Origin: a virus
IMG/VR virus record: IMGVR_UViG_3300042868_005761
Coordinates: 112,232-176,231 of that record
DNA: 64,000 nt
Strand: one strand, 5' to 3'
The translations under genes were made by a program, and so were the position numbers. Shown here one piece after another: positions 1 through 64,000 of this stretch (the first letter of the stretch is position 1; each line of letters begins with the position of its first letter). The notes under the pieces were generated by a model. The model saw nothing but the letters and a program-made list of their open reading frames with translations, did not search any database and had not been told where the DNA came from.

Positions 1-3000
1 TTGCTTCTTTACGTTGGGGAACAGATATTTATTTGCAAGCGTACCACCAATATCTTCAAACATCTTATCATAAGTAAAGCCTAGGTCGTCTGCTGTAAAC
101 TGCGCTTCAAGAAGAGTATTATCCATTGATGCACCATATCTTAATCTTGCATTTGCAGTTTTCATTATAGAATCTGCTCTTGTCATAGATTGTCCTAGGC
201 CACCATCCATCCAGTACTGACGGATGTATTGACCAGGGGACTTATACATACCAGTACTCATGCCTATGTTTGTGCCTGCCACCATAGGAATACCCTCTCT
301 TGCTAAAGGAATCATCATATAAGCGCGACCTTCTGCGATGTAGTTGTATATGACTGAAGTTAAAGATGAAGATGCATAGAAGTAAGCCAAACTTCCAGCA
401 ATTGCAGAACCAAGAAGAACACTAGCAGTGCTACCAAGTGCACCTCCTCCATACATAAATCTTTTGGTACTTAATGCAAGGGCGCCGCCAGAAATTACGC
501 CAAGAGTACCAGCCCCAATTGATATGTTTTCAGTAAAATCCTGAGCAGCATTTACCTCTTCTTGCATCTTTAAAACTTTTTGTCTGTAATTTTCCATTAC
601 CTCACTTAAGCTATCAAGATAGTACTGCCCTTCACTTGTCATATTATTTTTCTCACCCCAATTGGGGAAAGCTGCAAGCGCTAATTCCATATAGTACTGA
701 GTTCTTGTGTAGACACTACTTTGTAGTCCATTGAAAATAATATAAGGAGTAACATCTTCTTCTATAACAAAAGTGTCTGGGTAAAGCTGAGTGATGTATC
801 CAGTTTCTGGACTAAAGATATGATGCACTTCTTCAACTTCAATAGGTCCATAGATATTGTTATAAGTATCATTTATGATGCATACATCGTAAGGCTTTAT
901 ATGCGGATTCCCCATAATGGTCATTGAACCTTTGTACATCTCTTTTGCTTGCTTTGCAAGTATTGATCTTGCATAAGTTGACGCCATTCCTTTACTTTTA
1001 CAGTTAGGAAACTGATATGAAGTTTTTCTTATAAACTGAGGAGATAGATCTACGTTTGCCTTTCTTGTAACAGTGTTCTGCTCTTGCCAGTCAATAAACG
1101 CGTTTAAGTTCCTAACGTCTGGTGCACTAGCAGTGCGAATGGCCGCATCATTCCATTGTACTTCAACTTCTGTATACCAGCCATCAGCTGTTGCTTCTAT
1201 ATCATTGCTGATAATATCTGTATAAGAATTAAGATTATGCCAAGTTCTAAATGGTCTAAAACGTCTTCTTGCTATTCTTATAAAATTTGCAATCTCTTCA
1301 GAACTAACACTTGGCACATTTCCGTAATCAGGAAGAGTATAGTCACCTGACGCATCTCTTCTTGTTTGCTGTAGGAAAGGACTACCTTCTTCTAATTGTC
1401 CACCTGACTTTAGTATCTTTCTGAAGATTTTATTTTGCCGATAAACATCCAAAGGATCTCCGCAATATTCCCACATATTCTGATCTGGAAGACCAAAAAA
1501 CATAGTCATACGATTACTATTCTTATAAATTCTAGGATGCTTAACATAGCTAGGATGACGATATGTCATCTCTTCAAATACATCCCAAATTGTAGAATAA
1601 AAAACATTGTAATATAAAGTTTCAGGAGAGTACACAGAAATTAACATTGGACTATTTTTATACTCACTATCGTTAGCGTTTTTCTTGGCAAGAGCATGTC
1701 TATCCAAAATACCAGTGCCGTGGTTTCTAGCTCCTTGGAGTTCCTTTTCTACAGCATCCTTGTCCGTTAAGAAATAGTCAGCTGTGTAATACGCAGCTGT
1801 AGCCATTGCCTGAATGACCACTTTAAGTACAACTCCAAAAGCTACAGCCCCTGCAACTATAAGACCTATCTTTGTCTTGGTAATATTACCTGCAGCTGAG
1901 CCAACCTTCCAGGCCGTTGGGAGAGCTATGGCTCCAGCTGTCCATCCAGCCGCAGCAGGAATTCCAAGCTTCTTTGCTTTATCCTCAAACTCTTTTACCT
2001 GTCCATCTTCAACTTGAACAACACGAGCTGTGCCGTCTCTTGTCAATGCCCCAGTCCAAGTACCAAACCAGTCATACCAGTAATAGCCTTGTAGCGGTTG
2101 ATAGCTAGGAATATAAAGATTGTCATCCTGAGGTCCTTGGTTGGGCTTTATAACATAGGCTTTATTTGCATCATTCTTCCAGTTCTCTAATGCGTCATAA
2201 GTTCCATCAATCCAATTCAGATCAAAGCTATCTTCAAACGTATAAAGATAGTTTATAAACCCGCCTTTTCTTCTTGCATTGTGCATACCTCCAACAGCAA
2301 ATCCTTCCTTATAAGCTAAGTTTGAAGCAGCAATGCTTTTGTCTTCACCAAAGGAAATAATACTGTCAAACTTTTTCTTACCAAAGTGTATGACTTCTGG
2401 TTCAAACATTAATCTAGCTAATAGATCAAATGTATCCAGATGTTGAACTGATGTTTCTTTTTTAGTAGTACCTTTTAACTTTGCAACTAATTCAGCACCA
2501 TAAGACTGAGCAACAACTTCAATCTTATTACCAGACCCATCTAGATTAATGTCGGTAATTTCACCAAGGAATACTTCTTCTAGCTTATTAGCATCATTGC
2601 TAAATCCTAAGCAAACTTTGATCTTCATGCCAGCATTCAAAACAAATCCAATATCAGACTGTTCAAATTCTGTTCCTCTTACAAGAGCATTGCTAGATTC
2701 AAACTCTAATCCAGTTCCAACGTTAGCTAATCTTTCTGTGACCTTATCATCACTGATTAATATAGAATTAGCTGCTTTTGCAAATTGATTAAAACCAGTA
2801 AGAACTCCATTTGGATCTACAAATGTAAGTCTGCATATAGAGCTTGGGCGCTTGCGGCTGTCAGCAATCTCTAGTCGCTCAATCTTAGAGTAGGTATAAA
2901 TTTCATCTAACTCTACATACTCTGTATTGTAAATATCATCTTCTTCTATTAGATAAACTTTGCAAACAGGATAAGCTCTTCTTGCTGCTAATTTCTTTCT

Positions 3001-6000
3001 GCCAATGCTTTTCAGGCCATCATGTAGTCTAGTTAAATTCGCATATTTTTGAGTTGAGAACTGTAACAAAACTGAAGGATCTCCCGCTCCACAATCGTCA
3101 TCAAAGAAATTATAAAGATTAAAATTTGGTGGCGTCCTAGACTGATTGTTTTCTTCTTCTTGTCCAAATCTTGCTCTTGGTCTTTCTGCAGTTCCAATTC
3201 GCGGAGGCACACATAGGTTTTCAGGAGTAGGTTGTTCTGATCCGTCAGGGCCGACAGCACCTTGACCTGTTTCTCCAGCCTCTGGACGCTTAATAGTTTC
3301 TAAGAAATCCTCATAATCTCCTCGAAGATATTCTTGCATTCTAAGAATATAGTCTTCGCCCTTAACTCTATTAAAATCTTGAAGAGTAACGTTAGCAAGC
3401 GTACTCATTCTTAACTTTTGATTTTCTTCATCATCTTTATTAAAATTCATAGACATAGGAGCAAGTAAATCTTGGTTAGGTCCAAGCCATAGTGATAAGT
3501 TAGCCCAATCATCTTTTGAGCTCTTTGCCTTTGGATATGTAAGACTATCACCGTCATCGCCCACTTTGTCATCATTATCAAGGTTAGGAGTTTGCTTAGG
3601 TACAACTTGAGTATCATGAATTTCGTTATTCCAAGCTCCAATTACTCCTTCCATCAAATCTGATGCGGCGTTGTTTGCTTTTTCTTTAAACTTGGCTATA
3701 AAATCTTTCCTAGTCGCAGTAGTTCCCGCACGTAAGTCTGCGTTTAATGGGCTACCTGTCTTGCCAAGTCTCTCTATATCTCCAGCAGCAAGATTAGCTG
3801 ACATATTAATGTTAAAGTTATATATATCTTCAGCAGACCATCTTGCACTTAGTTTAGTTTTTTCAATCTGCCTATCTGCAAGTAACTCGTCATTGCCATC
3901 AATTGACGGATTGTAAAGATAGAAGTCTGGTTCAGTAAAGCTATTTCCTCTTGAGAAATTGGCAATAACTTGGTTATCAGGCATATCTTGATTTTGATAA
4001 AAATTATTTACAACTGCATCAAAACCAAGAGCACTTACTCTTTGATTCCAATAAGGATGCAAAGGAAGATCTAGGTCTTCGTAAGCAGGCTCAACTAAGC
4101 TTTGTTCTTGTGCAATTAATAGTTCTCTTGTCTTTGGGAAGAATTCTGTCTCAGTGCTAATCTTATAAATATTCTCAAAATCAAAAACGTTATTTAAGTA
4201 AGGAATAATTAAATAGTTCCAAGCATAATCCATAAAGTATTGGTTTGGAACAGTTAACTTCATCCATCCATTTGATCCTGGATTATCAATGATCTCTTCA
4301 AATTCAGTCACAAAATCAACAACTCTACGACCCCCTTTGTATCCTTTTTTGTTTTTCAACATAAGAGGTGCTCCAGGGCCTTTTTTATTGACATATCCTG
4401 CAGCCTCCTTGAAAAGTTCAGTATCCTTATTATTTAATACAACTGAGTCCTGATCATAGTTCGGATTTCCACCATTGATTCTTCTATTATGAAAATCATA
4501 AAAGAAACTTTCAACTGCCAATTGAGCATTAGCAGAATTAATACCAAAGCCACCAACACTATTGTTAATTCTTTTTTCTGCTAATTCATCATTAAGCTGA
4601 CCTGTAGTTGCTATATTATTAAAAAGGTCAGTTAGATCTTCACCTGCTATTGAAGCACCAGTAATCAATGTTTGTTTTCCTGAAACAAATTGTACACTTC
4701 TCATACCAGGATCAACAGGACCACGAATTGGCTTCTTACCAGCTGCTATTAAGGCATCTTGGGCAGCTACACGGTCTCTTATTCTACCAGTGGCGGCACC
4801 TTTACCTGTGAAAAGTTTACCAGGCGCGCCAATTACGCCAGGAGTTCCACCAGCTGCATTCTTTATTGCGCCTGCTGCATTCTTTATTAGAATATCACCA
4901 CTTCTAATAAAACTACGAGCTGATTGCGTGTTCCAAAGAAGCCAATGCCTAAAAGCTGAAAGTTTTTGTGTACAGGCTACAACAAAACCACTTGTTTTCC
5001 ACCATGCAGCAACAGCCCCTGCAGTGTGTGTTACCGTTGAGCCTGCTTTAGTATTAGCGGCAACTACCGCACCGGCCTTGGCTGCTGCTTTTCCTTTACC
5101 AATAATAAAAGATCCAACCTTTACAACTCCTGATCCTATTTTTGCAACTACGAATTCACCACCCCAGACTAATGCAATGTCAAGAATCATATCTTTAACA
5201 TCAAAACCTTTCCAAGGCTTGAATAACATCTTAGCGCCGGGCTTCATAATAGTATAAGGATTACTTGTAGAGACATCATCTCCGTCTTTGAATCCTCCAC
5301 CAATATCATCTTGTGGGAACATTAAAGTTTCAAGACTTGTAATAGGCTTAACTAACTCAAAGATATTAACACCGTATTCCTTAGCTGAGGTACTCAAACC
5401 TCTAAGAAAATTAGGACCAAACACTTCTTCTTGGAAGATTTCATTGGGTGCAAAGCGTCTAACATAATTCCAATTTTCACGAATAGCTGTATTAGTCTTA
5501 TTTTCATTAGAATCGAAATACTCAATTAATACACGAGGAGTACCTTCAATTAAAGATGCCGCATCGCCTAGTGCACTATTTCCAGTACCAGCTTCTTGTA
5601 ATAGAGAAACTCGCCACATCCAAAGAAACCAAGTATTTCTTGCAAGAGCAAGCACAGATCTATGACTTCTAATATAGGGAGCTATTGGGTTTGTTGTTAT
5701 ATCTCCTGACAACGACCAATCATTTAATGCGTCAGCATAAGAACTTTGTCCTTCACCATCTGCAAAGGTAAAAGCTTCAATACGAAGTGGTAACTCACTT
5801 AAATCATATTCAGTATGCTCAAACTCAAGTTTAAAATCCCAGTAAGCGGGAGCAATAGGATCAAGAGCAATAGGAGCAAACAGCTGGAAAAAACTAAATT
5901 GTTGTCCAAATACTGTCCCCATGCCCCCTTGTAAAAACTCACCTTCATATTTTTGAGTGTAGTCTTTGAGCCAGAGATAAGGTTGATCATATAGAAGAGT

Positions 6001-8196
6001 AGAATGTAAGAACCCAGTTCCTTTGCGATAAAACAAATCGATTATCTCTTTTCCTTCTGGAATTTTTAATCGATAAGCACTATCTACAAGTCTATGGCCA
6101 TTAGGAATAATTAACCTATTACAAAGATTAATAGTGCCACAAATTTTTTGCATAAATGCTTTGTGACCTTCTCCTAAACCTTGAATAGTATCGTTGTACC
6201 AAACACTTCTTGTTGTGTTCCAATACAGGAAAAGCTGATCCCGAATAACATCAAGACCTGGACTTGACAGATCTATTGTAGGTACGTTTGCGTCAGTTGC
6301 TGTAATGGGTGTAGGGGCACAGTTATCAGATATACAATCAACATTTGTAATTATAGGAGTATCAATTTGTCGGTCTACCCCATACTCAACACTTGTTCTT
6401 GAAAGCAACTCATCTATAAAAGTTCTCTTAATATCTTTACTGCTTACCAATGATTGTCTTTTAATCTTTGGATTCTTAATGTAAATGTCATTAGCAGTTA
6501 ATCGCATTTCAGTTGCATAAGTACCTGGCGTTTCAGGTAGTGTTGCACTATCTAATCCATTAATTACAAAGTATAGATCTCCCATCGCATTAATAAAGTT
6601 ATTCTCTACTCTTAGAACATAAGACTCAGGAATAAACTTATACTGTATAGCTTGTTTCTTTAAAGTATCTTTTATGACTTCTATTTGACGAACAGAATCT
6701 AAACCAAGAGACTTAAATGAAACTAAGAAACTGTTATCAGCACGCCCAAGAAATTGGGCAGTTGGCATACTAATTCCTTGAATAGGTAATTTCTTAAATA
6801 CGTTAAAAGATGTTGCAGATATAAAGTCACAAAATAAGTGATTAGAAGTATAAACATTATCAATGCTTGTTCCAGATCTATTGAATTTCATATCTGGATT
6901 GCTTGATGTTGGAATTATCAACGTATTTTCTTTATAGAACAAATCAAATGAAGTTAAATCTTTTGTGTAAAGATTCCATCCCATTTTCTTAAGTTCTTCA
7001 ATCTGCTTCTTATATTTCCTAACAGCAAGTAAAAGTTCGCCTTCAGGTTCTACTTCTGCTGGTGGGGTAATTTCTGGCTTAGCAGGCTCTTCAGGCGGGG
7101 GTACTGGCGCTGGGGTAGGCGCGGGAACCACTTCTGCAGGAGGGGGCGGAGGAGGCGTAGCCTCTACTGCAGGAGGTGCTGGTAGCACCTTCACAGCAGG
7201 AGGAGGCGGTAAAACTACTGCTGGGGTTTCAATTGGTGGAGTAGGGGGATCGACTTGTGCAACCTCAATAGGTCGTAGACCAAGAGCTTCTCTGAACCTA
7301 GCCGCACTTTCTTCTGCGCTTTGTGGTAACAAGAATGTTCCCCAATTTTGAACACCAACGCTGACAGGAAGCAATTGGCCTAACTCATTTTTTTCTGGGA
7401 TTCCTTCTCTTTTTCCATAATTTCTTAACCATCTACGCACTTCTTCTGAAGCTCCATTCAGAAAACTGCCGCCGTCGAAATCGCCACCGCCACCAAAATC
7501 AAAGTGCATAGCGTCGCCAGTGATATTACCAGAATGAAGATATCCGAGCCAACGAAGGCAAACTCCATTATTTGGGACACCAGCACCATCACCACCTCTT
7601 TGATATTCAGAACCTAGAGCATCTCCTTGATCATTAGTTGGACCTCTTGAATGTCCAGTACCTCCTCGAACAAGATCACTCCAGTCATATGCGTCTCCAT
7701 TGTCCTTGACAACTAACCCCTCTTTTATACACTTAACAACTATTTGTGCAAATAACTCATAGACTCTAAAATACTTTGCACTTCTAATGTTAGGCATTAG
7801 CATGTTATTTTCGTTTATAAGAGCAATATCTATAGCTCTACCTCTTGGGTGATGAGCTTTGTTACCTGGCACAGCTCTGAGAAGAGTCGCGGGTCGGGCG
7901 TTACTCTTGGCTCTTGTAGGCCAAGGCTTAAACTCTACTTCTCGAAGGCGCTCATGTGGTTCATTTACCGAACCTTTATTTGTAACCTGCCAACCTGGAG
8001 GTAAGAACTTACTTGCCGCTTTGATCATAGCCTCTAGACGAGGATCAGCATCTACTTTACATTTCCAACTCTCTGGGCAATCAGTTAATGGATTTCGTTT
8101 AGTAGGGTCTTTCCTATAGTAAGTTTTTGACGCGCAAGGATTAGGAACATACCTATCAGTTCCAAAAGTATATGTACTTTTTCTTTGTTCACTCAT
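1..8196 (-). CDS. Giant baseplate/tail-hub protein with N-terminal M15-type peptidase, 3' end beyond window
   Basis: The frame is open from ATG at 8196 to base 1 (2732 codons, no stop), so the C-terminus is missing. Residues ~30-250 resemble zinc D,D-peptidases of family M15: H116-x2-G-x-A-x-D123 and M-H231-F-D233 supply the metal ligands. Residues ~315-382 are a Pro/Ala/Val-rich linker. Residues ~1745-1910 look like the gp27/late-control-D hub fold (V-x-L-G-F near a G-E-I-T segment). Hydrophobic Gly/Ala-rich stretches lie near residues 990-1100, 2100-2140 and 2555-2625. The likely role is a baseplate hub that also cuts peptidoglycan during entry. A start-proximal AAGGAAG site precedes ATG. 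The first domain is a paralogue of the next upstream gene. The reading frame is certain; the hub assignment is inference. Confidence 0.8.
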   Translation of the reverse strand, partial: MSEQRKSTYTFGTDRYVPNPCASKTYYRKDPTKRNPLTDCPESWKCKVDADPRLEAMIKAASKFLPPGWQVTNKGSVNEPHERLREVEFKPWPTRAKSNARPATLLRAVPGNKAHHPRGRAIDIALINENNMLMPNIRSAKYFRVYELFAQIVVKCIKEGLVVKDNGDAYDWSDLVRGGTGHSRGPTNDQGDALGSEYQRGGDGAGVPNNGVCLRWLGYLHSGNITGDAMHFDFGGGGDFDGGSFLNGASEEVRRWLRNYGKREGIPEKNELGQLLPVSVGVQNWGTFLLPQSAEESAARFREALGLRPIEVAQVDPPTPPIETPAVVLPPPPAVKVLPAPPAVEATPPPPPPAEVVPAPTPAPVPPPEEPAKPEITPPAEVEPEGELLLAVRKYKKQIEELKKMGWNLYTKDLTSFDLFYKENTLIIPTSSNPDMKFNRSGTSIDNVYTSNHLFCDFISATSFNVFKKLPIQGISMPTAQFLGRADNSFLVSFKSLGLDSVRQIEVIKDTLKKQAIQYKFIPESYVLRVENNFINAMGDLYFVINGLDSATLPETPGTYATEMRLTANDIYIKNPKIKRQSLVSSKDIKRTFIDELLSRTSVEYGVDRQIDTPIITNVDCISDNCAPTPITATDANVPTIDLSSPGLDVIRDQLFLYWNTTRSVWYNDTIQGLGEGHKAFMQKICGTINLCNRLIIPNGHRLVDSAYRLKIPEGKEIIDLFYRKGTGFLHSTLLYDQPYLWLKDYTQKYEGEFLQGGMGTVFGQQFSFFQLFAPIALDPIAPAYWDFKLEFEHTEYDLSELPLRIEAFTFADGEGQSSYADALNDWSLSGDITTNPIAPYIRSHRSVLALARNTWFLWMWRVSLLQEAGTGNSALGDAASLIEGTPRVLIEYFDSNENKTNTAIRENWNYVRRFAPNEIFQEEVFGPNFLRGLSTSAKEYGVNIFELVKPITSLETLMFPQDDIGGGFKDGDDVSTSNPYTIMKPGAKMLFKPWKGFDVKDMILDIALVWGGEFVVAKIGSGVVKVGSFIIGKGKAAAKAGAVVAANTKAGSTVTHTAGAVAAWWKTSGFVVACTQKLSAFRHWLLWNTQSARSFIRSGDILIKNAAGAIKNAAGGTPGVIGAPGKLFTGKGAATGRIRDRVAAQDALIAAGKKPIRGPVDPGMRSVQFVSGKQTLITGASIAGEDLTDLFNNIATTGQLNDELAEKRINNSVGGFGINSANAQLAVESFFYDFHNRRINGGNPNYDQDSVVLNNKDTELFKEAAGYVNKKGPGAPLMLKNKKGYKGGRRVVDFVTEFEEIIDNPGSNGWMKLTVPNQYFMDYAWNYLIIPYLNNVFDFENIYKISTETEFFPKTRELLIAQEQSLVEPAYEDLDLPLHPYWNQRVSALGFDAVVNNFYQNQDMPDNQVIANFSRGNSFTEPDFYLYNPSIDGNDELLADRQIEKTKLSARWSAEDIYNFNINMSANLAAGDIERLGKTGSPLNADLRAGTTATRKDFIAKFKEKANNAASDLMEGVIGAWNNEIHDTQVVPKQTPNLDNDDKVGDDGDSLTYPKAKSSKDDWANLSLWLGPNQDLLAPMSMNFNKDDEENQKLRMSTLANVTLQDFNRVKGEDYILRMQEYLRGDYEDFLETIKRPEAGETGQGAVGPDGSEQPTPENLCVPPRIGTAERPRARFGQEEENNQSRTPPNFNLYNFFDDDCGAGDPSVLLQFSTQKYANLTRLHDGLKSIGRKKLAARRAYPVCKVYLIEEDDIYNTEYVELDEIYTYSKIERLEIADSRKRPSSICRLTFVDPNGVLTGFNQFAKAANSILISDDKVTERLANVGTGLEFESSNALVRGTEFEQSDIGFVLNAGMKIKVCLGFSNDANKLEEVFLGEITDINLDGSGNKIEVVAQSYGAELVAKLKGTTKKETSVQHLDTFDLLARLMFEPEVIHFGKKKFDSIISFGEDKSIAASNLAYKEGFAVGGMHNARRKGGFINYLYTFEDSFDLNWIDGTYDALENWKNDANKAYVIKPNQGPQDDNLYIPSYQPLQGYYWYDWFGTWTGALTRDGTARVVQVEDGQVKEFEDKAKKLGIPAAAGWTAGAIALPTAWKVGSAAGNITKTKIGLIVAGAVAFGVVLKVVIQAMATAAYYTADYFLTDKDAVEKELQGARNHGTGILDRHALAKKNANDSEYKNSPMLISVYSPETLYYNVFYSTIWDVFEEMTYRHPSYVKHPRIYKNSNRMTMFFGLPDQNMWEYCGDPLDVYRQNKIFRKILKSGGQLEEGSPFLQQTRRDASGDYTLPDYGNVPSVSSEEIANFIRIARRRFRPFRTWHNLNSYTDIISNDIEATADGWYTEVEVQWNDAAIRTASAPDVRNLNAFIDWQEQNTVTRKANVDLSPQFIRKTSYQFPNCKSKGMASTYARSILAKQAKEMYKGSMTIMGNPHIKPYDVCIINDTYNNIYGPIEVEEVHHIFSPETGYITQLYPDTFVIEEDVTPYIIFNGLQSSVYTRTQYYMELALAAFPNWGEKNNMTSEGQYYLDSLSEVMENYRQKVLKMQEEVNAAQDFTENISIGAGTLGVISGGALALSTKRFMYGGGALGSTASVLLGSAIAGSLAYFYASSSLTSVIYNYIAEGRAYMMIPLAREGIPMVAGTNIGMSTGMYKSPGQYIRQYWMDGGLGQSMTRADSIMKTANARLRYGASMDNTLLEAQFTADDLGFTYDKMFEDIGGTLANKYLFPNVKKQ

Positions 8197-8267
8197 TAGT
8201 AATCTTCCTTTTAGATCTCTATACTATATTAAGCAAGGAGATCATTTATTTATTTACTTACTATATT

Positions 8268-9755
8268 CTATCTTTTTCCTGGCCCGCGCATGAATCGCTC
8301 CCAACCTGTTCTTAACGCTGACTTCTGACTTGTTGTACTTGTTGTAACTATTGGAACAATTGCAGGCTCTTCATCAGGGCGGTTGTTTCTTTCATTATAC
8401 AGAGTCCCTACAGGATTCACCCAACGACTTGCCCAAGGACTCAGCGGATCTGCCATTGTTGGAATTAGAGAAGCTCTTACTTCAAGGTTAGGCGGGGGTC
8501 TTATCCCTAAGGTTTCTTCCCACATTTGTTTACAGTCCTCCGGTGTGCTAGGTAATCGCATATTTTTTACTATAGAGTCTGTCGTAGGTCTATGAGCTAC
8601 AAGGATGTCTTGGTTGGTGCCATTTTTTTCAGCAGGGACGCATAAAGTCTGGGCACCCTTTCCGATAGACCAGATTGACTCGCCGGGCCGAAAATCATAA
8701 TGCATGCTATCCCAACCAATATTCGGAAAATCAGGATGATTTGCATTTACAAATTCATGTGGAACTATAACTTCACCGGCCTTGTTTGTTTTTAATACTT
8801 GAACACGGTTTCCTTCCTTGTCCCACATTGGTATTAAGCTTTTATCCCATCTACCAACTTCAGGTAGATAGGTAATAATCTTACCTTCGCCTGTATGTAA
8901 CATTTGTTGCTCTTTTTTTCCCATATCTCTTTCCATATGATATTTTGTATTTCCAAAATATCCTCCCCATCTTACACCGTATTTGGGAGCTGTCCTTGGT
9001 ACAAAACCAAAAGAACCAGTTATTTTTCCATTTGGTATATCCTTTATTAACTGTCCATTATCATTATGGGAGAAGAACTCTTTTCTTACCATTACTCCAC
9101 TGCCATTATCTTCCATTCTAAATTGTCGACGGGCTCCTAATTCACCACTTGAACCACCTGTCCTGACAATCCCATCTGTATCTGGTTTCCCCAGGACTAA
9201 GTCACCCCAGTTGCAAATAGTTCCATCTTCGTAGGATATATAACCAGGATGCCCAACTACAGTAGGATCTCCCTGTATAAGTCTACAGATAAGCTGATAT
9301 AAGAGCTCATATGTTCTATAAGATCTGCCGTTTCTGATATTACAAAGAAGTGTTCCATCATTAATTCGTATACCTACATCTATTGCTAATCCACTAAAGT
9401 GGTTTATTGTATCTCTTAGCCCTCTAAGAAGAACACCGTTTCCAGCCTTCATATACTCCTCTTTCGTAATGTCTTGTTGCGCGCATATATTATAAATCTG
9501 CCAACCACTAGGCATAAATTTACTTGCTGTTTGCATCATAGCTTCAAGTCTTGGGTCTGCATCTACCATGCATTTCATGTCTTCAGGGGCGGTTCCGTGG
9601 CGGGCGTTTTTGTGACTATGTTCTTCAGTAGTGCGATAGTAATACTTATATCCTCCTCCAACATACCTATGAGGCATTAGGTTAAGAGGCGTACCACTTC
9701 CAATCAAGCAAGGAAAATCGGCTTCTCTCTTTGCTATTATTTCTTCTCTTGTCAT
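8268..9755 (-). CDS. Zinc D,D-peptidase-like (M15 family) tail lysin, 495 aa
   Basis: This is a probable peptidoglycan peptide hydrolase of the VanY/M15 type. The ligand pattern H119-x2-G-x-A-x-D126 and the later S-M-H352-Y-D354 are both present, which is the full His/Asp/His zinc set of the family. The protein is longer than a minimal M15 domain because about 220 residues separate the two motifs, with a Gly-rich, probably beta-strand insertion. Residues 64-90 match the N-terminus of the giant protein encoded next (shared VDADPRLEAM, SKF, GWQ), so the two are paralogues. It sits between baseplate genes and lacks a signal peptide, which argues for a virion-associated entry lysin rather than a host-lysis endolysin. 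ATG follows AAAAGG at a suitable distance. Confidence 0.7.
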   Translation of the reverse strand: MTREEIIAKREADFPCLIGSGTPLNLMPHRYVGGGYKYYYRTTEEHSHKNARHGTAPEDMKCMVDADPRLEAMMQTASKFMPSGWQIYNICAQQDITKEEYMKAGNGVLLRGLRDTINHFSGLAIDVGIRINDGTLLCNIRNGRSYRTYELLYQLICRLIQGDPTVVGHPGYISYEDGTICNWGDLVLGKPDTDGIVRTGGSSGELGARRQFRMEDNGSGVMVRKEFFSHNDNGQLIKDIPNGKITGSFGFVPRTAPKYGVRWGGYFGNTKYHMERDMGKKEQQMLHTGEGKIITYLPEVGRWDKSLIPMWDKEGNRVQVLKTNKAGEVIVPHEFVNANHPDFPNIGWDSMHYDFRPGESIWSIGKGAQTLCVPAEKNGTNQDILVAHRPTTDSIVKNMRLPSTPEDCKQMWEETLGIRPPPNLEVRASLIPTMADPLSPWASRWVNPVGTLYNERNNRPDEEPAIVPIVTTSTTSQKSALRTGWERFMRGPGKR

Positions 9756-9816
9756 AGTATTAACCTTTTAAAATAAGTATTAATCCTTTATCTTTATCTA
9801 TCTTTATAAGATACTA

Positions 9817-12213
9817 TTACTGCTTGCCACTTCCCTCTGACGGGATAATTCCACCAATCTTATCTCCTTCGGCTGCTGTTGGGGCTGCTGTTGGGGCTGA
9901 AAGTCTTTCTGTATCTTTCATAAGGCGAGTCTCACCAGACTCATTTGTGATGATCCAATGCTCTTTTCTTAGTTCATCTTCTAATGTTTCTATTCTTCTA
10001 GCAAGTTTCTGCGCAGCATTAATTACATCTTCAGTTACATTAATTCCAGTTTTTTGACCTGCTGCTTCTCCATATAAACCATAACCTATGTTGGCTGCAC
10101 ATAGGCTATAAAAATTAAAAAAATGATCAAAAATATCACCCATTAAATCGCTTGTTACGCGCTCGCGCCGTGCTATTTGACTTTTACCACCGTAAGGAGC
10201 CCCAGGTAAATTTTTATTAAAAATTTCTATCGCAGTAATGTCTGGGGATTCTTGTTCTAGTCCTGTGAGAGCCCTATAGTAATTATCTTTCCTGGAATAG
10301 TAGTCTTTAATTCTTTCGCCGCAGTCTGAAAATAATAGCAATTGCTCTTTACCCGCAGGCTGAAACGCACTTAACTTCAAAGAATTAGAAGCTCCAGATA
10401 GAGTAGGTGCAAGATATTTATTATAATTATTTACATAATATTCAAGAATATCATTTTCCATATCTCCTATCACTACATCCCAAGTACTCCCAAAAAACCA
10501 AACCCTATACGCAGGAGTAGTCTCAGTTTTGGGCACCATAGTTGAAGTCATTATATGACCTGCTATATAACTGGGATGACTTTTATGTAAATTATTGTTG
10601 ATATCACTTTCTCTATAAAATCTCTTACTGGTGCTAGGATCCACCACAGTTGCAAACTTGTGATTTTTAACAAAATTATAGCTCATTTGCCAACTGCTTT
10701 CTATTTCAGCATCAATCTTCCAGCGACTCTGAGGGTTCTCTCCGGTAACTGTAAGACCTAAGCTTGGACTTGTCCATTGAACTTTATTTCTAATATTTGC
10801 TGCTTTTAGAATACCGTCAGTTTGAATCCACCATTTTGATCCATTAGCACCAAGAAAATGGGAAATATACATCATCCAATAAGGAAAAACTCCATCAAAA
10901 GTACCAACAAGTTTTAGGTTTCTTTCGTTGACAGTTTCTATCCCTTTTTTATTTCTACTACCTGCACTACCTGCACTACCTGTTGTACTAAGCTCTGGAA
11001 GTATGTCTTGTTTTATTAGCTTTTTGGTTTCCGGATCTTCAGTTTGAAAGTAGCTGTTATTTATTACAGCCTGAACTTGCCCTTCAAGCAATCCTCCAAA
11101 GGTATCTATAAATGCAAGTTCATCTGGCGCAAATCGGGAATCTAAGTATCTCATAGAAGTAAAATCACTATCCATTCTTGTATCTAGATAAACAAAAGGA
11201 TAAGGATTTCTAGCATCTCTAAATTTCATTTGGTCAGGATTCTCCGGGTCAACTTCAAGAAAAGCTGACTCAACATAGTTCTTTGTTCCTCTGTTAGCCG
11301 CTTGGAATTGAGTCACAAGGAATTGATTTCTTCCCCATTCCGCCTTTTCTCGATCATATTTAGCTATATATTCAGGATTATTGATCATTAATCTTCTATA
11401 TTCATGTGCCGCAACTACATAGCGATCTCTCATAGCTGTATGGCTTTGATACTGTAAGTATCCGGTTGCTGCCGAATCATTTATGGCATAAACAGTATTA
11501 CCAGATTCTCTCTCAGCGACAGCTAATCTAAATAAAGTAGCATTAAACTTAAGAAGATAAGAATTTTCTGCTGAAAGATTATCTAATTGAAATACGTTTA
11601 AGTATCTCAAGTCAAAAGGTTTCATTCCACCACCAGGAGTACCTGGGTTAAAAGTAAGTATACTACTTGCATCAAGTTTGACACCAGGAAGAGCTTCATT
11701 GCGAGGAGGCGCTCCACTACCACTACCACTTCCAGAACCACTGCCGTCACCACTGCCGCTAGGGGCTCCCTGTCCAAAAATTCCCCCTGTCTCCGGATCA
11801 GTCCAAGCATCGGCAACTTGCCCGACATACTCAAACAGGCTCGGTAGGGATTCGTCTGAATCGTCTTCTTGATTATCACCAATGTAATCACTGGCTAATG
11901 CAGTAAGTCCGACTCCTCCTACAGCAAGAGGAACCCACAAGGGCGCGGTGGTCGCAAGCGCTCCGACACCTCCGACTGTTAAAAATGTTCCTGCTATCGT
12001 AGTTACGTCTCCCTGTCGCCATCGTTCACCGTATGCATTGCCGAACCGTGCAATCGCGTCAAAAGCGCCTTGCTGTACTGGAACGTCTTGCTGTACTGGA
12101 GCAGCAATAGTACTTCCAGGAACTACTGCAGGGGTAGGAGTAGGAGGGGCACCTGAACCTTCAGCAACACCAGAACCTTCTTCTCCTGTATATCCTCTTT
12201 GTTCTGCTGGCAT
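9817..12213 (-). CDS. Baseplate-region protein with possible transglycosylase-like segment, 798 aa
   Basis: I do not recognise the whole protein. Residues 1-50 are Pro/Gly/Gln-rich, residues ~70-108 are hydrophobic (possible membrane segment), and residues ~152-168 are a Gly-Ser repeat linker. Residues 229-260 contain A-E-R-E236-S-G-N followed by A-T-G-Y-L-Q, which resembles the E-S-G ... G-Y-x-Q core of SLT/goose-type lysozymes; if so, Glu236 or Glu234 would be catalytic. The rest has many aromatic residues typical of structural proteins, and the last 60 residues include a short coiled coil and an Ala/Thr/Pro tail. Position between the M15 peptidase and a baseplate adaptor suggests a tail-tip or cell-wall-degrading component. 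The enzymatic call is tentative. Confidence 0.6.
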   Translation of the reverse strand: MPAEQRGYTGEEGSGVAEGSGAPPTPTPAVVPGSTIAAPVQQDVPVQQGAFDAIARFGNAYGERWRQGDVTTIAGTFLTVGGVGALATTAPLWVPLAVGGVGLTALASDYIGDNQEDDSDESLPSLFEYVGQVADAWTDPETGGIFGQGAPSGSGDGSGSGSGSGSGAPPRNEALPGVKLDASSILTFNPGTPGGGMKPFDLRYLNVFQLDNLSAENSYLLKFNATLFRLAVAERESGNTVYAINDSAATGYLQYQSHTAMRDRYVVAAHEYRRLMINNPEYIAKYDREKAEWGRNQFLVTQFQAANRGTKNYVESAFLEVDPENPDQMKFRDARNPYPFVYLDTRMDSDFTSMRYLDSRFAPDELAFIDTFGGLLEGQVQAVINNSYFQTEDPETKKLIKQDILPELSTTGSAGSAGSRNKKGIETVNERNLKLVGTFDGVFPYWMMYISHFLGANGSKWWIQTDGILKAANIRNKVQWTSPSLGLTVTGENPQSRWKIDAEIESSWQMSYNFVKNHKFATVVDPSTSKRFYRESDINNNLHKSHPSYIAGHIMTSTMVPKTETTPAYRVWFFGSTWDVVIGDMENDILEYYVNNYNKYLAPTLSGASNSLKLSAFQPAGKEQLLLFSDCGERIKDYYSRKDNYYRALTGLEQESPDITAIEIFNKNLPGAPYGGKSQIARRERVTSDLMGDIFDHFFNFYSLCAANIGYGLYGEAAGQKTGINVTEDVINAAQKLARRIETLEDELRKEHWIITNESGETRLMKDTERLSAPTAAPTAAEGDKIGGIIPSEGSGKQ

Positions 12214-12234
12214 TTTAATTCCTTATTTCTAAAA

Positions 12235-13584
12235 TTAAGGCATGTTTCCGTTTCCGTTAGGTCCGGTATTACTACCACTTGTGCTCATTGCGTGTTCTAA
12301 TTCTCTGAAGGCCGCTAATTGCTGCTTGTCATATCCATCTGCAGTAACCTGTCCGTCTTCTTGGAATCTAATCTTAAATAGTCTTGCACGATCAAGTGCT
12401 AGTTTTCTTTTAAAATAAGTTCTTATTATATCCGCGACTTCTGGATCAATTGAGATGGACTTAAATTCTTTCCACTTTAATATTATAGAATCTCCTAGAT
12501 TATGATTCTCAGACCCATAAGGGCTAATTTGAGTAAAGTCATATCTATTTAATTCATTCTCTTTATTATTATTAACAATTTTTTGTGCCCATCTTGCATG
12601 TAGCCAATCAATGTATTGTTTGTAAAGGCTACTCTCATATGCAAACTGTGTAACGTCACTCTTTAACATATAGTTCTGATCAAGACTATTAATAGAATCA
12701 ATTGTTTGATATGCAGGATTAACAACTGACAAATCACTTTCAGTTGTAGTTACTTGACTTGCACTATCGGCGCTAAGTTTAGGATTAACTGTCCACTCTT
12801 TTGATCCAAAATAATATGTAGTCTTCTCTGGGTCCAGATCTGATTCTTGCAATCTAGAAGGATACTTATTCCAGTTTGGTAACTTACTCTGTATTCCAGC
12901 GTAGTTCATATTAACATCATAGAAAGATGATCCACTCTTAGCATCCCAATTCTTTTTAAATAACCACTTATCGCTATATGGAGTATAGCCCATTGGACTT
13001 ACTGTAAGAGTAGCAACAATAGTACCCGGCTCGCCTGGGCTTGTTGAGATTGCTAAGTTATGCATGCAAAATACCATATTATGTGTATGGGGTATTTTTA
13101 GTTTTGCTCGCAAAAAAGCATTCTCAATTACTGAGAATGGAATATGTTTGAACTGGATTATTAAGTCTAGAATGCCACCGCGCTTCTGAGTATTATTAAT
13201 ATTAAAATCTTCGTTGAGTGCTCCACTCTCAGAAGTTCTATCATCAATATTAATAATTGAATTCTTACTTGGGATATTTAAGTTGATAGAGAAAATTTCA
13301 CTTGCAATACCTACTGGTACTTTTGAAGCAGAATTGCTTCTTAAGCTCTGAAATTCCGCATATGAATTTTCTTCTTGAGAACTTATTCTTTCTGGAGGCA
13401 CTTCAAAATATAAATCGTTGACCCAGAATCCATGATTAAACTTATCACCATAAGTTGAATATCCACCTGCTGAATTAGCTGCAGCTGATATATCTCCGTC
13501 AACTGTGCTGTCTAAATAGTTTTTTGCATTGTAAGCATCTGGAAGAACTGTTCCAATGCTTGGTAAATATCTTTTTGAAGCCAT
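12235..13584 (-). CDS. Putative baseplate/distal tail adaptor protein, 449 aa
   Basis: The N-terminal third has the pattern F-W-V-N-D-L-Y-F-E-V-P-P-E-R-I followed by an Ala/Ser-Lys-V-P-x-G stretch, which I associate with baseplate hub or tube-adaptor proteins of large myophages. The segment around residues 135-215 (hydrophobic strand, F-K-H-I-P-F, then L-T-V-S-P-M-G-Y) fits a beta-sandwich tube-adaptor fold. The C-terminal part is helical and charged, ending in a Gly/Asn tail. Its ATG overlaps the stop of the giant upstream gene by one base (TAATG), so translation is probably coupled. The position next to the hub gene supports a role joining tube and baseplate. No enzymatic motif is visible. 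Confidence 0.6.
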   Translation of the reverse strand: MASKRYLPSIGTVLPDAYNAKNYLDSTVDGDISAAANSAGGYSTYGDKFNHGFWVNDLYFEVPPERISSQEENSYAEFQSLRSNSASKVPVGIASEIFSINLNIPSKNSIINIDDRTSESGALNEDFNINNTQKRGGILDLIIQFKHIPFSVIENAFLRAKLKIPHTHNMVFCMHNLAISTSPGEPGTIVATLTVSPMGYTPYSDKWLFKKNWDAKSGSSFYDVNMNYAGIQSKLPNWNKYPSRLQESDLDPEKTTYYFGSKEWTVNPKLSADSASQVTTTESDLSVVNPAYQTIDSINSLDQNYMLKSDVTQFAYESSLYKQYIDWLHARWAQKIVNNNKENELNRYDFTQISPYGSENHNLGDSIILKWKEFKSISIDPEVADIIRTYFKRKLALDRARLFKIRFQEDGQVTADGYDKQQLAAFRELEHAMSTSGSNTGPNGNGNMP

Positions 13585-16500
13585 TATAGTTGTCTCTCCA
13601 AGTCTGTAGGTATATTGTAATTATGATTGATACTTACCCCAACTTGAGCTCCAGGAATTATTCCTTGAATTGATCTGGCATATTCAACTGGATTTGTCTT
13701 ATCAACAATCATTCCTCTATTTGATATCCTGACACTAGCATTGTTTAAGTAAGACTTAGCAGCAATGCTATTAGGTGCAGTCATTGTTCCTGACATCTCA
13801 GGGGAGCCTGCACTTCTTGCCATTTCTTCATCATTGGCTTGGCTATAGTTAGAATAGTTGTCACTAAGTAGATTGCCACTATTAATAAGTTGCATATCTG
13901 CATTAGTTGGGGTCATCATCATTCTACCAGGTGGAGGGGGAGGAAGATCAGTAAGTGGCTCATCATCGTATCCAGAGTTGAATAAAGCATATGCGCCAGT
14001 CATAACAGCAGCACCAACCATACCAGCTCTTGCAAACTTATTAGCAAATAGAGATTTAGATGCTTCCTTTGCATCTTTCAATTCTGCTCTTGCTAGCTGT
14101 GCAGCTGAAGTGTTTTTTGTTCTAGCGGCAGCTTTTGCTTTTTCTGATTGGTTTAATTGAGATAGACTATCTCCAAGCGCAGTGCCTCCTCTGCCAGTTA
14201 ATCCTTCCTTAAATTCAGCTACTCTTTTCTTAAATTCCTCTTGTCTTCCTTTGGGTAAGGCTGACACGGCAAAGTCTAATAGCATATCACTTCTACCAGA
14301 ATCTAATTGATGTAATGCAAAATCAGAATCTGCACTTCCTGAAAGATAAGAATTTAGTGCGTCTTCTGCTGTCATCTTCTCAGCTTTTTGTCCGCCACCT
14401 ACAAGAGATGCTCTTGCAAGAGAGAATGAGCCAAGGGCTTGATCACTATTTGTATCAATCTTGTCTGCGTCTCTAAAACCTAAGTCTTTTAGTAGAGACT
14501 TATACTGCGCAAAACCTTGCTCTACGTTTTCATTTGCAATAGCGCTATGGAAACGCTGATACAACATAGCACGTGGAGACGTAGCCATATGTTTGAAACC
14601 AACAGCTTTCTGCTCCATTGCTTGTAAGAAGTTTGTCATTTCTTCTGAAGAACTACTATCAATTCCACCAGTGCCTTTCATTACATAATTCATTCTATGC
14701 ATGGCTCTAGCAGTATTTGAAATTAAACCAACATCTTCTTGACCGGCTTGTCTTAGGAAAGCTTCTTGTTTTCTAGTAGACTTAACTCCGCCGCCTTTAA
14801 GTAAGTCTTTAAAAGACTTCTCTAGGGTAGCTTCATTGCTTTGGCTTCTTAAATCGTATTTCTTTTGACGTTCAAATTGTTGCTTTAGACTAGGTTGACT
14901 AATAAGATCACTTTGCTGTTGCCAGTAATCAGCTATATTCTTACCAGATCTATTTCTATCACCAGCACCAACCATCATTACAGCAGCGGTATCACCGTCA
15001 AAGTCTGATGAAGTCTTTCCTGTGATAAATCCACCAAGTCTTTTCCAGATCTTTGCTCCTTCAAAGTCTACTTGTTCTCCAAGAATATTAGCTGTATAAC
15101 CTCCAGTTACGTCTCTACGCTTATCGTAATAGCCCGCCATTGTAGACACAGACTCAGGACCTATCTGAGGATTTTGCCAGCCCATAACAGCGTAGTATTT
15201 GCCTTCTTCAAGAACACCTTTCTTCATTTTCTTTAGATAGTTCTTTTCACTTTTAGAGGCAGTTCTCATTGCTTCATTAAAGTGTTCTTCGATAACTCTT
15301 TTGCTCATACCAACGCCATAGCCTTGAGTTTCTTTTGCAATCTTGTCATCTAGGTTTGCAATAACCATTCCATACTCTGCTCCACGTAGTCTTCCTTCAA
15401 AGGGTGCATTAAAAGCTTCCATTCCTTTTCTTGCTCCAACTTGCATAAGTTGGCTACGTAAAGTAGAAAATACTTTTTTATCTACGTCATTTATATTTGT
15501 TTCAACACTTCTAAGTATCTCAGTAATCATTTCTTCAAGATCAGTATCTTCAACATTACGACCAGCTCTCGAATCTTTTAAAGACAATTTCTTTAAATCA
15601 TCTGCACCAGGTATATAAATCTGACCAGTTTCATGCTTTAAGAAACCACCTTTTGCTTTGATTGTTGATAGCATTTTGCGACGATCTGCCTCGCTTGTCT
15701 TTGTATCAGAGAAATCTAATACTTTATCTTTCTTTGTCAATTCACGAATTGAATTCTTTGAAAAACTACCTAGCTGTTCAACGTAACCAGGATCATGAGT
15801 CATAACTCTTTGCTGAACTGTCTCCCATACTTTCTTCATATGTCCATGTCTCTCGTTCTGAGAATCCATTAACTGATAGAAGATGTGATCAACAAAGCGT
15901 CGTTCCATTCTTGCATTATTGCCTTGAATTATAGAAGATGAATCTGCTACTCCATGCAACGAAAGATTAAACACTTGCTTTGAGTTCTTGATACCAGCAC
16001 CTAGGCTATCAACAAAGTCCTTGTCTAAGCCAAGATCTAAGAGTGCTTGAGGATCAGTCTCAATTAGATTCTCAAGACGGAACCCAGCTTCGTCAGTCCC
16101 ACCTTGCTCAAATCCGAACACGTTCCCTAGTAACTGTTCTCTTTGGGCAATTAATGTTGGATCTTCTTTGAACGCATCTTGCGCTCTTTTTAAATAGCTA
16201 ATTAATGCATTAGTGTCTTCAACTGAATAGTTTTCTTGCCCCAGTCCCTTTTTCATACCCGCATGAAAAGCTTGATAGGCTGGATTAGCAGGAGAACTAA
16301 TATCCCCAGCATAATTTCTAATATCCTTTAACCCTAAAGTAGGATTATTATCAGCATCAAATCTATTCAGTAGGAATCCTATTGCACTCTCTTGTTGAGT
16401 TCTAATTTGACGGATATTTGTTCCCTTTATAAAGTTACGACCTTCTCCTATAAAGGTTGTAAAAGGAAGAGTTCTTTCTGCTGCTACAGAGCCCATAAAG

Positions 16501-19500
16501 GCAGGATCAACTGCTCCAAAAGCTCCAGCAATTGCAGGTGCATTCCTGGCAGTAAGTATTTCATTAATCTTGCCTGTTCGCACAGAATCTCGCATTCCAT
16601 CCCAGCCGCTTCTTGCTGCATCTACATCCCAAGCATTCTGGTCTGAGAAATCTGCAATTTCACCTTTAATTGTCTTAAGAGAATCAAGAAGACTTTTTCT
16701 CTGAGCTTTTAAATCAGCTACAGGATCTATTTTGCCATACTTTGCTTCTGCAGCTTCTGTGCCTACTTGATTTGCAAGACTAGAATAAGCAAGTTTTCTA
16801 CCCTCTCTTAGCATTTTATTTACTTGCTCAAGTCGAGTTAGGTTGGCTGTTTTTTCTGCTGATAATCTTGCATCTCCTGGAGTCTGCCCCATAAGAGATT
16901 TATTGGCAACTCTCTCTCTTTTAGGGATACCTCTTCCTCCTAAGAAAGCGCCAAATTTACCATCGGCAATTGATTCTTTATTAAGGTATTCCTGAACAGT
17001 ACCAGCACTCGCTGGTTCCTCAACGGCGTCACCTGCAAAAAATGTCTCTACCCCTATTCTCTGTGAAGCATCAATGCCAAGTAATTCTTCTAGCATATTA
17101 CTTCTAGCACCTTTAACAGTACGTGAATCAACACCTAATGCGTATTTGTCTAGAGTTTTAGATAGCCCAGCTTTTGAAGACTTTCCACTTCCAGAGTATT
17201 GAGCTTCAAGACTTCTTGCTAGACTTGGCTTTTTGCCTTGCATCCAGGAAGGCATAGTCTTTCTGCCAGCCTTTGACTTCATTAAGCCTGTGCGAAAAAT
17301 ATTCTCAGCTTCGTCTAGGCTTCCCATACCTCTTCTTTCAAACTCTTGACTTAATCCTTTAACCTTATCTTGCTGACGAGCAAATCTATCAGCAATACTA
17401 TTTCTATAAACTATTGTTCCATTAGGTTTTTGATCTGGATGGCCAGCAAAGTACCTTTCCATATTTCTAAAGACTGTCTGCTCTTCTTTACTTAAAGCTG
17501 TAGCTCCAGCAGTATTAGCTGCCAAGTATCTAATAGTTCCTTCATTCTTTTGCCAAAACTTAGACTCTTCTTCTAGGTTAAAAAGAGCCTGGACTTCTCC
17601 AATTGCTTTTTCTTGGAATCTAACATTGCTTAGTTCCGCGGCAGAGAGTCTAGGTTTATTTCTTAAAAGACTTTCTCTCTCATCCATAAGGTCAAAAAGA
17701 TTGGCTTTACCGCCTGTGCTTTTTCCTTTTCCTGGCCTATTTGGGAATGCTATATCTAGCATTGGACTTTCGTCTACTTCCCATTGACTTCGCCAATCTT
17801 TTAGAATTTTATCCGTCTCTTCGGTGCGAGGACCCATCGTCTCTCGAAGCTGTTTATATCCTTCATAGGAAGTCTCAAGCGATTTATTCTTTCCTAAAGA
17901 GGCATAGGCTTGCTTGGTTTGTTGTTTGCCAAATTTTGCTTTATCTTTTGTATCTTGAGCAGCTTTGCTTATAGTGCTCTTCTGTAAATTTGCAAGAGCA
18001 TCTTGTAAAGCTTGTATCTCAGGAGCTCGTCTTGTCTGTTCTGCTTCTATTACAGACCTAGCATCTGCCTTTGACTTAGCAAAGAATTCATCTTTTTGTG
18101 AGTCTACAAAATCTAAAACTGATTGATATTCGCCTTTACTTAATTCCTGATCAAACAAAGAGCTTTCAGTACTAGTAGTAGCGCCAAAAGTTTTAGTACC
18201 TTCACCAAAGCCACTTACTCTACCAATGCTAAATGTATAGTCATCCATGCCAGGAATAACATCTAAGACAGCAAGTCTTCCTTGCCCTGGTACATTGACA
18301 GTTACATCAGTTAAGTCATCGCCTTCTACTTTCTTACCTAACCAATCTCCTTCATTTAGAAAGATAGGATTAGTTTCTAGTTCTTTTCTAATAGCAGCTT
18401 GTCTTGCTGCGGCATCACCAGTACCAGCCGCATCTGCAGCATCAATGATTCCTTTGAACTTAGAATTAAAAGAGAAAGCTTCTCTTGAAGCTGGGTCACC
18501 TTTTGTGCTTTTGTCGACGGTAAAGTGTCGACCAGGATGAATGACTCTTTCGCCTTCACTAGCCCCTACTCTAATTCTTGTGCCTTCTGGTACAGCCTGT
18601 GGATTCTCTCTCATGCTTTTTTTAGTTGTTAGCCAGCTGCCATGGACAAACCCAATCATTCCTGACTTCTCCATATCAGCAAAAGCACCTGATCCTCTAA
18701 ATGCATAAAGATCGCCTAGTGTTGCACGCAAATGACCAAGAGCTCTTTGCGAGCCTCTATTCTCTACAGTATAAGCATTAATAATATGTCGACCAGGCCT
18801 TCTTCCTATATCATTTGTAGAGTAGAATTCACCTGTGCTAGGATCAACTTCTCCAAGTGCAGCTCTGACATAGTCAGGTGTGCTAGTACTCATTACCTGC
18901 CCAGCAGCGTCTCTTTGAACTCCTCTGAAATTGTAAATATCTTTTCTTATTTGATTTGGACTTGTAAGTGGTTCGATTTCGTAACCATGGCTAATAGCTT
19001 GTTTTGAAATCTCATCAAAGTCACTTAGTCTACTAGCATCTGTACCTTCGACGTCAGCATCTGGATCCATAGGATTCATACTGCGAACAACTTTCATTTG
19101 AGCCGCTTTAAGTGATAAAGCTCTACTGGGAGTTCTTGCAGGATCTACGTATTGGAGAATCTTATATTGGTCATCAACTTCAACATCCTTGCCACCAAAT
19201 AATGTTGATCCAAGTCTTTGTCCTCGTTTAATACTTCTATCAATAAGACTCATGATCTGCCCATCAGAGCGAACACTTCTACCAGCCTTGTCTTTGCTTT
19301 CTTTGCCAAACAAGTATTCAAGTCCACTCATTATTTCGCTGCTTTGATCCTTGTTGATTTGCATAACTTTGCCAGTTGGACTGTACATGACAGACCCAGC
19401 TGCATCTCTATGGTAGACTTGGCCTCCTGTGCTTTCATCAACATAGTGAGCTAAATCCTGTACTGGAACAAGAATGCTTTCTGCGTTATCAGCATCACCT

Positions 19501-20468
19501 ATTCTATACTGAGCATATCTGAATTTTTTAGAATTACTTGCGCCAATCTTTTGATTGATTTCTACAATATTAGATCTTTGGAACGTAGCATCAACACCTC
19601 TTTTCTTAATCTTCCCTTCAAAGTCTTTAACTCTTTCAAGCTCTTGAGTAGTCAAGTCTGACTGGGAAAGAAAGTTTACATTTGATAATGTGTTATTGCC
19701 TGTTCCAAACTTAAGTAGACCTCGTGATCCTGTATCAAGCATGGCTCGGTTACCATGTAGTCTTTTTGAGAAAACATCAGACATACCCTCAACGCCACCA
19801 TAAAGCATATTAAAGCTATTTAGCATAGGCTTTAATCCCCTTTGAGCTGCCTTAGAATTCATTGGGCCAAAAGTTGTAGATTGAACCTGCTTTAAAAGTG
19901 CGTCGTAACTTTTTTGTTTTTGCGTTCCCGTAAACATACCAGAGAAACGTTTGTTAGTCATAATATCAAGTAAGGTTTGCCTTGTAGCTTCTGCTTGCTG
20001 GCCAATAAAAGTTTGGCCATCTGCTGCAAATGAGAACTTTTTTAAAGGTGTGCGGCCTCCAAGAATTGGGAGACCAACAGGTATACCAGTAGCGCCCATT
20101 GGCGTACTAGTAACAAATTTACTAGCTGGTGATATTCCTCCTCCTTTCATCTTTTCGCCACTGAATCTTTCTTGGTGTCTTTGGAATAAATAAGCTAATT
20201 GCTCAGAACTTAAAGCATGATTTACTGCATAGGCAAGAGACTCATTACTATTTACTCTTCTATTATTATTTCTGTATTGCTGATTTAAAACATCAAAGAA
20301 TGTTCCACCTTGAAAGTCAGAAAGAGTTTCACCTGCAAGAGGTGAAACGTCACTGCCTGTAATCATATTACGGACAGCACTCATAGTTAGGTCTTTGCCT
20401 TTTGCTTTACCAAAAGCAAGCGCTCCTAATCCTATACTTAGCAAATTAAAAATCTTATCGCTAATCAT
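13584..20468 (-). CDS. Giant putative single-chain two-barrel RNA polymerase (virion RNAP candidate), 2294 aa
   Basis: Residues 1822-1826 are D-F-D-G-D, the metal-binding loop of two-double-psi-beta-barrel RNA polymerases, preceded by S-S and followed by T-A-A-V. Upstream, N1766-P-Q-I-G-P-E-S-V matches the N-P-x-L-H-P-x-D-V strand that precedes the loop in eukaryotic RNA-dependent polymerases. Downstream, V-G1914-L-I-S-N with a later A-V-G-F-K matches their L-G-I-I-x-N and A-V-D-F-x-K block. Order and spacing therefore fit QDE-1/RDR and crAss-like phage virion RNAPs, and the length is close to the ~2180 aa of the crAss-like enzyme. The N-terminus has a short hydrophobic segment; a second (A-R-A-G-M-V-G-A-A-V) precedes a Pro-rich C-terminus. 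It lies in the tail operon, suggesting packaging and delivery. Activity is inference. Confidence 0.65.
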   Translation of the reverse strand: MISDKIFNLLSIGLGALAFGKAKGKDLTMSAVRNMITGSDVSPLAGETLSDFQGGTFFDVLNQQYRNNNRRVNSNESLAYAVNHALSSEQLAYLFQRHQERFSGEKMKGGGISPASKFVTSTPMGATGIPVGLPILGGRTPLKKFSFAADGQTFIGQQAEATRQTLLDIMTNKRFSGMFTGTQKQKSYDALLKQVQSTTFGPMNSKAAQRGLKPMLNSFNMLYGGVEGMSDVFSKRLHGNRAMLDTGSRGLLKFGTGNNTLSNVNFLSQSDLTTQELERVKDFEGKIKKRGVDATFQRSNIVEINQKIGASNSKKFRYAQYRIGDADNAESILVPVQDLAHYVDESTGGQVYHRDAAGSVMYSPTGKVMQINKDQSSEIMSGLEYLFGKESKDKAGRSVRSDGQIMSLIDRSIKRGQRLGSTLFGGKDVEVDDQYKILQYVDPARTPSRALSLKAAQMKVVRSMNPMDPDADVEGTDASRLSDFDEISKQAISHGYEIEPLTSPNQIRKDIYNFRGVQRDAAGQVMSTSTPDYVRAALGEVDPSTGEFYSTNDIGRRPGRHIINAYTVENRGSQRALGHLRATLGDLYAFRGSGAFADMEKSGMIGFVHGSWLTTKKSMRENPQAVPEGTRIRVGASEGERVIHPGRHFTVDKSTKGDPASREAFSFNSKFKGIIDAADAAGTGDAAARQAAIRKELETNPIFLNEGDWLGKKVEGDDLTDVTVNVPGQGRLAVLDVIPGMDDYTFSIGRVSGFGEGTKTFGATTSTESSLFDQELSKGEYQSVLDFVDSQKDEFFAKSKADARSVIEAEQTRRAPEIQALQDALANLQKSTISKAAQDTKDKAKFGKQQTKQAYASLGKNKSLETSYEGYKQLRETMGPRTEETDKILKDWRSQWEVDESPMLDIAFPNRPGKGKSTGGKANLFDLMDERESLLRNKPRLSAAELSNVRFQEKAIGEVQALFNLEEESKFWQKNEGTIRYLAANTAGATALSKEEQTVFRNMERYFAGHPDQKPNGTIVYRNSIADRFARQQDKVKGLSQEFERRGMGSLDEAENIFRTGLMKSKAGRKTMPSWMQGKKPSLARSLEAQYSGSGKSSKAGLSKTLDKYALGVDSRTVKGARSNMLEELLGIDASQRIGVETFFAGDAVEEPASAGTVQEYLNKESIADGKFGAFLGGRGIPKRERVANKSLMGQTPGDARLSAEKTANLTRLEQVNKMLREGRKLAYSSLANQVGTEAAEAKYGKIDPVADLKAQRKSLLDSLKTIKGEIADFSDQNAWDVDAARSGWDGMRDSVRTGKINEILTARNAPAIAGAFGAVDPAFMGSVAAERTLPFTTFIGEGRNFIKGTNIRQIRTQQESAIGFLLNRFDADNNPTLGLKDIRNYAGDISSPANPAYQAFHAGMKKGLGQENYSVEDTNALISYLKRAQDAFKEDPTLIAQREQLLGNVFGFEQGGTDEAGFRLENLIETDPQALLDLGLDKDFVDSLGAGIKNSKQVFNLSLHGVADSSSIIQGNNARMERRFVDHIFYQLMDSQNERHGHMKKVWETVQQRVMTHDPGYVEQLGSFSKNSIRELTKKDKVLDFSDTKTSEADRRKMLSTIKAKGGFLKHETGQIYIPGADDLKKLSLKDSRAGRNVEDTDLEEMITEILRSVETNINDVDKKVFSTLRSQLMQVGARKGMEAFNAPFEGRLRGAEYGMVIANLDDKIAKETQGYGVGMSKRVIEEHFNEAMRTASKSEKNYLKKMKKGVLEEGKYYAVMGWQNPQIGPESVSTMAGYYDKRRDVTGGYTANILGEQVDFEGAKIWKRLGGFITGKTSSDFDGDTAAVMMVGAGDRNRSGKNIADYWQQQSDLISQPSLKQQFERQKKYDLRSQSNEATLEKSFKDLLKGGGVKSTRKQEAFLRQAGQEDVGLISNTARAMHRMNYVMKGTGGIDSSSSEEMTNFLQAMEQKAVGFKHMATSPRAMLYQRFHSAIANENVEQGFAQYKSLLKDLGFRDADKIDTNSDQALGSFSLARASLVGGGQKAEKMTAEDALNSYLSGSADSDFALHQLDSGRSDMLLDFAVSALPKGRQEEFKKRVAEFKEGLTGRGGTALGDSLSQLNQSEKAKAAARTKNTSAAQLARAELKDAKEASKSLFANKFARAGMVGAAVMTGAYALFNSGYDDEPLTDLPPPPPGRMMMTPTNADMQLINSGNLLSDNYSNYSQANDEEMARSAGSPEMSGTMTAPNSIAAKSYLNNASVRISNRGMIVDKTNPVEYARSIQGIIPGAQVGVSINHNYNIPTDLERQL

Positions 20469-20476
20469 ATTTAAAC

Positions 20477-23400
20477 TTACATAAACGGATTAAGAGTATT
20501 GTACTCGTTAAATGTTAAGCTGACAAAGTCTTGGTTTCTATTAGGTCCCTGGATATTATAACTATTTACACCATATGAGCTATATATCTTTGCCGCATTA
20601 GCCATTCCATTCAAACCATTTCTAGCGCTTAGGTTATTTAGATCTTGCATTGCCTTCTCGTCTATGTATGGCTTTCTTGGCATATATGACGCACGACTTG
20701 GATAAATACCAAAATCATGGTAGTTCATGCCTTCGCTTTCAATATACTTTAACTTAACATCTTCTAAGTCTACTGCAGGATTAAATCCAATCCAGTCAAC
20801 AGCTGGCATAGATCTATGATTAAAGAACTGAGATACTTCTTGTAGTTTTGCGCTATCTACCATCTGAGGATCAGAAACATCAAATCCTTCTTTCTGTTTT
20901 TTAACAATAAGATCTGCTGCGTAATCCATACCATAGGTAGACATAGGAGCTGATCCAGCTGCGCGGTTAATTGCTTCAAGATCTTGATTCATGTAGAACC
21001 CTTCCATTAGCCTTGACTTGTAATCTGGCAAAGCATCAATAATATCTTGTTGTCTACCAGGATTCATTTCTCTTGCAAATCCTGCAGCAAACATAGACTC
21101 TCTACCGCCTAGAACATTCCCTAGTCTTTCTTCCGAGACATATCCTGTTCCTCCTACATAGGTATCTTGCGCAATGTTTTGATACTGATTAGCTAACTGT
21201 TCATTGCCTTGCATTCCTGCTGCTTGTGAAAGTCCTGAATACTTAACATATTTGAGTTTATCAAAGTACTCTTCTGTGTCTCTTTTTTCTCTTAGGCCAG
21301 GAGATTCAAAGTCAAATCCTAACCAATTATGTAATGCTGATTTAATAGCAGGGGCTATCCATCCTGCAACAGGACTATCCCATCCTTTCATTTCTGTTCC
21401 GTAAAGTTCTCTTGATTCATATTCTTCAAGAGCATCTCGGAATGGTAATAGCTTGTTAACAGGAGACATACCAAACATACCAATATGCTCTATTGGCTGT
21501 GCAACCCTATTTGCAATATGAGTTGTAGCTTCCCATGCTCTACCAAACATCTTGCCAATGGGATTAGTCATTGCATAATCTGCAATAGGCGAATCATCCT
21601 TTGCAAATCTACCTTCTTCTCTTATGTCTTTATTTACATTAAAGCCATTATTTCTAACAGCACCCATAACTACGCCTCTCTCGTCAACGGCCTGACCAAT
21701 ACTTGCGGCAACATCAACAGTAACGCCTTGTCCTACTTGAATCTTGCTAGAGAAAGCTTTCTCGTTTCTAGTCTTAAGCTTTGCTGCTTGTTTGATTGAT
21801 AAGTTGTAATCGCTAATTAAAGCATCAACGTCATTAGATATTCCTGCTACACCAAATCGACCACCATAGCCAGACACAGTAAAACTCATAGTAGATGCAT
21901 CTACTGACGTAACATCACCACTGATAGTATCGTAAGTGCTTGGCTTGAACTGATAAGCGTCAGTGCCCTTATCGGTTGCCTTTCTTGCTACGTTCTGTTT
22001 ATGCCTATAAAAGAACTTTTCCTCTTCTGTAGTCATTTCTCCTGAAGATCTCATAAGTTCAGCTTGACGCCGATATCCTTTATACTGGGGAGACTGAGGA
22101 GCAACGTCTCCTAGGATATTCATTTTATGTAGTAAAGGATAGTCTTCGGGATTGACGCCTTTTAATTCCGTATGCAAGGCAACATATCCTTTGCCCGGCA
22201 TTCTGTACTCACCTTCACCATACCTAGTATTAGTGTATTGGTTTCCATATTGGAAGCTATCTGGCATCCAACTAGGCATAGCATTTTTAATTGGATTGTA
22301 TTGCTTTAAGTCATCCTTGTGAAGGAATCGACGAATAGGCTCTGAGACAAAGGGAACACCCAAGAATGAACCACCACCTTGTAGGTCATAGAATCTGCTA
22401 GCCATATCCATGTTACGAGAGAACGACTCTAACTCTTGTCTTTGGTCAGCAATGCCCGGTGTTCCTGTAAGATAGTTCTTTGCGGTTTTTGCATAGAAAC
22501 CAACAAGACCACCTAGAGAAGTTGTCTGCTCCCAGAAGTCTCCTAATACTCTACTTGGAGAATAAGGAGAATAAGGTGCAGGCATTCCTAATCCACCAAT
22601 ACTTAAATCTGGAATCTCATCAAGCCCAGTAGATCTTTCTACAAACTTTACGTTACCTTCAGAGTCTGAACGAGCCCATTCTCCAACATGCATTAGTCTT
22701 GGCTTTTTGATAAGGTCAGCGATCGGTTGGATAAGCGGGTATATAAAAGGAACTTGATCAAAGGCAGCTCCAGTTATAGGGGCAGGTCTGGTCCAATAGT
22801 TTTCTCTTTCAAGTTTATAAGTAAAGTTCTTAAGTGCCATTTCCATTAACGGACCATGTCCACCGGACGCGCCCGCCTGTGCAGCTCCAGAACTTAAGCG
22901 CGCAGTAAGGCTTGGACGATAATACAGAATATCAGTTCCTTCATATCCTGTCTGGCCCATTTCCCATTTCTGACCACGTCTAACAGCCTCTAATCTTTTG
23001 CCTTGATTTAGCTCTCTAAGCTCAGAGGGACGCTCAAGGGTACCCATACTACCCGTTCCTACAAACCATGCCGCAGCAGCCACTGTAGAGGCATACAGAA
23101 TGCTTCTAGTTCTAGGCGCAACACGGATGGCTTCTCTTAGTCTTCCAAGAGCATTCTTTTCACTTGCAAAGATTTTGCTTTTTGCTTCTGCGTATGTGTG
23201 ATCAGTAACATGTTCAGCTATCTCGTCAAAGTTAGAAACATCTGCAACCTTGCCTATTGGATTGTTTAATAGTCCGTATTCTCCTTCCCTTTCGAGAGAA
23301 GAAATATAAGAATTCATATTCTGTTCTACAATCTCAGTTTGTCTAGTTGATAGTCCTCCAGTATCACCTCTTATCTTTCTTATAGTAGAATCTAAAGTCC

Positions 23401-25372
23401 TTCTGGCTCTTATTTTTTCTTTGTCAGAAAGTTTAGGATAAGCATCTTCATGTGCTTTGGTTGCTCTAAGAACTCTACCGGCTTGTTCTCTTACTTCATT
23501 TCCCATGTCTGCAAGAGTAATGTTTTCTCTGTCTCTAAATTTAGCTCTTAAAAACTTTGCTCTTTCTTCCTGTTCTACGATAACATCCTTAGATAGTCCT
23601 CCAATCTTTAGATTGTCAGAGATTCTAATACCTCTAGTAGCAGCAACATAACTAGCTCCAGCTAAGAATCCTACGCCCAATGAAGATATAACTCCAGTAG
23701 AGCCAGGCATCATTTCTTCAACATTGCGTCGCCAAGCGTTAACAGGAAGAACCTCTCCTACATAACTTCTAATCTCATTGCCTCTTGCTACAAGATTAGC
23801 AACTCCTGGTATTGGACCAGCTGCAAACGGACCAACTCCAGCCATACCTAAGACACCTAAGGCTGCACCCATTCCTGCGCCAACTAGTGTTCTTCTTTGC
23901 GAGTTGTCTGTAATTTGCATTGCCATCTTTTTAAAGACAGGAGCAAATCCTAAATCATCAGATAGAACTTCTGGAACTTTCTTTCCTAGATAAGCACCTA
24001 AGACGGTTAAGCCAACTGTTTGTAATCCACCTGATACTCCAGCAGTAACAGGATCTCCATTCATCATATTCCAACCAAGCTGATTAACTGTAGCTAGAGT
24101 GAAAGCTACCTTAGCAGCCATTCCTGCGTATCTAACAAGCATTGCTGCTCCATGCCCATGATCTATTCTTGGAGCAAGATTATTCTTAGATAGGAAATTG
24201 TAAATCTTTTGCTTTGGGGCTGGAGATATATACTCAAAGAAATCACCTACCTGATTATATAGTTCTGAGAATAGTCTTGAAGTTCTTTGTAATGCCATAG
24301 AACCGTAAGCTTCAGTAAGCAAAGCTGTAGTTGCATATCGTCTTAAATTAGTTCCCTTGAAAAGACCAAGATCAGCAAGTGAAGTTCCTGCTCCATTTTT
24401 ACCAGGTAGAAATTTAATTCTAGTCAAATTCTGCATTCGACCTATCATACGAGTTAACTCTGGATCCATATTATTTTCTGCCAAAAGAACATAACCTTCT
24501 TTGCCACCAATGCCTTCTGCAAAGGTTGCTCCTGTCTTTTTGTTCTTGAGACCAAGCGAAGGTTCGACTACTCCAAGTAAAGCTTCTGTAAATAAACCTT
24601 TGTCTACTAGTCTTGCTGCTTTTTTATTCAAACTCTGCTTAGGTCCTGCTGCTGCGACTACCTCTCCATACATGTTTAATCTGCCAGCAAAAACATCCCC
24701 ATCTTCAAATATTAAATAATCTAATAGTTCTAATTTTTTCCTATTCATCCTCAATTGTTTAGCATATAAATCTAATGTCCTAGATCTATTGGTTGCACCA
24801 AGCGCATTCATACTTACGTTGAGAACTGTCTTTCCTTTCCTTTTTGTAGTATAGGATAAGACATCACTCATATAAGTAGCTTTTGCAAATAACTTAACAA
24901 CGTTATCAAATATAGGCAGATCTAAACCGCTCTGTTCTACTTTCTTAATACCAGCATACCAAAAGCTTTGCGGGTCATCAGATGAAGTAATATTCATTAA
25001 CTCTTGGCTTGCTCTGAAAGTAACAGCTCTTAGAGTTTTCATAGCTTCTTTACCAGTCTTTAAATTAAAGACATCGCTGACTTTATTGACATGGCTAAAA
25101 CTTCCAGACAACTGCCATGACTGGAACTTGGTACTCCTAGAGAGTTCACCTGCTCCACGTATTGCGCTTGGTCCCATAAAGAAAACAAGGCCACCGGCTG
25201 CGCTTTTCATTGCAAGATCTAATGCTTGATCAGCAACAGTAATTTCTTGCCCGGCATTCCCTGAGCCTTCTGCCCATGTTTGCTTATCTTCAGAATACTG
25301 TGATCTTTCCACTGATTGGCTAAGATCATGGTATTGAGCAAGTTGTTCTGCAATTACATTAGGTAGAGCCAT
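20477..25372 (-). CDS. Tape-measure-position giant protein with degenerate SNase-like domain, 1631 aa
   Basis: It follows two tail-chaperone-like genes, the usual place for a tape measure protein. Hydrophobic Gly/Ala-rich segments lie near residues 405-440, 495-525, 560 and 757. Residues ~1150-1255 follow the SNase (OB-fold) pattern: a V-x-x-V-D start, F-G-V-A-G-I-S-N-D in place of V-R-L-x-G-I-D-x-P-E, and D-E-R-G-V in place of D-x-Y-G-R, ending G-F-N-V-N-K. The catalytic Arg, Asp and Glu are replaced, so the domain looks inactive. The charged helical region near residues 590-700 may be coiled coil. The tape-measure role rests on position; it could instead be an ejected internal protein like its neighbours. 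The spacing to the upstream gene is 47 bases. Confidence 0.6.
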   Translation of the reverse strand: MALPNVIAEQLAQYHDLSQSVERSQYSEDKQTWAEGSGNAGQEITVADQALDLAMKSAAGGLVFFMGPSAIRGAGELSRSTKFQSWQLSGSFSHVNKVSDVFNLKTGKEAMKTLRAVTFRASQELMNITSSDDPQSFWYAGIKKVEQSGLDLPIFDNVVKLFAKATYMSDVLSYTTKRKGKTVLNVSMNALGATNRSRTLDLYAKQLRMNRKKLELLDYLIFEDGDVFAGRLNMYGEVVAAAGPKQSLNKKAARLVDKGLFTEALLGVVEPSLGLKNKKTGATFAEGIGGKEGYVLLAENNMDPELTRMIGRMQNLTRIKFLPGKNGAGTSLADLGLFKGTNLRRYATTALLTEAYGSMALQRTSRLFSELYNQVGDFFEYISPAPKQKIYNFLSKNNLAPRIDHGHGAAMLVRYAGMAAKVAFTLATVNQLGWNMMNGDPVTAGVSGGLQTVGLTVLGAYLGKKVPEVLSDDLGFAPVFKKMAMQITDNSQRRTLVGAGMGAALGVLGMAGVGPFAAGPIPGVANLVARGNEIRSYVGEVLPVNAWRRNVEEMMPGSTGVISSLGVGFLAGASYVAATRGIRISDNLKIGGLSKDVIVEQEERAKFLRAKFRDRENITLADMGNEVREQAGRVLRATKAHEDAYPKLSDKEKIRARRTLDSTIRKIRGDTGGLSTRQTEIVEQNMNSYISSLEREGEYGLLNNPIGKVADVSNFDEIAEHVTDHTYAEAKSKIFASEKNALGRLREAIRVAPRTRSILYASTVAAAAWFVGTGSMGTLERPSELRELNQGKRLEAVRRGQKWEMGQTGYEGTDILYYRPSLTARLSSGAAQAGASGGHGPLMEMALKNFTYKLERENYWTRPAPITGAAFDQVPFIYPLIQPIADLIKKPRLMHVGEWARSDSEGNVKFVERSTGLDEIPDLSIGGLGMPAPYSPYSPSRVLGDFWEQTTSLGGLVGFYAKTAKNYLTGTPGIADQRQELESFSRNMDMASRFYDLQGGGSFLGVPFVSEPIRRFLHKDDLKQYNPIKNAMPSWMPDSFQYGNQYTNTRYGEGEYRMPGKGYVALHTELKGVNPEDYPLLHKMNILGDVAPQSPQYKGYRRQAELMRSSGEMTTEEEKFFYRHKQNVARKATDKGTDAYQFKPSTYDTISGDVTSVDASTMSFTVSGYGGRFGVAGISNDVDALISDYNLSIKQAAKLKTRNEKAFSSKIQVGQGVTVDVAASIGQAVDERGVVMGAVRNNGFNVNKDIREEGRFAKDDSPIADYAMTNPIGKMFGRAWEATTHIANRVAQPIEHIGMFGMSPVNKLLPFRDALEEYESRELYGTEMKGWDSPVAGWIAPAIKSALHNWLGFDFESPGLREKRDTEEYFDKLKYVKYSGLSQAAGMQGNEQLANQYQNIAQDTYVGGTGYVSEERLGNVLGGRESMFAAGFAREMNPGRQQDIIDALPDYKSRLMEGFYMNQDLEAINRAAGSAPMSTYGMDYAADLIVKKQKEGFDVSDPQMVDSAKLQEVSQFFNHRSMPAVDWIGFNPAVDLEDVKLKYIESEGMNYHDFGIYPSRASYMPRKPYIDEKAMQDLNNLSARNGLNGMANAAKIYSSYGVNSYNIQGPNRNQDFVSLTFNEYNTLNPFM

Positions 25373-25419
25373 ATTAACTTACTATAAAAGAGTATATTCT
25401 TATTTTCTCCTAAACCTTC

Positions 25420-26478
25420 TTATTCGGGTTTAGTTTTAAACCTCTTTTTGAAATTTGGCTTTTGTTTCGGCATTTTAGCAGCTTCATCTCTGGCTCTTTC
25501 TTGTTTCTGTACAATCAATTCATAGCCTGCTGGCATTAGTCCCATTTCCATTTGCATTGCTAATGCTTCAGCATCTGTCATAGTTGCACCAGCAAAGTCA
25601 GAACTTTCAAATCCGCCAAGTCGATTTTCTCTGTTAATTCTAATACCTGGAACATTAACAGCAACACCATTTGAAATTGCTACAGCATCTTTTGGCGGGA
25701 TGTATTCAGTTCTGCCTATCTTCTCTTCGACTTTCTTTTTGATCTCCTCTTCTTGCTTTGGCTTATTTTGCTGCTCTCTTCGGATGTCTTCTTCTTTCCT
25801 AAGTTTTGCTTCTTGTTTTTCTTGCTGTTCTTTTATCTTCAAGAGTTCCTTTAAGAAGCTGCCTTCTTCTGATTCTGGAGCAACATTAGTCTTTACAGGT
25901 TGCTTAGGCTCATTAGCTTCTTCTGAGGCCTGATCTTCAGGGTTATAAATTTCTAGAGGCTGCTTGAGCATTCCGTTCTCTAGTAGATATCTTTCAGCGC
26001 TAGCAAATAGACTTGATATCTTGTCAAAAGACAACTTGTCTAACATCTCAAATGTATAAGCTTTAAACACTAGACATATAACAGTATACATCTGGTATTC
26101 AACATTTGTTCTAGCAATGCTTCTGTACATATTTAACCTGAATGTGAATGCCGGGATATCAATCCTGCCATTCCTATCCGGTATTATTCCAGAATCGCTA
26201 ACATACATAATAAGATCAGAGATAGTATCTATCACACCTGCGGGCAATAGATCTATTTCTGTATCACTCCAACCTGGATCCCTAACCGTATAGTCCCTAA
26301 AGATTTTCATCTTTAGATCCCATGGAGGAATACTTTGAGCCCGTTCCGCAAAACGAATTCTCTTATATTCTCCCCATGGGATACGAGTATAGAATACAGT
26401 CAACTTACTAGATAAGTTGTAAGGAATATCTATAACATATAAGGGAATATCTTTATGTTCAAAGATATCAATTTCCAT
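25420..26478 (-). CDS. Tail-assembly-chaperone-like protein, 352 aa
   Basis: The first ~165 residues are a compact helical domain with aromatic-rich N-terminal strands (I-P-W-G-E-Y-K-R), similar in character and position to the second tail assembly chaperone of myophages. Residues ~195-255 are a highly charged Lys/Glu/Gln coiled coil, and the C-terminus is basic. It lies between the 172-aa gene and the tape-measure candidate. In many phages these two chaperones are joined by a programmed frameshift; here the frame is closed by a TAA just upstream of the ATG, so it is made independently. The ribosome site is weak. The role is inferred from position and architecture. Confidence 0.6.
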   Translation of the reverse strand: MEIDIFEHKDIPLYVIDIPYNLSSKLTVFYTRIPWGEYKRIRFAERAQSIPPWDLKMKIFRDYTVRDPGWSDTEIDLLPAGVIDTISDLIMYVSDSGIIPDRNGRIDIPAFTFRLNMYRSIARTNVEYQMYTVICLVFKAYTFEMLDKLSFDKISSLFASAERYLLENGMLKQPLEIYNPEDQASEEANEPKQPVKTNVAPESEEGSFLKELLKIKEQQEKQEAKLRKEEDIRREQQNKPKQEEEIKKKVEEKIGRTEYIPPKDAVAISNGVAVNVPGIRINRENRLGGFESSDFAGATMTDAEALAMQMEMGLMPAGYELIVQKQERARDEAAKMPKQKPNFKKRFKTKPE

Positions 26479-26495
26479 TTTTTATCTTATTATGT

Positions 26496-27014
26496 TTAGA
26501 GCTCTTTGCTTAGCGAGAATGCAAGCTCAACTGGAATGAATGCGCTAAGTCGGCTAATCATGTTGACAAGTAGATCAGGAAGACCTGCAGGCAAGTCAGA
26601 GATGGCTTCTTCTGATAGCATTGGAAATACGCAGCCAGCTTCAAGAAGTTCTCTATTAAGCTTTTCTGCATCTTGTCCGGCAATTTCACGAATCATTTTC
26701 ATCTCGCGAACTCTTAATGGTCTAACAACAAACCACTTACCATCCTCATGAGGATAGACAATGACAGTACCATGGCGCTCTTTCATCTTAACAAGGTAAG
26801 ACTTAGAACAGCCAAGCTTTTCAAGGGAGCTGTAAAGTAACTCTTTCTCGTCCATCTCTTCTGCTTCTGGGCCATCATCAGGAAGATCAGTCTCTCCAAC
26901 AACAGAAGCCATAGTCTCAGCTTCTTTACTTTCCTTTTCCTTCCTAGCCTTTTCTAGCTTTGCAGCTAACTTGATATCTGACTCATCTTCTAACTTATTG
27001 TCTAGATCTACCAT
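26496..27014 (-). CDS. Tail-assembly-chaperone-like protein, 172 aa
   Basis: The N-terminal 60 residues are acidic and helical (K-E-S-K-E-A-E). The C-terminal ~110 residues contain V-R-P-L-R-V-R-E-M-K followed by helices and a C-F/V-P segment, resembling the small tail assembly chaperones that bind the tape measure before tube assembly. It is preceded by three tube-like genes and followed by a second chaperone-like gene and the tape-measure candidate, which is the standard order. Such proteins act in the cytoplasm and are absent from the particle. Start: ATG 14 bases after the previous stop, with GGAG in that gap. No slippery heptamer is obvious near the stop codon. Confidence 0.6.
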   Translation of the reverse strand: MVDLDNKLEDESDIKLAAKLEKARKEKESKEAETMASVVGETDLPDDGPEAEEMDEKELLYSSLEKLGCSKSYLVKMKERHGTVIVYPHEDGKWFVVRPLRVREMKMIREIAGQDAEKLNRELLEAGCVFPMLSEEAISDLPAGLPDLLVNMISRLSAFIPVELAFSLSKEL

Positions 27015-27028
27015 AAAAACTCCTACTC

Positions 27029-27913
27029 TTATTTTGTAACTTCTTGTGCAATATCAGGTTTAATTAATGTATGTTTGTCTCTAGCTATGAACTTGTAGAC
27101 CTCCATGACAGGTTGATCATCTGCCATTATCTGTTGGCTTTCGCCTATAAAATGAACACTCCTCAATACAGTTGAAAAGGAGTTACTATAGTCTAGGATA
27201 CCAGTTTGTTCGTTGTTAAACTTAGGATCACCATATGTAATTACAATGTCTATAGCTGGCCATGTCGCTGCGCTTGAATTATTGGAAAACTGATCTGGTC
27301 TTTTGTAGACCGAGTCTGGTGCAGCAAGGTCACCAGCAATTTGAATATTTCTTGGATCCGTAACTGATCCAGATGCATAACCAAACTTGCCATTGCTTTT
27401 GCTAAGGTCAATTCCGTTTAATTGATTTTCTCTTGGAGAAAATGCAGAGCGATAGTCCTGCAACTTTGAAGGACTATTAAATAGATCGTTTAGCAATTGA
27501 TCGTAATTCTTATCTTGCCTTGCGGCTCCACCAACTGTAGTACCAGTTACTATTTCTCTTATTGCTTCTTCTGCAGCCTGAGCGCTAGACTCGTCATTTT
27601 GAATAAAAGCATTTCTATCAATTACTCCGGTAACTCTATCTTTCTTATACTCGACAGGACCATTTGGGAAATTATGATAATCTCTCATAATCTTAGAAAG
27701 ATAATTTGCATGCTGGTAAGTCAAATACAATTGGCCTATTACAATAACCTGTCCAGTTGAGATAGCATCAAATAGCATACTATTGTATCCATAAATAGGT
27801 CTCTTGTTCTGAGAAAGATCATATGAGATACCAAAAGCATTCCCAATCAATGTCTCTCCTATAGTAAGAGAGATATTAGATCCAGTATATATACTTGCAA
27901 CTTGTCTTCCCAT
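27029..27913 (-). CDS. Tail-tube-fold protein paralogue, 294 aa
   Basis: The N-terminal half has the features of the tube fold seen in the two neighbouring tube-like proteins: an early strand pair, R-P-I-Y-G-Y, a V-I-G-Q-L-Y-L strand in place of I-A-G-S-L-I-F, and a later W-P-A-I-D-I-V-I strand in place of P-P-F-D-I. A Lys/Asp-rich insertion of about 80 residues (residues 105-185) is specific to this copy. It probably forms a specialised ring of the tube, such as a tube-baseplate initiator or terminator, rather than the bulk tube. It is followed closely by the chaperone genes. Divergence is large, so homology to the 212-aa protein is likely but not certain. Confidence 0.6.
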   Translation of the reverse strand: MGRQVASIYTGSNISLTIGETLIGNAFGISYDLSQNKRPIYGYNSMLFDAISTGQVIVIGQLYLTYQHANYLSKIMRDYHNFPNGPVEYKKDRVTGVIDRNAFIQNDESSAQAAEEAIREIVTGTTVGGAARQDKNYDQLLNDLFNSPSKLQDYRSAFSPRENQLNGIDLSKSNGKFGYASGSVTDPRNIQIAGDLAAPDSVYKRPDQFSNNSSAATWPAIDIVITYGDPKFNNEQTGILDYSNSFSTVLRSVHFIGESQQIMADDQPVMEVYKFIARDKHTLIKPDIAQEVTK

Positions 27914-27959
27914 TCAATCTCCAGAAACTATTTCTAGTGTGTAAATTACTTATTAAAGT

Positions 27960-28754
27960 CTAATTTAACGGCTGTTGATCTGGTGAAGCAGGCGGTGCCG
28001 GTGTCTCGGCCACTGATGTGTCTGGAGCAGGAGCTACGGCCTCAGGTGCAGTACTTGCAACCTTAGGTGCATTTGCTTGACTCTTCCAACTACGTGTATC
28101 GCTAATCCCAACAGCATGAAAATATTCAATGTCTCTTGCAATATACTGATATTGTACTTCAGTATATATATCCTCTACTGACATTGTTTGCGAATCATGT
28201 ACGATGTCAACGCCATATAGAATAATTTTGCCAACATCATTATCTTCATTTAGAAACAAAATAATAATATCAAATGGCGGTAAATCACTTGGCTTACTTA
28301 CTTCTCCGAAAAGACTTGTGTCCCAAGAGAAATCCCACTGTTTCTTTAGCTTTTCTTTGTTTATCTCTTCAGACTTTTCTGGGATTACATAGTCTACATC
28401 CCCTGAGCTATAAGTAAGAAATCCTCCCTTATCGTTTAAGGTTGTGTATCCAGTCGCAAATGCATTCTCATTTAAAACATGCAGATGCATTTGGTTAAAG
28501 ATTAAGGTACCAGCAATGGTTCTTCCTCCTCTTGCTACTCCAATTGGACTTTTAAATCCTAAAGCTTTTACAGGAGTTTTTGCATTATAAGTTGAAATAC
28601 TTATAGTTTGCAAAGTACCAATATTAAATACTTTTTCTTCATTTAATTGTTGGGTTCCTCTCATGTATTGTGGCAAACGAATAATAGCGTTTATGTCACA
28701 ACCAGAGAATCCCATTCTACCAGTTCTAGAATATCCAGTGAATGTACTTGACAT
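27960..28754 (-). CDS. Tail-tube-fold protein paralogue, 264 aa
   Basis: This shares with the 212-aa tube protein a G-F-S-G-x-D-I-x-A start, a G-x-R-x-I-A-G-T-L-I-F strand, P-P-F-D-I, a G-V-D-I-V strand and the Y-I-A-R-D end. It is longer, with about 30 extra residues after the first strand and an Ala/Pro-rich C-terminal tail (residues 225-264) that looks disordered. The likely role is a second tube subunit or a tube-associated ring. The ATG comes right after the stop of the small membrane protein, with AAAGG as ribosome site, so the two may be translated together. The bulk tube is more likely the 212-aa copy, which has its own strong terminator. Confidence 0.7.
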   Translation of the reverse strand: MSSTFTGYSRTGRMGFSGCDINAIIRLPQYMRGTQQLNEEKVFNIGTLQTISISTYNAKTPVKALGFKSPIGVARGGRTIAGTLIFNQMHLHVLNENAFATGYTTLNDKGGFLTYSSGDVDYVIPEKSEEINKEKLKKQWDFSWDTSLFGEVSKPSDLPPFDIIILFLNEDNDVGKIILYGVDIVHDSQTMSVEDIYTEVQYQYIARDIEYFHAVGISDTRSWKSQANAPKVASTAPEAVAPAPDTSVAETPAPPASPDQQPLN

Positions 28755-28755
28755 G

Positions 28756-28884
28756 TTACCTTTTTAAGTAAGACTCAAATTTGTTTAGTATGTCTGTAAA
28801 ATAGACATAAGCAAGAAACACTACAATAAGTACTATTATTGCTGCAGATATTTTTATTCTATCAGTTAAAGATTGTCCTTCCAT
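28756..28884 (-). CDS. Small single-pass membrane protein, 42 aa
   Basis: This short frame begins at ATG 28884 with GGAGG seven bases upstream, the best ribosome site in this area. The product has a charged N-terminus (M-E-G-Q-S-L-T-D-R-I-K), one strongly hydrophobic segment at residues 12-29 (I-S-A-A-I-I-V-L-I-V-V-F-L), and a polar C-terminus ending L-K-R. It lies immediately downstream of the terminator that follows the tube gene and ends one base before the next ATG. I recognise no family. It could be a holin-like or membrane-anchoring peptide, or a small virion protein. The strong ribosome site and coupling support expression. Confidence 0.6.
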   Translation of the reverse strand: MEGQSLTDRIKISAAIIVLIVVFLAYVYFTDILNKFESYLKR

Positions 28885-28902
28885 AAGCAATCCTCCATAA
28901 AT

Positions 28903-28933
28903 AAAAAACCCACGTATATATTATATACGTGGG
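28903..28933 (-). terminator. Rho-independent terminator after tail tube gene
   Basis: On the minus strand a near-perfect hairpin (CCCACGTATAT arms, bases 28909-28933) is followed by TTTTTT at 28908-28903. It lies 24 bases after the stop of the 212-aa tube gene. It should end or reduce transcription from the sheath/tube genes and so raise tube and sheath mRNA relative to the following genes. Confidence 0.85.
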
Positions 28934-28956
28934 CTTCTTATGCTCTAACTTTAGTG

Positions 28957-29595
28957 TTAGGAGATGGTAATCGCGCCACCATCACGCTTGATTGTACCAA
29001 CGTTGCTGATACCAGAACCTGTGTCTCTGCTAGCTGTCCAGCGAGTGACCGCACGGGCAAGATATGTTGTCTGCATATCAGCCTGACGGTCTTCAATGCC
29101 CATACCCCAGCCTTCATTCATAAGCTCGCAACCATGAATAACGCAACGAGCTTGAATACCAAACTCATTACAGGCAGCAACCGTAATGTCAAAAGGAGGA
29201 ATCTGGTCGGCATAGAATGCCTTCGTAACTTCGCCTAGAGCTGCTGTGTCAAGAGTTGAAACAATTGCAGAAAGAGCTGCATCGTCTTTCTTAAGGTCTC
29301 CAGGGGAGATTTCATACTTCTTCTTTACGAAGTTACCAAGGTCTCCACCTTCGAACTGCTCAAGAATAGCATGTGTATCAAACTGGATAAAGATAAGTGA
29401 ACCAGCAATACCACGCTTGCCACGTGAGAAACCACGAGGGTTAGCCTCACCTAGAACGTAGATAGGAGCCTTTTCACGCTGAATAGCGTAAGAGACTGCC
29501 ATTAGGTTACCAACTTCCTTGGAACCGAAGACAGCTTTAATGTCTGCGCCAGAGAAGCTATTAAATGATCTTGTTGTAAAATCTGCTGCGGCCAT
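28957..29595 (-). CDS. Major tail tube protein, 212 aa
   Basis: The gene directly follows the sheath gene, as tube genes do in contractile phages. The protein is short, beta-rich and has the tube-like motifs G-A-D-I-K-A, G-I-A-G-S-L-I-F, I-P-P-F-D-I and a C-terminal Y-L-A-R-A-V strand. It probably forms the stacked hexameric inner tube through which DNA passes. AAAGGAG precedes ATG, and codon use is like the capsid and sheath genes, in keeping with high expression. Two longer paralogues follow downstream. A strong terminator stands after its stop. The family call is by position and pattern rather than by database match. Confidence 0.8.
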   Translation of the reverse strand: MAAADFTTRSFNSFSGADIKAVFGSKEVGNLMAVSYAIQREKAPIYVLGEANPRGFSRGKRGIAGSLIFIQFDTHAILEQFEGGDLGNFVKKKYEISPGDLKKDDAALSAIVSTLDTAALGEVTKAFYADQIPPFDITVAACNEFGIQARCVIHGCELMNEGWGMGIEDRQADMQTTYLARAVTRWTASRDTGSGISNVGTIKRDGGAITIS

Positions 29596-29613
29596 TTTTG
29601 TTCTCCTTTAGAA

Positions 29614-32600
29614 TTACTGTGCGCTTAAGTTGACTGAGAAGGTAATCTGGCGAAGCTCAAATACCGGAGTAATTGTAAGCTTCACTTTCATCTTACCAAG
29701 AACACGGTCTGAAGCGCTTTGCTCAATCTTGAACGAAGCACTAGTAACCGTCTGGATAGGCTCACCAGCAATGTTATCCTTAAGGACTTCACCAATGGCG
29801 GATTCAAGAGCAGCTCTCATGGGCGCGGAAAGACCCTTGCCAATGAAAGGACGAGTCGCAACTCTCAACTGATCAACTAGTCTTGAGATGATTCTGACCG
29901 TTGTAAGTCTTGTGTAGTCAGAGGTTGGTGATGCGAATGTCGGTGAGTCAGCAATTGAAGCAGAGACACCATTAGGCTCGCTCTTAGCCATAACAAGACC
30001 AAGACCGCAACCAGCATCAATAACCTTAGTCTCAGTTCTGTAGTCGATGGTAAGCTGTGAAAGCTTCTCATTGATTAGTGAGTTGGCAACTGAGATAGTA
30101 GGAAGAAGACCAGCAACCATTGTTGCGGCATTCAGGATATAGTTAGGACGACGAGGATTCAAGTCGTCTGTTGTTCTACCAAAGAAGGCAACAACGCTGA
30201 CGTACTTGCCAAGATCAACCTTTCTTTGATTCTCATCTAGGACAAGGTTGGCTTCAGCGTAATCGATTAGACCATCCTTTGTAAGGAATAGACCACCATG
30301 CTTAAGGCCGTTGTTGAAGGTAGTATGACCACCAACAAACTTATGACCAAGAAGACCAGCACCATTCTCTGTCACATAGTAAGCATTCTCTTCTCCGTCA
30401 AAGACGTAAGAAGGAGCGCTACCGTAGTAAGCTCTAATAGCACGAGGATTGAGCCCACTGGGAAGAGTTGTTCCGATTACGCCATGAACAAACTTGTAAT
30501 CGCTTGAGTTCTCATGGCAGTACTTGGCTAGAAGATGAGCAAAGTTTACCTCAGTGTAAAGTAGAGCAGGAGAAGCATCCCCAGGAACACCCGCACTTGC
30601 AATCTTAGGAGCAATTGAGTCATCTGACCAGTAGTAGGTGTAGGTATAGTCGCCATTATTAACAGTGGCAAGGTAACCAAGAGCGTCCTTTGATGATCCA
30701 GGAACTGGGTAAGAGCTATCAGTCCATGTAGTCTCAAGGCCATCTGCAATATTAGGACTATTTAGATGGACAGAAAGAGGAACAATAAAATCAAAAGCAG
30801 CAAGATCAAGATCTTCGAAAGCAGTGTGGATCTTCTCGTATCTCTTTATGAGGGATAGGCTTTGACCCGTGTCACCAAGATCATAAACAACTTGGCTGCT
30901 ACCAAGACCATTGGCAGCTAGATAAGCTGATGAGCCCATTTGGTAGAAAGCAGAGCCACGAAGACCATAAGAACTAACTCCCCCACCGTCTTTCACTTTC
31001 GATAGGGGGATGTAGACACCACCCTGGACAGAAGAGAAAGCTCTGTCAAGCGACAGAGGATAAAGGCCAATATCACGGCTAACACGATGGGAAACAGACT
31101 CACCACTGATTGTTATGCCCGCACCAGTCATAGTAATAGGAGCACTAACAAAAGGTCTAGCTGCAAAACCTGCCCAAGGATGCTCAGACGGATACACAAG
31201 CACGCCTGATGTATCATGCGTAAGGCCATTTGGTGTAAAGGTAATTTCTGGACCAACACGAGTAATGTCAAAGATATTATCTAGGGGAGAGTCTTGGAAA
31301 CTTTCCTGAATCAAATCGGCAACATTGGACGCCGTTAAGGGCTGTGCTGCGCGAGTTCCCGTAACACTCACAGTGCTAATTAAACCAAGAGCATTTACAC
31401 TTGTAACTGTAAGAACAAGATTATGGTCAGGGGCTGTACCACCTAGTGCAGTTCCTGGGATAGTAAGCGTGCTTGGAGTGACACCAGCCTTAAACGGCTT
31501 GTGGACAAATCGTGTACCTGAAACAATAAAGTCAGTAACTGTGCCACCGTCGCCAACATTCACTCCAGTTACAGTAAGCGCAAGATTGTTGGCGCTTGTG
31601 CCACCAAGTTCTGTGCCCTTCCAGACAAGCACGTCACCAACTTTATAGTTTGCGCCTGCATCAGCAACTGAAACCTGTGAAACTGTATAAGCACCTGATG
31701 TCGCATAGTTAATCGTAACAGCAATTTCAAGACCAGTTCCGTCAACTTCCTCGTCAACTCTATCAACAAAACTTTCAGAAAAAGTATCAGTGCCAGCAAG
31801 AAGTTCATCGTAAATAATTACTTCATCTGAGGCAGCTGAGCCACCATCTACAACATTAACCTGAGCAGCAGTATATGCACCTGTTGCACTTCCTGTTGGG
31901 AGTGTAACTGTAAACTTTGGCATGTCACGGAAGTACCATGCGGTGCCTGCAGGCTGATTGATTTCAGTACCAGAAGTTGCAGAAACTTCTGTGTACTCAG
32001 TTGATGAAAGATCGCCTGTGACAGTCACACCAGAAACTGTAACCGAATACTCACCGCCGGTATAACTACCGCCGACTGAAACACCAAGCTTCAAAGTCTC
32101 TAGGGCGTCAGAGTCTGCTGCAGAACCAATTCCAAGATCAACATCTGACATATCAAAGCTAACATCAACTTCACCGTTATCGGAAGTAGCGCCATCAAAG
32201 GCATTACCCATCCAGACAATAGCATCAGTCGTAAGATTGACGACAACAAGTTGAGCTACAACGCGGCTTTTATCTGCAACTTCTCCAGCACCATCACTTG
32301 AGTAAAGTTCAGCATGCTTATATGCGACAGCATAATTTGAAGCTGCCTCTGGAGACTGCTGAATTGGGGTAATCTTAATACCAGCAGGCGCACCAAAAGC
32401 ATCAGCGCCAATGGCAGAGACAGAAGGAGCAGTGCCAGGAAGACGATATAGGTAAATGTTTGTACCACCGCCTTTCTTGACTTCGGAAGCACCGCGAGTT
32501 AGCTCGGATGTCGCACCAAATTCACGAACGACAGAAGCAATATCAGTCACTTGATAGGGCTCACTTGTTAAACCTTTGCTAGCCGTACCAATTACTAGAA

Positions 32601-32685
32601 CAGACTGACTAGTATTTGCCGAAATCTGGCCGAGGTTTCCGTCCTGAAGCTCTACATAACTACCAGGTAAATTTACATATGGCAT
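29614..32685 (-). CDS. Contractile tail sheath protein, 1023 aa
   Basis: The N-terminus (P-Y-V-N-L-P-G-S-Y-V) and first domain (S-V-L-V-I-G-T-A-S-K-G) are typical of sheath subunits. The last ~120 residues carry the conserved sheath C-terminal domain: T-V-R-I-I-S-R-L-V-D, R-P-F-I-G-K-G, then strands ending E-L-R-Q-I-T-F-S-V. At 1023 residues it is much longer than the ~660 aa of T4 gp18. The extra length is in the middle, residues ~190-450, where beta-rich modules with Y-x-V-G-D and G-G-T motifs recur, probably surface-exposed. The sheath surrounds the tube and contracts on host contact. AAAGGAG precedes ATG. Confidence 0.9.
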   Translation of the reverse strand: MPYVNLPGSYVELQDGNLGQISANTSQSVLVIGTASKGLTSEPYQVTDIASVVREFGATSELTRGASEVKKGGGTNIYLYRLPGTAPSVSAIGADAFGAPAGIKITPIQQSPEAASNYAVAYKHAELYSSDGAGEVADKSRVVAQLVVVNLTTDAIVWMGNAFDGATSDNGEVDVSFDMSDVDLGIGSAADSDALETLKLGVSVGGSYTGGEYSVTVSGVTVTGDLSSTEYTEVSATSGTEINQPAGTAWYFRDMPKFTVTLPTGSATGAYTAAQVNVVDGGSAASDEVIIYDELLAGTDTFSESFVDRVDEEVDGTGLEIAVTINYATSGAYTVSQVSVADAGANYKVGDVLVWKGTELGGTSANNLALTVTGVNVGDGGTVTDFIVSGTRFVHKPFKAGVTPSTLTIPGTALGGTAPDHNLVLTVTSVNALGLISTVSVTGTRAAQPLTASNVADLIQESFQDSPLDNIFDITRVGPEITFTPNGLTHDTSGVLVYPSEHPWAGFAARPFVSAPITMTGAGITISGESVSHRVSRDIGLYPLSLDRAFSSVQGGVYIPLSKVKDGGGVSSYGLRGSAFYQMGSSAYLAANGLGSSQVVYDLGDTGQSLSLIKRYEKIHTAFEDLDLAAFDFIVPLSVHLNSPNIADGLETTWTDSSYPVPGSSKDALGYLATVNNGDYTYTYYWSDDSIAPKIASAGVPGDASPALLYTEVNFAHLLAKYCHENSSDYKFVHGVIGTTLPSGLNPRAIRAYYGSAPSYVFDGEENAYYVTENGAGLLGHKFVGGHTTFNNGLKHGGLFLTKDGLIDYAEANLVLDENQRKVDLGKYVSVVAFFGRTTDDLNPRRPNYILNAATMVAGLLPTISVANSLINEKLSQLTIDYRTETKVIDAGCGLGLVMAKSEPNGVSASIADSPTFASPTSDYTRLTTVRIISRLVDQLRVATRPFIGKGLSAPMRAALESAIGEVLKDNIAGEPIQTVTSASFKIEQSASDRVLGKMKVKLTITPVFELRQITFSVNLSAQ

Positions 32686-32705
32686 ATTTTCTCCTTTGAA
32701 TTAAA

Positions 32706-33449
32706 TTAACTTGAGGGTGTTATCTGTAGAATAATTTGTTTGAGGACAAGAATACTGGTCCAAGTAAGTTTTTCAATTGAAACAGCATATTTTAAAGTTC
32801 TTTTGTGTCTAAGGGCTTCTGTATCATCTCCTGTATCCTCAACAAACGTGAAGTCTAGGACTCCACTGTATTTAACATACCATAGATAAGTCTTTATAAT
32901 ATCTGCAATCCACTCCTTGATCTGGTCCGCTTCGTGCGCAGTTTTCCCGTATATACTAAGATTGATATTGTAATCTAATCTTTGACCATATATGTAAACC
33001 TCAGAGGTATCATCCTGCGGATCAATATACTTCCCAAGAAGTATACTAGTTACCATTCTTCGAGAAGGTGAGTTGACTGGACCGCTACCAGCAGCGCCAG
33101 GTTTTCCGTCTCTTACTAGGAAGACAATATTAGGAGTTTCACTTTCAACGTTAATAATTGGTCTTTGAATTATAAGACGATCATTATTTAACCAAGCTGG
33201 CTTCATAGTAGAAGTAGCCATATTGATAATCTGCTGAAGAATCTCCATAACCTCATAAATTGTATTTACCTTAAACCTTTCATTCTGAAGTCTAACTATA
33301 GCTTTGCCACCTGGCTCGAGAATTATATTAGTAGGCATTGGCTCAAGTTGAACATTGCCTAAATTCTCCGACTCCATAATAGTAACAAGAGTTGTTTGCT
33401 GAGCTTCATTTAGGTCTTTTAGAAGTTGGGGAGTTAAAGGATTCAACAT
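32706..33449 (-). CDS. Putative tail terminator/completion protein, 247 aa
   Basis: I do not recognise a named family with certainty. The protein is mixed alpha/beta, begins with a helical segment, and has strands I-V-R-L-Q-N-E-R-F and Y-N-I-N-L-S-I-Y-G followed by helix A-D-Q-I-K-E-W-I and a final R-T-L-K-Y-A-V-S-I strand. That alternation, and the location just before the sheath gene, match tail-terminator proteins that cap the tube and bind the neck. A Gly/Pro loop (residues ~115-130) may be flexible. It starts one base after the Zn-finger connector gene. Confidence 0.55.
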   Translation of the reverse strand: MLNPLTPQLLKDLNEAQQTTLVTIMESENLGNVQLEPMPTNIILEPGGKAIVRLQNERFKVNTIYEVMEILQQIINMATSTMKPAWLNNDRLIIQRPIINVESETPNIVFLVRDGKPGAAGSGPVNSPSRRMVTSILLGKYIDPQDDTSEVYIYGQRLDYNINLSIYGKTAHEADQIKEWIADIIKTYLWYVKYSGVLDFTFVEDTGDDTEALRHKRTLKYAVSIEKLTWTSILVLKQIILQITPSS

Positions 33450-33450
33450 A

Positions 33451-33999
33451 TTAATATTTCCTGCAGTATAAGATTATGTACTCTATTCGACCAGTATCTG
33501 ATCTCTTCTCATTTAGTGTATTGATTGTCCAGATGATATTGCGGCGCTCTGGTTTAACAAGAGCACCATCAGGCTCTAATGCTAGCTCTATGATCTTGTC
33601 TTCGTAGTCTATGCCAACTGTATCTTGGACATAGAACTTGCAGAATTGCTTCTTACTTCTACCTATCTCAGTTAGAAGAGATGCCCCGGCTTTCTCTTGA
33701 TCACTGCCAATTTCTACCTTGAATGTATCAACATACTGTTCATCCCAAAGGTATCCTTCACCTAAGCAAACACTGCATTTCTGATGACCTTGTCCTTCTT
33801 TTGCTACGTTGCAAGAACAAGGAATCCTGTAGTTATTGGCATTTCGCCTAAACTTCCTAAGCATAACTTTAAAAGCCTTTGGGATTTCATAGACTGAACC
33901 TGTAAAGGTATCCTTGGTTTCCTTGCGCAAGTCTACTTCTTTCTGTGTAGTCTTTGGACCTGAGCTAGAGCGATAAAAACGACTTCTTCCTACTGACAT
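33451..33999 (-). CDS. Head-tail connector protein with zinc finger, 182 aa
   Basis: C61-x-C63 and C75-x2-C78, followed by L-G-E-G-Y, form a four-cysteine zinc knuckle of the type seen in neck proteins of large phages (C-x-C ... C-P-x-C-x-G-x-G). The N-terminal 35 residues are basic and polar; the C-terminal part is beta-rich, ending in an I-E-Y-I-I-L-Y strand. It probably joins the portal-connector ring to the tail. The gene lies between the adaptor and the tail-terminator candidate with one- to nine-base gaps, so it is part of one translation unit. The exact place in the neck is inference. Confidence 0.65.
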   Translation of the reverse strand: MSVGRSRFYRSSSGPKTTQKEVDLRKETKDTFTGSVYEIPKAFKVMLRKFRRNANNYRIPCSCNVAKEGQGHQKCSVCLGEGYLWDEQYVDTFKVEIGSDQEKAGASLLTEIGRSKKQFCKFYVQDTVGIDYEDKIIELALEPDGALVKPERRNIIWTINTLNEKRSDTGRIEYIILYCRKY

Positions 34000-34008
34000 T
34001 CGTCCCCC

Positions 34009-35097
34009 TTAGCTTCCAGTATCTGGCCAGTTTCCATTTATATTTCTATAGATGTACCGGTAACGGTAACGGTTTTGGTAAGCATAGTCTGGATAGTATC
34101 TGTAAGACCCAGGTAGTCTAGTTTTAATATTAACACTAGGCGCAAACCTAGGCATGTTATCAATTGACCTACCAAAGGCAGGATAATCTGCTCCCATATA
34201 TCCTTTGATTGCCATACCAGCATTAAGGCTAGCACCATAAGAAAGATTGCCATTGCTATGAAGAATTCTATGTAAGTCTTCATCACGCTTTCTCATCTGT
34301 TCAATCTTTGCTTTCAGTGCAGTGGCATTATCGGCCCACTCAACTTTAAGATCACCAAGTTGCTTAGCACGAGGAGAACCTAGAGCAAGTGAAATATTTT
34401 CAATAAGATCAACAGAACTGTTAATAATTACATATTCCATCTTAACATAGTTAAGCCACTTTTGTGTGCCATTCTGGACTGGCATGTTAAAGACCATTGC
34501 GTCAACAATCTTTGAATATCTATAGATAAGATAGTTAACTGTATCAGCATCTACGTCGCCTACAATGCTACCTACGCTAGATATTACCTGATCATAGGTT
34601 GCATACATAGGGGTATATCTACTAGTAAACCATGACTCGTCTTCTACACCAATAGAATCAACAGCAGCACCAATTTCTTTAATACCTCTAATCTCAATAA
34701 CATATTGGTTGTTATTAAGTAAAGTATCAAAGCCTTCATCCTGCGAATACGCGTTAGCGTTGTTTCCGCTAGAGTTAATAGTAAATGGAATTAGGCTTGT
34801 AAACATGACAGGAGCAAGTGCTGTTCCAACATTTACTTCAAAGTAAGCCCACCACTCACCAACTTGCGCATCATCAGCAGTCAAATAGCTATAAGTGTAC
34901 TGGCCATATTTAGTTGGAGCACCAGCGTCCTCTTGGTAGACAATAGCATCATCCTCAAGGTTTACACCGGGAAGCCCTGGTTTTCTACCATAAGGATAAA
35001 TAGACACAACAGGATCAAGCCCATTAGCTAAGTAGCCATTGCCATCTCTGACTTGGCAAACAATATCAACTGTGTCTCCTTGGCTTACGGTTAACAT
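34009..35097 (-). CDS. Neck protein: Ig-like domain plus gp6-like connector helices, 362 aa
   Basis: Residues 1-110 are a beta-sandwich (V-S-Q-G-D-T-V-D-I-V start, G-Q-Y-T-Y-S-Y strand), like Ig/BppU-type modules. Residues ~150-225 are helical with a T-Y-D-Q-V-I-S-S-V and D-A-D-T-V-N-Y-L-I pattern that resembles gp6-type head-tail adaptors. A short coiled coil follows near residue 260. The last 40 residues are rich in Tyr and Arg (repeated Y-R-Y), unusual for this protein class and possibly adhesive. The gene stands in the neck cluster one base after the Ig-domain gene, which supports a connector role. Confidence 0.55.
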   Translation of the reverse strand: MLTVSQGDTVDIVCQVRDGNGYLANGLDPVVSIYPYGRKPGLPGVNLEDDAIVYQEDAGAPTKYGQYTYSYLTADDAQVGEWWAYFEVNVGTALAPVMFTSLIPFTINSSGNNANAYSQDEGFDTLLNNNQYVIEIRGIKEIGAAVDSIGVEDESWFTSRYTPMYATYDQVISSVGSIVGDVDADTVNYLIYRYSKIVDAMVFNMPVQNGTQKWLNYVKMEYVIINSSVDLIENISLALGSPRAKQLGDLKVEWADNATALKAKIEQMRKRDEDLHRILHSNGNLSYGASLNAGMAIKGYMGADYPAFGRSIDNMPRFAPSVNIKTRLPGSYRYYPDYAYQNRYRYRYIYRNINGNWPDTGS

Positions 35098-35098
35098 A

Positions 35099-36205
35099 TT
35101 ATTCCCTTATTATGTTAATGATAATTTTTTTGCCATTAACAATCCAAGAGTAGCCAACGTCGACTGCGTCTTGATTGCCATCCATAATATTCCTAAACAA
35201 CTTAACTGTATCTGCTGTTACGCTAGCAGGATCAACATTCTTATTAAAGGTAAGAATGATTTGTCTAGTCTTTAAAGACATATTACTAGAGCCGTACTCA
35301 GGCTCAATCTTTACTAGTTGGAATTCAGTGGCAGCTATGTTTATCTCTGCCTGCGTTGGAGCGTCTAGCCCAATGGGACTCTGTGAGACTGCAGTAGGTA
35401 ATTCTTTAACTTGATTTACTGCCGTTGAGAAGTCAACTTTATAAGTATCCGCAAGATATTCTATTGGACGTAAATTGATAGTCCAGGCATCACCTATTTT
35501 AAATGCGTCAGATGCCCCGCCAATTAACTCTAAATAGATATCCTTATCCTTTGCAATCTTATTGCGTCCAGTCAAGGGTAGCAGATCATGGGTCACAAGT
35601 GAGGTGCTTTCAAAGTACCAATTTAACTTACAAGTTGAAGAGCTTCCTGCTTTGATAACTTCAACAACAAGAACATCATCTGCTTCACCGGTGTAATATC
35701 CACTTGCTCTTAGTATTCCTTCCCCAGTCGAAGTTAGTAAATCTTTCTCTGCATCAAACACAGTTCGAGATCCAACATAACTCCACTCATTGTCAGGAGT
35801 AGATGAACCACTGATTAGTAGACGGTAGTCTGTCTTCTCTTGTAGGAATGACTTAGGTCTAACAATTAATTTGCTTTTGACAGTAACGTCATAGGCATAA
35901 CTCATTTGCTCTTCAAGAGTTTCTCCAGAAGCGTTGCATCTAACAATTTCTAACTCGACTGGAACTTCACCTTTGAGATGTAGAGTCTCAAGTACTTTTG
36001 AATAGTTTGTGTCATTTGAGAACTTATAAAGTCTCTCTTCAAACTCGATACCAGTAACAATATGATTATCAGGACCAACTAAACTAATACTATTTTCAGC
36101 AAGAAACTCAGAGACTTCTTGGTTAAAAAGAATTTCAATCTTTTCCCCTGTAGGAAAAGTAGTAAAGCCATCATTTGGCCAAACTGAAACAATAGTAAAA
36201 GCCAT
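35099..36205 (-). CDS. Ig-like (Big_5-type) double-domain virion protein, 368 aa
   Basis: Both ends contain the bacterial Ig-like pattern of SbsA/Big_5 domains: an N-terminal P-N-D-G ... E-I-L-F-N-Q-E-V strand and, near residue 300, E-P-E-Y-G-S-S ... I-I-L-T-F-N-K-N-V-D. Between them is a beta-rich region with several W/Y residues. Such domains are common on phage heads and tails and bind weakly to cell surfaces or stabilise assemblies. It is the second gene after the promoter downstream of the capsid gene, next to the neck genes. No signal peptide is seen, so a virion component is more likely than a secreted protein. Confidence 0.65.
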   Translation of the reverse strand: MAFTIVSVWPNDGFTTFPTGEKIEILFNQEVSEFLAENSISLVGPDNHIVTGIEFEERLYKFSNDTNYSKVLETLHLKGEVPVELEIVRCNASGETLEEQMSYAYDVTVKSKLIVRPKSFLQEKTDYRLLISGSSTPDNEWSYVGSRTVFDAEKDLLTSTGEGILRASGYYTGEADDVLVVEVIKAGSSSTCKLNWYFESTSLVTHDLLPLTGRNKIAKDKDIYLELIGGASDAFKIGDAWTINLRPIEYLADTYKVDFSTAVNQVKELPTAVSQSPIGLDAPTQAEINIAATEFQLVKIEPEYGSSNMSLKTRQIILTFNKNVDPASVTADTVKLFRNIMDGNQDAVDVGYSWIVNGKKIIINIIRE

Positions 36206-36207
36206 TG

Positions 36208-36426
36208 TTAGAACTCCTCAATGTAAGATTCAAGAGTACACTCAACTTTGCAACCAGTAACTAAGGTAATTTCTTGCGTCTCAAGACTCTCAGCCTCTAT
36301 AATACAATCTTCTGCTTCCATAATTGCTTGATGCTCTTCAAAAGCTAACCTTCTGAATAGAGCCTCCATATCCTTTTGGGATGTGATGGTTGCAAGGGCC
36401 TGGGCGATCTTATCTTCTAAACTCAT
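36208..36426 (-). CDS. Small acidic protein of unknown function, 72 aa
   Basis: This Glu-rich, mostly helical protein has two cysteines (C-K-V-E-C near the end) and no recognised motif. It begins with ATG behind AGGAG at a six-base spacing and is the first gene after the capsid terminator and the extended -10 promoter. Two bases separate it from the Ig-domain gene, so the two are probably co-translated. A regulatory or assembly-helper role is possible but not shown. Confidence 0.6.
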   Translation of the reverse strand: MSLEDKIAQALATITSQKDMEALFRRLAFEEHQAIMEAEDCIIEAESLETQEITLVTGCKVECTLESYIEEF

Positions 36427-36460
36427 GTCTACTCCTAGTAACTAATATCTAGATACCGAC

Positions 36461-36469
36461 ATTATAACA
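36461..36469 (-). promoter_or_regulatory. Extended -10 promoter (TGTTATAAT)
   Basis: The minus-strand nonamer TGTTATAAT is an exact extended -10 box for a bacterial sigma-70-type polymerase. It lies just after the capsid terminator and 35 bases before the ATG of the 72-aa gene, leaving a short leader with its own AGGAG. No -35 hexamer is visible, as is usual for extended -10 promoters. It probably restarts transcription of the neck and tail genes. Confidence 0.5.
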
Positions 36470-36503
36470 AAAAGAAAGCCCCCAGGCCTTTCGACCTGAG
36501 GGC
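36465..36503 (-). terminator. Rho-independent terminator after major capsid gene
   Basis: On the minus strand GCCCTCAGG pairs with CCTGGGGGC (one G-T pair) around a short loop, followed by TTTCTTTTTG. It starts about 29 bases after the capsid stop codon. It should isolate the capsid transcript from the neck genes. Confidence 0.85.
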
Positions 36504-36531
36504 TATTTATCTATTACCTGTTACCTAACTA

Positions 36532-37818
36532 TTAGTCAGGGAACTGAGTGCTAACCGGAGAAGCACCAGGCACCGCTGCAAGGAACTCGCCATCCGTAAT
36601 ATTGTAGTAAGGACGCGCAATCTCAGGAGCGTAGAAGTTCTGATCGCAGAAGATATTCTTAAGCGTAACAAGACCCTGACCTTCGTTGTACATGAAAAGA
36701 CCCCACTTCTCTGACCACTTCATCTTGAAGGTCTCGAAATACTTATCCTCCCACTCATCAGCAACAATACCTGAACCAACGATTAGAGCACCAAGTGACT
36801 TGCTATCGCAAAGAACGATATCGGTAAGCTTAGTAGCAGGATCGTAAGGCATGAAGCGTGAGGTCACAATGCGGAGACCGAACGGAAGGCCAAGGGGAAG
36901 CTGGGGAGCCGCCGTAATAGCATTGACGTTGAAGTCCTTAAGCGAGGCCTTGGAGCTATCGGCACCAGTACCAAGCTGGCCGCGTGAATAACCCTTTGAA
37001 AGAACACCCTTAACGGCGTCAGGAACACCGCTAACGTTAGCGGCTGAACCCGAGTAGCTACCAAAGAGATTGCCGCTGCCGCTCTGCATTGCAAATGCAC
37101 GAAGGACGGGGTCGCGAACAAACATAAGGTAAGTAAGAGGATGGCAGATTAGCGTATCAGGCGTAAAACCTCTCTGAATGAGAAGGTGATAAGCGTTGAA
37201 AAGATCATCCATGGTAAGAGTACCATTGGTCTTCATCTTGATGTCACGACCAGTCGTGATGCCAAGAGCTGACTGAGTAGGATTAAGATTGTCAAACGCA
37301 GGAACGCTGATGTTCGTGATATGCTTAGCGATTTCGGTCTCCTTGCGGCGAGCGAAAGCACGACCAGCCTCACGGGCAAGGTAACCAAGGAGATTCCAGT
37401 TGGAAGCCTTGATAGCCTCTTGCGTAAGGGAGATCATAACACCCCACTTGTCGATGGCGGCCGTAGCCATACCACCGCCAGTTGTCACACGCTCTTCACG
37501 GTAGCCTTCAAGCTCAGTGACCTTATGGACAGTGAAAGCTGAAAGGGCGGGAAGGCGGAACTCAGTGATACCATCCGGTGCAGGAATGGTGTCAAGGAGT
37601 GGAGTTAGCGTGAGCATAGGCTCCATGGGCTCCATCATAATCTCAACAATTGAGTGCTTGACCCAGGGCCCAAGCTCAGCTGATGTAATCGCGTCTTCGA
37701 TTGAAAGACGTGAATCGCTGCTATGGTCTGAGCCAGGAAGCCAACCGTTGTTCTTGATGAGCGCTGTAAGCTCACTCTGATCAGCAATTTCTAGGTTCTT
37801 ATGCTTTAGTCTTGACAT
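36532..37818 (-). CDS. Major capsid protein, 428 aa
   Basis: Position after the protease gene, a strong ribosome site (AAGGAG), its own terminator and a GC-richer codon use all point to the major head protein. The sequence has the expected HK97-fold features: an N-terminal helical arm (residues 1-60), an E-loop-like stretch rich in charged and Thr/Gly residues (R-E-E-R-V-T-T-G-G-G), a spine helix (residues ~145-170, R-E-A-G-R-A-F-A-R-R-K-E) and a C-terminal beta region with V-T-S-R-F-M-P. There is no long delta domain, which agrees with a separate core/protease protein. Family identity is by pattern; a structure prediction would settle it. Confidence 0.8.
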   Translation of the reverse strand: MSRLKHKNLEIADQSELTALIKNNGWLPGSDHSSDSRLSIEDAITSAELGPWVKHSIVEIMMEPMEPMLTLTPLLDTIPAPDGITEFRLPALSAFTVHKVTELEGYREERVTTGGGMATAAIDKWGVMISLTQEAIKASNWNLLGYLAREAGRAFARRKETEIAKHITNISVPAFDNLNPTQSALGITTGRDIKMKTNGTLTMDDLFNAYHLLIQRGFTPDTLICHPLTYLMFVRDPVLRAFAMQSGSGNLFGSYSGSAANVSGVPDAVKGVLSKGYSRGQLGTGADSSKASLKDFNVNAITAAPQLPLGLPFGLRIVTSRFMPYDPATKLTDIVLCDSKSLGALIVGSGIVADEWEDKYFETFKMKWSEKWGLFMYNEGQGLVTLKNIFCDQNFYAPEIARPYYNITDGEFLAAVPGASPVSTQFPD

Positions 37819-37852
37819 TTTTCGGTTCTCCTTATTGAGATTATGATTTTAA

Positions 37853-39439
37853 TTAGAGTAGGACGCGCACGATGGCAGCGAACTGACCACCGAATGACTG
37901 ATGAATTTCTGCAGGATGACCATCATTAGCCGAACCAGGAGTACGATCAGCGAGTGACACGCCTTCGTAATCATGGAAAGTCTTAACTGTTGCAAGATCA
38001 GCCTTAGGTGAACGATCAAGTGTATAGCACTTACCAACAATGTCCTCTGGACGATGGTAAAGAGTAGGATCAACCCAAGCAGTTGCCTCTACGGTAGCAT
38101 TGTCATTGGCGTCAGCGTCATCGGCACCGTCAGTAGCAATAACCTTAGTCTCATCGGGACGAGCCACATAAGGAACAAAGTTGGAATACTTGTCATAAGC
38201 AAGATAATCGCCAGGCTTGACAGCCTTACCAACCGCAGCAAAGACATTACCACTGTATGACTCGACATCAGCAGCAAGACGGAAGGCAACAAGATAGTCA
38301 CCAGTAGCAGGGCAGTCAGTGTGCACGAAAAGAAGACCAAGATCACGGTCCACAAAGTAATCGCCAGCAGCCTTAACACCAGCAGGAGCTGCCTTCTCTT
38401 TGGCTAGCCAGGTTGAAGTAAGATCCGTATTCTGTGAGACAGTTGCACCACCAGTCGCATAAGTAACTGACCAAAGTTCAATAGTATTGTAGATGTTGCT
38501 TTCAATACCCTGATGACCAAGAACAAGCACCTTGGCACTCGCATTAGTAGCAAGATCAGCATAACGCTCATCAAACGTAGCCTTCACGTTAGCATAGGTA
38601 GCAACCTTAGCCAAATCAGCACCATGGTAGTAGTTAGAAAGCGTAGTGCCAGCAGCAGCAGCAGCAGCAGCCGTATTAACTGAGTTATCGCCAAGGAAAA
38701 CAAGCTTCTTTGTACCATCCCAAGAGGCGCTGGCATTAGTATCAGTCGTAAGATTAAGAGCCGAGATGTCATAAGACTTTGCAGGAGCAACAGGAAGACG
38801 AAGGGTGTGGTCCTGGCCAGTCCAGAACGTTGACTTATTCTCACGACGATAGTTCATGAAACGAAGCTTATTGGGCTGCGTACCATCACCACCGGCCCAA
38901 GCGTAAACCACGTTAGCAGCTACACCAATTGGACGAGAAATTAGCTGGTCAAGGGTCTCGCCGTCGCCAAGAAGGCCACGCTCTTGAAGCTTAAGAGTAA
39001 GGGCAGTCTTAGTGTAGGTCTTAGGACCTGTGACAGGGCGACCTGTACCAAGGTCTTCAATTCTCTCAGCCACGTCAACGGCAGTATACTGGAGAACAGT
39101 AACAGATGTAGCATGAGCAGCCTTCCAAGCAAGACGAATGCCAGCAGGAACAAGACGACCTACGGTACCTTGATTGATTGAAGAGATGGTATTGTCACCA
39201 GTAAGGCTTTCACGCGTAAGAGCGACAAGCTTACCAGGCATGATAACAACCTTGTCGGTAAAGACATGGCGTTGGTAGTCATAAGAGTGGAAACCCATTG
39301 CAATATTAGCATCGGTTGGGTCAACGGGTAGCCAAGCCGCAGCGGCAAGGTCATTCTGAGGAGCAACCGTGTCGCCATGCGTAGGGGCGATAATCGGCTT
39401 ACCGTAATCGATATCTCTAAACTTTCTGTATGTTGCCAT
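37853..39439 (-). CDS. Abundant virion structural protein, 528 aa
   Basis: No family is recognised. The protein is beta-rich with an Ala/Gly/Asp composition and no membrane segment. An Ala run (A7, near residue 260) comes from an AGC triplet repeat in the DNA. Like the capsid gene it is GC-richer than its neighbours and has an AGGAG site, suggesting high copy number. Its place just before the capsid gene fits a decoration protein, head vertex protein or fibre. The C-terminal ~150 residues have P-G-D-Y-L-A-Y-D-K-type strands, which often occur in head decoration domains. Function is unproven. Confidence 0.6.
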   Translation of the reverse strand: MATYRKFRDIDYGKPIIAPTHGDTVAPQNDLAAAAWLPVDPTDANIAMGFHSYDYQRHVFTDKVVIMPGKLVALTRESLTGDNTISSINQGTVGRLVPAGIRLAWKAAHATSVTVLQYTAVDVAERIEDLGTGRPVTGPKTYTKTALTLKLQERGLLGDGETLDQLISRPIGVAANVVYAWAGGDGTQPNKLRFMNYRRENKSTFWTGQDHTLRLPVAPAKSYDISALNLTTDTNASASWDGTKKLVFLGDNSVNTAAAAAAAGTTLSNYYHGADLAKVATYANVKATFDERYADLATNASAKVLVLGHQGIESNIYNTIELWSVTYATGGATVSQNTDLTSTWLAKEKAAPAGVKAAGDYFVDRDLGLLFVHTDCPATGDYLVAFRLAADVESYSGNVFAAVGKAVKPGDYLAYDKYSNFVPYVARPDETKVIATDGADDADANDNATVEATAWVDPTLYHRPEDIVGKCYTLDRSPKADLATVKTFHDYEGVSLADRTPGSANDGHPAEIHQSFGGQFAAIVRVLL

Positions 39440-39460
39440 AATTTTCTCCTATAATTTGGG

Positions 39461-40309
39461 TTAGACTTTCACATCTAGTGGGTTAAACTTTCCTGAAATA
39501 AAGCCAGAACGCACTTGTTGAACAAGATAGTTCTCAGCTTTATTTATATCATGATTTCGTAATTCTTTGTATTTACTAGCTACTCTAAGTTCTACAGATG
39601 TCCAGTATTCTGGTGTAGTATCTATTGCGTCTTCAATAGTATTCACATCAAGCTTCTTACCAAGCTCCTTAGGCTCAGCAGAATCTTCAATAATAATCTC
39701 TTCTGACTCTGAACTATCGGCAGCCTCAGTTGTCGCTTCTTCTGAACTATCGGCAACTTCAGTTGTCGCTTCTTCGGCCGAATCCATTGGGCCACTCATT
39801 TCTTCTTCAATTTCCTCACCGGGAGATTCACTTGGAATTTCCATGCCAGCAGTCTGAAGAGAAGAGCCAAGTTGCCATTGCCACTTTTGATGCATATCAA
39901 TGCGCTCAGCTACAAAGTTTGCAATACCTTGCTCATTAGCAGAGTTAGCCATGTCAAAGACATTCTTAAGCATAGCAATCATCACTACATTCTTCTTGTA
40001 CATATCAAGAGCAAGTTCACTTGCCTCAGTGGTCATAGAGTCATCTTTAATTGATGCAGTCTCGACCATGTAAGTAAGAGAGTGAGGAAATGAACCAAGC
40101 TTGCGGATATTCTCAGCAAGTGGATCTACTGAACTAGAGTAGATGTCATCATAGATATTCCCAAATAGCTCATGATACTGGGCAAAGTCAGGGCCAGCCA
40201 CATTCCAATGTGCACGATGTGCAGTAGAGTACATAGCAATTACATTACTAAGTAAGCCCTTAAGAGCATCAGCTACTTGAGCTGGGCTAGTTGTCATTTC
40301 AGTTTCCAT
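39461..40309 (-). CDS. Dps-like ferritin with acidic tail, 282 aa
   Basis: Residues 10-150 match the Dps/ferritin-like fold. The signature H34-W-N-V-x-G-P-x-F and Y-H46-E-L-F, then V-D62-P-L-A-E66-N-I-R-K-L-G, keeps the ferroxidase ligands equivalent to H51, H63, D78 and E82 of E. coli Dps; the D67 position is Gly50. Dps proteins oxidise and store iron and bind DNA. Residues ~170-215 are an acidic tail with a tandem 11-residue repeat (A-D-S-S-E-E-A-T-T-E-V/A). The last ~65 residues are basic and helical. GGAGG precedes ATG. It lies between the core protease and the capsid-adjacent gene, so it may be a head component; this is inference. Confidence 0.75.
   Translation of the reverse strand: METEMTTSPAQVADALKGLLSNVIAMYSTAHRAHWNVAGPDFAQYHELFGNIYDDIYSSSVDPLAENIRKLGSFPHSLTYMVETASIKDDSMTTEASELALDMYKKNVVMIAMLKNVFDMANSANEQGIANFVAERIDMHQKWQWQLGSSLQTAGMEIPSESPGEEIEEEMSGPMDSAEEATTEVADSSEEATTEAADSSESEEIIIEDSAEPKELGKKLDVNTIEDAIDTTPEYWTSVELRVASKYKELRNHDINKAENYLVQQVRSGFISGKFNPLDVKV
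39711..39776 (-). repeat. Tandem 33-bp repeat inside the Dps-like gene
   Basis: Two 33-base units (39711-39743 and 39744-39776) differ at only a few positions and encode the 11-residue acidic repeat. The units keep the reading frame, so copy number could change without breaking the gene. Confidence 0.9.
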
Positions 40310-40376
40310 ATTATTCCTCCAAAAGGATTAAGTTAAATTAATAATTACATAGTGATTCTAGCATAATTTCTATACT

Positions 40377-42791
40377 TTAGCCACCTATACCAGGAGAAGG
40401 ATACGCGCCAAGGGGAGGAGTCTCTTTCTTACTCCAGACAATAGGAGCCATAATCTTTCTTAGTTCAGACCTCTTCTTGACAGTTACTTCTTCAGTCTTG
40501 TCATATAAGCCATCCTCACCCATCTTAGCAATAGTAAGAATAGTAGCAGGATCTTCCTCTGATGCATCTACACTTAAACCAGGACCATGAGTAACAGTTC
40601 CTTTGCTATGCATAGCATCAATGACTCCATATCCTTCTTTCATTTCAGCTGCGTCGTCTTGCTCACCAAGTGAACCTGAACTAACACCAACTTCATTACC
40701 CTTGCTATCAAGGCGATAGGAAACAAAGTCACCTACAGCAAAAGTTGGCGTTGACGGAGTTGTATAAGTTTTCTCAGGAGTATAAGTATCTTCGACTGAA
40801 GACTTAAAACTTTCCTCAATGGCAGTCTCAACAACTGGCTCATTGTAAACAAAGTCACCCATAACCCAAGGACCCTTAACTGAATCTTCAGTTCTCATAC
40901 GTTCAATTTGTGCAGCTTTGGCATTTGCCCAGCTCTTGCCGCCATCACCACCCCAAAGATCCCAAGCAATACGACCAGGAGAGGGAAAGCCTTCTTCGCC
41001 TTGGTTGAAGCCAGAAGCCTTCTTGTCAACCTCATGACGTGCAAAGAAACTCTTCATACGCATAACGGTAGAAGGAGAAAGCTCTTTCTTGTTCATAATG
41101 TCTCTAGCGCGAGCTACTCCAACGCCGGTACCACCGCGCTTGAACTCTGCACGCCACTCAAGGGCACGCTTAGCAGCTGAAGCCATACCAGGTGTTGGAA
41201 CAAATCCCTCAGCGGCATCATCAATAGTAATAGTTTTTACCATCTCAGAAAACATTTCAGCCGACATATCGTCAGCTAACTCCAGATTGAAATTACTAAC
41301 TAGTAACTTCTTGATAGAGTCTAATAGTGATTGGCTATCAAGCTCAAACTTTGCAAGCTTCTCGTCTGCGATAGCTTTGCCAGATCGTAGTTCTTCAAGC
41401 TCTGCAATTACCTCAGGAGCAGGAATAGATTTTAATTTAATGTATTCGTCAACAATTGAAAGAATTTCTTTCTTATTGTCTTCTGATAGTACGGTGGGCA
41501 TTTCTTGCTCCTCTTGATTAATTAAGTTAGTTTGGTCTTCCATAGGCTCTGTTTTGTTTGCAGAAACTAATCCATCTGGGATAACAGCAAATCTGCAGTA
41601 ACCATCAGGCTCTATAGTTTGGGAAATAATTTTACAACGATTTTCGCTAGCATGAAGAGCGCAGTTGCCGCACTTAACGCCAATACTGAGATTCTCATTC
41701 TCTGGGCCACTTTCATAGCCAACCCAAATACCAGGAGCCTTATCAAGAGGTCCAACTTTATTAGCAAGAGTCATCAGTGAGTCAGCTAGAGCCTTTTCCT
41801 CTTCTGAGAGTTGACTGTAAAGATCAACATAATCGTCTGCTATTTCGACTGGCACTGTCGCAACAGGACCATTGTCAAAGCTAGCCATAATCTCTGAGTC
41901 GCTAATATCAGTAACCGCATTCTTAAAGCAATCGGTGACAACCATAGTAGTCTTGAAGTTATCTAGGTATTGCTGAAGAGCGTCGCCGCCAACCTCTTTG
42001 TAATTCATTACTCGTGCATGAACATCAGCAGGATGTGTAACGTAAGCATAGCCACGATAGCGAAGACCGCTTGGGACGCCATAGGCTTTGGTCCCATCAA
42101 TATCGTCGCCAATGTCCCATTCCATCTCATCAGTCTTGTAAGACTTACCGCTAATAGAATCGTAAAGATCATTAGGAGTCATTTCAACACTAACTGTAAG
42201 ATAGCGCCCATCAAGAGTTTTCTCTACAGCCTCTGGATCTGTAACAAGTCCCTTGACAAGTACCCATCCAAGGCCCTCAAAATCCTCATCGGTCATCATT
42301 CCAGACTTGGCAAGCTTCTTCATATAGGGAGCCATAGCAACGTCAGGAGCCTTAAGTATAAGGCCATCCTTGATCATTGTAGAACTAACATTATAAGCAG
42401 CCTTAGGGTTGTCTACCCAAGTCCCACCCATGGCACGACCAACTGCACCAACCTCTCTATTCTCAATTTTCTTACCATCAACAATAGCAACTTCCTTATG
42501 CATAGGTTTAATAGGAATATTGTATGGACTAGTAAGTGTAGGAATTGCATCTTTTAAATCAGATGGCATATAGATAAGGTTATTCTGAGTAGGTCTCATA
42601 CCGTGAGTAACCTTTGTAAGAGTTACTAGACCAACCTTGTTCTCTGCCACGCCATCACTAATAAAGTATTTAAAATCAAGAAAGTGTGGGCTCTTCTTAT
42701 CCCAAACTTCATGGGTAAAATCGCCCTTAATACTATTAACAAAATAGTCCTGAACAATACCTTCTTGTAATAGTCTCTTACTTATCTTCAT
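40377..42791 (-). CDS. Composite prohead protease / core protein, 804 aa
   Basis: Residues ~1-270 resemble head-maturation Ser proteases: P-M-H98-K and V-T-D-P-E-A-V ... G-R-Y-L-T-V-S201-V-E-M supply a likely His/Ser pair. Residues 374-399 (C374-x2-C377-x8-C386-x12-C399) form a HiPIP-like or zinc module common in large phages. Residues ~430-560 are a charged helical scaffold-like region, and residues ~565-670 have the conserved R-G-G-T-x-V-G-V-A-R-A ... S-F-F-A-R-H-E-V-D-K domain. The C-terminus (~740-804) has V-G-D-F-V-S-Y strands. The fusion suggests one precursor that is scaffold and protease together. The start overlaps the MuF gene by 14 bases. The catalytic residues are inferred. Confidence 0.7.
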   Translation of the reverse strand: MKISKRLLQEGIVQDYFVNSIKGDFTHEVWDKKSPHFLDFKYFISDGVAENKVGLVTLTKVTHGMRPTQNNLIYMPSDLKDAIPTLTSPYNIPIKPMHKEVAIVDGKKIENREVGAVGRAMGGTWVDNPKAAYNVSSTMIKDGLILKAPDVAMAPYMKKLAKSGMMTDEDFEGLGWVLVKGLVTDPEAVEKTLDGRYLTVSVEMTPNDLYDSISGKSYKTDEMEWDIGDDIDGTKAYGVPSGLRYRGYAYVTHPADVHARVMNYKEVGGDALQQYLDNFKTTMVVTDCFKNAVTDISDSEIMASFDNGPVATVPVEIADDYVDLYSQLSEEEKALADSLMTLANKVGPLDKAPGIWVGYESGPENENLSIGVKCGNCALHASENRCKIISQTIEPDGYCRFAVIPDGLVSANKTEPMEDQTNLINQEEQEMPTVLSEDNKKEILSIVDEYIKLKSIPAPEVIAELEELRSGKAIADEKLAKFELDSQSLLDSIKKLLVSNFNLELADDMSAEMFSEMVKTITIDDAAEGFVPTPGMASAAKRALEWRAEFKRGGTGVGVARARDIMNKKELSPSTVMRMKSFFARHEVDKKASGFNQGEEGFPSPGRIAWDLWGGDGGKSWANAKAAQIERMRTEDSVKGPWVMGDFVYNEPVVETAIEESFKSSVEDTYTPEKTYTTPSTPTFAVGDFVSYRLDSKGNEVGVSSGSLGEQDDAAEMKEGYGVIDAMHSKGTVTHGPGLSVDASEEDPATILTIAKMGEDGLYDKTEEVTVKKRSELRKIMAPIVWSKKETPPLGAYPSPGIGG

Positions 42792-43290
42792 TAGCCTTCC
42801 TTATAATGACTTTGCTATTAGGATGATCAGGCGGTAAATCATAATACTTACTATCTGAGATTTTTCTATTATCTATTATAGACTGACTACTTTGATTATA
42901 TACCTGGTATGATTCTTCGCCGCTATCCTTTAACGCATTGAAAACACCCCAGTTATAACTTCTCATTCTTTCTGTCTCATAGATAGTCATCATCCTATGA
43001 CCAATAGTCTTAGCTGTGTCAGTTATAGTATTGCCTTGCCGATTGCGCATCTCAATATGTAACTTATCTATAAAGAACTTCTGAACCTTCAACTGGAATT
43101 CTATGTTGCCAGTATGAGTCTCATTAGTTAAGTTAGAAGAGTCAGCATACTCAGAGTAGCCTTTTATATAAGCCTTAATACTGTTATCTTTGAGCATAAC
43201 AGAGAAACGCTCAAAAGCGGCATCAACGGTAAAATTAGGCTGAACGTCGTAGTCAGCCTTCTCCTTGAGATGACTAACTAATCCATTCAC
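42778..43290 (-). CDS. MuF-like minor head protein, 170 aa from GTG, or C-terminal domain of a portal fusion
   Basis: The motif M-T-I-Y-E-T-E-R-M-R-S-Y-N-W-G fits the R-T-E-x-x-R-x-x-N-x-G core of the Mu gpF/SPP1 gp7 head-morphogenesis family, which is often next to or fused with the portal. As a separate gene its only start would be GTG at 43290, with GAGAGGA only one base away, a poor spacing. The frame is open upstream through 45 more codons to the A10 tract at the end of the portal gene, and a -1 shift there would join them. The extra segment is Asn/Ser/Gly-rich, like a linker. The fused form is therefore preferred. It ends 14 bases inside the protease gene. Confidence 0.65.
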   Translation of the reverse strand: MNGLVSHLKEKADYDVQPNFTVDAAFERFSVMLKDNSIKAYIKGYSEYADSSNLTNETHTGNIEFQLKVQKFFIDKLHIEMRNRQGNTITDTAKTIGHRMMTIYETERMRSYNWGVFNALKDSGEESYQVYNQSSQSIIDNRKISDSKYYDLPPDHPNSKVIIRKANEDK

Positions 43291-43412
43291 ATCCTCTCGA
43301 TATTCATCAAAGTCTAGGATACTGTTTGTAACTAGACTTCCTGGCCCACTTTTTGTGCCATGTTGATTTGATGGTCTAACGGCATTTGCATTAGCTTTAC
43401 CGCTAGGAGACG

Positions 43413-44942
43413 CTATCGAATTTTTTTTTTAACAGCAGGTTTCTCAGAGGACTTAGTAGCCATCTTATTTTGTAATTCTCTTGCCTTGTTTAGATCAGAA
43501 GAAGACATAGGTGTTTTGTCACTTCTAGCAGAGGTTTCTGCAATAGGTGACATTGCGTTAGCTCCAAGTTTCAATAGCTCTTGGGCCTCTGTAATCATCT
43601 TGTAATAAGAGTGATCCCAGTCATCTTCCTGAGCAGCAGAAAGACCAATACGATCTCTGAGTTCATCATGACTAATAGCACTATTCAACCAAAGTTGAAT
43701 TGCTGCATTCTCTTTCTTTATTTGGTTCTCAACATCTATCTCTTTGAATCTTAAAGCAACTTTATTATCTGGGTCTAGCCAGTCAAAGCTATTCTCTTCG
43801 GTGCTTTCTTGTAAAAGAGGAACAATCAAATGAGCATAGATTTGTTCCTCGAAAACAAGCTGATCACTCTTTACTGAGTTGATAAGACTACTAGACATAG
43901 TAGCAGCGGTTGATCTGTTAGCTGTATCGCCTTCTCCAATATCAACAGTAGATAAACCAAGTGCAGCAAGAACACGCTTCTTGAAATAATCAAGGTAGCC
44001 CTCTGCTCTAAGCGAACGACCTTCTGCTCCAATCATTTTAATTTCATGACGCTCAGGGGTAACAAAGAAACCTTCAGGAGGTTGGTTATTAATAACCTCA
44101 GTAACCATACTAATCTCATCTCTACCGTCTGGTAGAATAGTAGCAGGCATAGCGTCAGTGCCAATCTTGTACTGGACAATTGGAAAGATACTTTGGTGAA
44201 GTAGAACTTCTACATCTGTTTCAATGCGACGCAAAGCTTTGATATCTTCAATTGCTGCGCTGCATCTTGGAGTACCAACAATAAAACCTTCAAGCTTGTT
44301 AACATGAAAATGTATGATCTCACTAGGCTCATATACAGTAGTAGGACGAGTATTTTCCGTCCAGTCCTCTTCGCTGTATTGTCGATACTTTATGGGTTGT
44401 TTAAGGTCGTTGACCTTAACCTGGATCATACTGGTAGGAAGTACATGAAGTGAGCTAATTGGGGCTATCTTGCGCCCTTTAGAGTCTGTTCTAGTATAGC
44501 CACCAGATGTCTTGTCATTGCGTTTGACGAGAACAAAACAATTACTATATCTAATGATATTCTTGGCTATGTCAGTTATGAATTGGCGAGGTGTAGTCCG
44601 GCTGACATAACAAACTTCCTTCAAACGGCGCTCTATGTACTCTACAAGATCTCGGTCTTTACCTATAATCTCGTAACCTTCTTTCATAAATAAAGATAAC
44701 TTTTTGTCAAAGCTAATTTGCAAGTAAGCTTCAATGGTGGCAATCTTGTCTATCTCTTTAAAGTCATGCTCTAGCTTTTGCCAGTCATTCATAAAGTATG
44801 GACGAGTTGTTCTATAGTTAAATACTGGATCTTTTGTTCTTTCTAAACTTGGCGCAGGTATCTTACTCTCCGCATCATCTATTGTTTGAATAGAAGATGC
44901 AAGATTCTTTAGATTAATAACTTGTGCTTTTAATTTAAACAT
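43413..44942 (-). CDS. Portal protein, 509 aa
   Basis: The pattern is that of a tailed-phage portal: an N-terminal wing with repeated helix pairs (A-Y-L-Q-I-S-F-D-K-K), a stem-region I-I-H-F-H-V-N-K, then G-T-P-R-C-S-A-A-I-E-D, and the long helix near residue 345. It forms the dodecameric gate for DNA at one capsid vertex and binds the terminase. It overlaps the upstream gene by eight bases. Length is normal for portals without a MuF domain. The last codons, V-K-K-K-I-R, are encoded by ten A residues followed by TTCGATAG, an efficient slippage context; a -1 shift would replace the tail I-R with 215 residues. Confidence 0.9.
   Translation of the reverse strand: MFKLKAQVINLKNLASSIQTIDDAESKIPAPSLERTKDPVFNYRTTRPYFMNDWQKLEHDFKEIDKIATIEAYLQISFDKKLSLFMKEGYEIIGKDRDLVEYIERRLKEVCYVSRTTPRQFITDIAKNIIRYSNCFVLVKRNDKTSGGYTRTDSKGRKIAPISSLHVLPTSMIQVKVNDLKQPIKYRQYSEEDWTENTRPTTVYEPSEIIHFHVNKLEGFIVGTPRCSAAIEDIKALRRIETDVEVLLHQSIFPIVQYKIGTDAMPATILPDGRDEISMVTEVINNQPPEGFFVTPERHEIKMIGAEGRSLRAEGYLDYFKKRVLAALGLSTVDIGEGDTANRSTAATMSSSLINSVKSDQLVFEEQIYAHLIVPLLQESTEENSFDWLDPDNKVALRFKEIDVENQIKKENAAIQLWLNSAISHDELRDRIGLSAAQEDDWDHSYYKMITEAQELLKLGANAMSPIAETSARSDKTPMSSSDLNKARELQNKMATKSSEKPAVKKKIR
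43421..43430 (-). other. A10 slippery tract (candidate -1 frameshift or transcriptional slippage site)
   Basis: Ten consecutive A residues on the minus strand sit 6 bases before the portal stop codon. In the portal frame they encode K-K-K; a -1 shift, or one extra A in the mRNA, continues into the MuF-like frame, which is open from the tract onward. A sequencing error in the homopolymer gives the same result, so raw reads are needed. Confidence 0.65.
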
Positions 44943-47208
44943 TGTCTACGTTTGCTCCTAATGCAACTCGTCTCCAGAAATCCAGACTTTCACCTTTGCT
45001 TATTATAGACGATTTTGCTCTATCGCAATTAGTAAGATTAAATCTACTATCAGTTGCAGGATTTATTAAGTATCTAATCGGCTTTGTCTTTTTGTTACTC
45101 TTGTTATTCCTTGCCTTTTCCTGGTAAACAGGTTGGCTATTGAAGTACTCCTTCATTGGGAAGTCACTATTAGGATCCGGATCCCAGGGATCCCATGGGC
45201 TTTCATTTGTTAGGTTACCATTATCATCTTTCATAGGAATGCAAGGTTCAATTCCCTTAGAGGTTGCTGCTTTGTAAACTCCTAGAGCAAAAGCTAGAGT
45301 CTGAGACAAGGCCATAATCTTTGTACAGAGAACAATATTGGTATCAGCTTGAGTACCCATCAAAGCCTTCAAGGCATCAAGGCCATACTTTACAATGTCT
45401 GACTGAGAAGAAACCCAATCAATAAAGTCATATATTACAGACTTAATCATTTCGATTGAGTCAAGAGCATCACCTTTACCAAAGAGAGGATTGGTTATTG
45501 TTGATAGGAACTTCATACCATTGTTATTCAATGCTCCTTCTAGAGCTGTCCCTACAGCTTGCTGATCTACTCCAATCTCACCATTGCTATTGTTAAAGTA
45601 TGTTTGGCTAAACTTTGTAAGTGCGCTTATTTTGCTTTCATCTGCTGTGCCTGAATTCACCCAGTTTGAGAGTTCTTCAGTTGTAAAGCCATATTGCTTA
45701 CCAGCCTTATCAATATCTTGGACACTGATAAGACTATTAATAGTACACAAAGCATAGTTGGGCAAAGGGCTAATGTTTGCACGAATACTCATTTGTAAGA
45801 GATTTAGAAGAGGCTCAACAATTCCACGCAAAATAAGATCTCTTAGGAAATTTAATCCAAAGTTTGCATTTGCAGAGAATATCTCAGACCAAGTGTAGAC
45901 TAGAAGTCCACCTAGACTTGCAATAACAAATAATAACTCAAGCGGACACAAAGAGCCAAGTCGGAGAAGAGAACAGTAATTAGCTTTTAACTGAAACTCA
46001 ATGTCACTGGCAAACCTTATTTTTGCAAGAAGAGCTTTCGTAATTTGTAATTGTTCTTTAAGTTTTACTTCGAGATCAATACCAAATACAAAGTCACTCC
46101 CTTTAAATATGTCCCCCGGACCTTTGATATCTCCTAACTTATTTGCAAGTTTAGTCCACTCCCCACCAAAGCAATCATAACAGCCTTCCCAGTTTGTAAC
46201 TAGGTCTCCTAGGTTCTTAGCAGGTTCTCCTATAGCTCTTGCCTTGACATTTGACGGCTCTTTGCCTCTCATTAGAACGTCAATAGCGCTATTTTGCTTG
46301 TCTATGCCATTGAGGGTACTCTCTATACCATGAACGACTTCCCTAGTCTTCTGTGCCTCATTAAACAAAGGTATTAGTCCAACTTTTGCACTAATATTAT
46401 CTTCACTTAGTTTTATTTCATTTTGAGCTAAAGCTGTTTCAAGTCCGAACATATCTCTAAAAATATCAAATTCTTCATAGACTTTAAATCTTTTATCTTC
46501 TTCTAGGTTATTAAGCCAAACAGATGCCATCTTTCCAAAAGTCTTTTTAGGCTCAGGGTCATAGTCTTTCTTAACAGTTTTTTCTGCTTGATATGCATAA
46601 GCTAATTTAATTACTTCACCATACTTTGAATTAAGATCCTCTTCTTCTTCCATGCCAACCATTGGATCATTTTTTATATCTTTTGTAGCAGACCTTAATT
46701 GATTGTCAGCTTTGAGCTCTCGGTATAGTTTTGTGTACCTTTTAAGTTCTTGCATTTCCTGATAGGTTAACTTTCCTTTCTGGTGAGTAGGAAATAGGAA
46801 GTCTGCAAGTAAACATTGATCATGGTCTTCTTTTTCATAAGCAACGCTATAGTTTATATCTTCTAGTCTTTCTGCTGTGACTTTCAAGAAATTATCCAGG
46901 ATAGCAGCTTGTCTCTTTGCTTCTTCTCTGTTCTCCTTGCGCAAGGCTTCTGCTGCAAGAGAGTCAATGTTCTTTCCCTTGCCGTTGTAAAGCTTAGTAT
47001 CTAAGATTTGATTGTATTCTTTATTAGGCTCTATGCTAGAAAGAAGATCTTTAATAAGACCATTCAGTTCACTCTTAGAAAGCTTATTTACATCTTTGTT
47101 TTCTAGTCTTTCATTGTTACCATCAGGACTAAGTTCTTCTAGTGTAATATCTTGTTGTGTATTTGTTATCGAAAAGATTTGTCTTTTCTGTAAAGGAAGT
47201 CTTTCCAT
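44935..47208 (-). CDS. Unknown late virion protein, 757 aa
   Basis: No family is recognised. Residues 1-300 are highly charged and helical (coiled-coil-like). Residues ~400-470 contain a Cys-rich hydrophobic region (C-P-L-E-L-L-F-V-I-A-S-L-G-G-L) that looks like a membrane segment, followed by further amphipathic helices. The C-terminus has a W-D-P-W-D-P-D-P stretch and basic residues. It lies directly before the portal with an eight-base overlap. Location and hydrophobic helices suggest a portal-associated or internal head protein, perhaps one that enters the host membrane. That role is inference. Confidence 0.55.
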   Translation of the reverse strand: MERLPLQKRQIFSITNTQQDITLEELSPDGNNERLENKDVNKLSKSELNGLIKDLLSSIEPNKEYNQILDTKLYNGKGKNIDSLAAEALRKENREEAKRQAAILDNFLKVTAERLEDINYSVAYEKEDHDQCLLADFLFPTHQKGKLTYQEMQELKRYTKLYRELKADNQLRSATKDIKNDPMVGMEEEEDLNSKYGEVIKLAYAYQAEKTVKKDYDPEPKKTFGKMASVWLNNLEEDKRFKVYEEFDIFRDMFGLETALAQNEIKLSEDNISAKVGLIPLFNEAQKTREVVHGIESTLNGIDKQNSAIDVLMRGKEPSNVKARAIGEPAKNLGDLVTNWEGCYDCFGGEWTKLANKLGDIKGPGDIFKGSDFVFGIDLEVKLKEQLQITKALLAKIRFASDIEFQLKANYCSLLRLGSLCPLELLFVIASLGGLLVYTWSEIFSANANFGLNFLRDLILRGIVEPLLNLLQMSIRANISPLPNYALCTINSLISVQDIDKAGKQYGFTTEELSNWVNSGTADESKISALTKFSQTYFNNSNGEIGVDQQAVGTALEGALNNNGMKFLSTITNPLFGKGDALDSIEMIKSVIYDFIDWVSSQSDIVKYGLDALKALMGTQADTNIVLCTKIMALSQTLAFALGVYKAATSKGIEPCIPMKDDNGNLTNESPWDPWDPDPNSDFPMKEYFNSQPVYQEKARNNKSNKKTKPIRYLINPATDSRFNLTNCDRAKSSIISKGESLDFWRRVALGANVDNV

Positions 47209-47211
47209 TTT

Positions 47212-47661
47212 TTATCCTGCTAGGGTTGTCTCAGTCGCATTGATTTTGATTGTTGCCTCATTGAAAAAGTTTACACCATTTCCTTTAGGTACAAAAGTCT
47301 TTAACATAAGATATCTGCTTACTATAGCTCCAGGCTCAATATCTACTAGTGTAAGCGTATTGTTATATGGAAGGTTTTCCCAGTTCTGGTCTCTTATGTC
47401 TGCAGTTGCTGATTCCATTGGCATTAGCTGGTAAATAATTCCATTATTAGAAATAGGACCATTTACTACTCCATTAATAGAAACAGCTACTGATATGTTA
47501 GTATAGCCAAGATTCTCATTCGTATTCTGAAGAGTAAGAGTCTGATAGCGATAAGATCCATCAGTCGTATCATGGAAAGCTATTATCTTTGTATTTGTAT
47601 TGTCTACCATCTGCTCAGATAAGCCAGTTACTGGATCGTTAATATATAGGGCAAGCGCCAT
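47212..47661 (-). CDS. Small beta-rich structural protein, 149 aa
   Basis: The product is a compact beta protein with many Asn/Thr residues, no cysteine, no membrane segment and a length typical of capsid decoration or connector proteins. It is preceded by the terminase gene and followed three bases later by the 757-aa gene. I recognise no motif. A particle-surface function is plausible because of its composition, but nothing in the sequence shows it. Confidence 0.55.
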   Translation of the reverse strand: MALALYINDPVTGLSEQMVDNTNTKIIAFHDTTDGSYRYQTLTLQNTNENLGYTNISVAVSINGVVNGPISNNGIIYQLMPMESATADIRDQNWENLPYNNTLTLVDIEPGAIVSRYLMLKTFVPKGNGVNFFNEATIKINATETTLAG

Positions 47662-47670
47662 TTAGACTCC

Positions 47671-49809
47671 TTATTTAATTGTTCGACCACTTGGTCTTTG
47701 ATAATTGTGACGAGAATTAAATACTGGAGCTATTGCTTGTCCCATATTTCCTTTCCCATCTCTAGTAACAATCATATCTCTTTCCCAAGCTCTTCTATCA
47801 AGGTCACTGTAGTGTTCTGTTGTTTTTTGGTAAGGACCAGTACCATTTTTTCTGCTATCTATAGCAGAGTTCCTTTCATTTTGCAAGTGCCTTAATAACT
47901 CTCCACCTGTTAATCTCTTAGCATGGGGATCTTGATTTTGTTCACTTAGAATTGAATGTCCAAGTGTTTCAGTTATTCCAAAGCTAGAAACCATATTCTT
48001 AGAAAGAGCCATTGGTCCTTCTTCTATAGTAAATGCAACAAGACTAAGCATAAATGCGTCAAGTGCGTGATCTCCAATACTTGTATTGTCTTGTCCAAAT
48101 ATAGGAGTTCCGTTTGGCTGACGAGACTTAATAATGTAGTTAAGTAATTGTTTTCTAAGCAAATCATCTTCAAATGAAAACTTAACAATCTTATCTTCAA
48201 AACGTCTGACTGCATTTTCTACTAGAAATGGCTTAGCAGGATGTTCAATTAGACGACCAGTAGACGGTTCTCTTATTGAGATTTTGCTACCAAAGTCATA
48301 TGCCTTAATCTTTCTCTGGACATTGAATTCATATGTTCCCGCTTTTTGCTGAGAAGACCACATCTTCAATGTTTCCCACTGAGTTGCTCCGTGACCTTTG
48401 TCAACGTAGATATGTTGTGGTTGCCAGAAACTAAGTAGTTCTGTTATTTTCTGTAGACCTTGTAGCTGAGTAAAGTTTTGCTTTGGTACGTTTATGATTT
48501 CCATTACCTGCAGACCAATCTGAGGATGAAATCCTGTAATGCATATCCAAGTACCAAAGCTAGTATTCCAGTCAACTCCAAGACTAAACCTAAAGCTAGA
48601 TAACTCTCCTTGCATCTTGGCTTCTCGCATTTGGCCGTAAGAATATCCTTCCATTGCACTAGTAACCAGAGGAGCAGCAAATACACCATCAGCATTACTA
48701 ATAAACATTGCCATAACTTCTTGTAACCAACCGTCACTAGTGTACTCTCTTCTCATTTCATTTCTAAGAGATTTCCAGTTAATCTTTGTCTGGGCAAAAG
48801 GTGTTTCGTCAATAACTGCTGTTGGGAAATAAAACTCTTTCCAATCTGGAGCCTCTTGGCACCACTCATAAAACTTACTACGAAGACCACTAGGAGTAGA
48901 AGCAACGCGAATTAGACAATCACTATGAGACTGAGCAATAGGTAGGATTGTTGTGAAATCCTTTTCGGTCATATAGTCGACCTCATCAAGAATTATAACG
49001 TGTGCGTCTTGACCACGAACTGCGCTAGCTCCATTGCTACCAGTAGTAAATCCAGAGATAATTGCACCGTTTTCTAATCTTATCTGGTGATAGGGAGATT
49101 GCTTATATCTAAATTCTTTTTTCAAACTAGAGTTACCATTAAGCAATTCAAGTATTCTGTTAAATATAGCTGTTACCTGAGAATCGAATGGGCAACAAAT
49201 AAGAATTTTAATTCCGTTGACATTCTCTCTTATTTCCTCGTCAAAGTATTCCCGGACTCTAGTAAAAGCATGAAAAAGTATCTCAATGGCAAGTGCATCT
49301 GATTTACCAGAACGTCTTCCAAATCTAAATACTTTCTTCTTGCTCTGACAACGAAGAGCAATCTCTTGATGTGCCCTAGGTTTCCATCCAAACATTTTGC
49401 TTGCAAATGTAACTGGATCAGTATTAATAACTAGCGCGTCCTTCTCTTCAGGAGAAAGTTCACTAGCAAACTCTGAATATTGCTCTAGATAATTCTCAGG
49501 AATTAAAGGACAACTAATCTGAAAAGGATGTGTAGCAAAAGCTTTAGGATCAGCTTTAACTTTCCTTTTACTTTCAATAGGATGGGTAGAATAGTCTTTC
49601 TTGTATTTTTCAATATGAGAGACTTGACAATTCTCACAGCCAGAAATACACTTAGCTCCAGACTTGGTTTTAGTTCTTAGTCCGTAGCTTTCAATGTACT
49701 CAGTAATTACACTCTTAGAAATTTTAGTCCAATAGTCCACATAAGATATGTCCGAACTCTCGGTGTCTACTTTCTTGTATAGGTCTTCTATTCTAAGTAT
49801 TTGATTCAT
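47671..49809 (-). CDS. terL: Large terminase subunit, 712 aa
   Basis: This is the ATP-driven DNA packaging motor and headful nuclease. In the 712-residue form the Walker A motif is G164-R-R-S-G-K-S170, Walker B is I-I-L-D275-E276, and the nuclease domain has V-D413-W-N, Y-V-D470 and a C-terminal D-H-A-L-D. N-terminal C54-x3-C58-x2-C61 and C100 form a possible metal site not usual in terminases. I chose the ATG at 49809 because it begins one base after the previous stop, which suits coupled translation; a longer form from 49878 (735 aa) would overlap the previous gene by 68 bases. No strong ribosome site precedes either start. Confidence 0.9.
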   Translation of the reverse strand: MNQILRIEDLYKKVDTESSDISYVDYWTKISKSVITEYIESYGLRTKTKSGAKCISGCENCQVSHIEKYKKDYSTHPIESKRKVKADPKAFATHPFQISCPLIPENYLEQYSEFASELSPEEKDALVINTDPVTFASKMFGWKPRAHQEIALRCQSKKKVFRFGRRSGKSDALAIEILFHAFTRVREYFDEEIRENVNGIKILICCPFDSQVTAIFNRILELLNGNSSLKKEFRYKQSPYHQIRLENGAIISGFTTGSNGASAVRGQDAHVIILDEVDYMTEKDFTTILPIAQSHSDCLIRVASTPSGLRSKFYEWCQEAPDWKEFYFPTAVIDETPFAQTKINWKSLRNEMRREYTSDGWLQEVMAMFISNADGVFAAPLVTSAMEGYSYGQMREAKMQGELSSFRFSLGVDWNTSFGTWICITGFHPQIGLQVMEIINVPKQNFTQLQGLQKITELLSFWQPQHIYVDKGHGATQWETLKMWSSQQKAGTYEFNVQRKIKAYDFGSKISIREPSTGRLIEHPAKPFLVENAVRRFEDKIVKFSFEDDLLRKQLLNYIIKSRQPNGTPIFGQDNTSIGDHALDAFMLSLVAFTIEEGPMALSKNMVSSFGITETLGHSILSEQNQDPHAKRLTGGELLRHLQNERNSAIDSRKNGTGPYQKTTEHYSDLDRRAWERDMIVTRDGKGNMGQAIAPVFNSRHNYQRPSGRTIK

Positions 49810-49810
49810 A

Positions 49811-52800
49811 CTAATAAGATAGCATTGAAGACGTTCCATATATAGCAGTTGAACCTGAGTATCTTGCTTTTGGAGCACTCATCATATAACTTTCATTGCC
49901 TATAGCCTTCATTGCATTAAACCTTGAATTCTCCATTGCATTTATAGCTCTTTGCCTGACACTAGCTCCAATAGAACTTGACATTCCTGGTGTAGGCCCA
50001 CGGTTCCAAGAGATACCACCCATTCTACCTGACCTAATGTAGTCAGCGCCTTTATTCCTAACGTCAAAGACTTTGAAAGCAGTATATCCTGCGGCTGCTG
50101 CAACGGCACCACCAGTCAAGCCAATTGTCGGATTAAGAAGAGCTCCAGCAATAACTTTATTCTGTACCAGTCCAGTGGCAATACCAAGAGCTGTATTACC
50201 TACTCCTCCTAGTACACCTGACTGTCTATATCCTGATTTAAAATCTCCTATTGCGCCATAACCCATTAAAGCAGGAGCAATCATTGTAGACAGACCACCT
50301 GCCTTAACAAGTTGTTTATTCAGCCAACCATCACCAACTGAGTCTAGTAATTTAAAGCCATGATAACGTGCTCCATGGAAAAATTTAGCTATGCCAGTCG
50401 ATCTGCTGTGAGAGGTTGTAATGTAATTCTTCCAGCCTTGATACGCGTCATCAAGATTATTTGCGACTTGCCAAAAAGCCTCATCGGCGCGATAAACTGG
50501 ATGTACGTATCCAGATGTACCAAGAGCTTTACCAAAGAATGAGTCTAGGAAACTTGAAGGTTTGCCGCTTGGATCAAACCCACCAATTCTTCTGTTCAGT
50601 CCAAAGTCATTGATAACAGACCCGATACCAGCAAAGAAGCCTCTAGTAGTTAGATCTAGTTCGCCTTGAATAAATCTACTATTGTAGATTCTCGAACCAG
50701 TATTCCTATTAATTGTGCCACCACCTGGTCCGGACATAATATTTCCTAGTACACTTGGAATTTTGGCTGCTTTAGCTCCCTTATAGGCTGCAATACCTAA
50801 TCCTGTTGCAACACCTATCCCTCCTATTATAGCAGCGCCTGTTATCAGGGTAGAAGCTAATCCTCCCCCGCCACCTGCTGCTCCCGTCGCAGCAGAAGCT
50901 ACGCTTGGGAAAGCTGCTGCAGCCGCTCCTACGGCAATGCCTATTCCAAGGCCTTTTAATGATTTAAGTCTTCTTATTCTGTCAGGAGTAAGTTTAAATC
51001 TAGCTTTAATTTCTTTTTCTGCGGTTTGCAGTATTTTTCGAGACTTAGCGTTATCAGATCTAGAATGAAAATTTAAAGTTCTAGGCCTATCTAAGTGTCC
51101 AAATGGAAGTCCAGTTTCTGGGTCATTTTTTTTAATACCTAGCATCTTCGTAAGATGCTCCCGGGCCTTGTGTGGCTGTGAAGCTTCTTGAGTTCCAAAA
51201 AATTGTCTAAAAGTTTCAAAGAATGAAGAAATTTCTCTAGTTCTTCCAAGTGGGGTAGCAGCATCTCCGTTTGATGGAAATGCTTGTTGAATTTCTTTTA
51301 CAAAAGGATGACTAGGATGAGTACTATTTAACTGTTTGTACCCCCAGTCAAAAAAGCCATTGCCTCTGCTTAAGGCAAAACCTATATCCTCTGGAGTACC
51401 CTCTTCGCTTATAAGATAGCCAAATTCCGTTCCTACCTTCATCTCTCGTTGATGAGCGCCATTTCCAACGCAAAAATTGCCACCATATTTAATATTTATT
51501 GCATTAGCTCCTATTTGGGCTTCTTCAGCCGTGGCTAATCTAAGCTTTAATTTTTTACCTAAAAATTCACCAGAAGTTTCAATCTCTCTAGGCATATTAG
51601 TAGAAACATCGGTAGGAAGACCCGCTCTTAACCCAATCCAAGAATCTACAACATCATTTATATTTTTAATTCCTCCTAAAATACTTTGTTCATTCTTGCC
51701 CTTATTTTCAAAATAATAACTTAAAAATTGCCCATACCCACCAGCAAGAAAAGGTTTAATTGCAGCAGCTACCTCTCTACTAGTTGAGGCATCTATTTTT
51801 CCCATAATAGGATGCAGTCCTTCTTCAACCGCAGCCATTGCTGAGGGTGATTTAAATAAAAAATCTTGTAGTCCTGGGCTTGCACTAGGAAGAAAATGTG
51901 CAGCAGCAAGGTCTACGTCAGAAACACCTATAAAATCTCTACCAGTTGCGAGAGAAGTTCTATTTATCAAAGAATCCCCTGGAGATTTGCCAGCCCGTAA
52001 AGGCGCAGGCCTTCGACCTGCTACTGCTCCTATATCCCATTGGGAATCCGTAACTGAAGGTAGGACTTCTCGATCGCTAAAACCTTTCAAAACAAAAGGT
52101 AAATTTTTTCCCTTAACAAAAGGAAGTATAGCCTTGATTTCTCCCGGTAAAGAATCAATATTTTGTCCAATTTTATTTGCTCTTCCAGCAAAGTCTGAGA
52201 ATTCCATGAGAGAAAGATCTATTTGTCTACTCTCAGGTACAATTCCGAAAGCTTTAGCTTTTTTTGTTCTTTCTGGAACAGCTGCTGCAGTTTGAGACCA
52301 CTGAAGCAAGTCCTCATCTGTCACCGGAGTTTGCCAATATCTTTTTGCTGCTTTTAATTCTTCAGTATGATATGTTCTGCCTAAATGCTCAGCTTTTAGA
52401 GTCAATCCAACAGGTAACGCAGGAATTCTTTTTTCTGCAGTGCGAGGGTAGTCAAGTAACGCTTTTCCTGCATGATTTAGGCCAGCTCCACCTTCATCAT
52501 ATATCTGATCACTATTAGAAGGATCTATATATTCAAAAACTTTCATTACCGCTTCCATAGCGGGTCTATCATGGTAATCTAAAATAGCATCTGACATTCT
52601 CATGACTGGATTTGGGTCACCTAGTCCAGCAGATGAAATAGAAAACCTTGAAGTTTGCTTAAACGCGGTGTCATTAAAATGATACAAGGCACTAAAAACT
52701 CTATCCGCAGTTAAACCTTCTTCAGCCATCATAGGCGCAAATCTACGCCAATTTATTTCAAAATTGTTTCGAACGGATTGTCCATTTATCTGACCTGCTC

Positions 52801-53056
52801 TAGAAACTAAATTTCTATTTTGGCTTGTTTGTATTTCTTTAAAATTACTATCTGTAATAGCACCTTGCTCAAGATCATAAATATCTTTAATGCTGTTTGC
52901 ATTAAGTGTGTTAGAGGTGTTACTATATCTAGGGGATTTTGTTGCATCAGTAACCGTTTCCGCTATATCTGGAAAAATATTTTGCAAACGACTAATGTCT
53001 GCATTGCCAAGATACATCTCATCTATAACTTTTTTAAGATCTGGATTATCAGACAT
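49811..53056 (-). CDS. Large late protein, tandem paralogue A, 1081 aa
   Basis: Residues ~779-1081 are clearly homologous to the C-terminus of the next upstream gene: N-R-N-x-G-S-R-I-Y-N, D-L-T-T-R-G-F-F-A-G-I-G-S-V-I-N, W-L-N-K-Q-L-V-K-A-G-G, S-G-R-M-G-G-x-S-W-N-R-G-P-T-P-G-M and Y-x-G/N-S-T-A-I. Residues ~699-755 are a Gly/Ala-rich hydrophobic segment. The first ~690 residues are unique, with no recognised enzymatic motif. AGAGG precedes ATG. The two genes probably make particle components with a common docking or membrane-active domain and different effector parts. This is inference from architecture and position. Confidence 0.6.
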   Translation of the reverse strand: MSDNPDLKKVIDEMYLGNADISRLQNIFPDIAETVTDATKSPRYSNTSNTLNANSIKDIYDLEQGAITDSNFKEIQTSQNRNLVSRAGQINGQSVRNNFEINWRRFAPMMAEEGLTADRVFSALYHFNDTAFKQTSRFSISSAGLGDPNPVMRMSDAILDYHDRPAMEAVMKVFEYIDPSNSDQIYDEGGAGLNHAGKALLDYPRTAEKRIPALPVGLTLKAEHLGRTYHTEELKAAKRYWQTPVTDEDLLQWSQTAAAVPERTKKAKAFGIVPESRQIDLSLMEFSDFAGRANKIGQNIDSLPGEIKAILPFVKGKNLPFVLKGFSDREVLPSVTDSQWDIGAVAGRRPAPLRAGKSPGDSLINRTSLATGRDFIGVSDVDLAAAHFLPSASPGLQDFLFKSPSAMAAVEEGLHPIMGKIDASTSREVAAAIKPFLAGGYGQFLSYYFENKGKNEQSILGGIKNINDVVDSWIGLRAGLPTDVSTNMPREIETSGEFLGKKLKLRLATAEEAQIGANAINIKYGGNFCVGNGAHQREMKVGTEFGYLISEEGTPEDIGFALSRGNGFFDWGYKQLNSTHPSHPFVKEIQQAFPSNGDAATPLGRTREISSFFETFRQFFGTQEASQPHKAREHLTKMLGIKKNDPETGLPFGHLDRPRTLNFHSRSDNAKSRKILQTAEKEIKARFKLTPDRIRRLKSLKGLGIGIAVGAAAAAFPSVASAATGAAGGGGGLASTLITGAAIIGGIGVATGLGIAAYKGAKAAKIPSVLGNIMSGPGGGTINRNTGSRIYNSRFIQGELDLTTRGFFAGIGSVINDFGLNRRIGGFDPSGKPSSFLDSFFGKALGTSGYVHPVYRADEAFWQVANNLDDAYQGWKNYITTSHSRSTGIAKFFHGARYHGFKLLDSVGDGWLNKQLVKAGGLSTMIAPALMGYGAIGDFKSGYRQSGVLGGVGNTALGIATGLVQNKVIAGALLNPTIGLTGGAVAAAAGYTAFKVFDVRNKGADYIRSGRMGGISWNRGPTPGMSSSIGASVRQRAINAMENSRFNAMKAIGNESYMMSAPKARYSGSTAIYGTSSMLSY

Positions 53057-53069
53057 TTTAACCTCTTAT

Positions 53070-55856
53070 TTAATAGGATAGTACTGGAGTTATCCCATGA
53101 ATTGCAGTTGAATTCGCATATCTACTCCTTGGTGCATTCATCATGTAACTCTCATTACCCATTGCTTTCATTGCATTGAATTTTGAGTTCTCCATAGAAT
53201 TAAGAGCCCGCTGTCTTGCCGTTGCTGCCATTGAGCCTGACATACCAGGTGTTGGGCCACGATTCCAAGACAAGCCACCCATTCTACCTGATCTTATATA
53301 GTTAGCACCTTCATTCCTGACATCAAAGATTTTGAATGCAGCATAGCCAGCTGCAGCTGTAATACCTGCACCAAGTAATCCAGTACCAGGATTCAAAAGA
53401 ATACCAGCAATAACTTTGTTTTGAACAAGACCACTTACAAGACCAGTCACAGTTTTAAAAGCACCACCAACCAAACCACCTCTCCTATAGCCTTCTTTGA
53501 AATCGCTCAAAGCTCCCTGGGCCATTAAAGCTGGTGCAATTAGAGTACTAAAACCGCCGGCTTTAACTAGTTGCTTATTCAACCACCCACCACCAACCGA
53601 ATCTAAAGCTTTAAAGCTATGGTATCTAACTCCTTGAAAAAGCTTACTAAGTCCGCTTGAATTCTGATATGAAGCATTGATATAACTTTTCCAACCTTGA
53701 TAGGCATCGTCCAGGTTGGTTGCTATTCTCCAATATGCTTCTTCTTTCCTAAATACAGGATGAACATATCCATCTTGCTTTAATGCTTTACCAAAAAGAG
53801 AATCAATAAAACTATCAGGTTTACCACTGGTATCAAAACTTCCTGTTCTTCTATTGAAACCAAAGTCGTTAATGACTGATCCAATGCCCGCAAAGAAACC
53901 CCTAGTAGTAAGGTCAAGTTCTTCTTGGACAAACGCACTATTATAGATACGAGATCCTCTGTTTCTATTTACTGTGCCTGCAGCCCCGGCTGCGGCACCT
54001 CCGCCTACTGCTCCTGCTGCACCAGCTGCCCCTCCAGCAGCAGGCCCTGCAGCACCCGCAGCTCCACCTCCTGTCACTCTTGGACTTGCCCCAGCTTTCC
54101 TTAACTTAGAGTAAGAATAAGCTCCAACTGCTCCAACAGTAACAACTCCCGCACCTACTGCTAAGGTACTACCTAATCCTCCATCAGTAGGACTAACTCC
54201 AGTAGACGCCGAAGCTACAGCAGGAACACCAATACCTAAGGCTAATGCTAATCCTCCAATTTTTGATATTTTGACTAATTTTCTAAGAGTATCATGGCCG
54301 CCACTAAACGTGCGTCTCAGTTCAGCTACACTATCTTTTACTTTATAAACCCCCGGATGACTGCTACTTAAACCCATTCTGACAAAATCATCTGCTTGGT
54401 CTACAAGCTTTCCTATAGGTTTTGAATTTTCAATTATATTTTCTTTTATTTGCTTGGGAGAAAGTCCAGAACTAATTGCATCATCAATAGTACCCCGAGT
54501 GTTTCTAACTTCAAGTTGATCAACTTCATCATACTTGTCTACTTGATAAGGATTCTGAGGATAAACAGGGAGTGTTTCATTTCCAGAAAGCTGATTTTTA
54601 TGCAGAAAAGAATCAAGATCTATTGCATCTTCGGAGCTCCCTGTTAATGTTCTTAATTTGCGCCTAAACTCATCAATCTCAGGAGTCCATTCTGCAGCTC
54701 TTAGTTTTTCAAGTGGAGTGCCATCTCCTGGCATCTCAGCTGCCCTACCTAGAAGATCTTCATTCTTTTTGAAAAGCTCTTCAATGCTATCTACAACCCC
54801 AGGTTGTCCTACAATTGTATGTTGAAATGGCGCAGTATGCTTGTTATTTCCTCCTAAAGTTACTGTTCTCTGAACTAAATTACCGGAATCAATTTGAGCA
54901 TTAATTGATTTCCTTATTGCAAGAGGACTTTTGTCTTTTGTATCTGTCTCAGCAAACCAACTTCTTTTGAGATCGTCCTCTCCTCCAAATCTTACATGAG
55001 CAGGTTTCTTACCTTGAGCTACTAGATCAAGGTGAGCGGGAGTCGAAAGTGCACGTCCTCCTTTTGCCATCCTAGCTATTCTTTCTTTTACTTCCGGGTT
55101 GTCAAGTGGAAGTATTGCTGTATCTTTCATTATTGATGGCTGGACTTTAACCGGACTATACTCATCAGTTCTAGCCTTATACCAAGCGCCCCAAGTTGGG
55201 AATTCCGATTCGCTATTCGAAACATCTAAAAAAGGATATTTCTTTTTTACATCCGCAGGATAACAACATTGCACAAAAGAACCCCGAAGTTTTTCAACTT
55301 CCTCTGGATGTAACTGTTGTTCTGGAGCTATACTACCGCCTGTGTATAAATCTCCACTTTTATCTCCATGCAAAACTTTACCTGGATATGTTTGCTTTCC
55401 GGTCTCCGTAACAGTGCTAGCATCAGCATTACCACTGCGAGCTCGCCAATGGCTAGGAGCGGTAACGTCCGCAAAACGTCCTTCAACATAACCGTGCTCT
55501 TTAAATTGTCTCTGGCCTATATCTGCAAGGCTCAAATATTCATCAGGCTGACGAACTGTATTAAGGCTATGAACTTCAAGATTTGTACTACTAAAACGTA
55601 ATTGCTCTTCTCTTGTACCTGCAAAATCTGCAGGAGCAAGGTCACTCATATCATTAAATAGCCGCAATTGTTGACCAAAATTATAGTCTTGTCTTTTGGT
55701 TAAAAAATCTTTAACGTCAGGAACATTCTCCCAAGCAGATCTAAGCGGACCAACACCTTGGCTAGTATCTACACCTTGACTTTTAAAGAAATCAAGAGCA
55801 TCATTACTGCCTACAAACTCATCAAAAGGAATAAGTTTTCCGTCTCTAAAAAACAT
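53070..55856 (-). CDS. Large late protein, tandem paralogue B, 928 aa
   Basis: The C-terminal ~300 residues (from ~627) are the same domain as in the 1081-aa neighbour, with high identity over long blocks. Residues ~535-580 are hydrophobic and residues ~594-624 are an Ala/Gly run, both probably membrane-active or flexible. The N-terminal ~500 residues are unique, charged and with few cysteines (C-C near residue 200); no enzyme family is recognised. It lies between the 820-aa and 1081-aa genes, sharing a short spacing and GAGG ribosome site. The pair looks like a gene duplication followed by N-terminal replacement. Confidence 0.6.
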   Translation of the reverse strand: MFFRDGKLIPFDEFVGSNDALDFFKSQGVDTSQGVGPLRSAWENVPDVKDFLTKRQDYNFGQQLRLFNDMSDLAPADFAGTREEQLRFSSTNLEVHSLNTVRQPDEYLSLADIGQRQFKEHGYVEGRFADVTAPSHWRARSGNADASTVTETGKQTYPGKVLHGDKSGDLYTGGSIAPEQQLHPEEVEKLRGSFVQCCYPADVKKKYPFLDVSNSESEFPTWGAWYKARTDEYSPVKVQPSIMKDTAILPLDNPEVKERIARMAKGGRALSTPAHLDLVAQGKKPAHVRFGGEDDLKRSWFAETDTKDKSPLAIRKSINAQIDSGNLVQRTVTLGGNNKHTAPFQHTIVGQPGVVDSIEELFKKNEDLLGRAAEMPGDGTPLEKLRAAEWTPEIDEFRRKLRTLTGSSEDAIDLDSFLHKNQLSGNETLPVYPQNPYQVDKYDEVDQLEVRNTRGTIDDAISSGLSPKQIKENIIENSKPIGKLVDQADDFVRMGLSSSHPGVYKVKDSVAELRRTFSGGHDTLRKLVKISKIGGLALALGIGVPAVASASTGVSPTDGGLGSTLAVGAGVVTVGAVGAYSYSKLRKAGASPRVTGGGAAGAAGPAAGGAAGAAGAVGGGAAAGAAGTVNRNRGSRIYNSAFVQEELDLTTRGFFAGIGSVINDFGFNRRTGSFDTSGKPDSFIDSLFGKALKQDGYVHPVFRKEEAYWRIATNLDDAYQGWKSYINASYQNSSGLSKLFQGVRYHSFKALDSVGGGWLNKQLVKAGGFSTLIAPALMAQGALSDFKEGYRRGGLVGGAFKTVTGLVSGLVQNKVIAGILLNPGTGLLGAGITAAAGYAAFKIFDVRNEGANYIRSGRMGGLSWNRGPTPGMSGSMAATARQRALNSMENSKFNAMKAMGNESYMMNAPRSRYANSTAIHGITPVLSY

Positions 55857-55860
55857 AACT

Positions 55861-58323
55861 TTATCCTCTTCTTAGTGCACTCAAGGCAAGTGTTAGATTA
55901 CCATCATCATTGTACTGGCCTGGTCTAGATCTACTTCTAGTAGGTTTAAGACTTGGATTCTGGAAGTATAACTCATCTGCATCATTAAGTCCCATCATTG
56001 AAGGATTTGTCATTCTAACTCTATTAGATTGATCTGCCTGCATCTGTGCTTCTGCACTGATGTTTTGTTTTGTAGCTCCACTTAATACGTTAATAGGATG
56101 GTCAGAAGGCGCTCCATATGCGGAGGCTTTTGTTGCTGCCCCTATAAATCCAGCTGCTGCCCCTGCGCCACCTAATCCAAACATCAATGCATTATCAGAC
56201 ATAAAACCTGTATTCATTGCAGGTCGAATAGGCACGCCAGCAGGAGCTGTTGCAGGTTTTCCAGGTTTTGCAGCAGGAGTAACAGTGTGGATGCCAGGTT
56301 TTGCAGGATCAAATTCATATGATCTATTTATTCGATCAAAAGCTCTGCCAGGAAGTTTACTTTCATTTCTGTATTGCTCCAAAACACTTGATTCATTTTG
56401 CTCAGCAGCAGTAAGGGTGCGACTTTTGCCAGCATCTTGTAGCTGCAATTGTCTTTGTGCAACAGTAGGACTCTCTGTGTTTCTTTCTTCATACGGCTTA
56501 AGGACATCATCCTTGTATGTACGAGCGGCATATCTGCCAAAGTAAATGGGAGCACCTGCCGCCATACCAACTGCGCCTGCCCCAATTCTACCAATGTCTT
56601 GCATTGCTGCTCCGCCTGCATCTAATGCTCCCGGATCAACCATTGCATTCTTATCAGTCTTTCCAAATATTTTTGCTAATTTACTAGTTTCTGGATTTTC
56701 AGCAATGGGCTTGTTCTTTTTTTGTTGCTCAAGTAACTTTTTCTTAGAATTCTGCGCTGCTTTTAATTGTTCTGTAGCTTCTGCCTCTTCGGCTACAGCT
56801 GCTGCATGTTGCTCGTAATCCTGACTAAATTCTTCACCTCCTTTCCCTGAAGGCCGTGGTCTTCTGTGACCAGGAATAGTATGGGTAGAAGGCGCTGCAG
56901 GTGCAGCGGCCGCTGCAGCAGGAGCTTGAGGTGGCTTTGAAGGAAATCCACCACCAAAAGCAGGTCCAAGTTTATCCAAGCGAGCTGTTTCTGCTTTTCT
57001 CTGGGTCTTTGTCATTGGAGTTGGCCACGCGGATGATGGACCAGCAGGCGTGTTTGACATAGGCAAAGGCGGAGAAGCGGGTGCTGCAGGCGGCGTTGCT
57101 TTTTTTGAAGATCTTCCTCTTTGCGGAGCAGCATATTTAATTTCAGGAGGTTTATTTTCAGGAATAGCTGGTGTGCCTGTAGTTTGTCGCTTCATTTCGT
57201 CTAGTTGTTGCCTTGCAGAATCTTGACTTATACCTTTGAAAGGATTAGTGCTATCAGCACCTTCAAAATTTTCTGGATTTGTAGGATCAATTCTAGACTC
57301 TAAATCTGCCATTTTCTGTTTACGAGCTGCTAACTCTGCAGGAGTTGCAACTTTTGCCCCACTCTTAAGTGCAGCCTTATGAGTAGCTAATTCTTCTTTA
57401 AGCTTTGTTTGGGTTGAATTTAATGTCTCACGTCTTTGATTTAAATGAGCTTGGTTATTATTCAGCTTTGAAGTAATTGTCCCAATTTCAGCTTGCTCTT
57501 TTGGATCAGTTAAAAGTTTTTGAATATCAGCATCATGTGCATTATTGTCTAGGCCTACGCCTTTTGCCAAACGAGCTCTTCTTCTCATTAGATTTCGAGC
57601 CTCAGTAGCTTGCTTTTCCATTTGCTCTGGAGTAAGCGTAGGTGCATTTGCAAGATGTGTGTCAATTTGGCCTATTTCACCAGTGACTTTCTTTAAATCA
57701 TCATCAATATCACGCAACCGTCGAGTTAAAATAGTAGGTGGACTAGCCGGAACAGCAGGAGTTGCTTGCCATTTTTTTACAACTTCCCCTTGTACTGCCT
57801 TTGCTTCTTGTGCTCTTTGGCTAGCGGCATGAATAACTCTATCAGCCTCTGGTAATTTTTTTCCTACCTTTTCAGCAGTTTCTGCTGCTATTTTTTGTCT
57901 TTGTACTGCTAAGGTTGGAGTGCTGCTTGCAACATCCATTACAGAATCACTATAAGCCTCAAAATCTTTAACATCTCCGCCTGCAACTGTCTGAAATCCT
58001 TGTCTGAGCGCTCCAAATAAAGTTTTTGGCCGATTTGGGTTAACCGCATCATATGCTTTTAGTCCCTCATCGCTCATCATCTTTCTGCCAATTCCTCTTA
58101 ACGCATAATCTCCACCTTGCAATGCGAGACCAGTTGCACCGCCAACTAAAGCGCCAGAAGCTGCTGCTCCTAGTCTTCCTGCTACAGGAGTTGCTCCAAG
58201 CTTCTCATCCTCTTCAGGATTGTAATTGTAAGCAGATCTAGCAGCATTAGCGACAGCACCAACTCCACCTAATCCTAGAGTTCCGCCTGCGTGCTTGAAA
58301 AAATTAACAATTGCATTTGCCAT
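55861..58323 (-). CDS. Ala/Pro-rich coiled-coil late protein, 820 aa
   Basis: No family is recognised. The N-terminus (residues 12-75) has Gly/Ala-rich hydrophobic segments, residues ~190-340 are a Gln/Lys/Glu coiled coil (R-D-I-D-D-D-L-K-K-V), residues ~400-520 are Pro/Ala-rich and probably disordered, and another Gly/Ala-rich hydrophobic segment lies near 715-735. The last residues, L-T-L-A-L-S-A-L-R-R-G, form a short amphipathic tail. The ATG overlaps the stop of the upstream gene by one base (TAATG). It is probably an internal or ejected virion protein like its neighbours. Confidence 0.55.
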   Translation of the reverse strand: MANAIVNFFKHAGGTLGLGGVGAVANAARSAYNYNPEEDEKLGATPVAGRLGAAASGALVGGATGLALQGGDYALRGIGRKMMSDEGLKAYDAVNPNRPKTLFGALRQGFQTVAGGDVKDFEAYSDSVMDVASSTPTLAVQRQKIAAETAEKVGKKLPEADRVIHAASQRAQEAKAVQGEVVKKWQATPAVPASPPTILTRRLRDIDDDLKKVTGEIGQIDTHLANAPTLTPEQMEKQATEARNLMRRRARLAKGVGLDNNAHDADIQKLLTDPKEQAEIGTITSKLNNNQAHLNQRRETLNSTQTKLKEELATHKAALKSGAKVATPAELAARKQKMADLESRIDPTNPENFEGADSTNPFKGISQDSARQQLDEMKRQTTGTPAIPENKPPEIKYAAPQRGRSSKKATPPAAPASPPLPMSNTPAGPSSAWPTPMTKTQRKAETARLDKLGPAFGGGFPSKPPQAPAAAAAAPAAPSTHTIPGHRRPRPSGKGGEEFSQDYEQHAAAVAEEAEATEQLKAAQNSKKKLLEQQKKNKPIAENPETSKLAKIFGKTDKNAMVDPGALDAGGAAMQDIGRIGAGAVGMAAGAPIYFGRYAARTYKDDVLKPYEERNTESPTVAQRQLQLQDAGKSRTLTAAEQNESSVLEQYRNESKLPGRAFDRINRSYEFDPAKPGIHTVTPAAKPGKPATAPAGVPIRPAMNTGFMSDNALMFGLGGAGAAAGFIGAATKASAYGAPSDHPINVLSGATKQNISAEAQMQADQSNRVRMTNPSMMGLNDADELYFQNPSLKPTRSRSRPGQYNDDGNLTLALSALRRG

Positions 58324-61300
58324 TATCTGCGCTCCTTGCGTCTGCCTCTATTACGTTCTAAGCCCCCAGCCATTGCCATAGTTTGCATGTCAGCCATAAC
58401 ATTTTTTCTACCACTAGAAAGTGAATTTGCAGAATGGAATATTTCATTATAATCATTATAAGACATATCCATCGGATAACTCATCTCTTCATTCCTTATT
58501 TGTGAAGCTTGTACTGCTTGCTGTTTTGAAGTCCCTGGACTTCTCTCAAACTTAAATTTGTAAGCATTTGATGGACTTAAAACGTTATAACCTTTTCTCT
58601 CTCTCCCGCTTACGCCCGCGTGAACACCAGCATAGAATGGGTCCGAGAATAATCCTTTATTAGAAGCTCTTGCAACTCTTTCAGCTGCATTAAATTGCTT
58701 TTGACTTACGAGATCTTCTTGTGCAGTATTTCTATATAGGACAGTCGCTAAACCTTGGTTGACCATTTCATAAGAATAGTTAATCCCAGAATCATCTGTG
58801 ACAATACCAACTGAGCGTCCAAAGGTGCTACCTTGGCCTACTGTTACAGTTGCTCCGCTTCTTGCAGAAAGAACGTTAGATAAATATTGTTTACCAGGTT
58901 GCGCAAAAGGCATTTCTCCTGGTCCGCCAAAGCCTTCATGTCCTGTTTCTGGCGCGTCTATACCAGACAGACGAACGCTTCCAAGGTTACGTTGGCCCAT
59001 TCCCATAAATCCTTTACTAATAATCTGAACAGTATCTGCGTCGCCAACTGCGTAATCAACTTTGCTAGAGTCAACGGCAGAAACAGCAAATCCTGCAGAA
59101 TTCATTTTGTCTATATTTGTATTAGTAGGCACCAGAACATTTTTCATTCCGCCGCTTGCTCTTCCGCCTTTTATGTCTTCGGGATTGTAAATCTTTCTTT
59201 CATCCCCAGACATCTTTAATATGTCTTTGGTTGTTGGCTTGTAACTAGGCATATCAACCATGTAATTAGTAGAAACACCAGCAGCAATAAGCCCAGCGCC
59301 ACCCATCATACGAATTCCTCTACCAGCATTTTTCATTATATATTCAGATATCTCAGGACTAGCACCTGACATTCTGCTCATAAGACCACTTTCTAATCCT
59401 CTAGGACTAAAAAGAACTGCTCCTACAGTATCAACTCCAAGTTTGAGTTTGTCTTTGGCAGAAGTTGCAAAGTTATAAATTTGCCCAGCTGTTTCATAGT
59501 TAGGTGTTTGTACTTTAGGAGTTGAATATTCTCCTGTTGCTACAAGTTCTTTCTTTCTTTCTGAGATAGCTTCATATAGGAAATCAGCAGAAGAAGTAAC
59601 TCTTTCTGTGATTGGAGTGGGGCGAAGTCTATCTTTTATACCTTGCACAACTGGAGCTAAAGCGCTGTCCATATCTCTTTTAAATCCATCAGCTCCTGAC
59701 ATTCTTAAAGCAAGAGATGCCCTAGAAACTTCATCTTCTGACATATTTGGAGTTACAGAAATTCCTTGTTCACTTAAAATTCTTACTTGATCTTGTGAAA
59801 ACAAAGTTCCTGCAGCGTGCCTTGCACTTAAACCAGTTTTTAAACTACTAAGTCTAGTTTCAAGATCTTTAGCATCTATTCCCTTTGCCTTAAGATTATC
59901 TCCTTCTGCATATCTTGTAATTAAAGTACGCTTTACTTTATCTCTTGCTGTTTTTTGCATATCTTCAAGAGCTAAAGCAGGACTTGTTGGCCCAGGGGTA
60001 TTTAAGAAATTACTAGCAATATGCTCAACAGAATGTCCCATTGACTGAAGCCTTTGGAATGTACCTCCTCCAAATCTTGCGTCTATCTCACTGCTAACAT
60101 CAGTAGACAATTCTTTTTGGTACTCTTCTCTAATAAAATTCTGTATATTCCAGTCAGACTGGGTTTTCAAGATACTAACTTCTGTTCCGGAACCAGTTAA
60201 CATAGTATGCTTTACTTTACCAACAGCCATTGGCATAGAGAATGCTTCATGCATTGCTGGGTTGACATTGATAGTCTGGACTGCACCTAATTCGTCAGTA
60301 TATGTATGACTAATCATTTTAGCAGGATCAGGCGCATATAGCCCACCCTTTACTCCAGTATAACTGTCAACTGTTTCACTTAAACGTAAAAGTTCCTTAT
60401 CAAGGTTGTACGATCTTGTTAACTCCGATTGTGTACCTCTAGTAACACCACGCAATTGGCTAGTTCTTACATTTCCTTGCCGACTACCAAGAGGGTCATC
60501 TCCAAGCCAAGAACTATCAATCTCTAAGTTTGTGTCTTTAATTTTGGCAAGCTCTAGCCATCCTAACTTTTTAGAGTCGCCCAATATTGACAATGAAGAA
60601 AACACAGACCTAACTTGATCAAGGGCAGATCCTGATTCTTTTGCTCTATATATATTAGAAATGTCACTAACAACTTCTCCAAGTTTTCCTTCCTGAAGAA
60701 GACGGCCCTGAACCATAACGTCAGATAAGGCTTGGTGAGCTTCATCAAAGCCAAGTATTATCTGAGATGCTAAGTTAATGTTAGTACCAGAAGCAACATC
60801 GCTACTTGTTTCAATCAATCCAGTCTGCATTAGTCCAGAAAAAACCATCTTTGTTAAGTCAAGTTGGTCTCTTGTGTTTAAGCCTGTTGATACATTCTTT
60901 ACATAAGCAGGTAAAAGAGAAATCAAATCTTCATTTTTACCCTGATCTTTTAAGATTCGAGCTTGTTCTGTAAAAAAGAAGTTATTAGCATCAAGAATAT
61001 TTCTTTTTCTCTCGCTTTTCCAGGTAGCAGCAAGCATACTTCTCATGTCTCTGAGTCCAGTAATCTTTCCGCCAAAAGCTTTTACAATATCTTTATCTTT
61101 ATTTAGATAATTACCATGATCTTCTAGTGAAGGTTCAAACGCGTCTTTGACTCCACTACCTTTCTGTGTTAAGAAATGCTCCCAAAGCTTACCTACTCGA
61201 AAAGACTCATATGGCAAGTTAGCAGCCATAAGAGTTCTACCTTGTTTGCTGCCTTCCTTGGCAAATAACATAGAGTATTTTGCGCCTTCTTTTTGGCTAT

Positions 61301-62282
61301 ATAATCTTTGTCCAGACTTTAGCTCTACGTAACCCTCTTCTTGTAATTGCTTTTGTAGTTCCTGGATCCTGGCCTCACTTATGATCTTGTCACCAGAAGG
61401 ACCTTCACCGTACTCTTCGTAGAACTCACTAAGCCAAGGAAACTTGCCACTAGCCCAAGTGCCAAATCTTTGCTTGAACTCAGCTTCACTTCTTGGAATA
61501 TAACTAAAGCTTCTAAATGTAGCTTTTCTACTGCCATCTGGCGCATCTTCAACGTCTCTAATAATTGCCTCAGGCATAAGATTCATTGAAAGAAATCCTT
61601 CTGCCATTTGCTCTTTTGGAGACATCTTTCCAATTGCTTCAGCGGCAGATAAATCTGCCGTTTGGTCACTAGCTCCAACTGTTCTTTTCAACTCATCAAG
61701 TTTTGCCATATCTCCCATAGCAATCTGAAGAATAGGTGCATCTTTGAAAAGACCACCAGTCTCAATGTCTATGATTAAGGCATTCTTAACTATATCATCT
61801 AGTTCAAAATTAAACCCCGCCATTGCCATAGCATCAAGTTTCAATTGCTTAATAGCTGTGCTTGTCAAACTTCCAATAATCTCAGATGGTTTTGCTTTAT
61901 CTTTACCAGTAGCAAAATTAGCCATTTGTTTGCCAACTTCTCTGTATGCTCTAACTGCGTCTTTCTTTACATGATCCGTGTAAGAGAAAAAGTTATCAGT
62001 ATTTTCTGTACCTATTAATGTCTCCATAGTAGTGACAATCTTTTTATTGGCACCAGTTATATCATTAATAAACTTTGTAGCACCTAAGGTTGCGCGGTAG
62101 GTTCCTTTTAGGATTGAAGTGGAAAGAGTAAAAGTTCCACGAACCGCAGCATCAACACCAGATATAAAGTTAGTATGGTCGTACTTACCTTTAAGCGCAG
62201 TAATAGCTTTAATGGGGTCAGCATCGGGATTAACAAAGTAATCTTTTAAGGTATATACCTTATCTCCTTTGCCATTCGCCAT
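58323..62282 (-). CDS. DnaQ-type exonuclease / SNase fusion protein, 1319 aa
   Basis: Residues ~168-525 contain a DEDDh (DnaQ-like) 3'-5' exonuclease pattern: I-I-D172-I-E174-T-G-G (motif I), A-A-N355-L-P-Y-E359 (motif II, Glu in place of Asp) and E-A-H516-Q-A-L-S-D521 (motif III), with a long insertion between. Residues ~1085-1225 match SNase: D-A-D-T, V-R1104-L-S-G-I-D1109-A-P-E1112 and F-G-R, so the catalytic Arg/Asp/Glu/Arg set is present. The N-terminal ~160 residues are helical with no hit. The protein may degrade host DNA or process the phage genome during entry. It lies second in the late cluster; activity is inference. Confidence 0.7.
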   Translation of the reverse strand: MANGKGDKVYTLKDYFVNPDADPIKAITALKGKYDHTNFISGVDAAVRGTFTLSTSILKGTYRATLGATKFINDITGANKKIVTTMETLIGTENTDNFFSYTDHVKKDAVRAYREVGKQMANFATGKDKAKPSEIIGSLTSTAIKQLKLDAMAMAGFNFELDDIVKNALIIDIETGGLFKDAPILQIAMGDMAKLDELKRTVGASDQTADLSAAEAIGKMSPKEQMAEGFLSMNLMPEAIIRDVEDAPDGSRKATFRSFSYIPRSEAEFKQRFGTWASGKFPWLSEFYEEYGEGPSGDKIISEARIQELQKQLQEEGYVELKSGQRLYSQKEGAKYSMLFAKEGSKQGRTLMAANLPYESFRVGKLWEHFLTQKGSGVKDAFEPSLEDHGNYLNKDKDIVKAFGGKITGLRDMRSMLAATWKSERKRNILDANNFFFTEQARILKDQGKNEDLISLLPAYVKNVSTGLNTRDQLDLTKMVFSGLMQTGLIETSSDVASGTNINLASQIILGFDEAHQALSDVMVQGRLLQEGKLGEVVSDISNIYRAKESGSALDQVRSVFSSLSILGDSKKLGWLELAKIKDTNLEIDSSWLGDDPLGSRQGNVRTSQLRGVTRGTQSELTRSYNLDKELLRLSETVDSYTGVKGGLYAPDPAKMISHTYTDELGAVQTINVNPAMHEAFSMPMAVGKVKHTMLTGSGTEVSILKTQSDWNIQNFIREEYQKELSTDVSSEIDARFGGGTFQRLQSMGHSVEHIASNFLNTPGPTSPALALEDMQKTARDKVKRTLITRYAEGDNLKAKGIDAKDLETRLSSLKTGLSARHAAGTLFSQDQVRILSEQGISVTPNMSEDEVSRASLALRMSGADGFKRDMDSALAPVVQGIKDRLRPTPITERVTSSADFLYEAISERKKELVATGEYSTPKVQTPNYETAGQIYNFATSAKDKLKLGVDTVGAVLFSPRGLESGLMSRMSGASPEISEYIMKNAGRGIRMMGGAGLIAAGVSTNYMVDMPSYKPTTKDILKMSGDERKIYNPEDIKGGRASGGMKNVLVPTNTNIDKMNSAGFAVSAVDSSKVDYAVGDADTVQIISKGFMGMGQRNLGSVRLSGIDAPETGHEGFGGPGEMPFAQPGKQYLSNVLSARSGATVTVGQGSTFGRSVGIVTDDSGINYSYEMVNQGLATVLYRNTAQEDLVSQKQFNAAERVARASNKGLFSDPFYAGVHAGVSGRERKGYNVLSPSNAYKFKFERSPGTSKQQAVQASQIRNEEMSYPMDMSYNDYNEIFHSANSLSSGRKNVMADMQTMAMAGGLERNRGRRKERR

Positions 62283-62291
62283 AATTTAACC

Positions 62292-63590
62292 TTAGTCATC
62301 ATCAAAGTCCATTGGGTCTACACTATTATCCCTTATTAAACTATTAATCTTACTTAATGCAGCAGACATTTTTGTCATAGTTGAACTAACACTCTCAGCC
62401 TTAGTAGCTTCTATCTTTGCCCTTGCATTAAGCTTAGCTTCAGGAGTACTTAACAGTTCTTTCATAAGCTGACTTCTCATCTTTTGAAAACGCTCCTTCA
62501 ACGCAAAGGCAGGATGCTCCTTCATTGCAGTCTTAACAGGGTTACCATGTAGATCGCTACTTAGCACAGCCTCCTGCATTAAGTCTCTACCTTCACCAAG
62601 GCTATCTCCTTGACTTAATAGCATATTAACCCGGATCTCATAGATATCCAACTCAGCAAGCTTAGTAGCTAGGCTAATAACAGTAGGGGTAATATTGTTT
62701 AGATTATGGAAGTTCTCACTGCAGTATTGCTTAACCTTAACCTGAAGAATACTTGCTTCTACGGGGCAGGGTTGCAGTACTGGGAATTTACTAGCAAGAA
62801 GATCAACACTGCCATTATCTCTCTTAACAGCAAACCAGCATGAACTACGAATAGGGCAACTCTCATATCCTTTACAGATAAGTGGCACACTAGCATAAGT
62901 ACCATGCTTAACCGCCGCCAAGTGTGACCTCATCCTAGCAGCACTCTGAGGTGTTATGTGTAAGTCCCTATATAGATCAGGATCACTGCCAAGAAATGCC
63001 CCAAGACTACTATTAGAAAAAAAGCTAGTAACATCTACCGTAGCAAGATCACTATTATCTAAGGCACTTTGGAAAGCATCACGTAAACTGATACTAGTAG
63101 AAGAAGTATTATCAAGGGGCTCAACTCTTTCCAATAATGTTTCATCGTTATCTAAAAGCTCACCTACTCTGTCAAGTAGAACTTGGGTATTAGCCTCCAC
63201 GCCGCCGAGACCATTAGCATTCCTATTACCTGAAATCATACTAGAGTCTTTCAAGAGGGGTGAAGTCTTATCAAAGGCTTTATCCTGTGATATTTCCATT
63301 TGCCGAGTAGGTAACCCCTTAGCACTGGAACTAATATCTACATTTTCCTCTAAAGCTTGAAGGTCAAAGGGCATTCCTTCTTCCTTAGGAGCAAACTCTA
63401 ATCTATTAGAAAGCTTATCAGAAAGAAGATAAGGATCTATAACTTGCCCAGTCATAGTCCCAGTATAAGTAGGGTTCTCCAATCGCGCCGCATTCTTATA
63501 TGGATTATCGGCTCCACGCCCTGCACTGTTATCGTGTGAAGATCTAGGCTTCTTATTATTAGCCTTATTAATGTCGTTATAGTGTGCCAA
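62292..63590 (-). CDS. Cys-cluster late protein, possibly terminase small subunit, 432 aa
   Basis: The first ~220 residues are polar, low-complexity and probably disordered. C239-x5-C245-P-x4-C251 and C275-P-V-E form a four-cysteine site (zinc or iron-sulfur) that I associate with proteins encoded near the terminase in some large phages. Residues ~285-410 are helical. The start is TTG at 63590, because GAGGA lies five bases upstream, the next in-frame Met is residue 45, and TAA closes the frame at 63635. As the first gene after the leader, with the large terminase four genes later, it could recognise the packaging site. The call is tentative. Confidence 0.55.
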   Translation of the reverse strand: MAHYNDINKANNKKPRSSHDNSAGRGADNPYKNAARLENPTYTGTMTGQVIDPYLLSDKLSNRLEFAPKEEGMPFDLQALEENVDISSSAKGLPTRQMEISQDKAFDKTSPLLKDSSMISGNRNANGLGGVEANTQVLLDRVGELLDNDETLLERVEPLDNTSSTSISLRDAFQSALDNSDLATVDVTSFFSNSSLGAFLGSDPDLYRDLHITPQSAARMRSHLAAVKHGTYASVPLICKGYESCPIRSSCWFAVKRDNGSVDLLASKFPVLQPCPVEASILQVKVKQYCSENFHNLNNITPTVISLATKLAELDIYEIRVNMLLSQGDSLGEGRDLMQEAVLSSDLHGNPVKTAMKEHPAFALKERFQKMRSQLMKELLSTPEAKLNARAKIEATKAESVSSTMTKMSAALSKINSLIRDNSVDPMDFDDD

Positions 63591-63626
63591 GAATTCCTCT
63601 TTTTTACTTTGCTTGTACTTCTCTGT

Positions 63627-63642
63627 ATTCCTTTAAAGGAAT
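63627..63642. promoter_or_regulatory. Perfect 16-bp palindrome upstream of the first gene
   Basis: ATTCCTTTAAAGGAAT is a perfect inverted repeat beginning 37 bases before the TTG start. It could be an operator, or form a hairpin in the leader. The overlap of its AGGAAT half with a GAGGAATTC element near the ribosome site suggests regulatory pairing, but no test is possible here. Confidence 0.4.
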
Positions 63643-63741
63643 TCGAGAGTTCCTCTTTATTCCTATTTATCTCTAGTAATTAAACTTTCCTATAAGAGCT
63701 GATACCATAAATTTTGCTGTATAGGGACAAAAGAAAAGCCT

Positions 63742-63932
63742 TATATATTATTCTGGGAAAAGGTCTATATATATTTGGGAAAAAGGGTCATAGGCCAAGT
63801 AGAAAAACTCTATATATACATTTATATATTTTTATATATTTTTTTTATAGAAAAGAGTGAAAGGCCAAGTATTAAGGTATAGGTACAGCCTCTATTTATA
63901 TATATATTTTTTTTCGGAAAAGAGCGGGTACT
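63742..63932. repeat. Four degenerate TATATA-plus-GGAAAAG repeats
   Basis: Four units combine a TATATAT run, a T-rich stretch and G(G)GAAAAG(G/A)G, near 63742-63763, 63765-63801, 63836-63871 and 63893-63930. Units two and three also share GGCCAAGTA exactly 70 bases apart. On the transcribed strand they read as CTTTTC followed by AAATATATATA, like promoter or protein-binding units. Confidence 0.55.
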
Positions 63933-64000
63933 TATACTCCTGGGCCCCTGTATTTACCCTACCCCTATTCGTTTTTAGCCCACCCCCTTTCAAGACCATG

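Follow-up and report, generated by a model that had tools for sequence, protein, structure and literature searches.

Portal proteins joined to a MuF domain are known from phages that encode both parts in one unbroken open reading frame (ORF). Moorella phage MTATph1 and Bacillus phage KLEB27-3, cultured phages whose portals are sequence relatives of the portal studied here, carry the portal and then MuF in one polypeptide (653 aa and 716 aa, respectively), and Microbacterium phages of clusters EA and EB have the same arrangement (PMC7302621). In these phages, MuF is present on every portal copy and there is no A10 tract, whereas here the fusion would be gated by such a tract. In phage SPP1, the portal protein gp6 brings a few copies of the MuF-type protein gp7 into the procapsid, as we propose here, but gp6 and gp7 come from separate genes and bind non-covalently, whereas the link at the present locus would be covalent and made by slippage (PMC6316719). 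Recoding is also known in phage virion and assembly proteins. Gene 10 of T3 and T7, the head protein of Lactobacillus phage A2, SPP1 gp17.1*, and lambda G/GT each yield a minority C-terminally extended product at a set ratio (PMC5009743, PMC6316719). Those are capsid, tail, or chaperone genes with ribosomal shifts at other sites, and neither portal nor MuF is among them. In tssM1 of Citrobacter rodentium, as here, a poly-A run lies just before the stop codon, and one added A leads into a C-terminal domain, giving two protein lengths; the shifted product amounts to 20-25%, and both forms are needed (PMC4256274). Unlike the present case, tssM1 is a bacterial type VI secretion gene, its run is A11, and its slippage is experimentally proven. 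The literature searched, which lay mostly outside subscription journals, yielded no case of a recoded portal gene. The kind of recoding is known, and its use in a portal gene appears new within that literature.

The window analyzed here is a 64,000-nucleotide stretch of viral DNA (positions 112,232 to 176,231 of IMG/VR record IMGVR_UViG_3300042868_005761). Comparison of its sequence with relatives suggests, with a probability of roughly 0.8, that the portal gene makes both a plain portal and a slippage-made portal-MuF, most likely via RNA-polymerase slippage. The features concerned are:

47671-49878: terminase, near the portal gene
43413..44942, minus strand: portal gene, frame 0 (PHROG 9232 portal, residues 53-498, E 1.7e-36)
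43421..43430, minus strand: A10 slippery tract, three AAA Lys codons and the A of ATT
42778..43428, minus strand: -1 frame, stop to stop, 216 codons, entered when the mRNA gains one A or the ribosome shifts by -1
43342..43377, minus strand: RPSNQHGTKSGP (NQHG) motif in the -1 frame, a portal C-terminal or junction motif of distant relatives
42796..43299, minus strand: MuF-like domain (hhalign, AlphaFold2, Foldseek), a helical bundle and a beta hairpin, Cys pairs lost
40377..42791, minus strand: gene after the MuF frame, ATG at 42791, 804 aa, PHROG 2859, function unknown
36532-37818: major head protein, near the portal gene

The portal assignment rests on a profile match across the portal fold and on the terminase and capsid genes close by; the match to Pfam PF04860 (E 6.5e-7, 29.3 bits) is below the curated cut-off of 39.1. 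The first 14 nt of the 804-aa gene are also the last 14 of the MuF frame. Between this gene and the capsid genes, a Dps/ferritin-like protein is encoded at 39461-40309 on the minus strand (PF00210, E 3e-11; PHROG 3636 'DNA binding protein'). As the preliminary description had stated, the portal gene ends through the A10 tract and the -1 frame is open down to 42778. The portal ORF ends in GTT AAA AAA AAA ATT CGA TAG. The stop codon preceding the -1 frame is a TAA whose T directly precedes the tract and whose two A's are the first of the tract; the -1 frame must therefore be entered inside the tract.

Normal decoding would give a 509-aa portal with the C-terminus ...PAVKKKIR* and its stop just past the A10 tract. 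RNA polymerase would most likely add one A to some transcripts, so that the remainder is read in the -1 frame. From the frames and arithmetic, the shifted product would join portal residues 1-507 to 214 residues carrying the NQHG motif and the MuF domain, 721 aa in total. The predicted fusion junction reads ...PAVKKK-NSIASPSGKANANAVRPSNQHGTKSGP..., and the predicted junction peptide is ...KKKNSIASPSGK. The plain portal would also lack the RPSNQHGTKSGP motif, because the motif sits in the -1 frame past the tract. Deletion of one A gives only a short tail, which is not conserved. We infer the slippage itself, its chemistry, the product ratio, and a ring of mixed portal forms from these sequence relations.

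The evidence for slippage begins with the conservation of the tract. The MuF frame is present at 19 IMG/VR loci, which stem from about 18 metagenomes and fall into two clades that are about 67% identical in MuF; they thus represent few independent events. Exactly A10 stands at the same place and in the same codon phase in 19 of the 19 relatives, and A11, which the preliminary description had equated with a plain fusion, is found in none. All ten tract columns (10/10) are invariant, compared with 12 of 60 (20%) in the flanks, and the linker around the tract has diverged. Such constancy of length and phase between diverged relatives is expected of programmed slippage. The three Lys codons of the tract are always AAA, and elsewhere in the portal 44% of Lys codons are AAA. 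No other homopolymer of any base reaches nine in the 176,231-bp record; the next longest are five T8 runs. Dinucleotide shuffling gives a mean of 4.4 A9 sites per window, so such sites are not rare and the tract length alone proves nothing. Four related records have no A9 run besides the portal tract, except for one extra A9 in each of two of them, and two fused relatives have no run of nine A's. The feature beyond chance is the conservation of the tract, not its length. A search of IMG/VR for an independent run of at least eight A's just before an NQHG motif gave 20 loci at short spacing and 3 more at the native spacing, and no portal-MuF junction was found among them. A second A9 run (G004:C1:60054-60062) in the relative L173 falls within a 693-aa ORF without an assigned role and may be another slippage site.

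The -1 frame is under strong purifying selection from the tract onward. The first start codon available in it is the GTG at 43290. Clade 1 has a dN/dS of 0.06 from the tract to this GTG and 0.05 beyond it; the values for clade 2 are 0.12 and 0.09. Counted in the same way, the two remaining frames appear free of constraint. The 45 codons upstream of the domain had been described as a linker; within them lies RPSNQHGTKSGP, a strongly conserved motif found at the portal end or at the junction in relatives. Motifs of the NQHG type (NQHGTKSGP in many) are kept in very distant portals, with or without MuF.

The MuF-like core proposed earlier in this frame gains support from profile and fold comparisons, with the refinement that its Cys pairs are lost. 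The domain has no direct Pfam or PHROG match. In a profile-profile comparison against the C-terminal domain from 19 relatives with in-frame fusions, hhalign gave 99.4% and E 6e-22. Some fused relatives match Phage_Mu_F below its curated cut-off (E 0.008 to 0.12), and some match PHROG head-morphogenesis families, down to E 2.2e-6. The sequence of the -1 domain thus appears homologous to MuF indirectly, by way of fused relatives that match MuF weakly to moderately. The AlphaFold2 model of the domain has a mean pLDDT of 81 and is good outside the linker; by Foldseek, the predicted fold matches models of viral minor capsid and head-morphogenesis proteins, and comparison with the PDB gave no informative match. 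Many MuF members carry Cys pairs and an HPxC motif; here Ser and other residues take their place, but LPPDHPNS is kept despite the Cys loss. The nearest fused relatives, L063, L064, and L066, show the same loss. No second MuF copy was found, and a search of cultured phages and of bacterial and archaeal genomes for the MuF frame found none.

RNA-polymerase slippage adding one A is the probable route to the fused product, a ribosomal -1 shift is the less likely one, or both may operate. The polymerase is favored because all ten A's are fixed while a conserved Shine-Dalgarno-like site or RNA structure is absent. In bacteria, avoidance of A/T runs commonly sets in at nine (PMC1088944), one-base insertions prevail in A/T runs, and +1 A is favored in A runs (PMC5574713). 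We searched for a phage-encoded multi-subunit RNA polymerase and found none. The same two products could arise by a ribosomal -1 frameshift on A_AAA_AAA inside the tract without stimulators, which we regard as possible but clearly the weaker reading. The heptamer is present in the correct phase, and some frameshifts of tailed phages work without a stimulator (PMC5009743). Codons for conserved Lys and Ile/Asn include the first, second, and tenth A, and the invariance of these three positions is thus not strict evidence against the ribosomal heptamer. Against the ribosomal route, ten A's are fixed and not merely seven, and the usual, although not obligatory, stimulators were not seen: no Shine-Dalgarno-like site upstream of the tract and no pseudoknot or stem downstream of it is conserved in the relatives. 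L017 is the only relative with a strong predicted stem just past the tract (L017:4009-4109, z -4.07).

More distant relatives place the tract in an evolutionary context. A portal-family profile brought in more than 60 further portals at 33-44% identity, and most of them have portal and MuF in one ORF without the tract. Many of the in-frame fused relatives have an NQHG-like motif at the junction, and none has a homopolymer of at least eight near it; the junction motif of KLEB27-3 is NQSG, not NQHG. ME3 and L026 have no MuF. The portals of L102, L110, and L118 end about 44 residues past the NQHG motif and are followed by the next head gene; MuF was not seen in any frame at these loci, which are apparent losses of MuF. 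No hidden MuF in another frame was seen behind the truncated portal C-termini of relatives. L073, L075, L087, L094, and L115 have longer portal ORFs ending in a shared CVxxVKxxLRKKNPxMSEDxxKxxAFxIC and not in the usual MuF end. In the portal tree, the split forms make up one clade with support 100, nested within the fused forms, which amounts to one change; therefore, the fusion is ancestral and slippage is derived. In the simplest history suggested by these sequences, an in-frame fusion would have acquired the slippery tract once and then kept exactly ten A's. Conservation of the tract, selection on the -1 frame, and these in-frame fused relatives together support the portal-MuF fusion via slippage put forward in the preliminary description.

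Since in-frame fusion is the norm among relatives and slippage-rescued genes are known (PMC1088944, PMC4256274), it is conceivable that only the fused form matters, the tract being a tolerated frameshift corrected by slippage and the plain portal a by-product. We consider this doubtful. A single-base insertion would be enough to recreate the plain fusion, yet neither A11 nor any other length occurs in the two diverged clades. Homopolymer runs mutate readily, and the constant length of the tract thus suggests selection for both products, an argument that leans on this general mutability.

It is highly improbable that MuF is made separately from an internal start, although a purine-rich stretch lies shortly before the GTG at 43290 in the window. 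This GTG is GTA in L009 and L016 and is missing in clade 2, and the next common start lies inside the domain. Across the 19 relatives of both clades, we found neither a conserved start before the domain core in the -1 frame nor a separate MuF gene that has a start and ribosome site of its own. Because 43 conserved codons, the NQHG motif among them, precede the GTG, they could hardly be made except by fusion. The earlier view that the downstream frame has no good independent start holds, as selection starts at the tract; a downstream frame that is under purifying selection without its own start is what programmed slippage predicts. Homopolymers are error-prone, but a sequencing or assembly error hiding a plain in-frame fusion, or a decaying frame, is scarcely credible: all 19 records, drawn from about 18 metagenomes, have exactly A10, and the MuF frame is under strong purifying selection.

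With a plain portal and a slippage-made portal-MuF, the portal ring would be built from a mixture of both, and a few MuF domains would be carried covalently into the procapsid, their number per ring being set by the slippage rate. Whether selection keeps an exact slippage ratio, giving each portal ring a small mean number of covalent MuF domains, we judge to be an even bet. Portal rings are dodecamers. In a randomly assembled twelve-fold ring, a fused share of 25% corresponds to three MuF per ring, with about 3% of rings lacking MuF altogether, and at a fused share of 5% more than half of the rings are without MuF. A low fused share leaves most rings without MuF, and therefore the useful shift rate is likely high, as a matter of arithmetic, not data. 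A high useful rate also favors polymerase slippage.

How many MuF-type proteins are required by a portal, and for what reason, is hard to test when MuF is separate or present on every subunit. This lineage of large uncultured phages seems to swap 'all copies fused' for 'some copies fused', and the ratio would be set by ten bases and could be altered through single-base changes. The portal would join the structural genes that use recoding, and annotation will call such a portal truncated and its MuF missing. If the proposal is true, portal stoichiometry would be set by RNA-polymerase slippage in a lineage whose relatives carry MuF on every portal copy.
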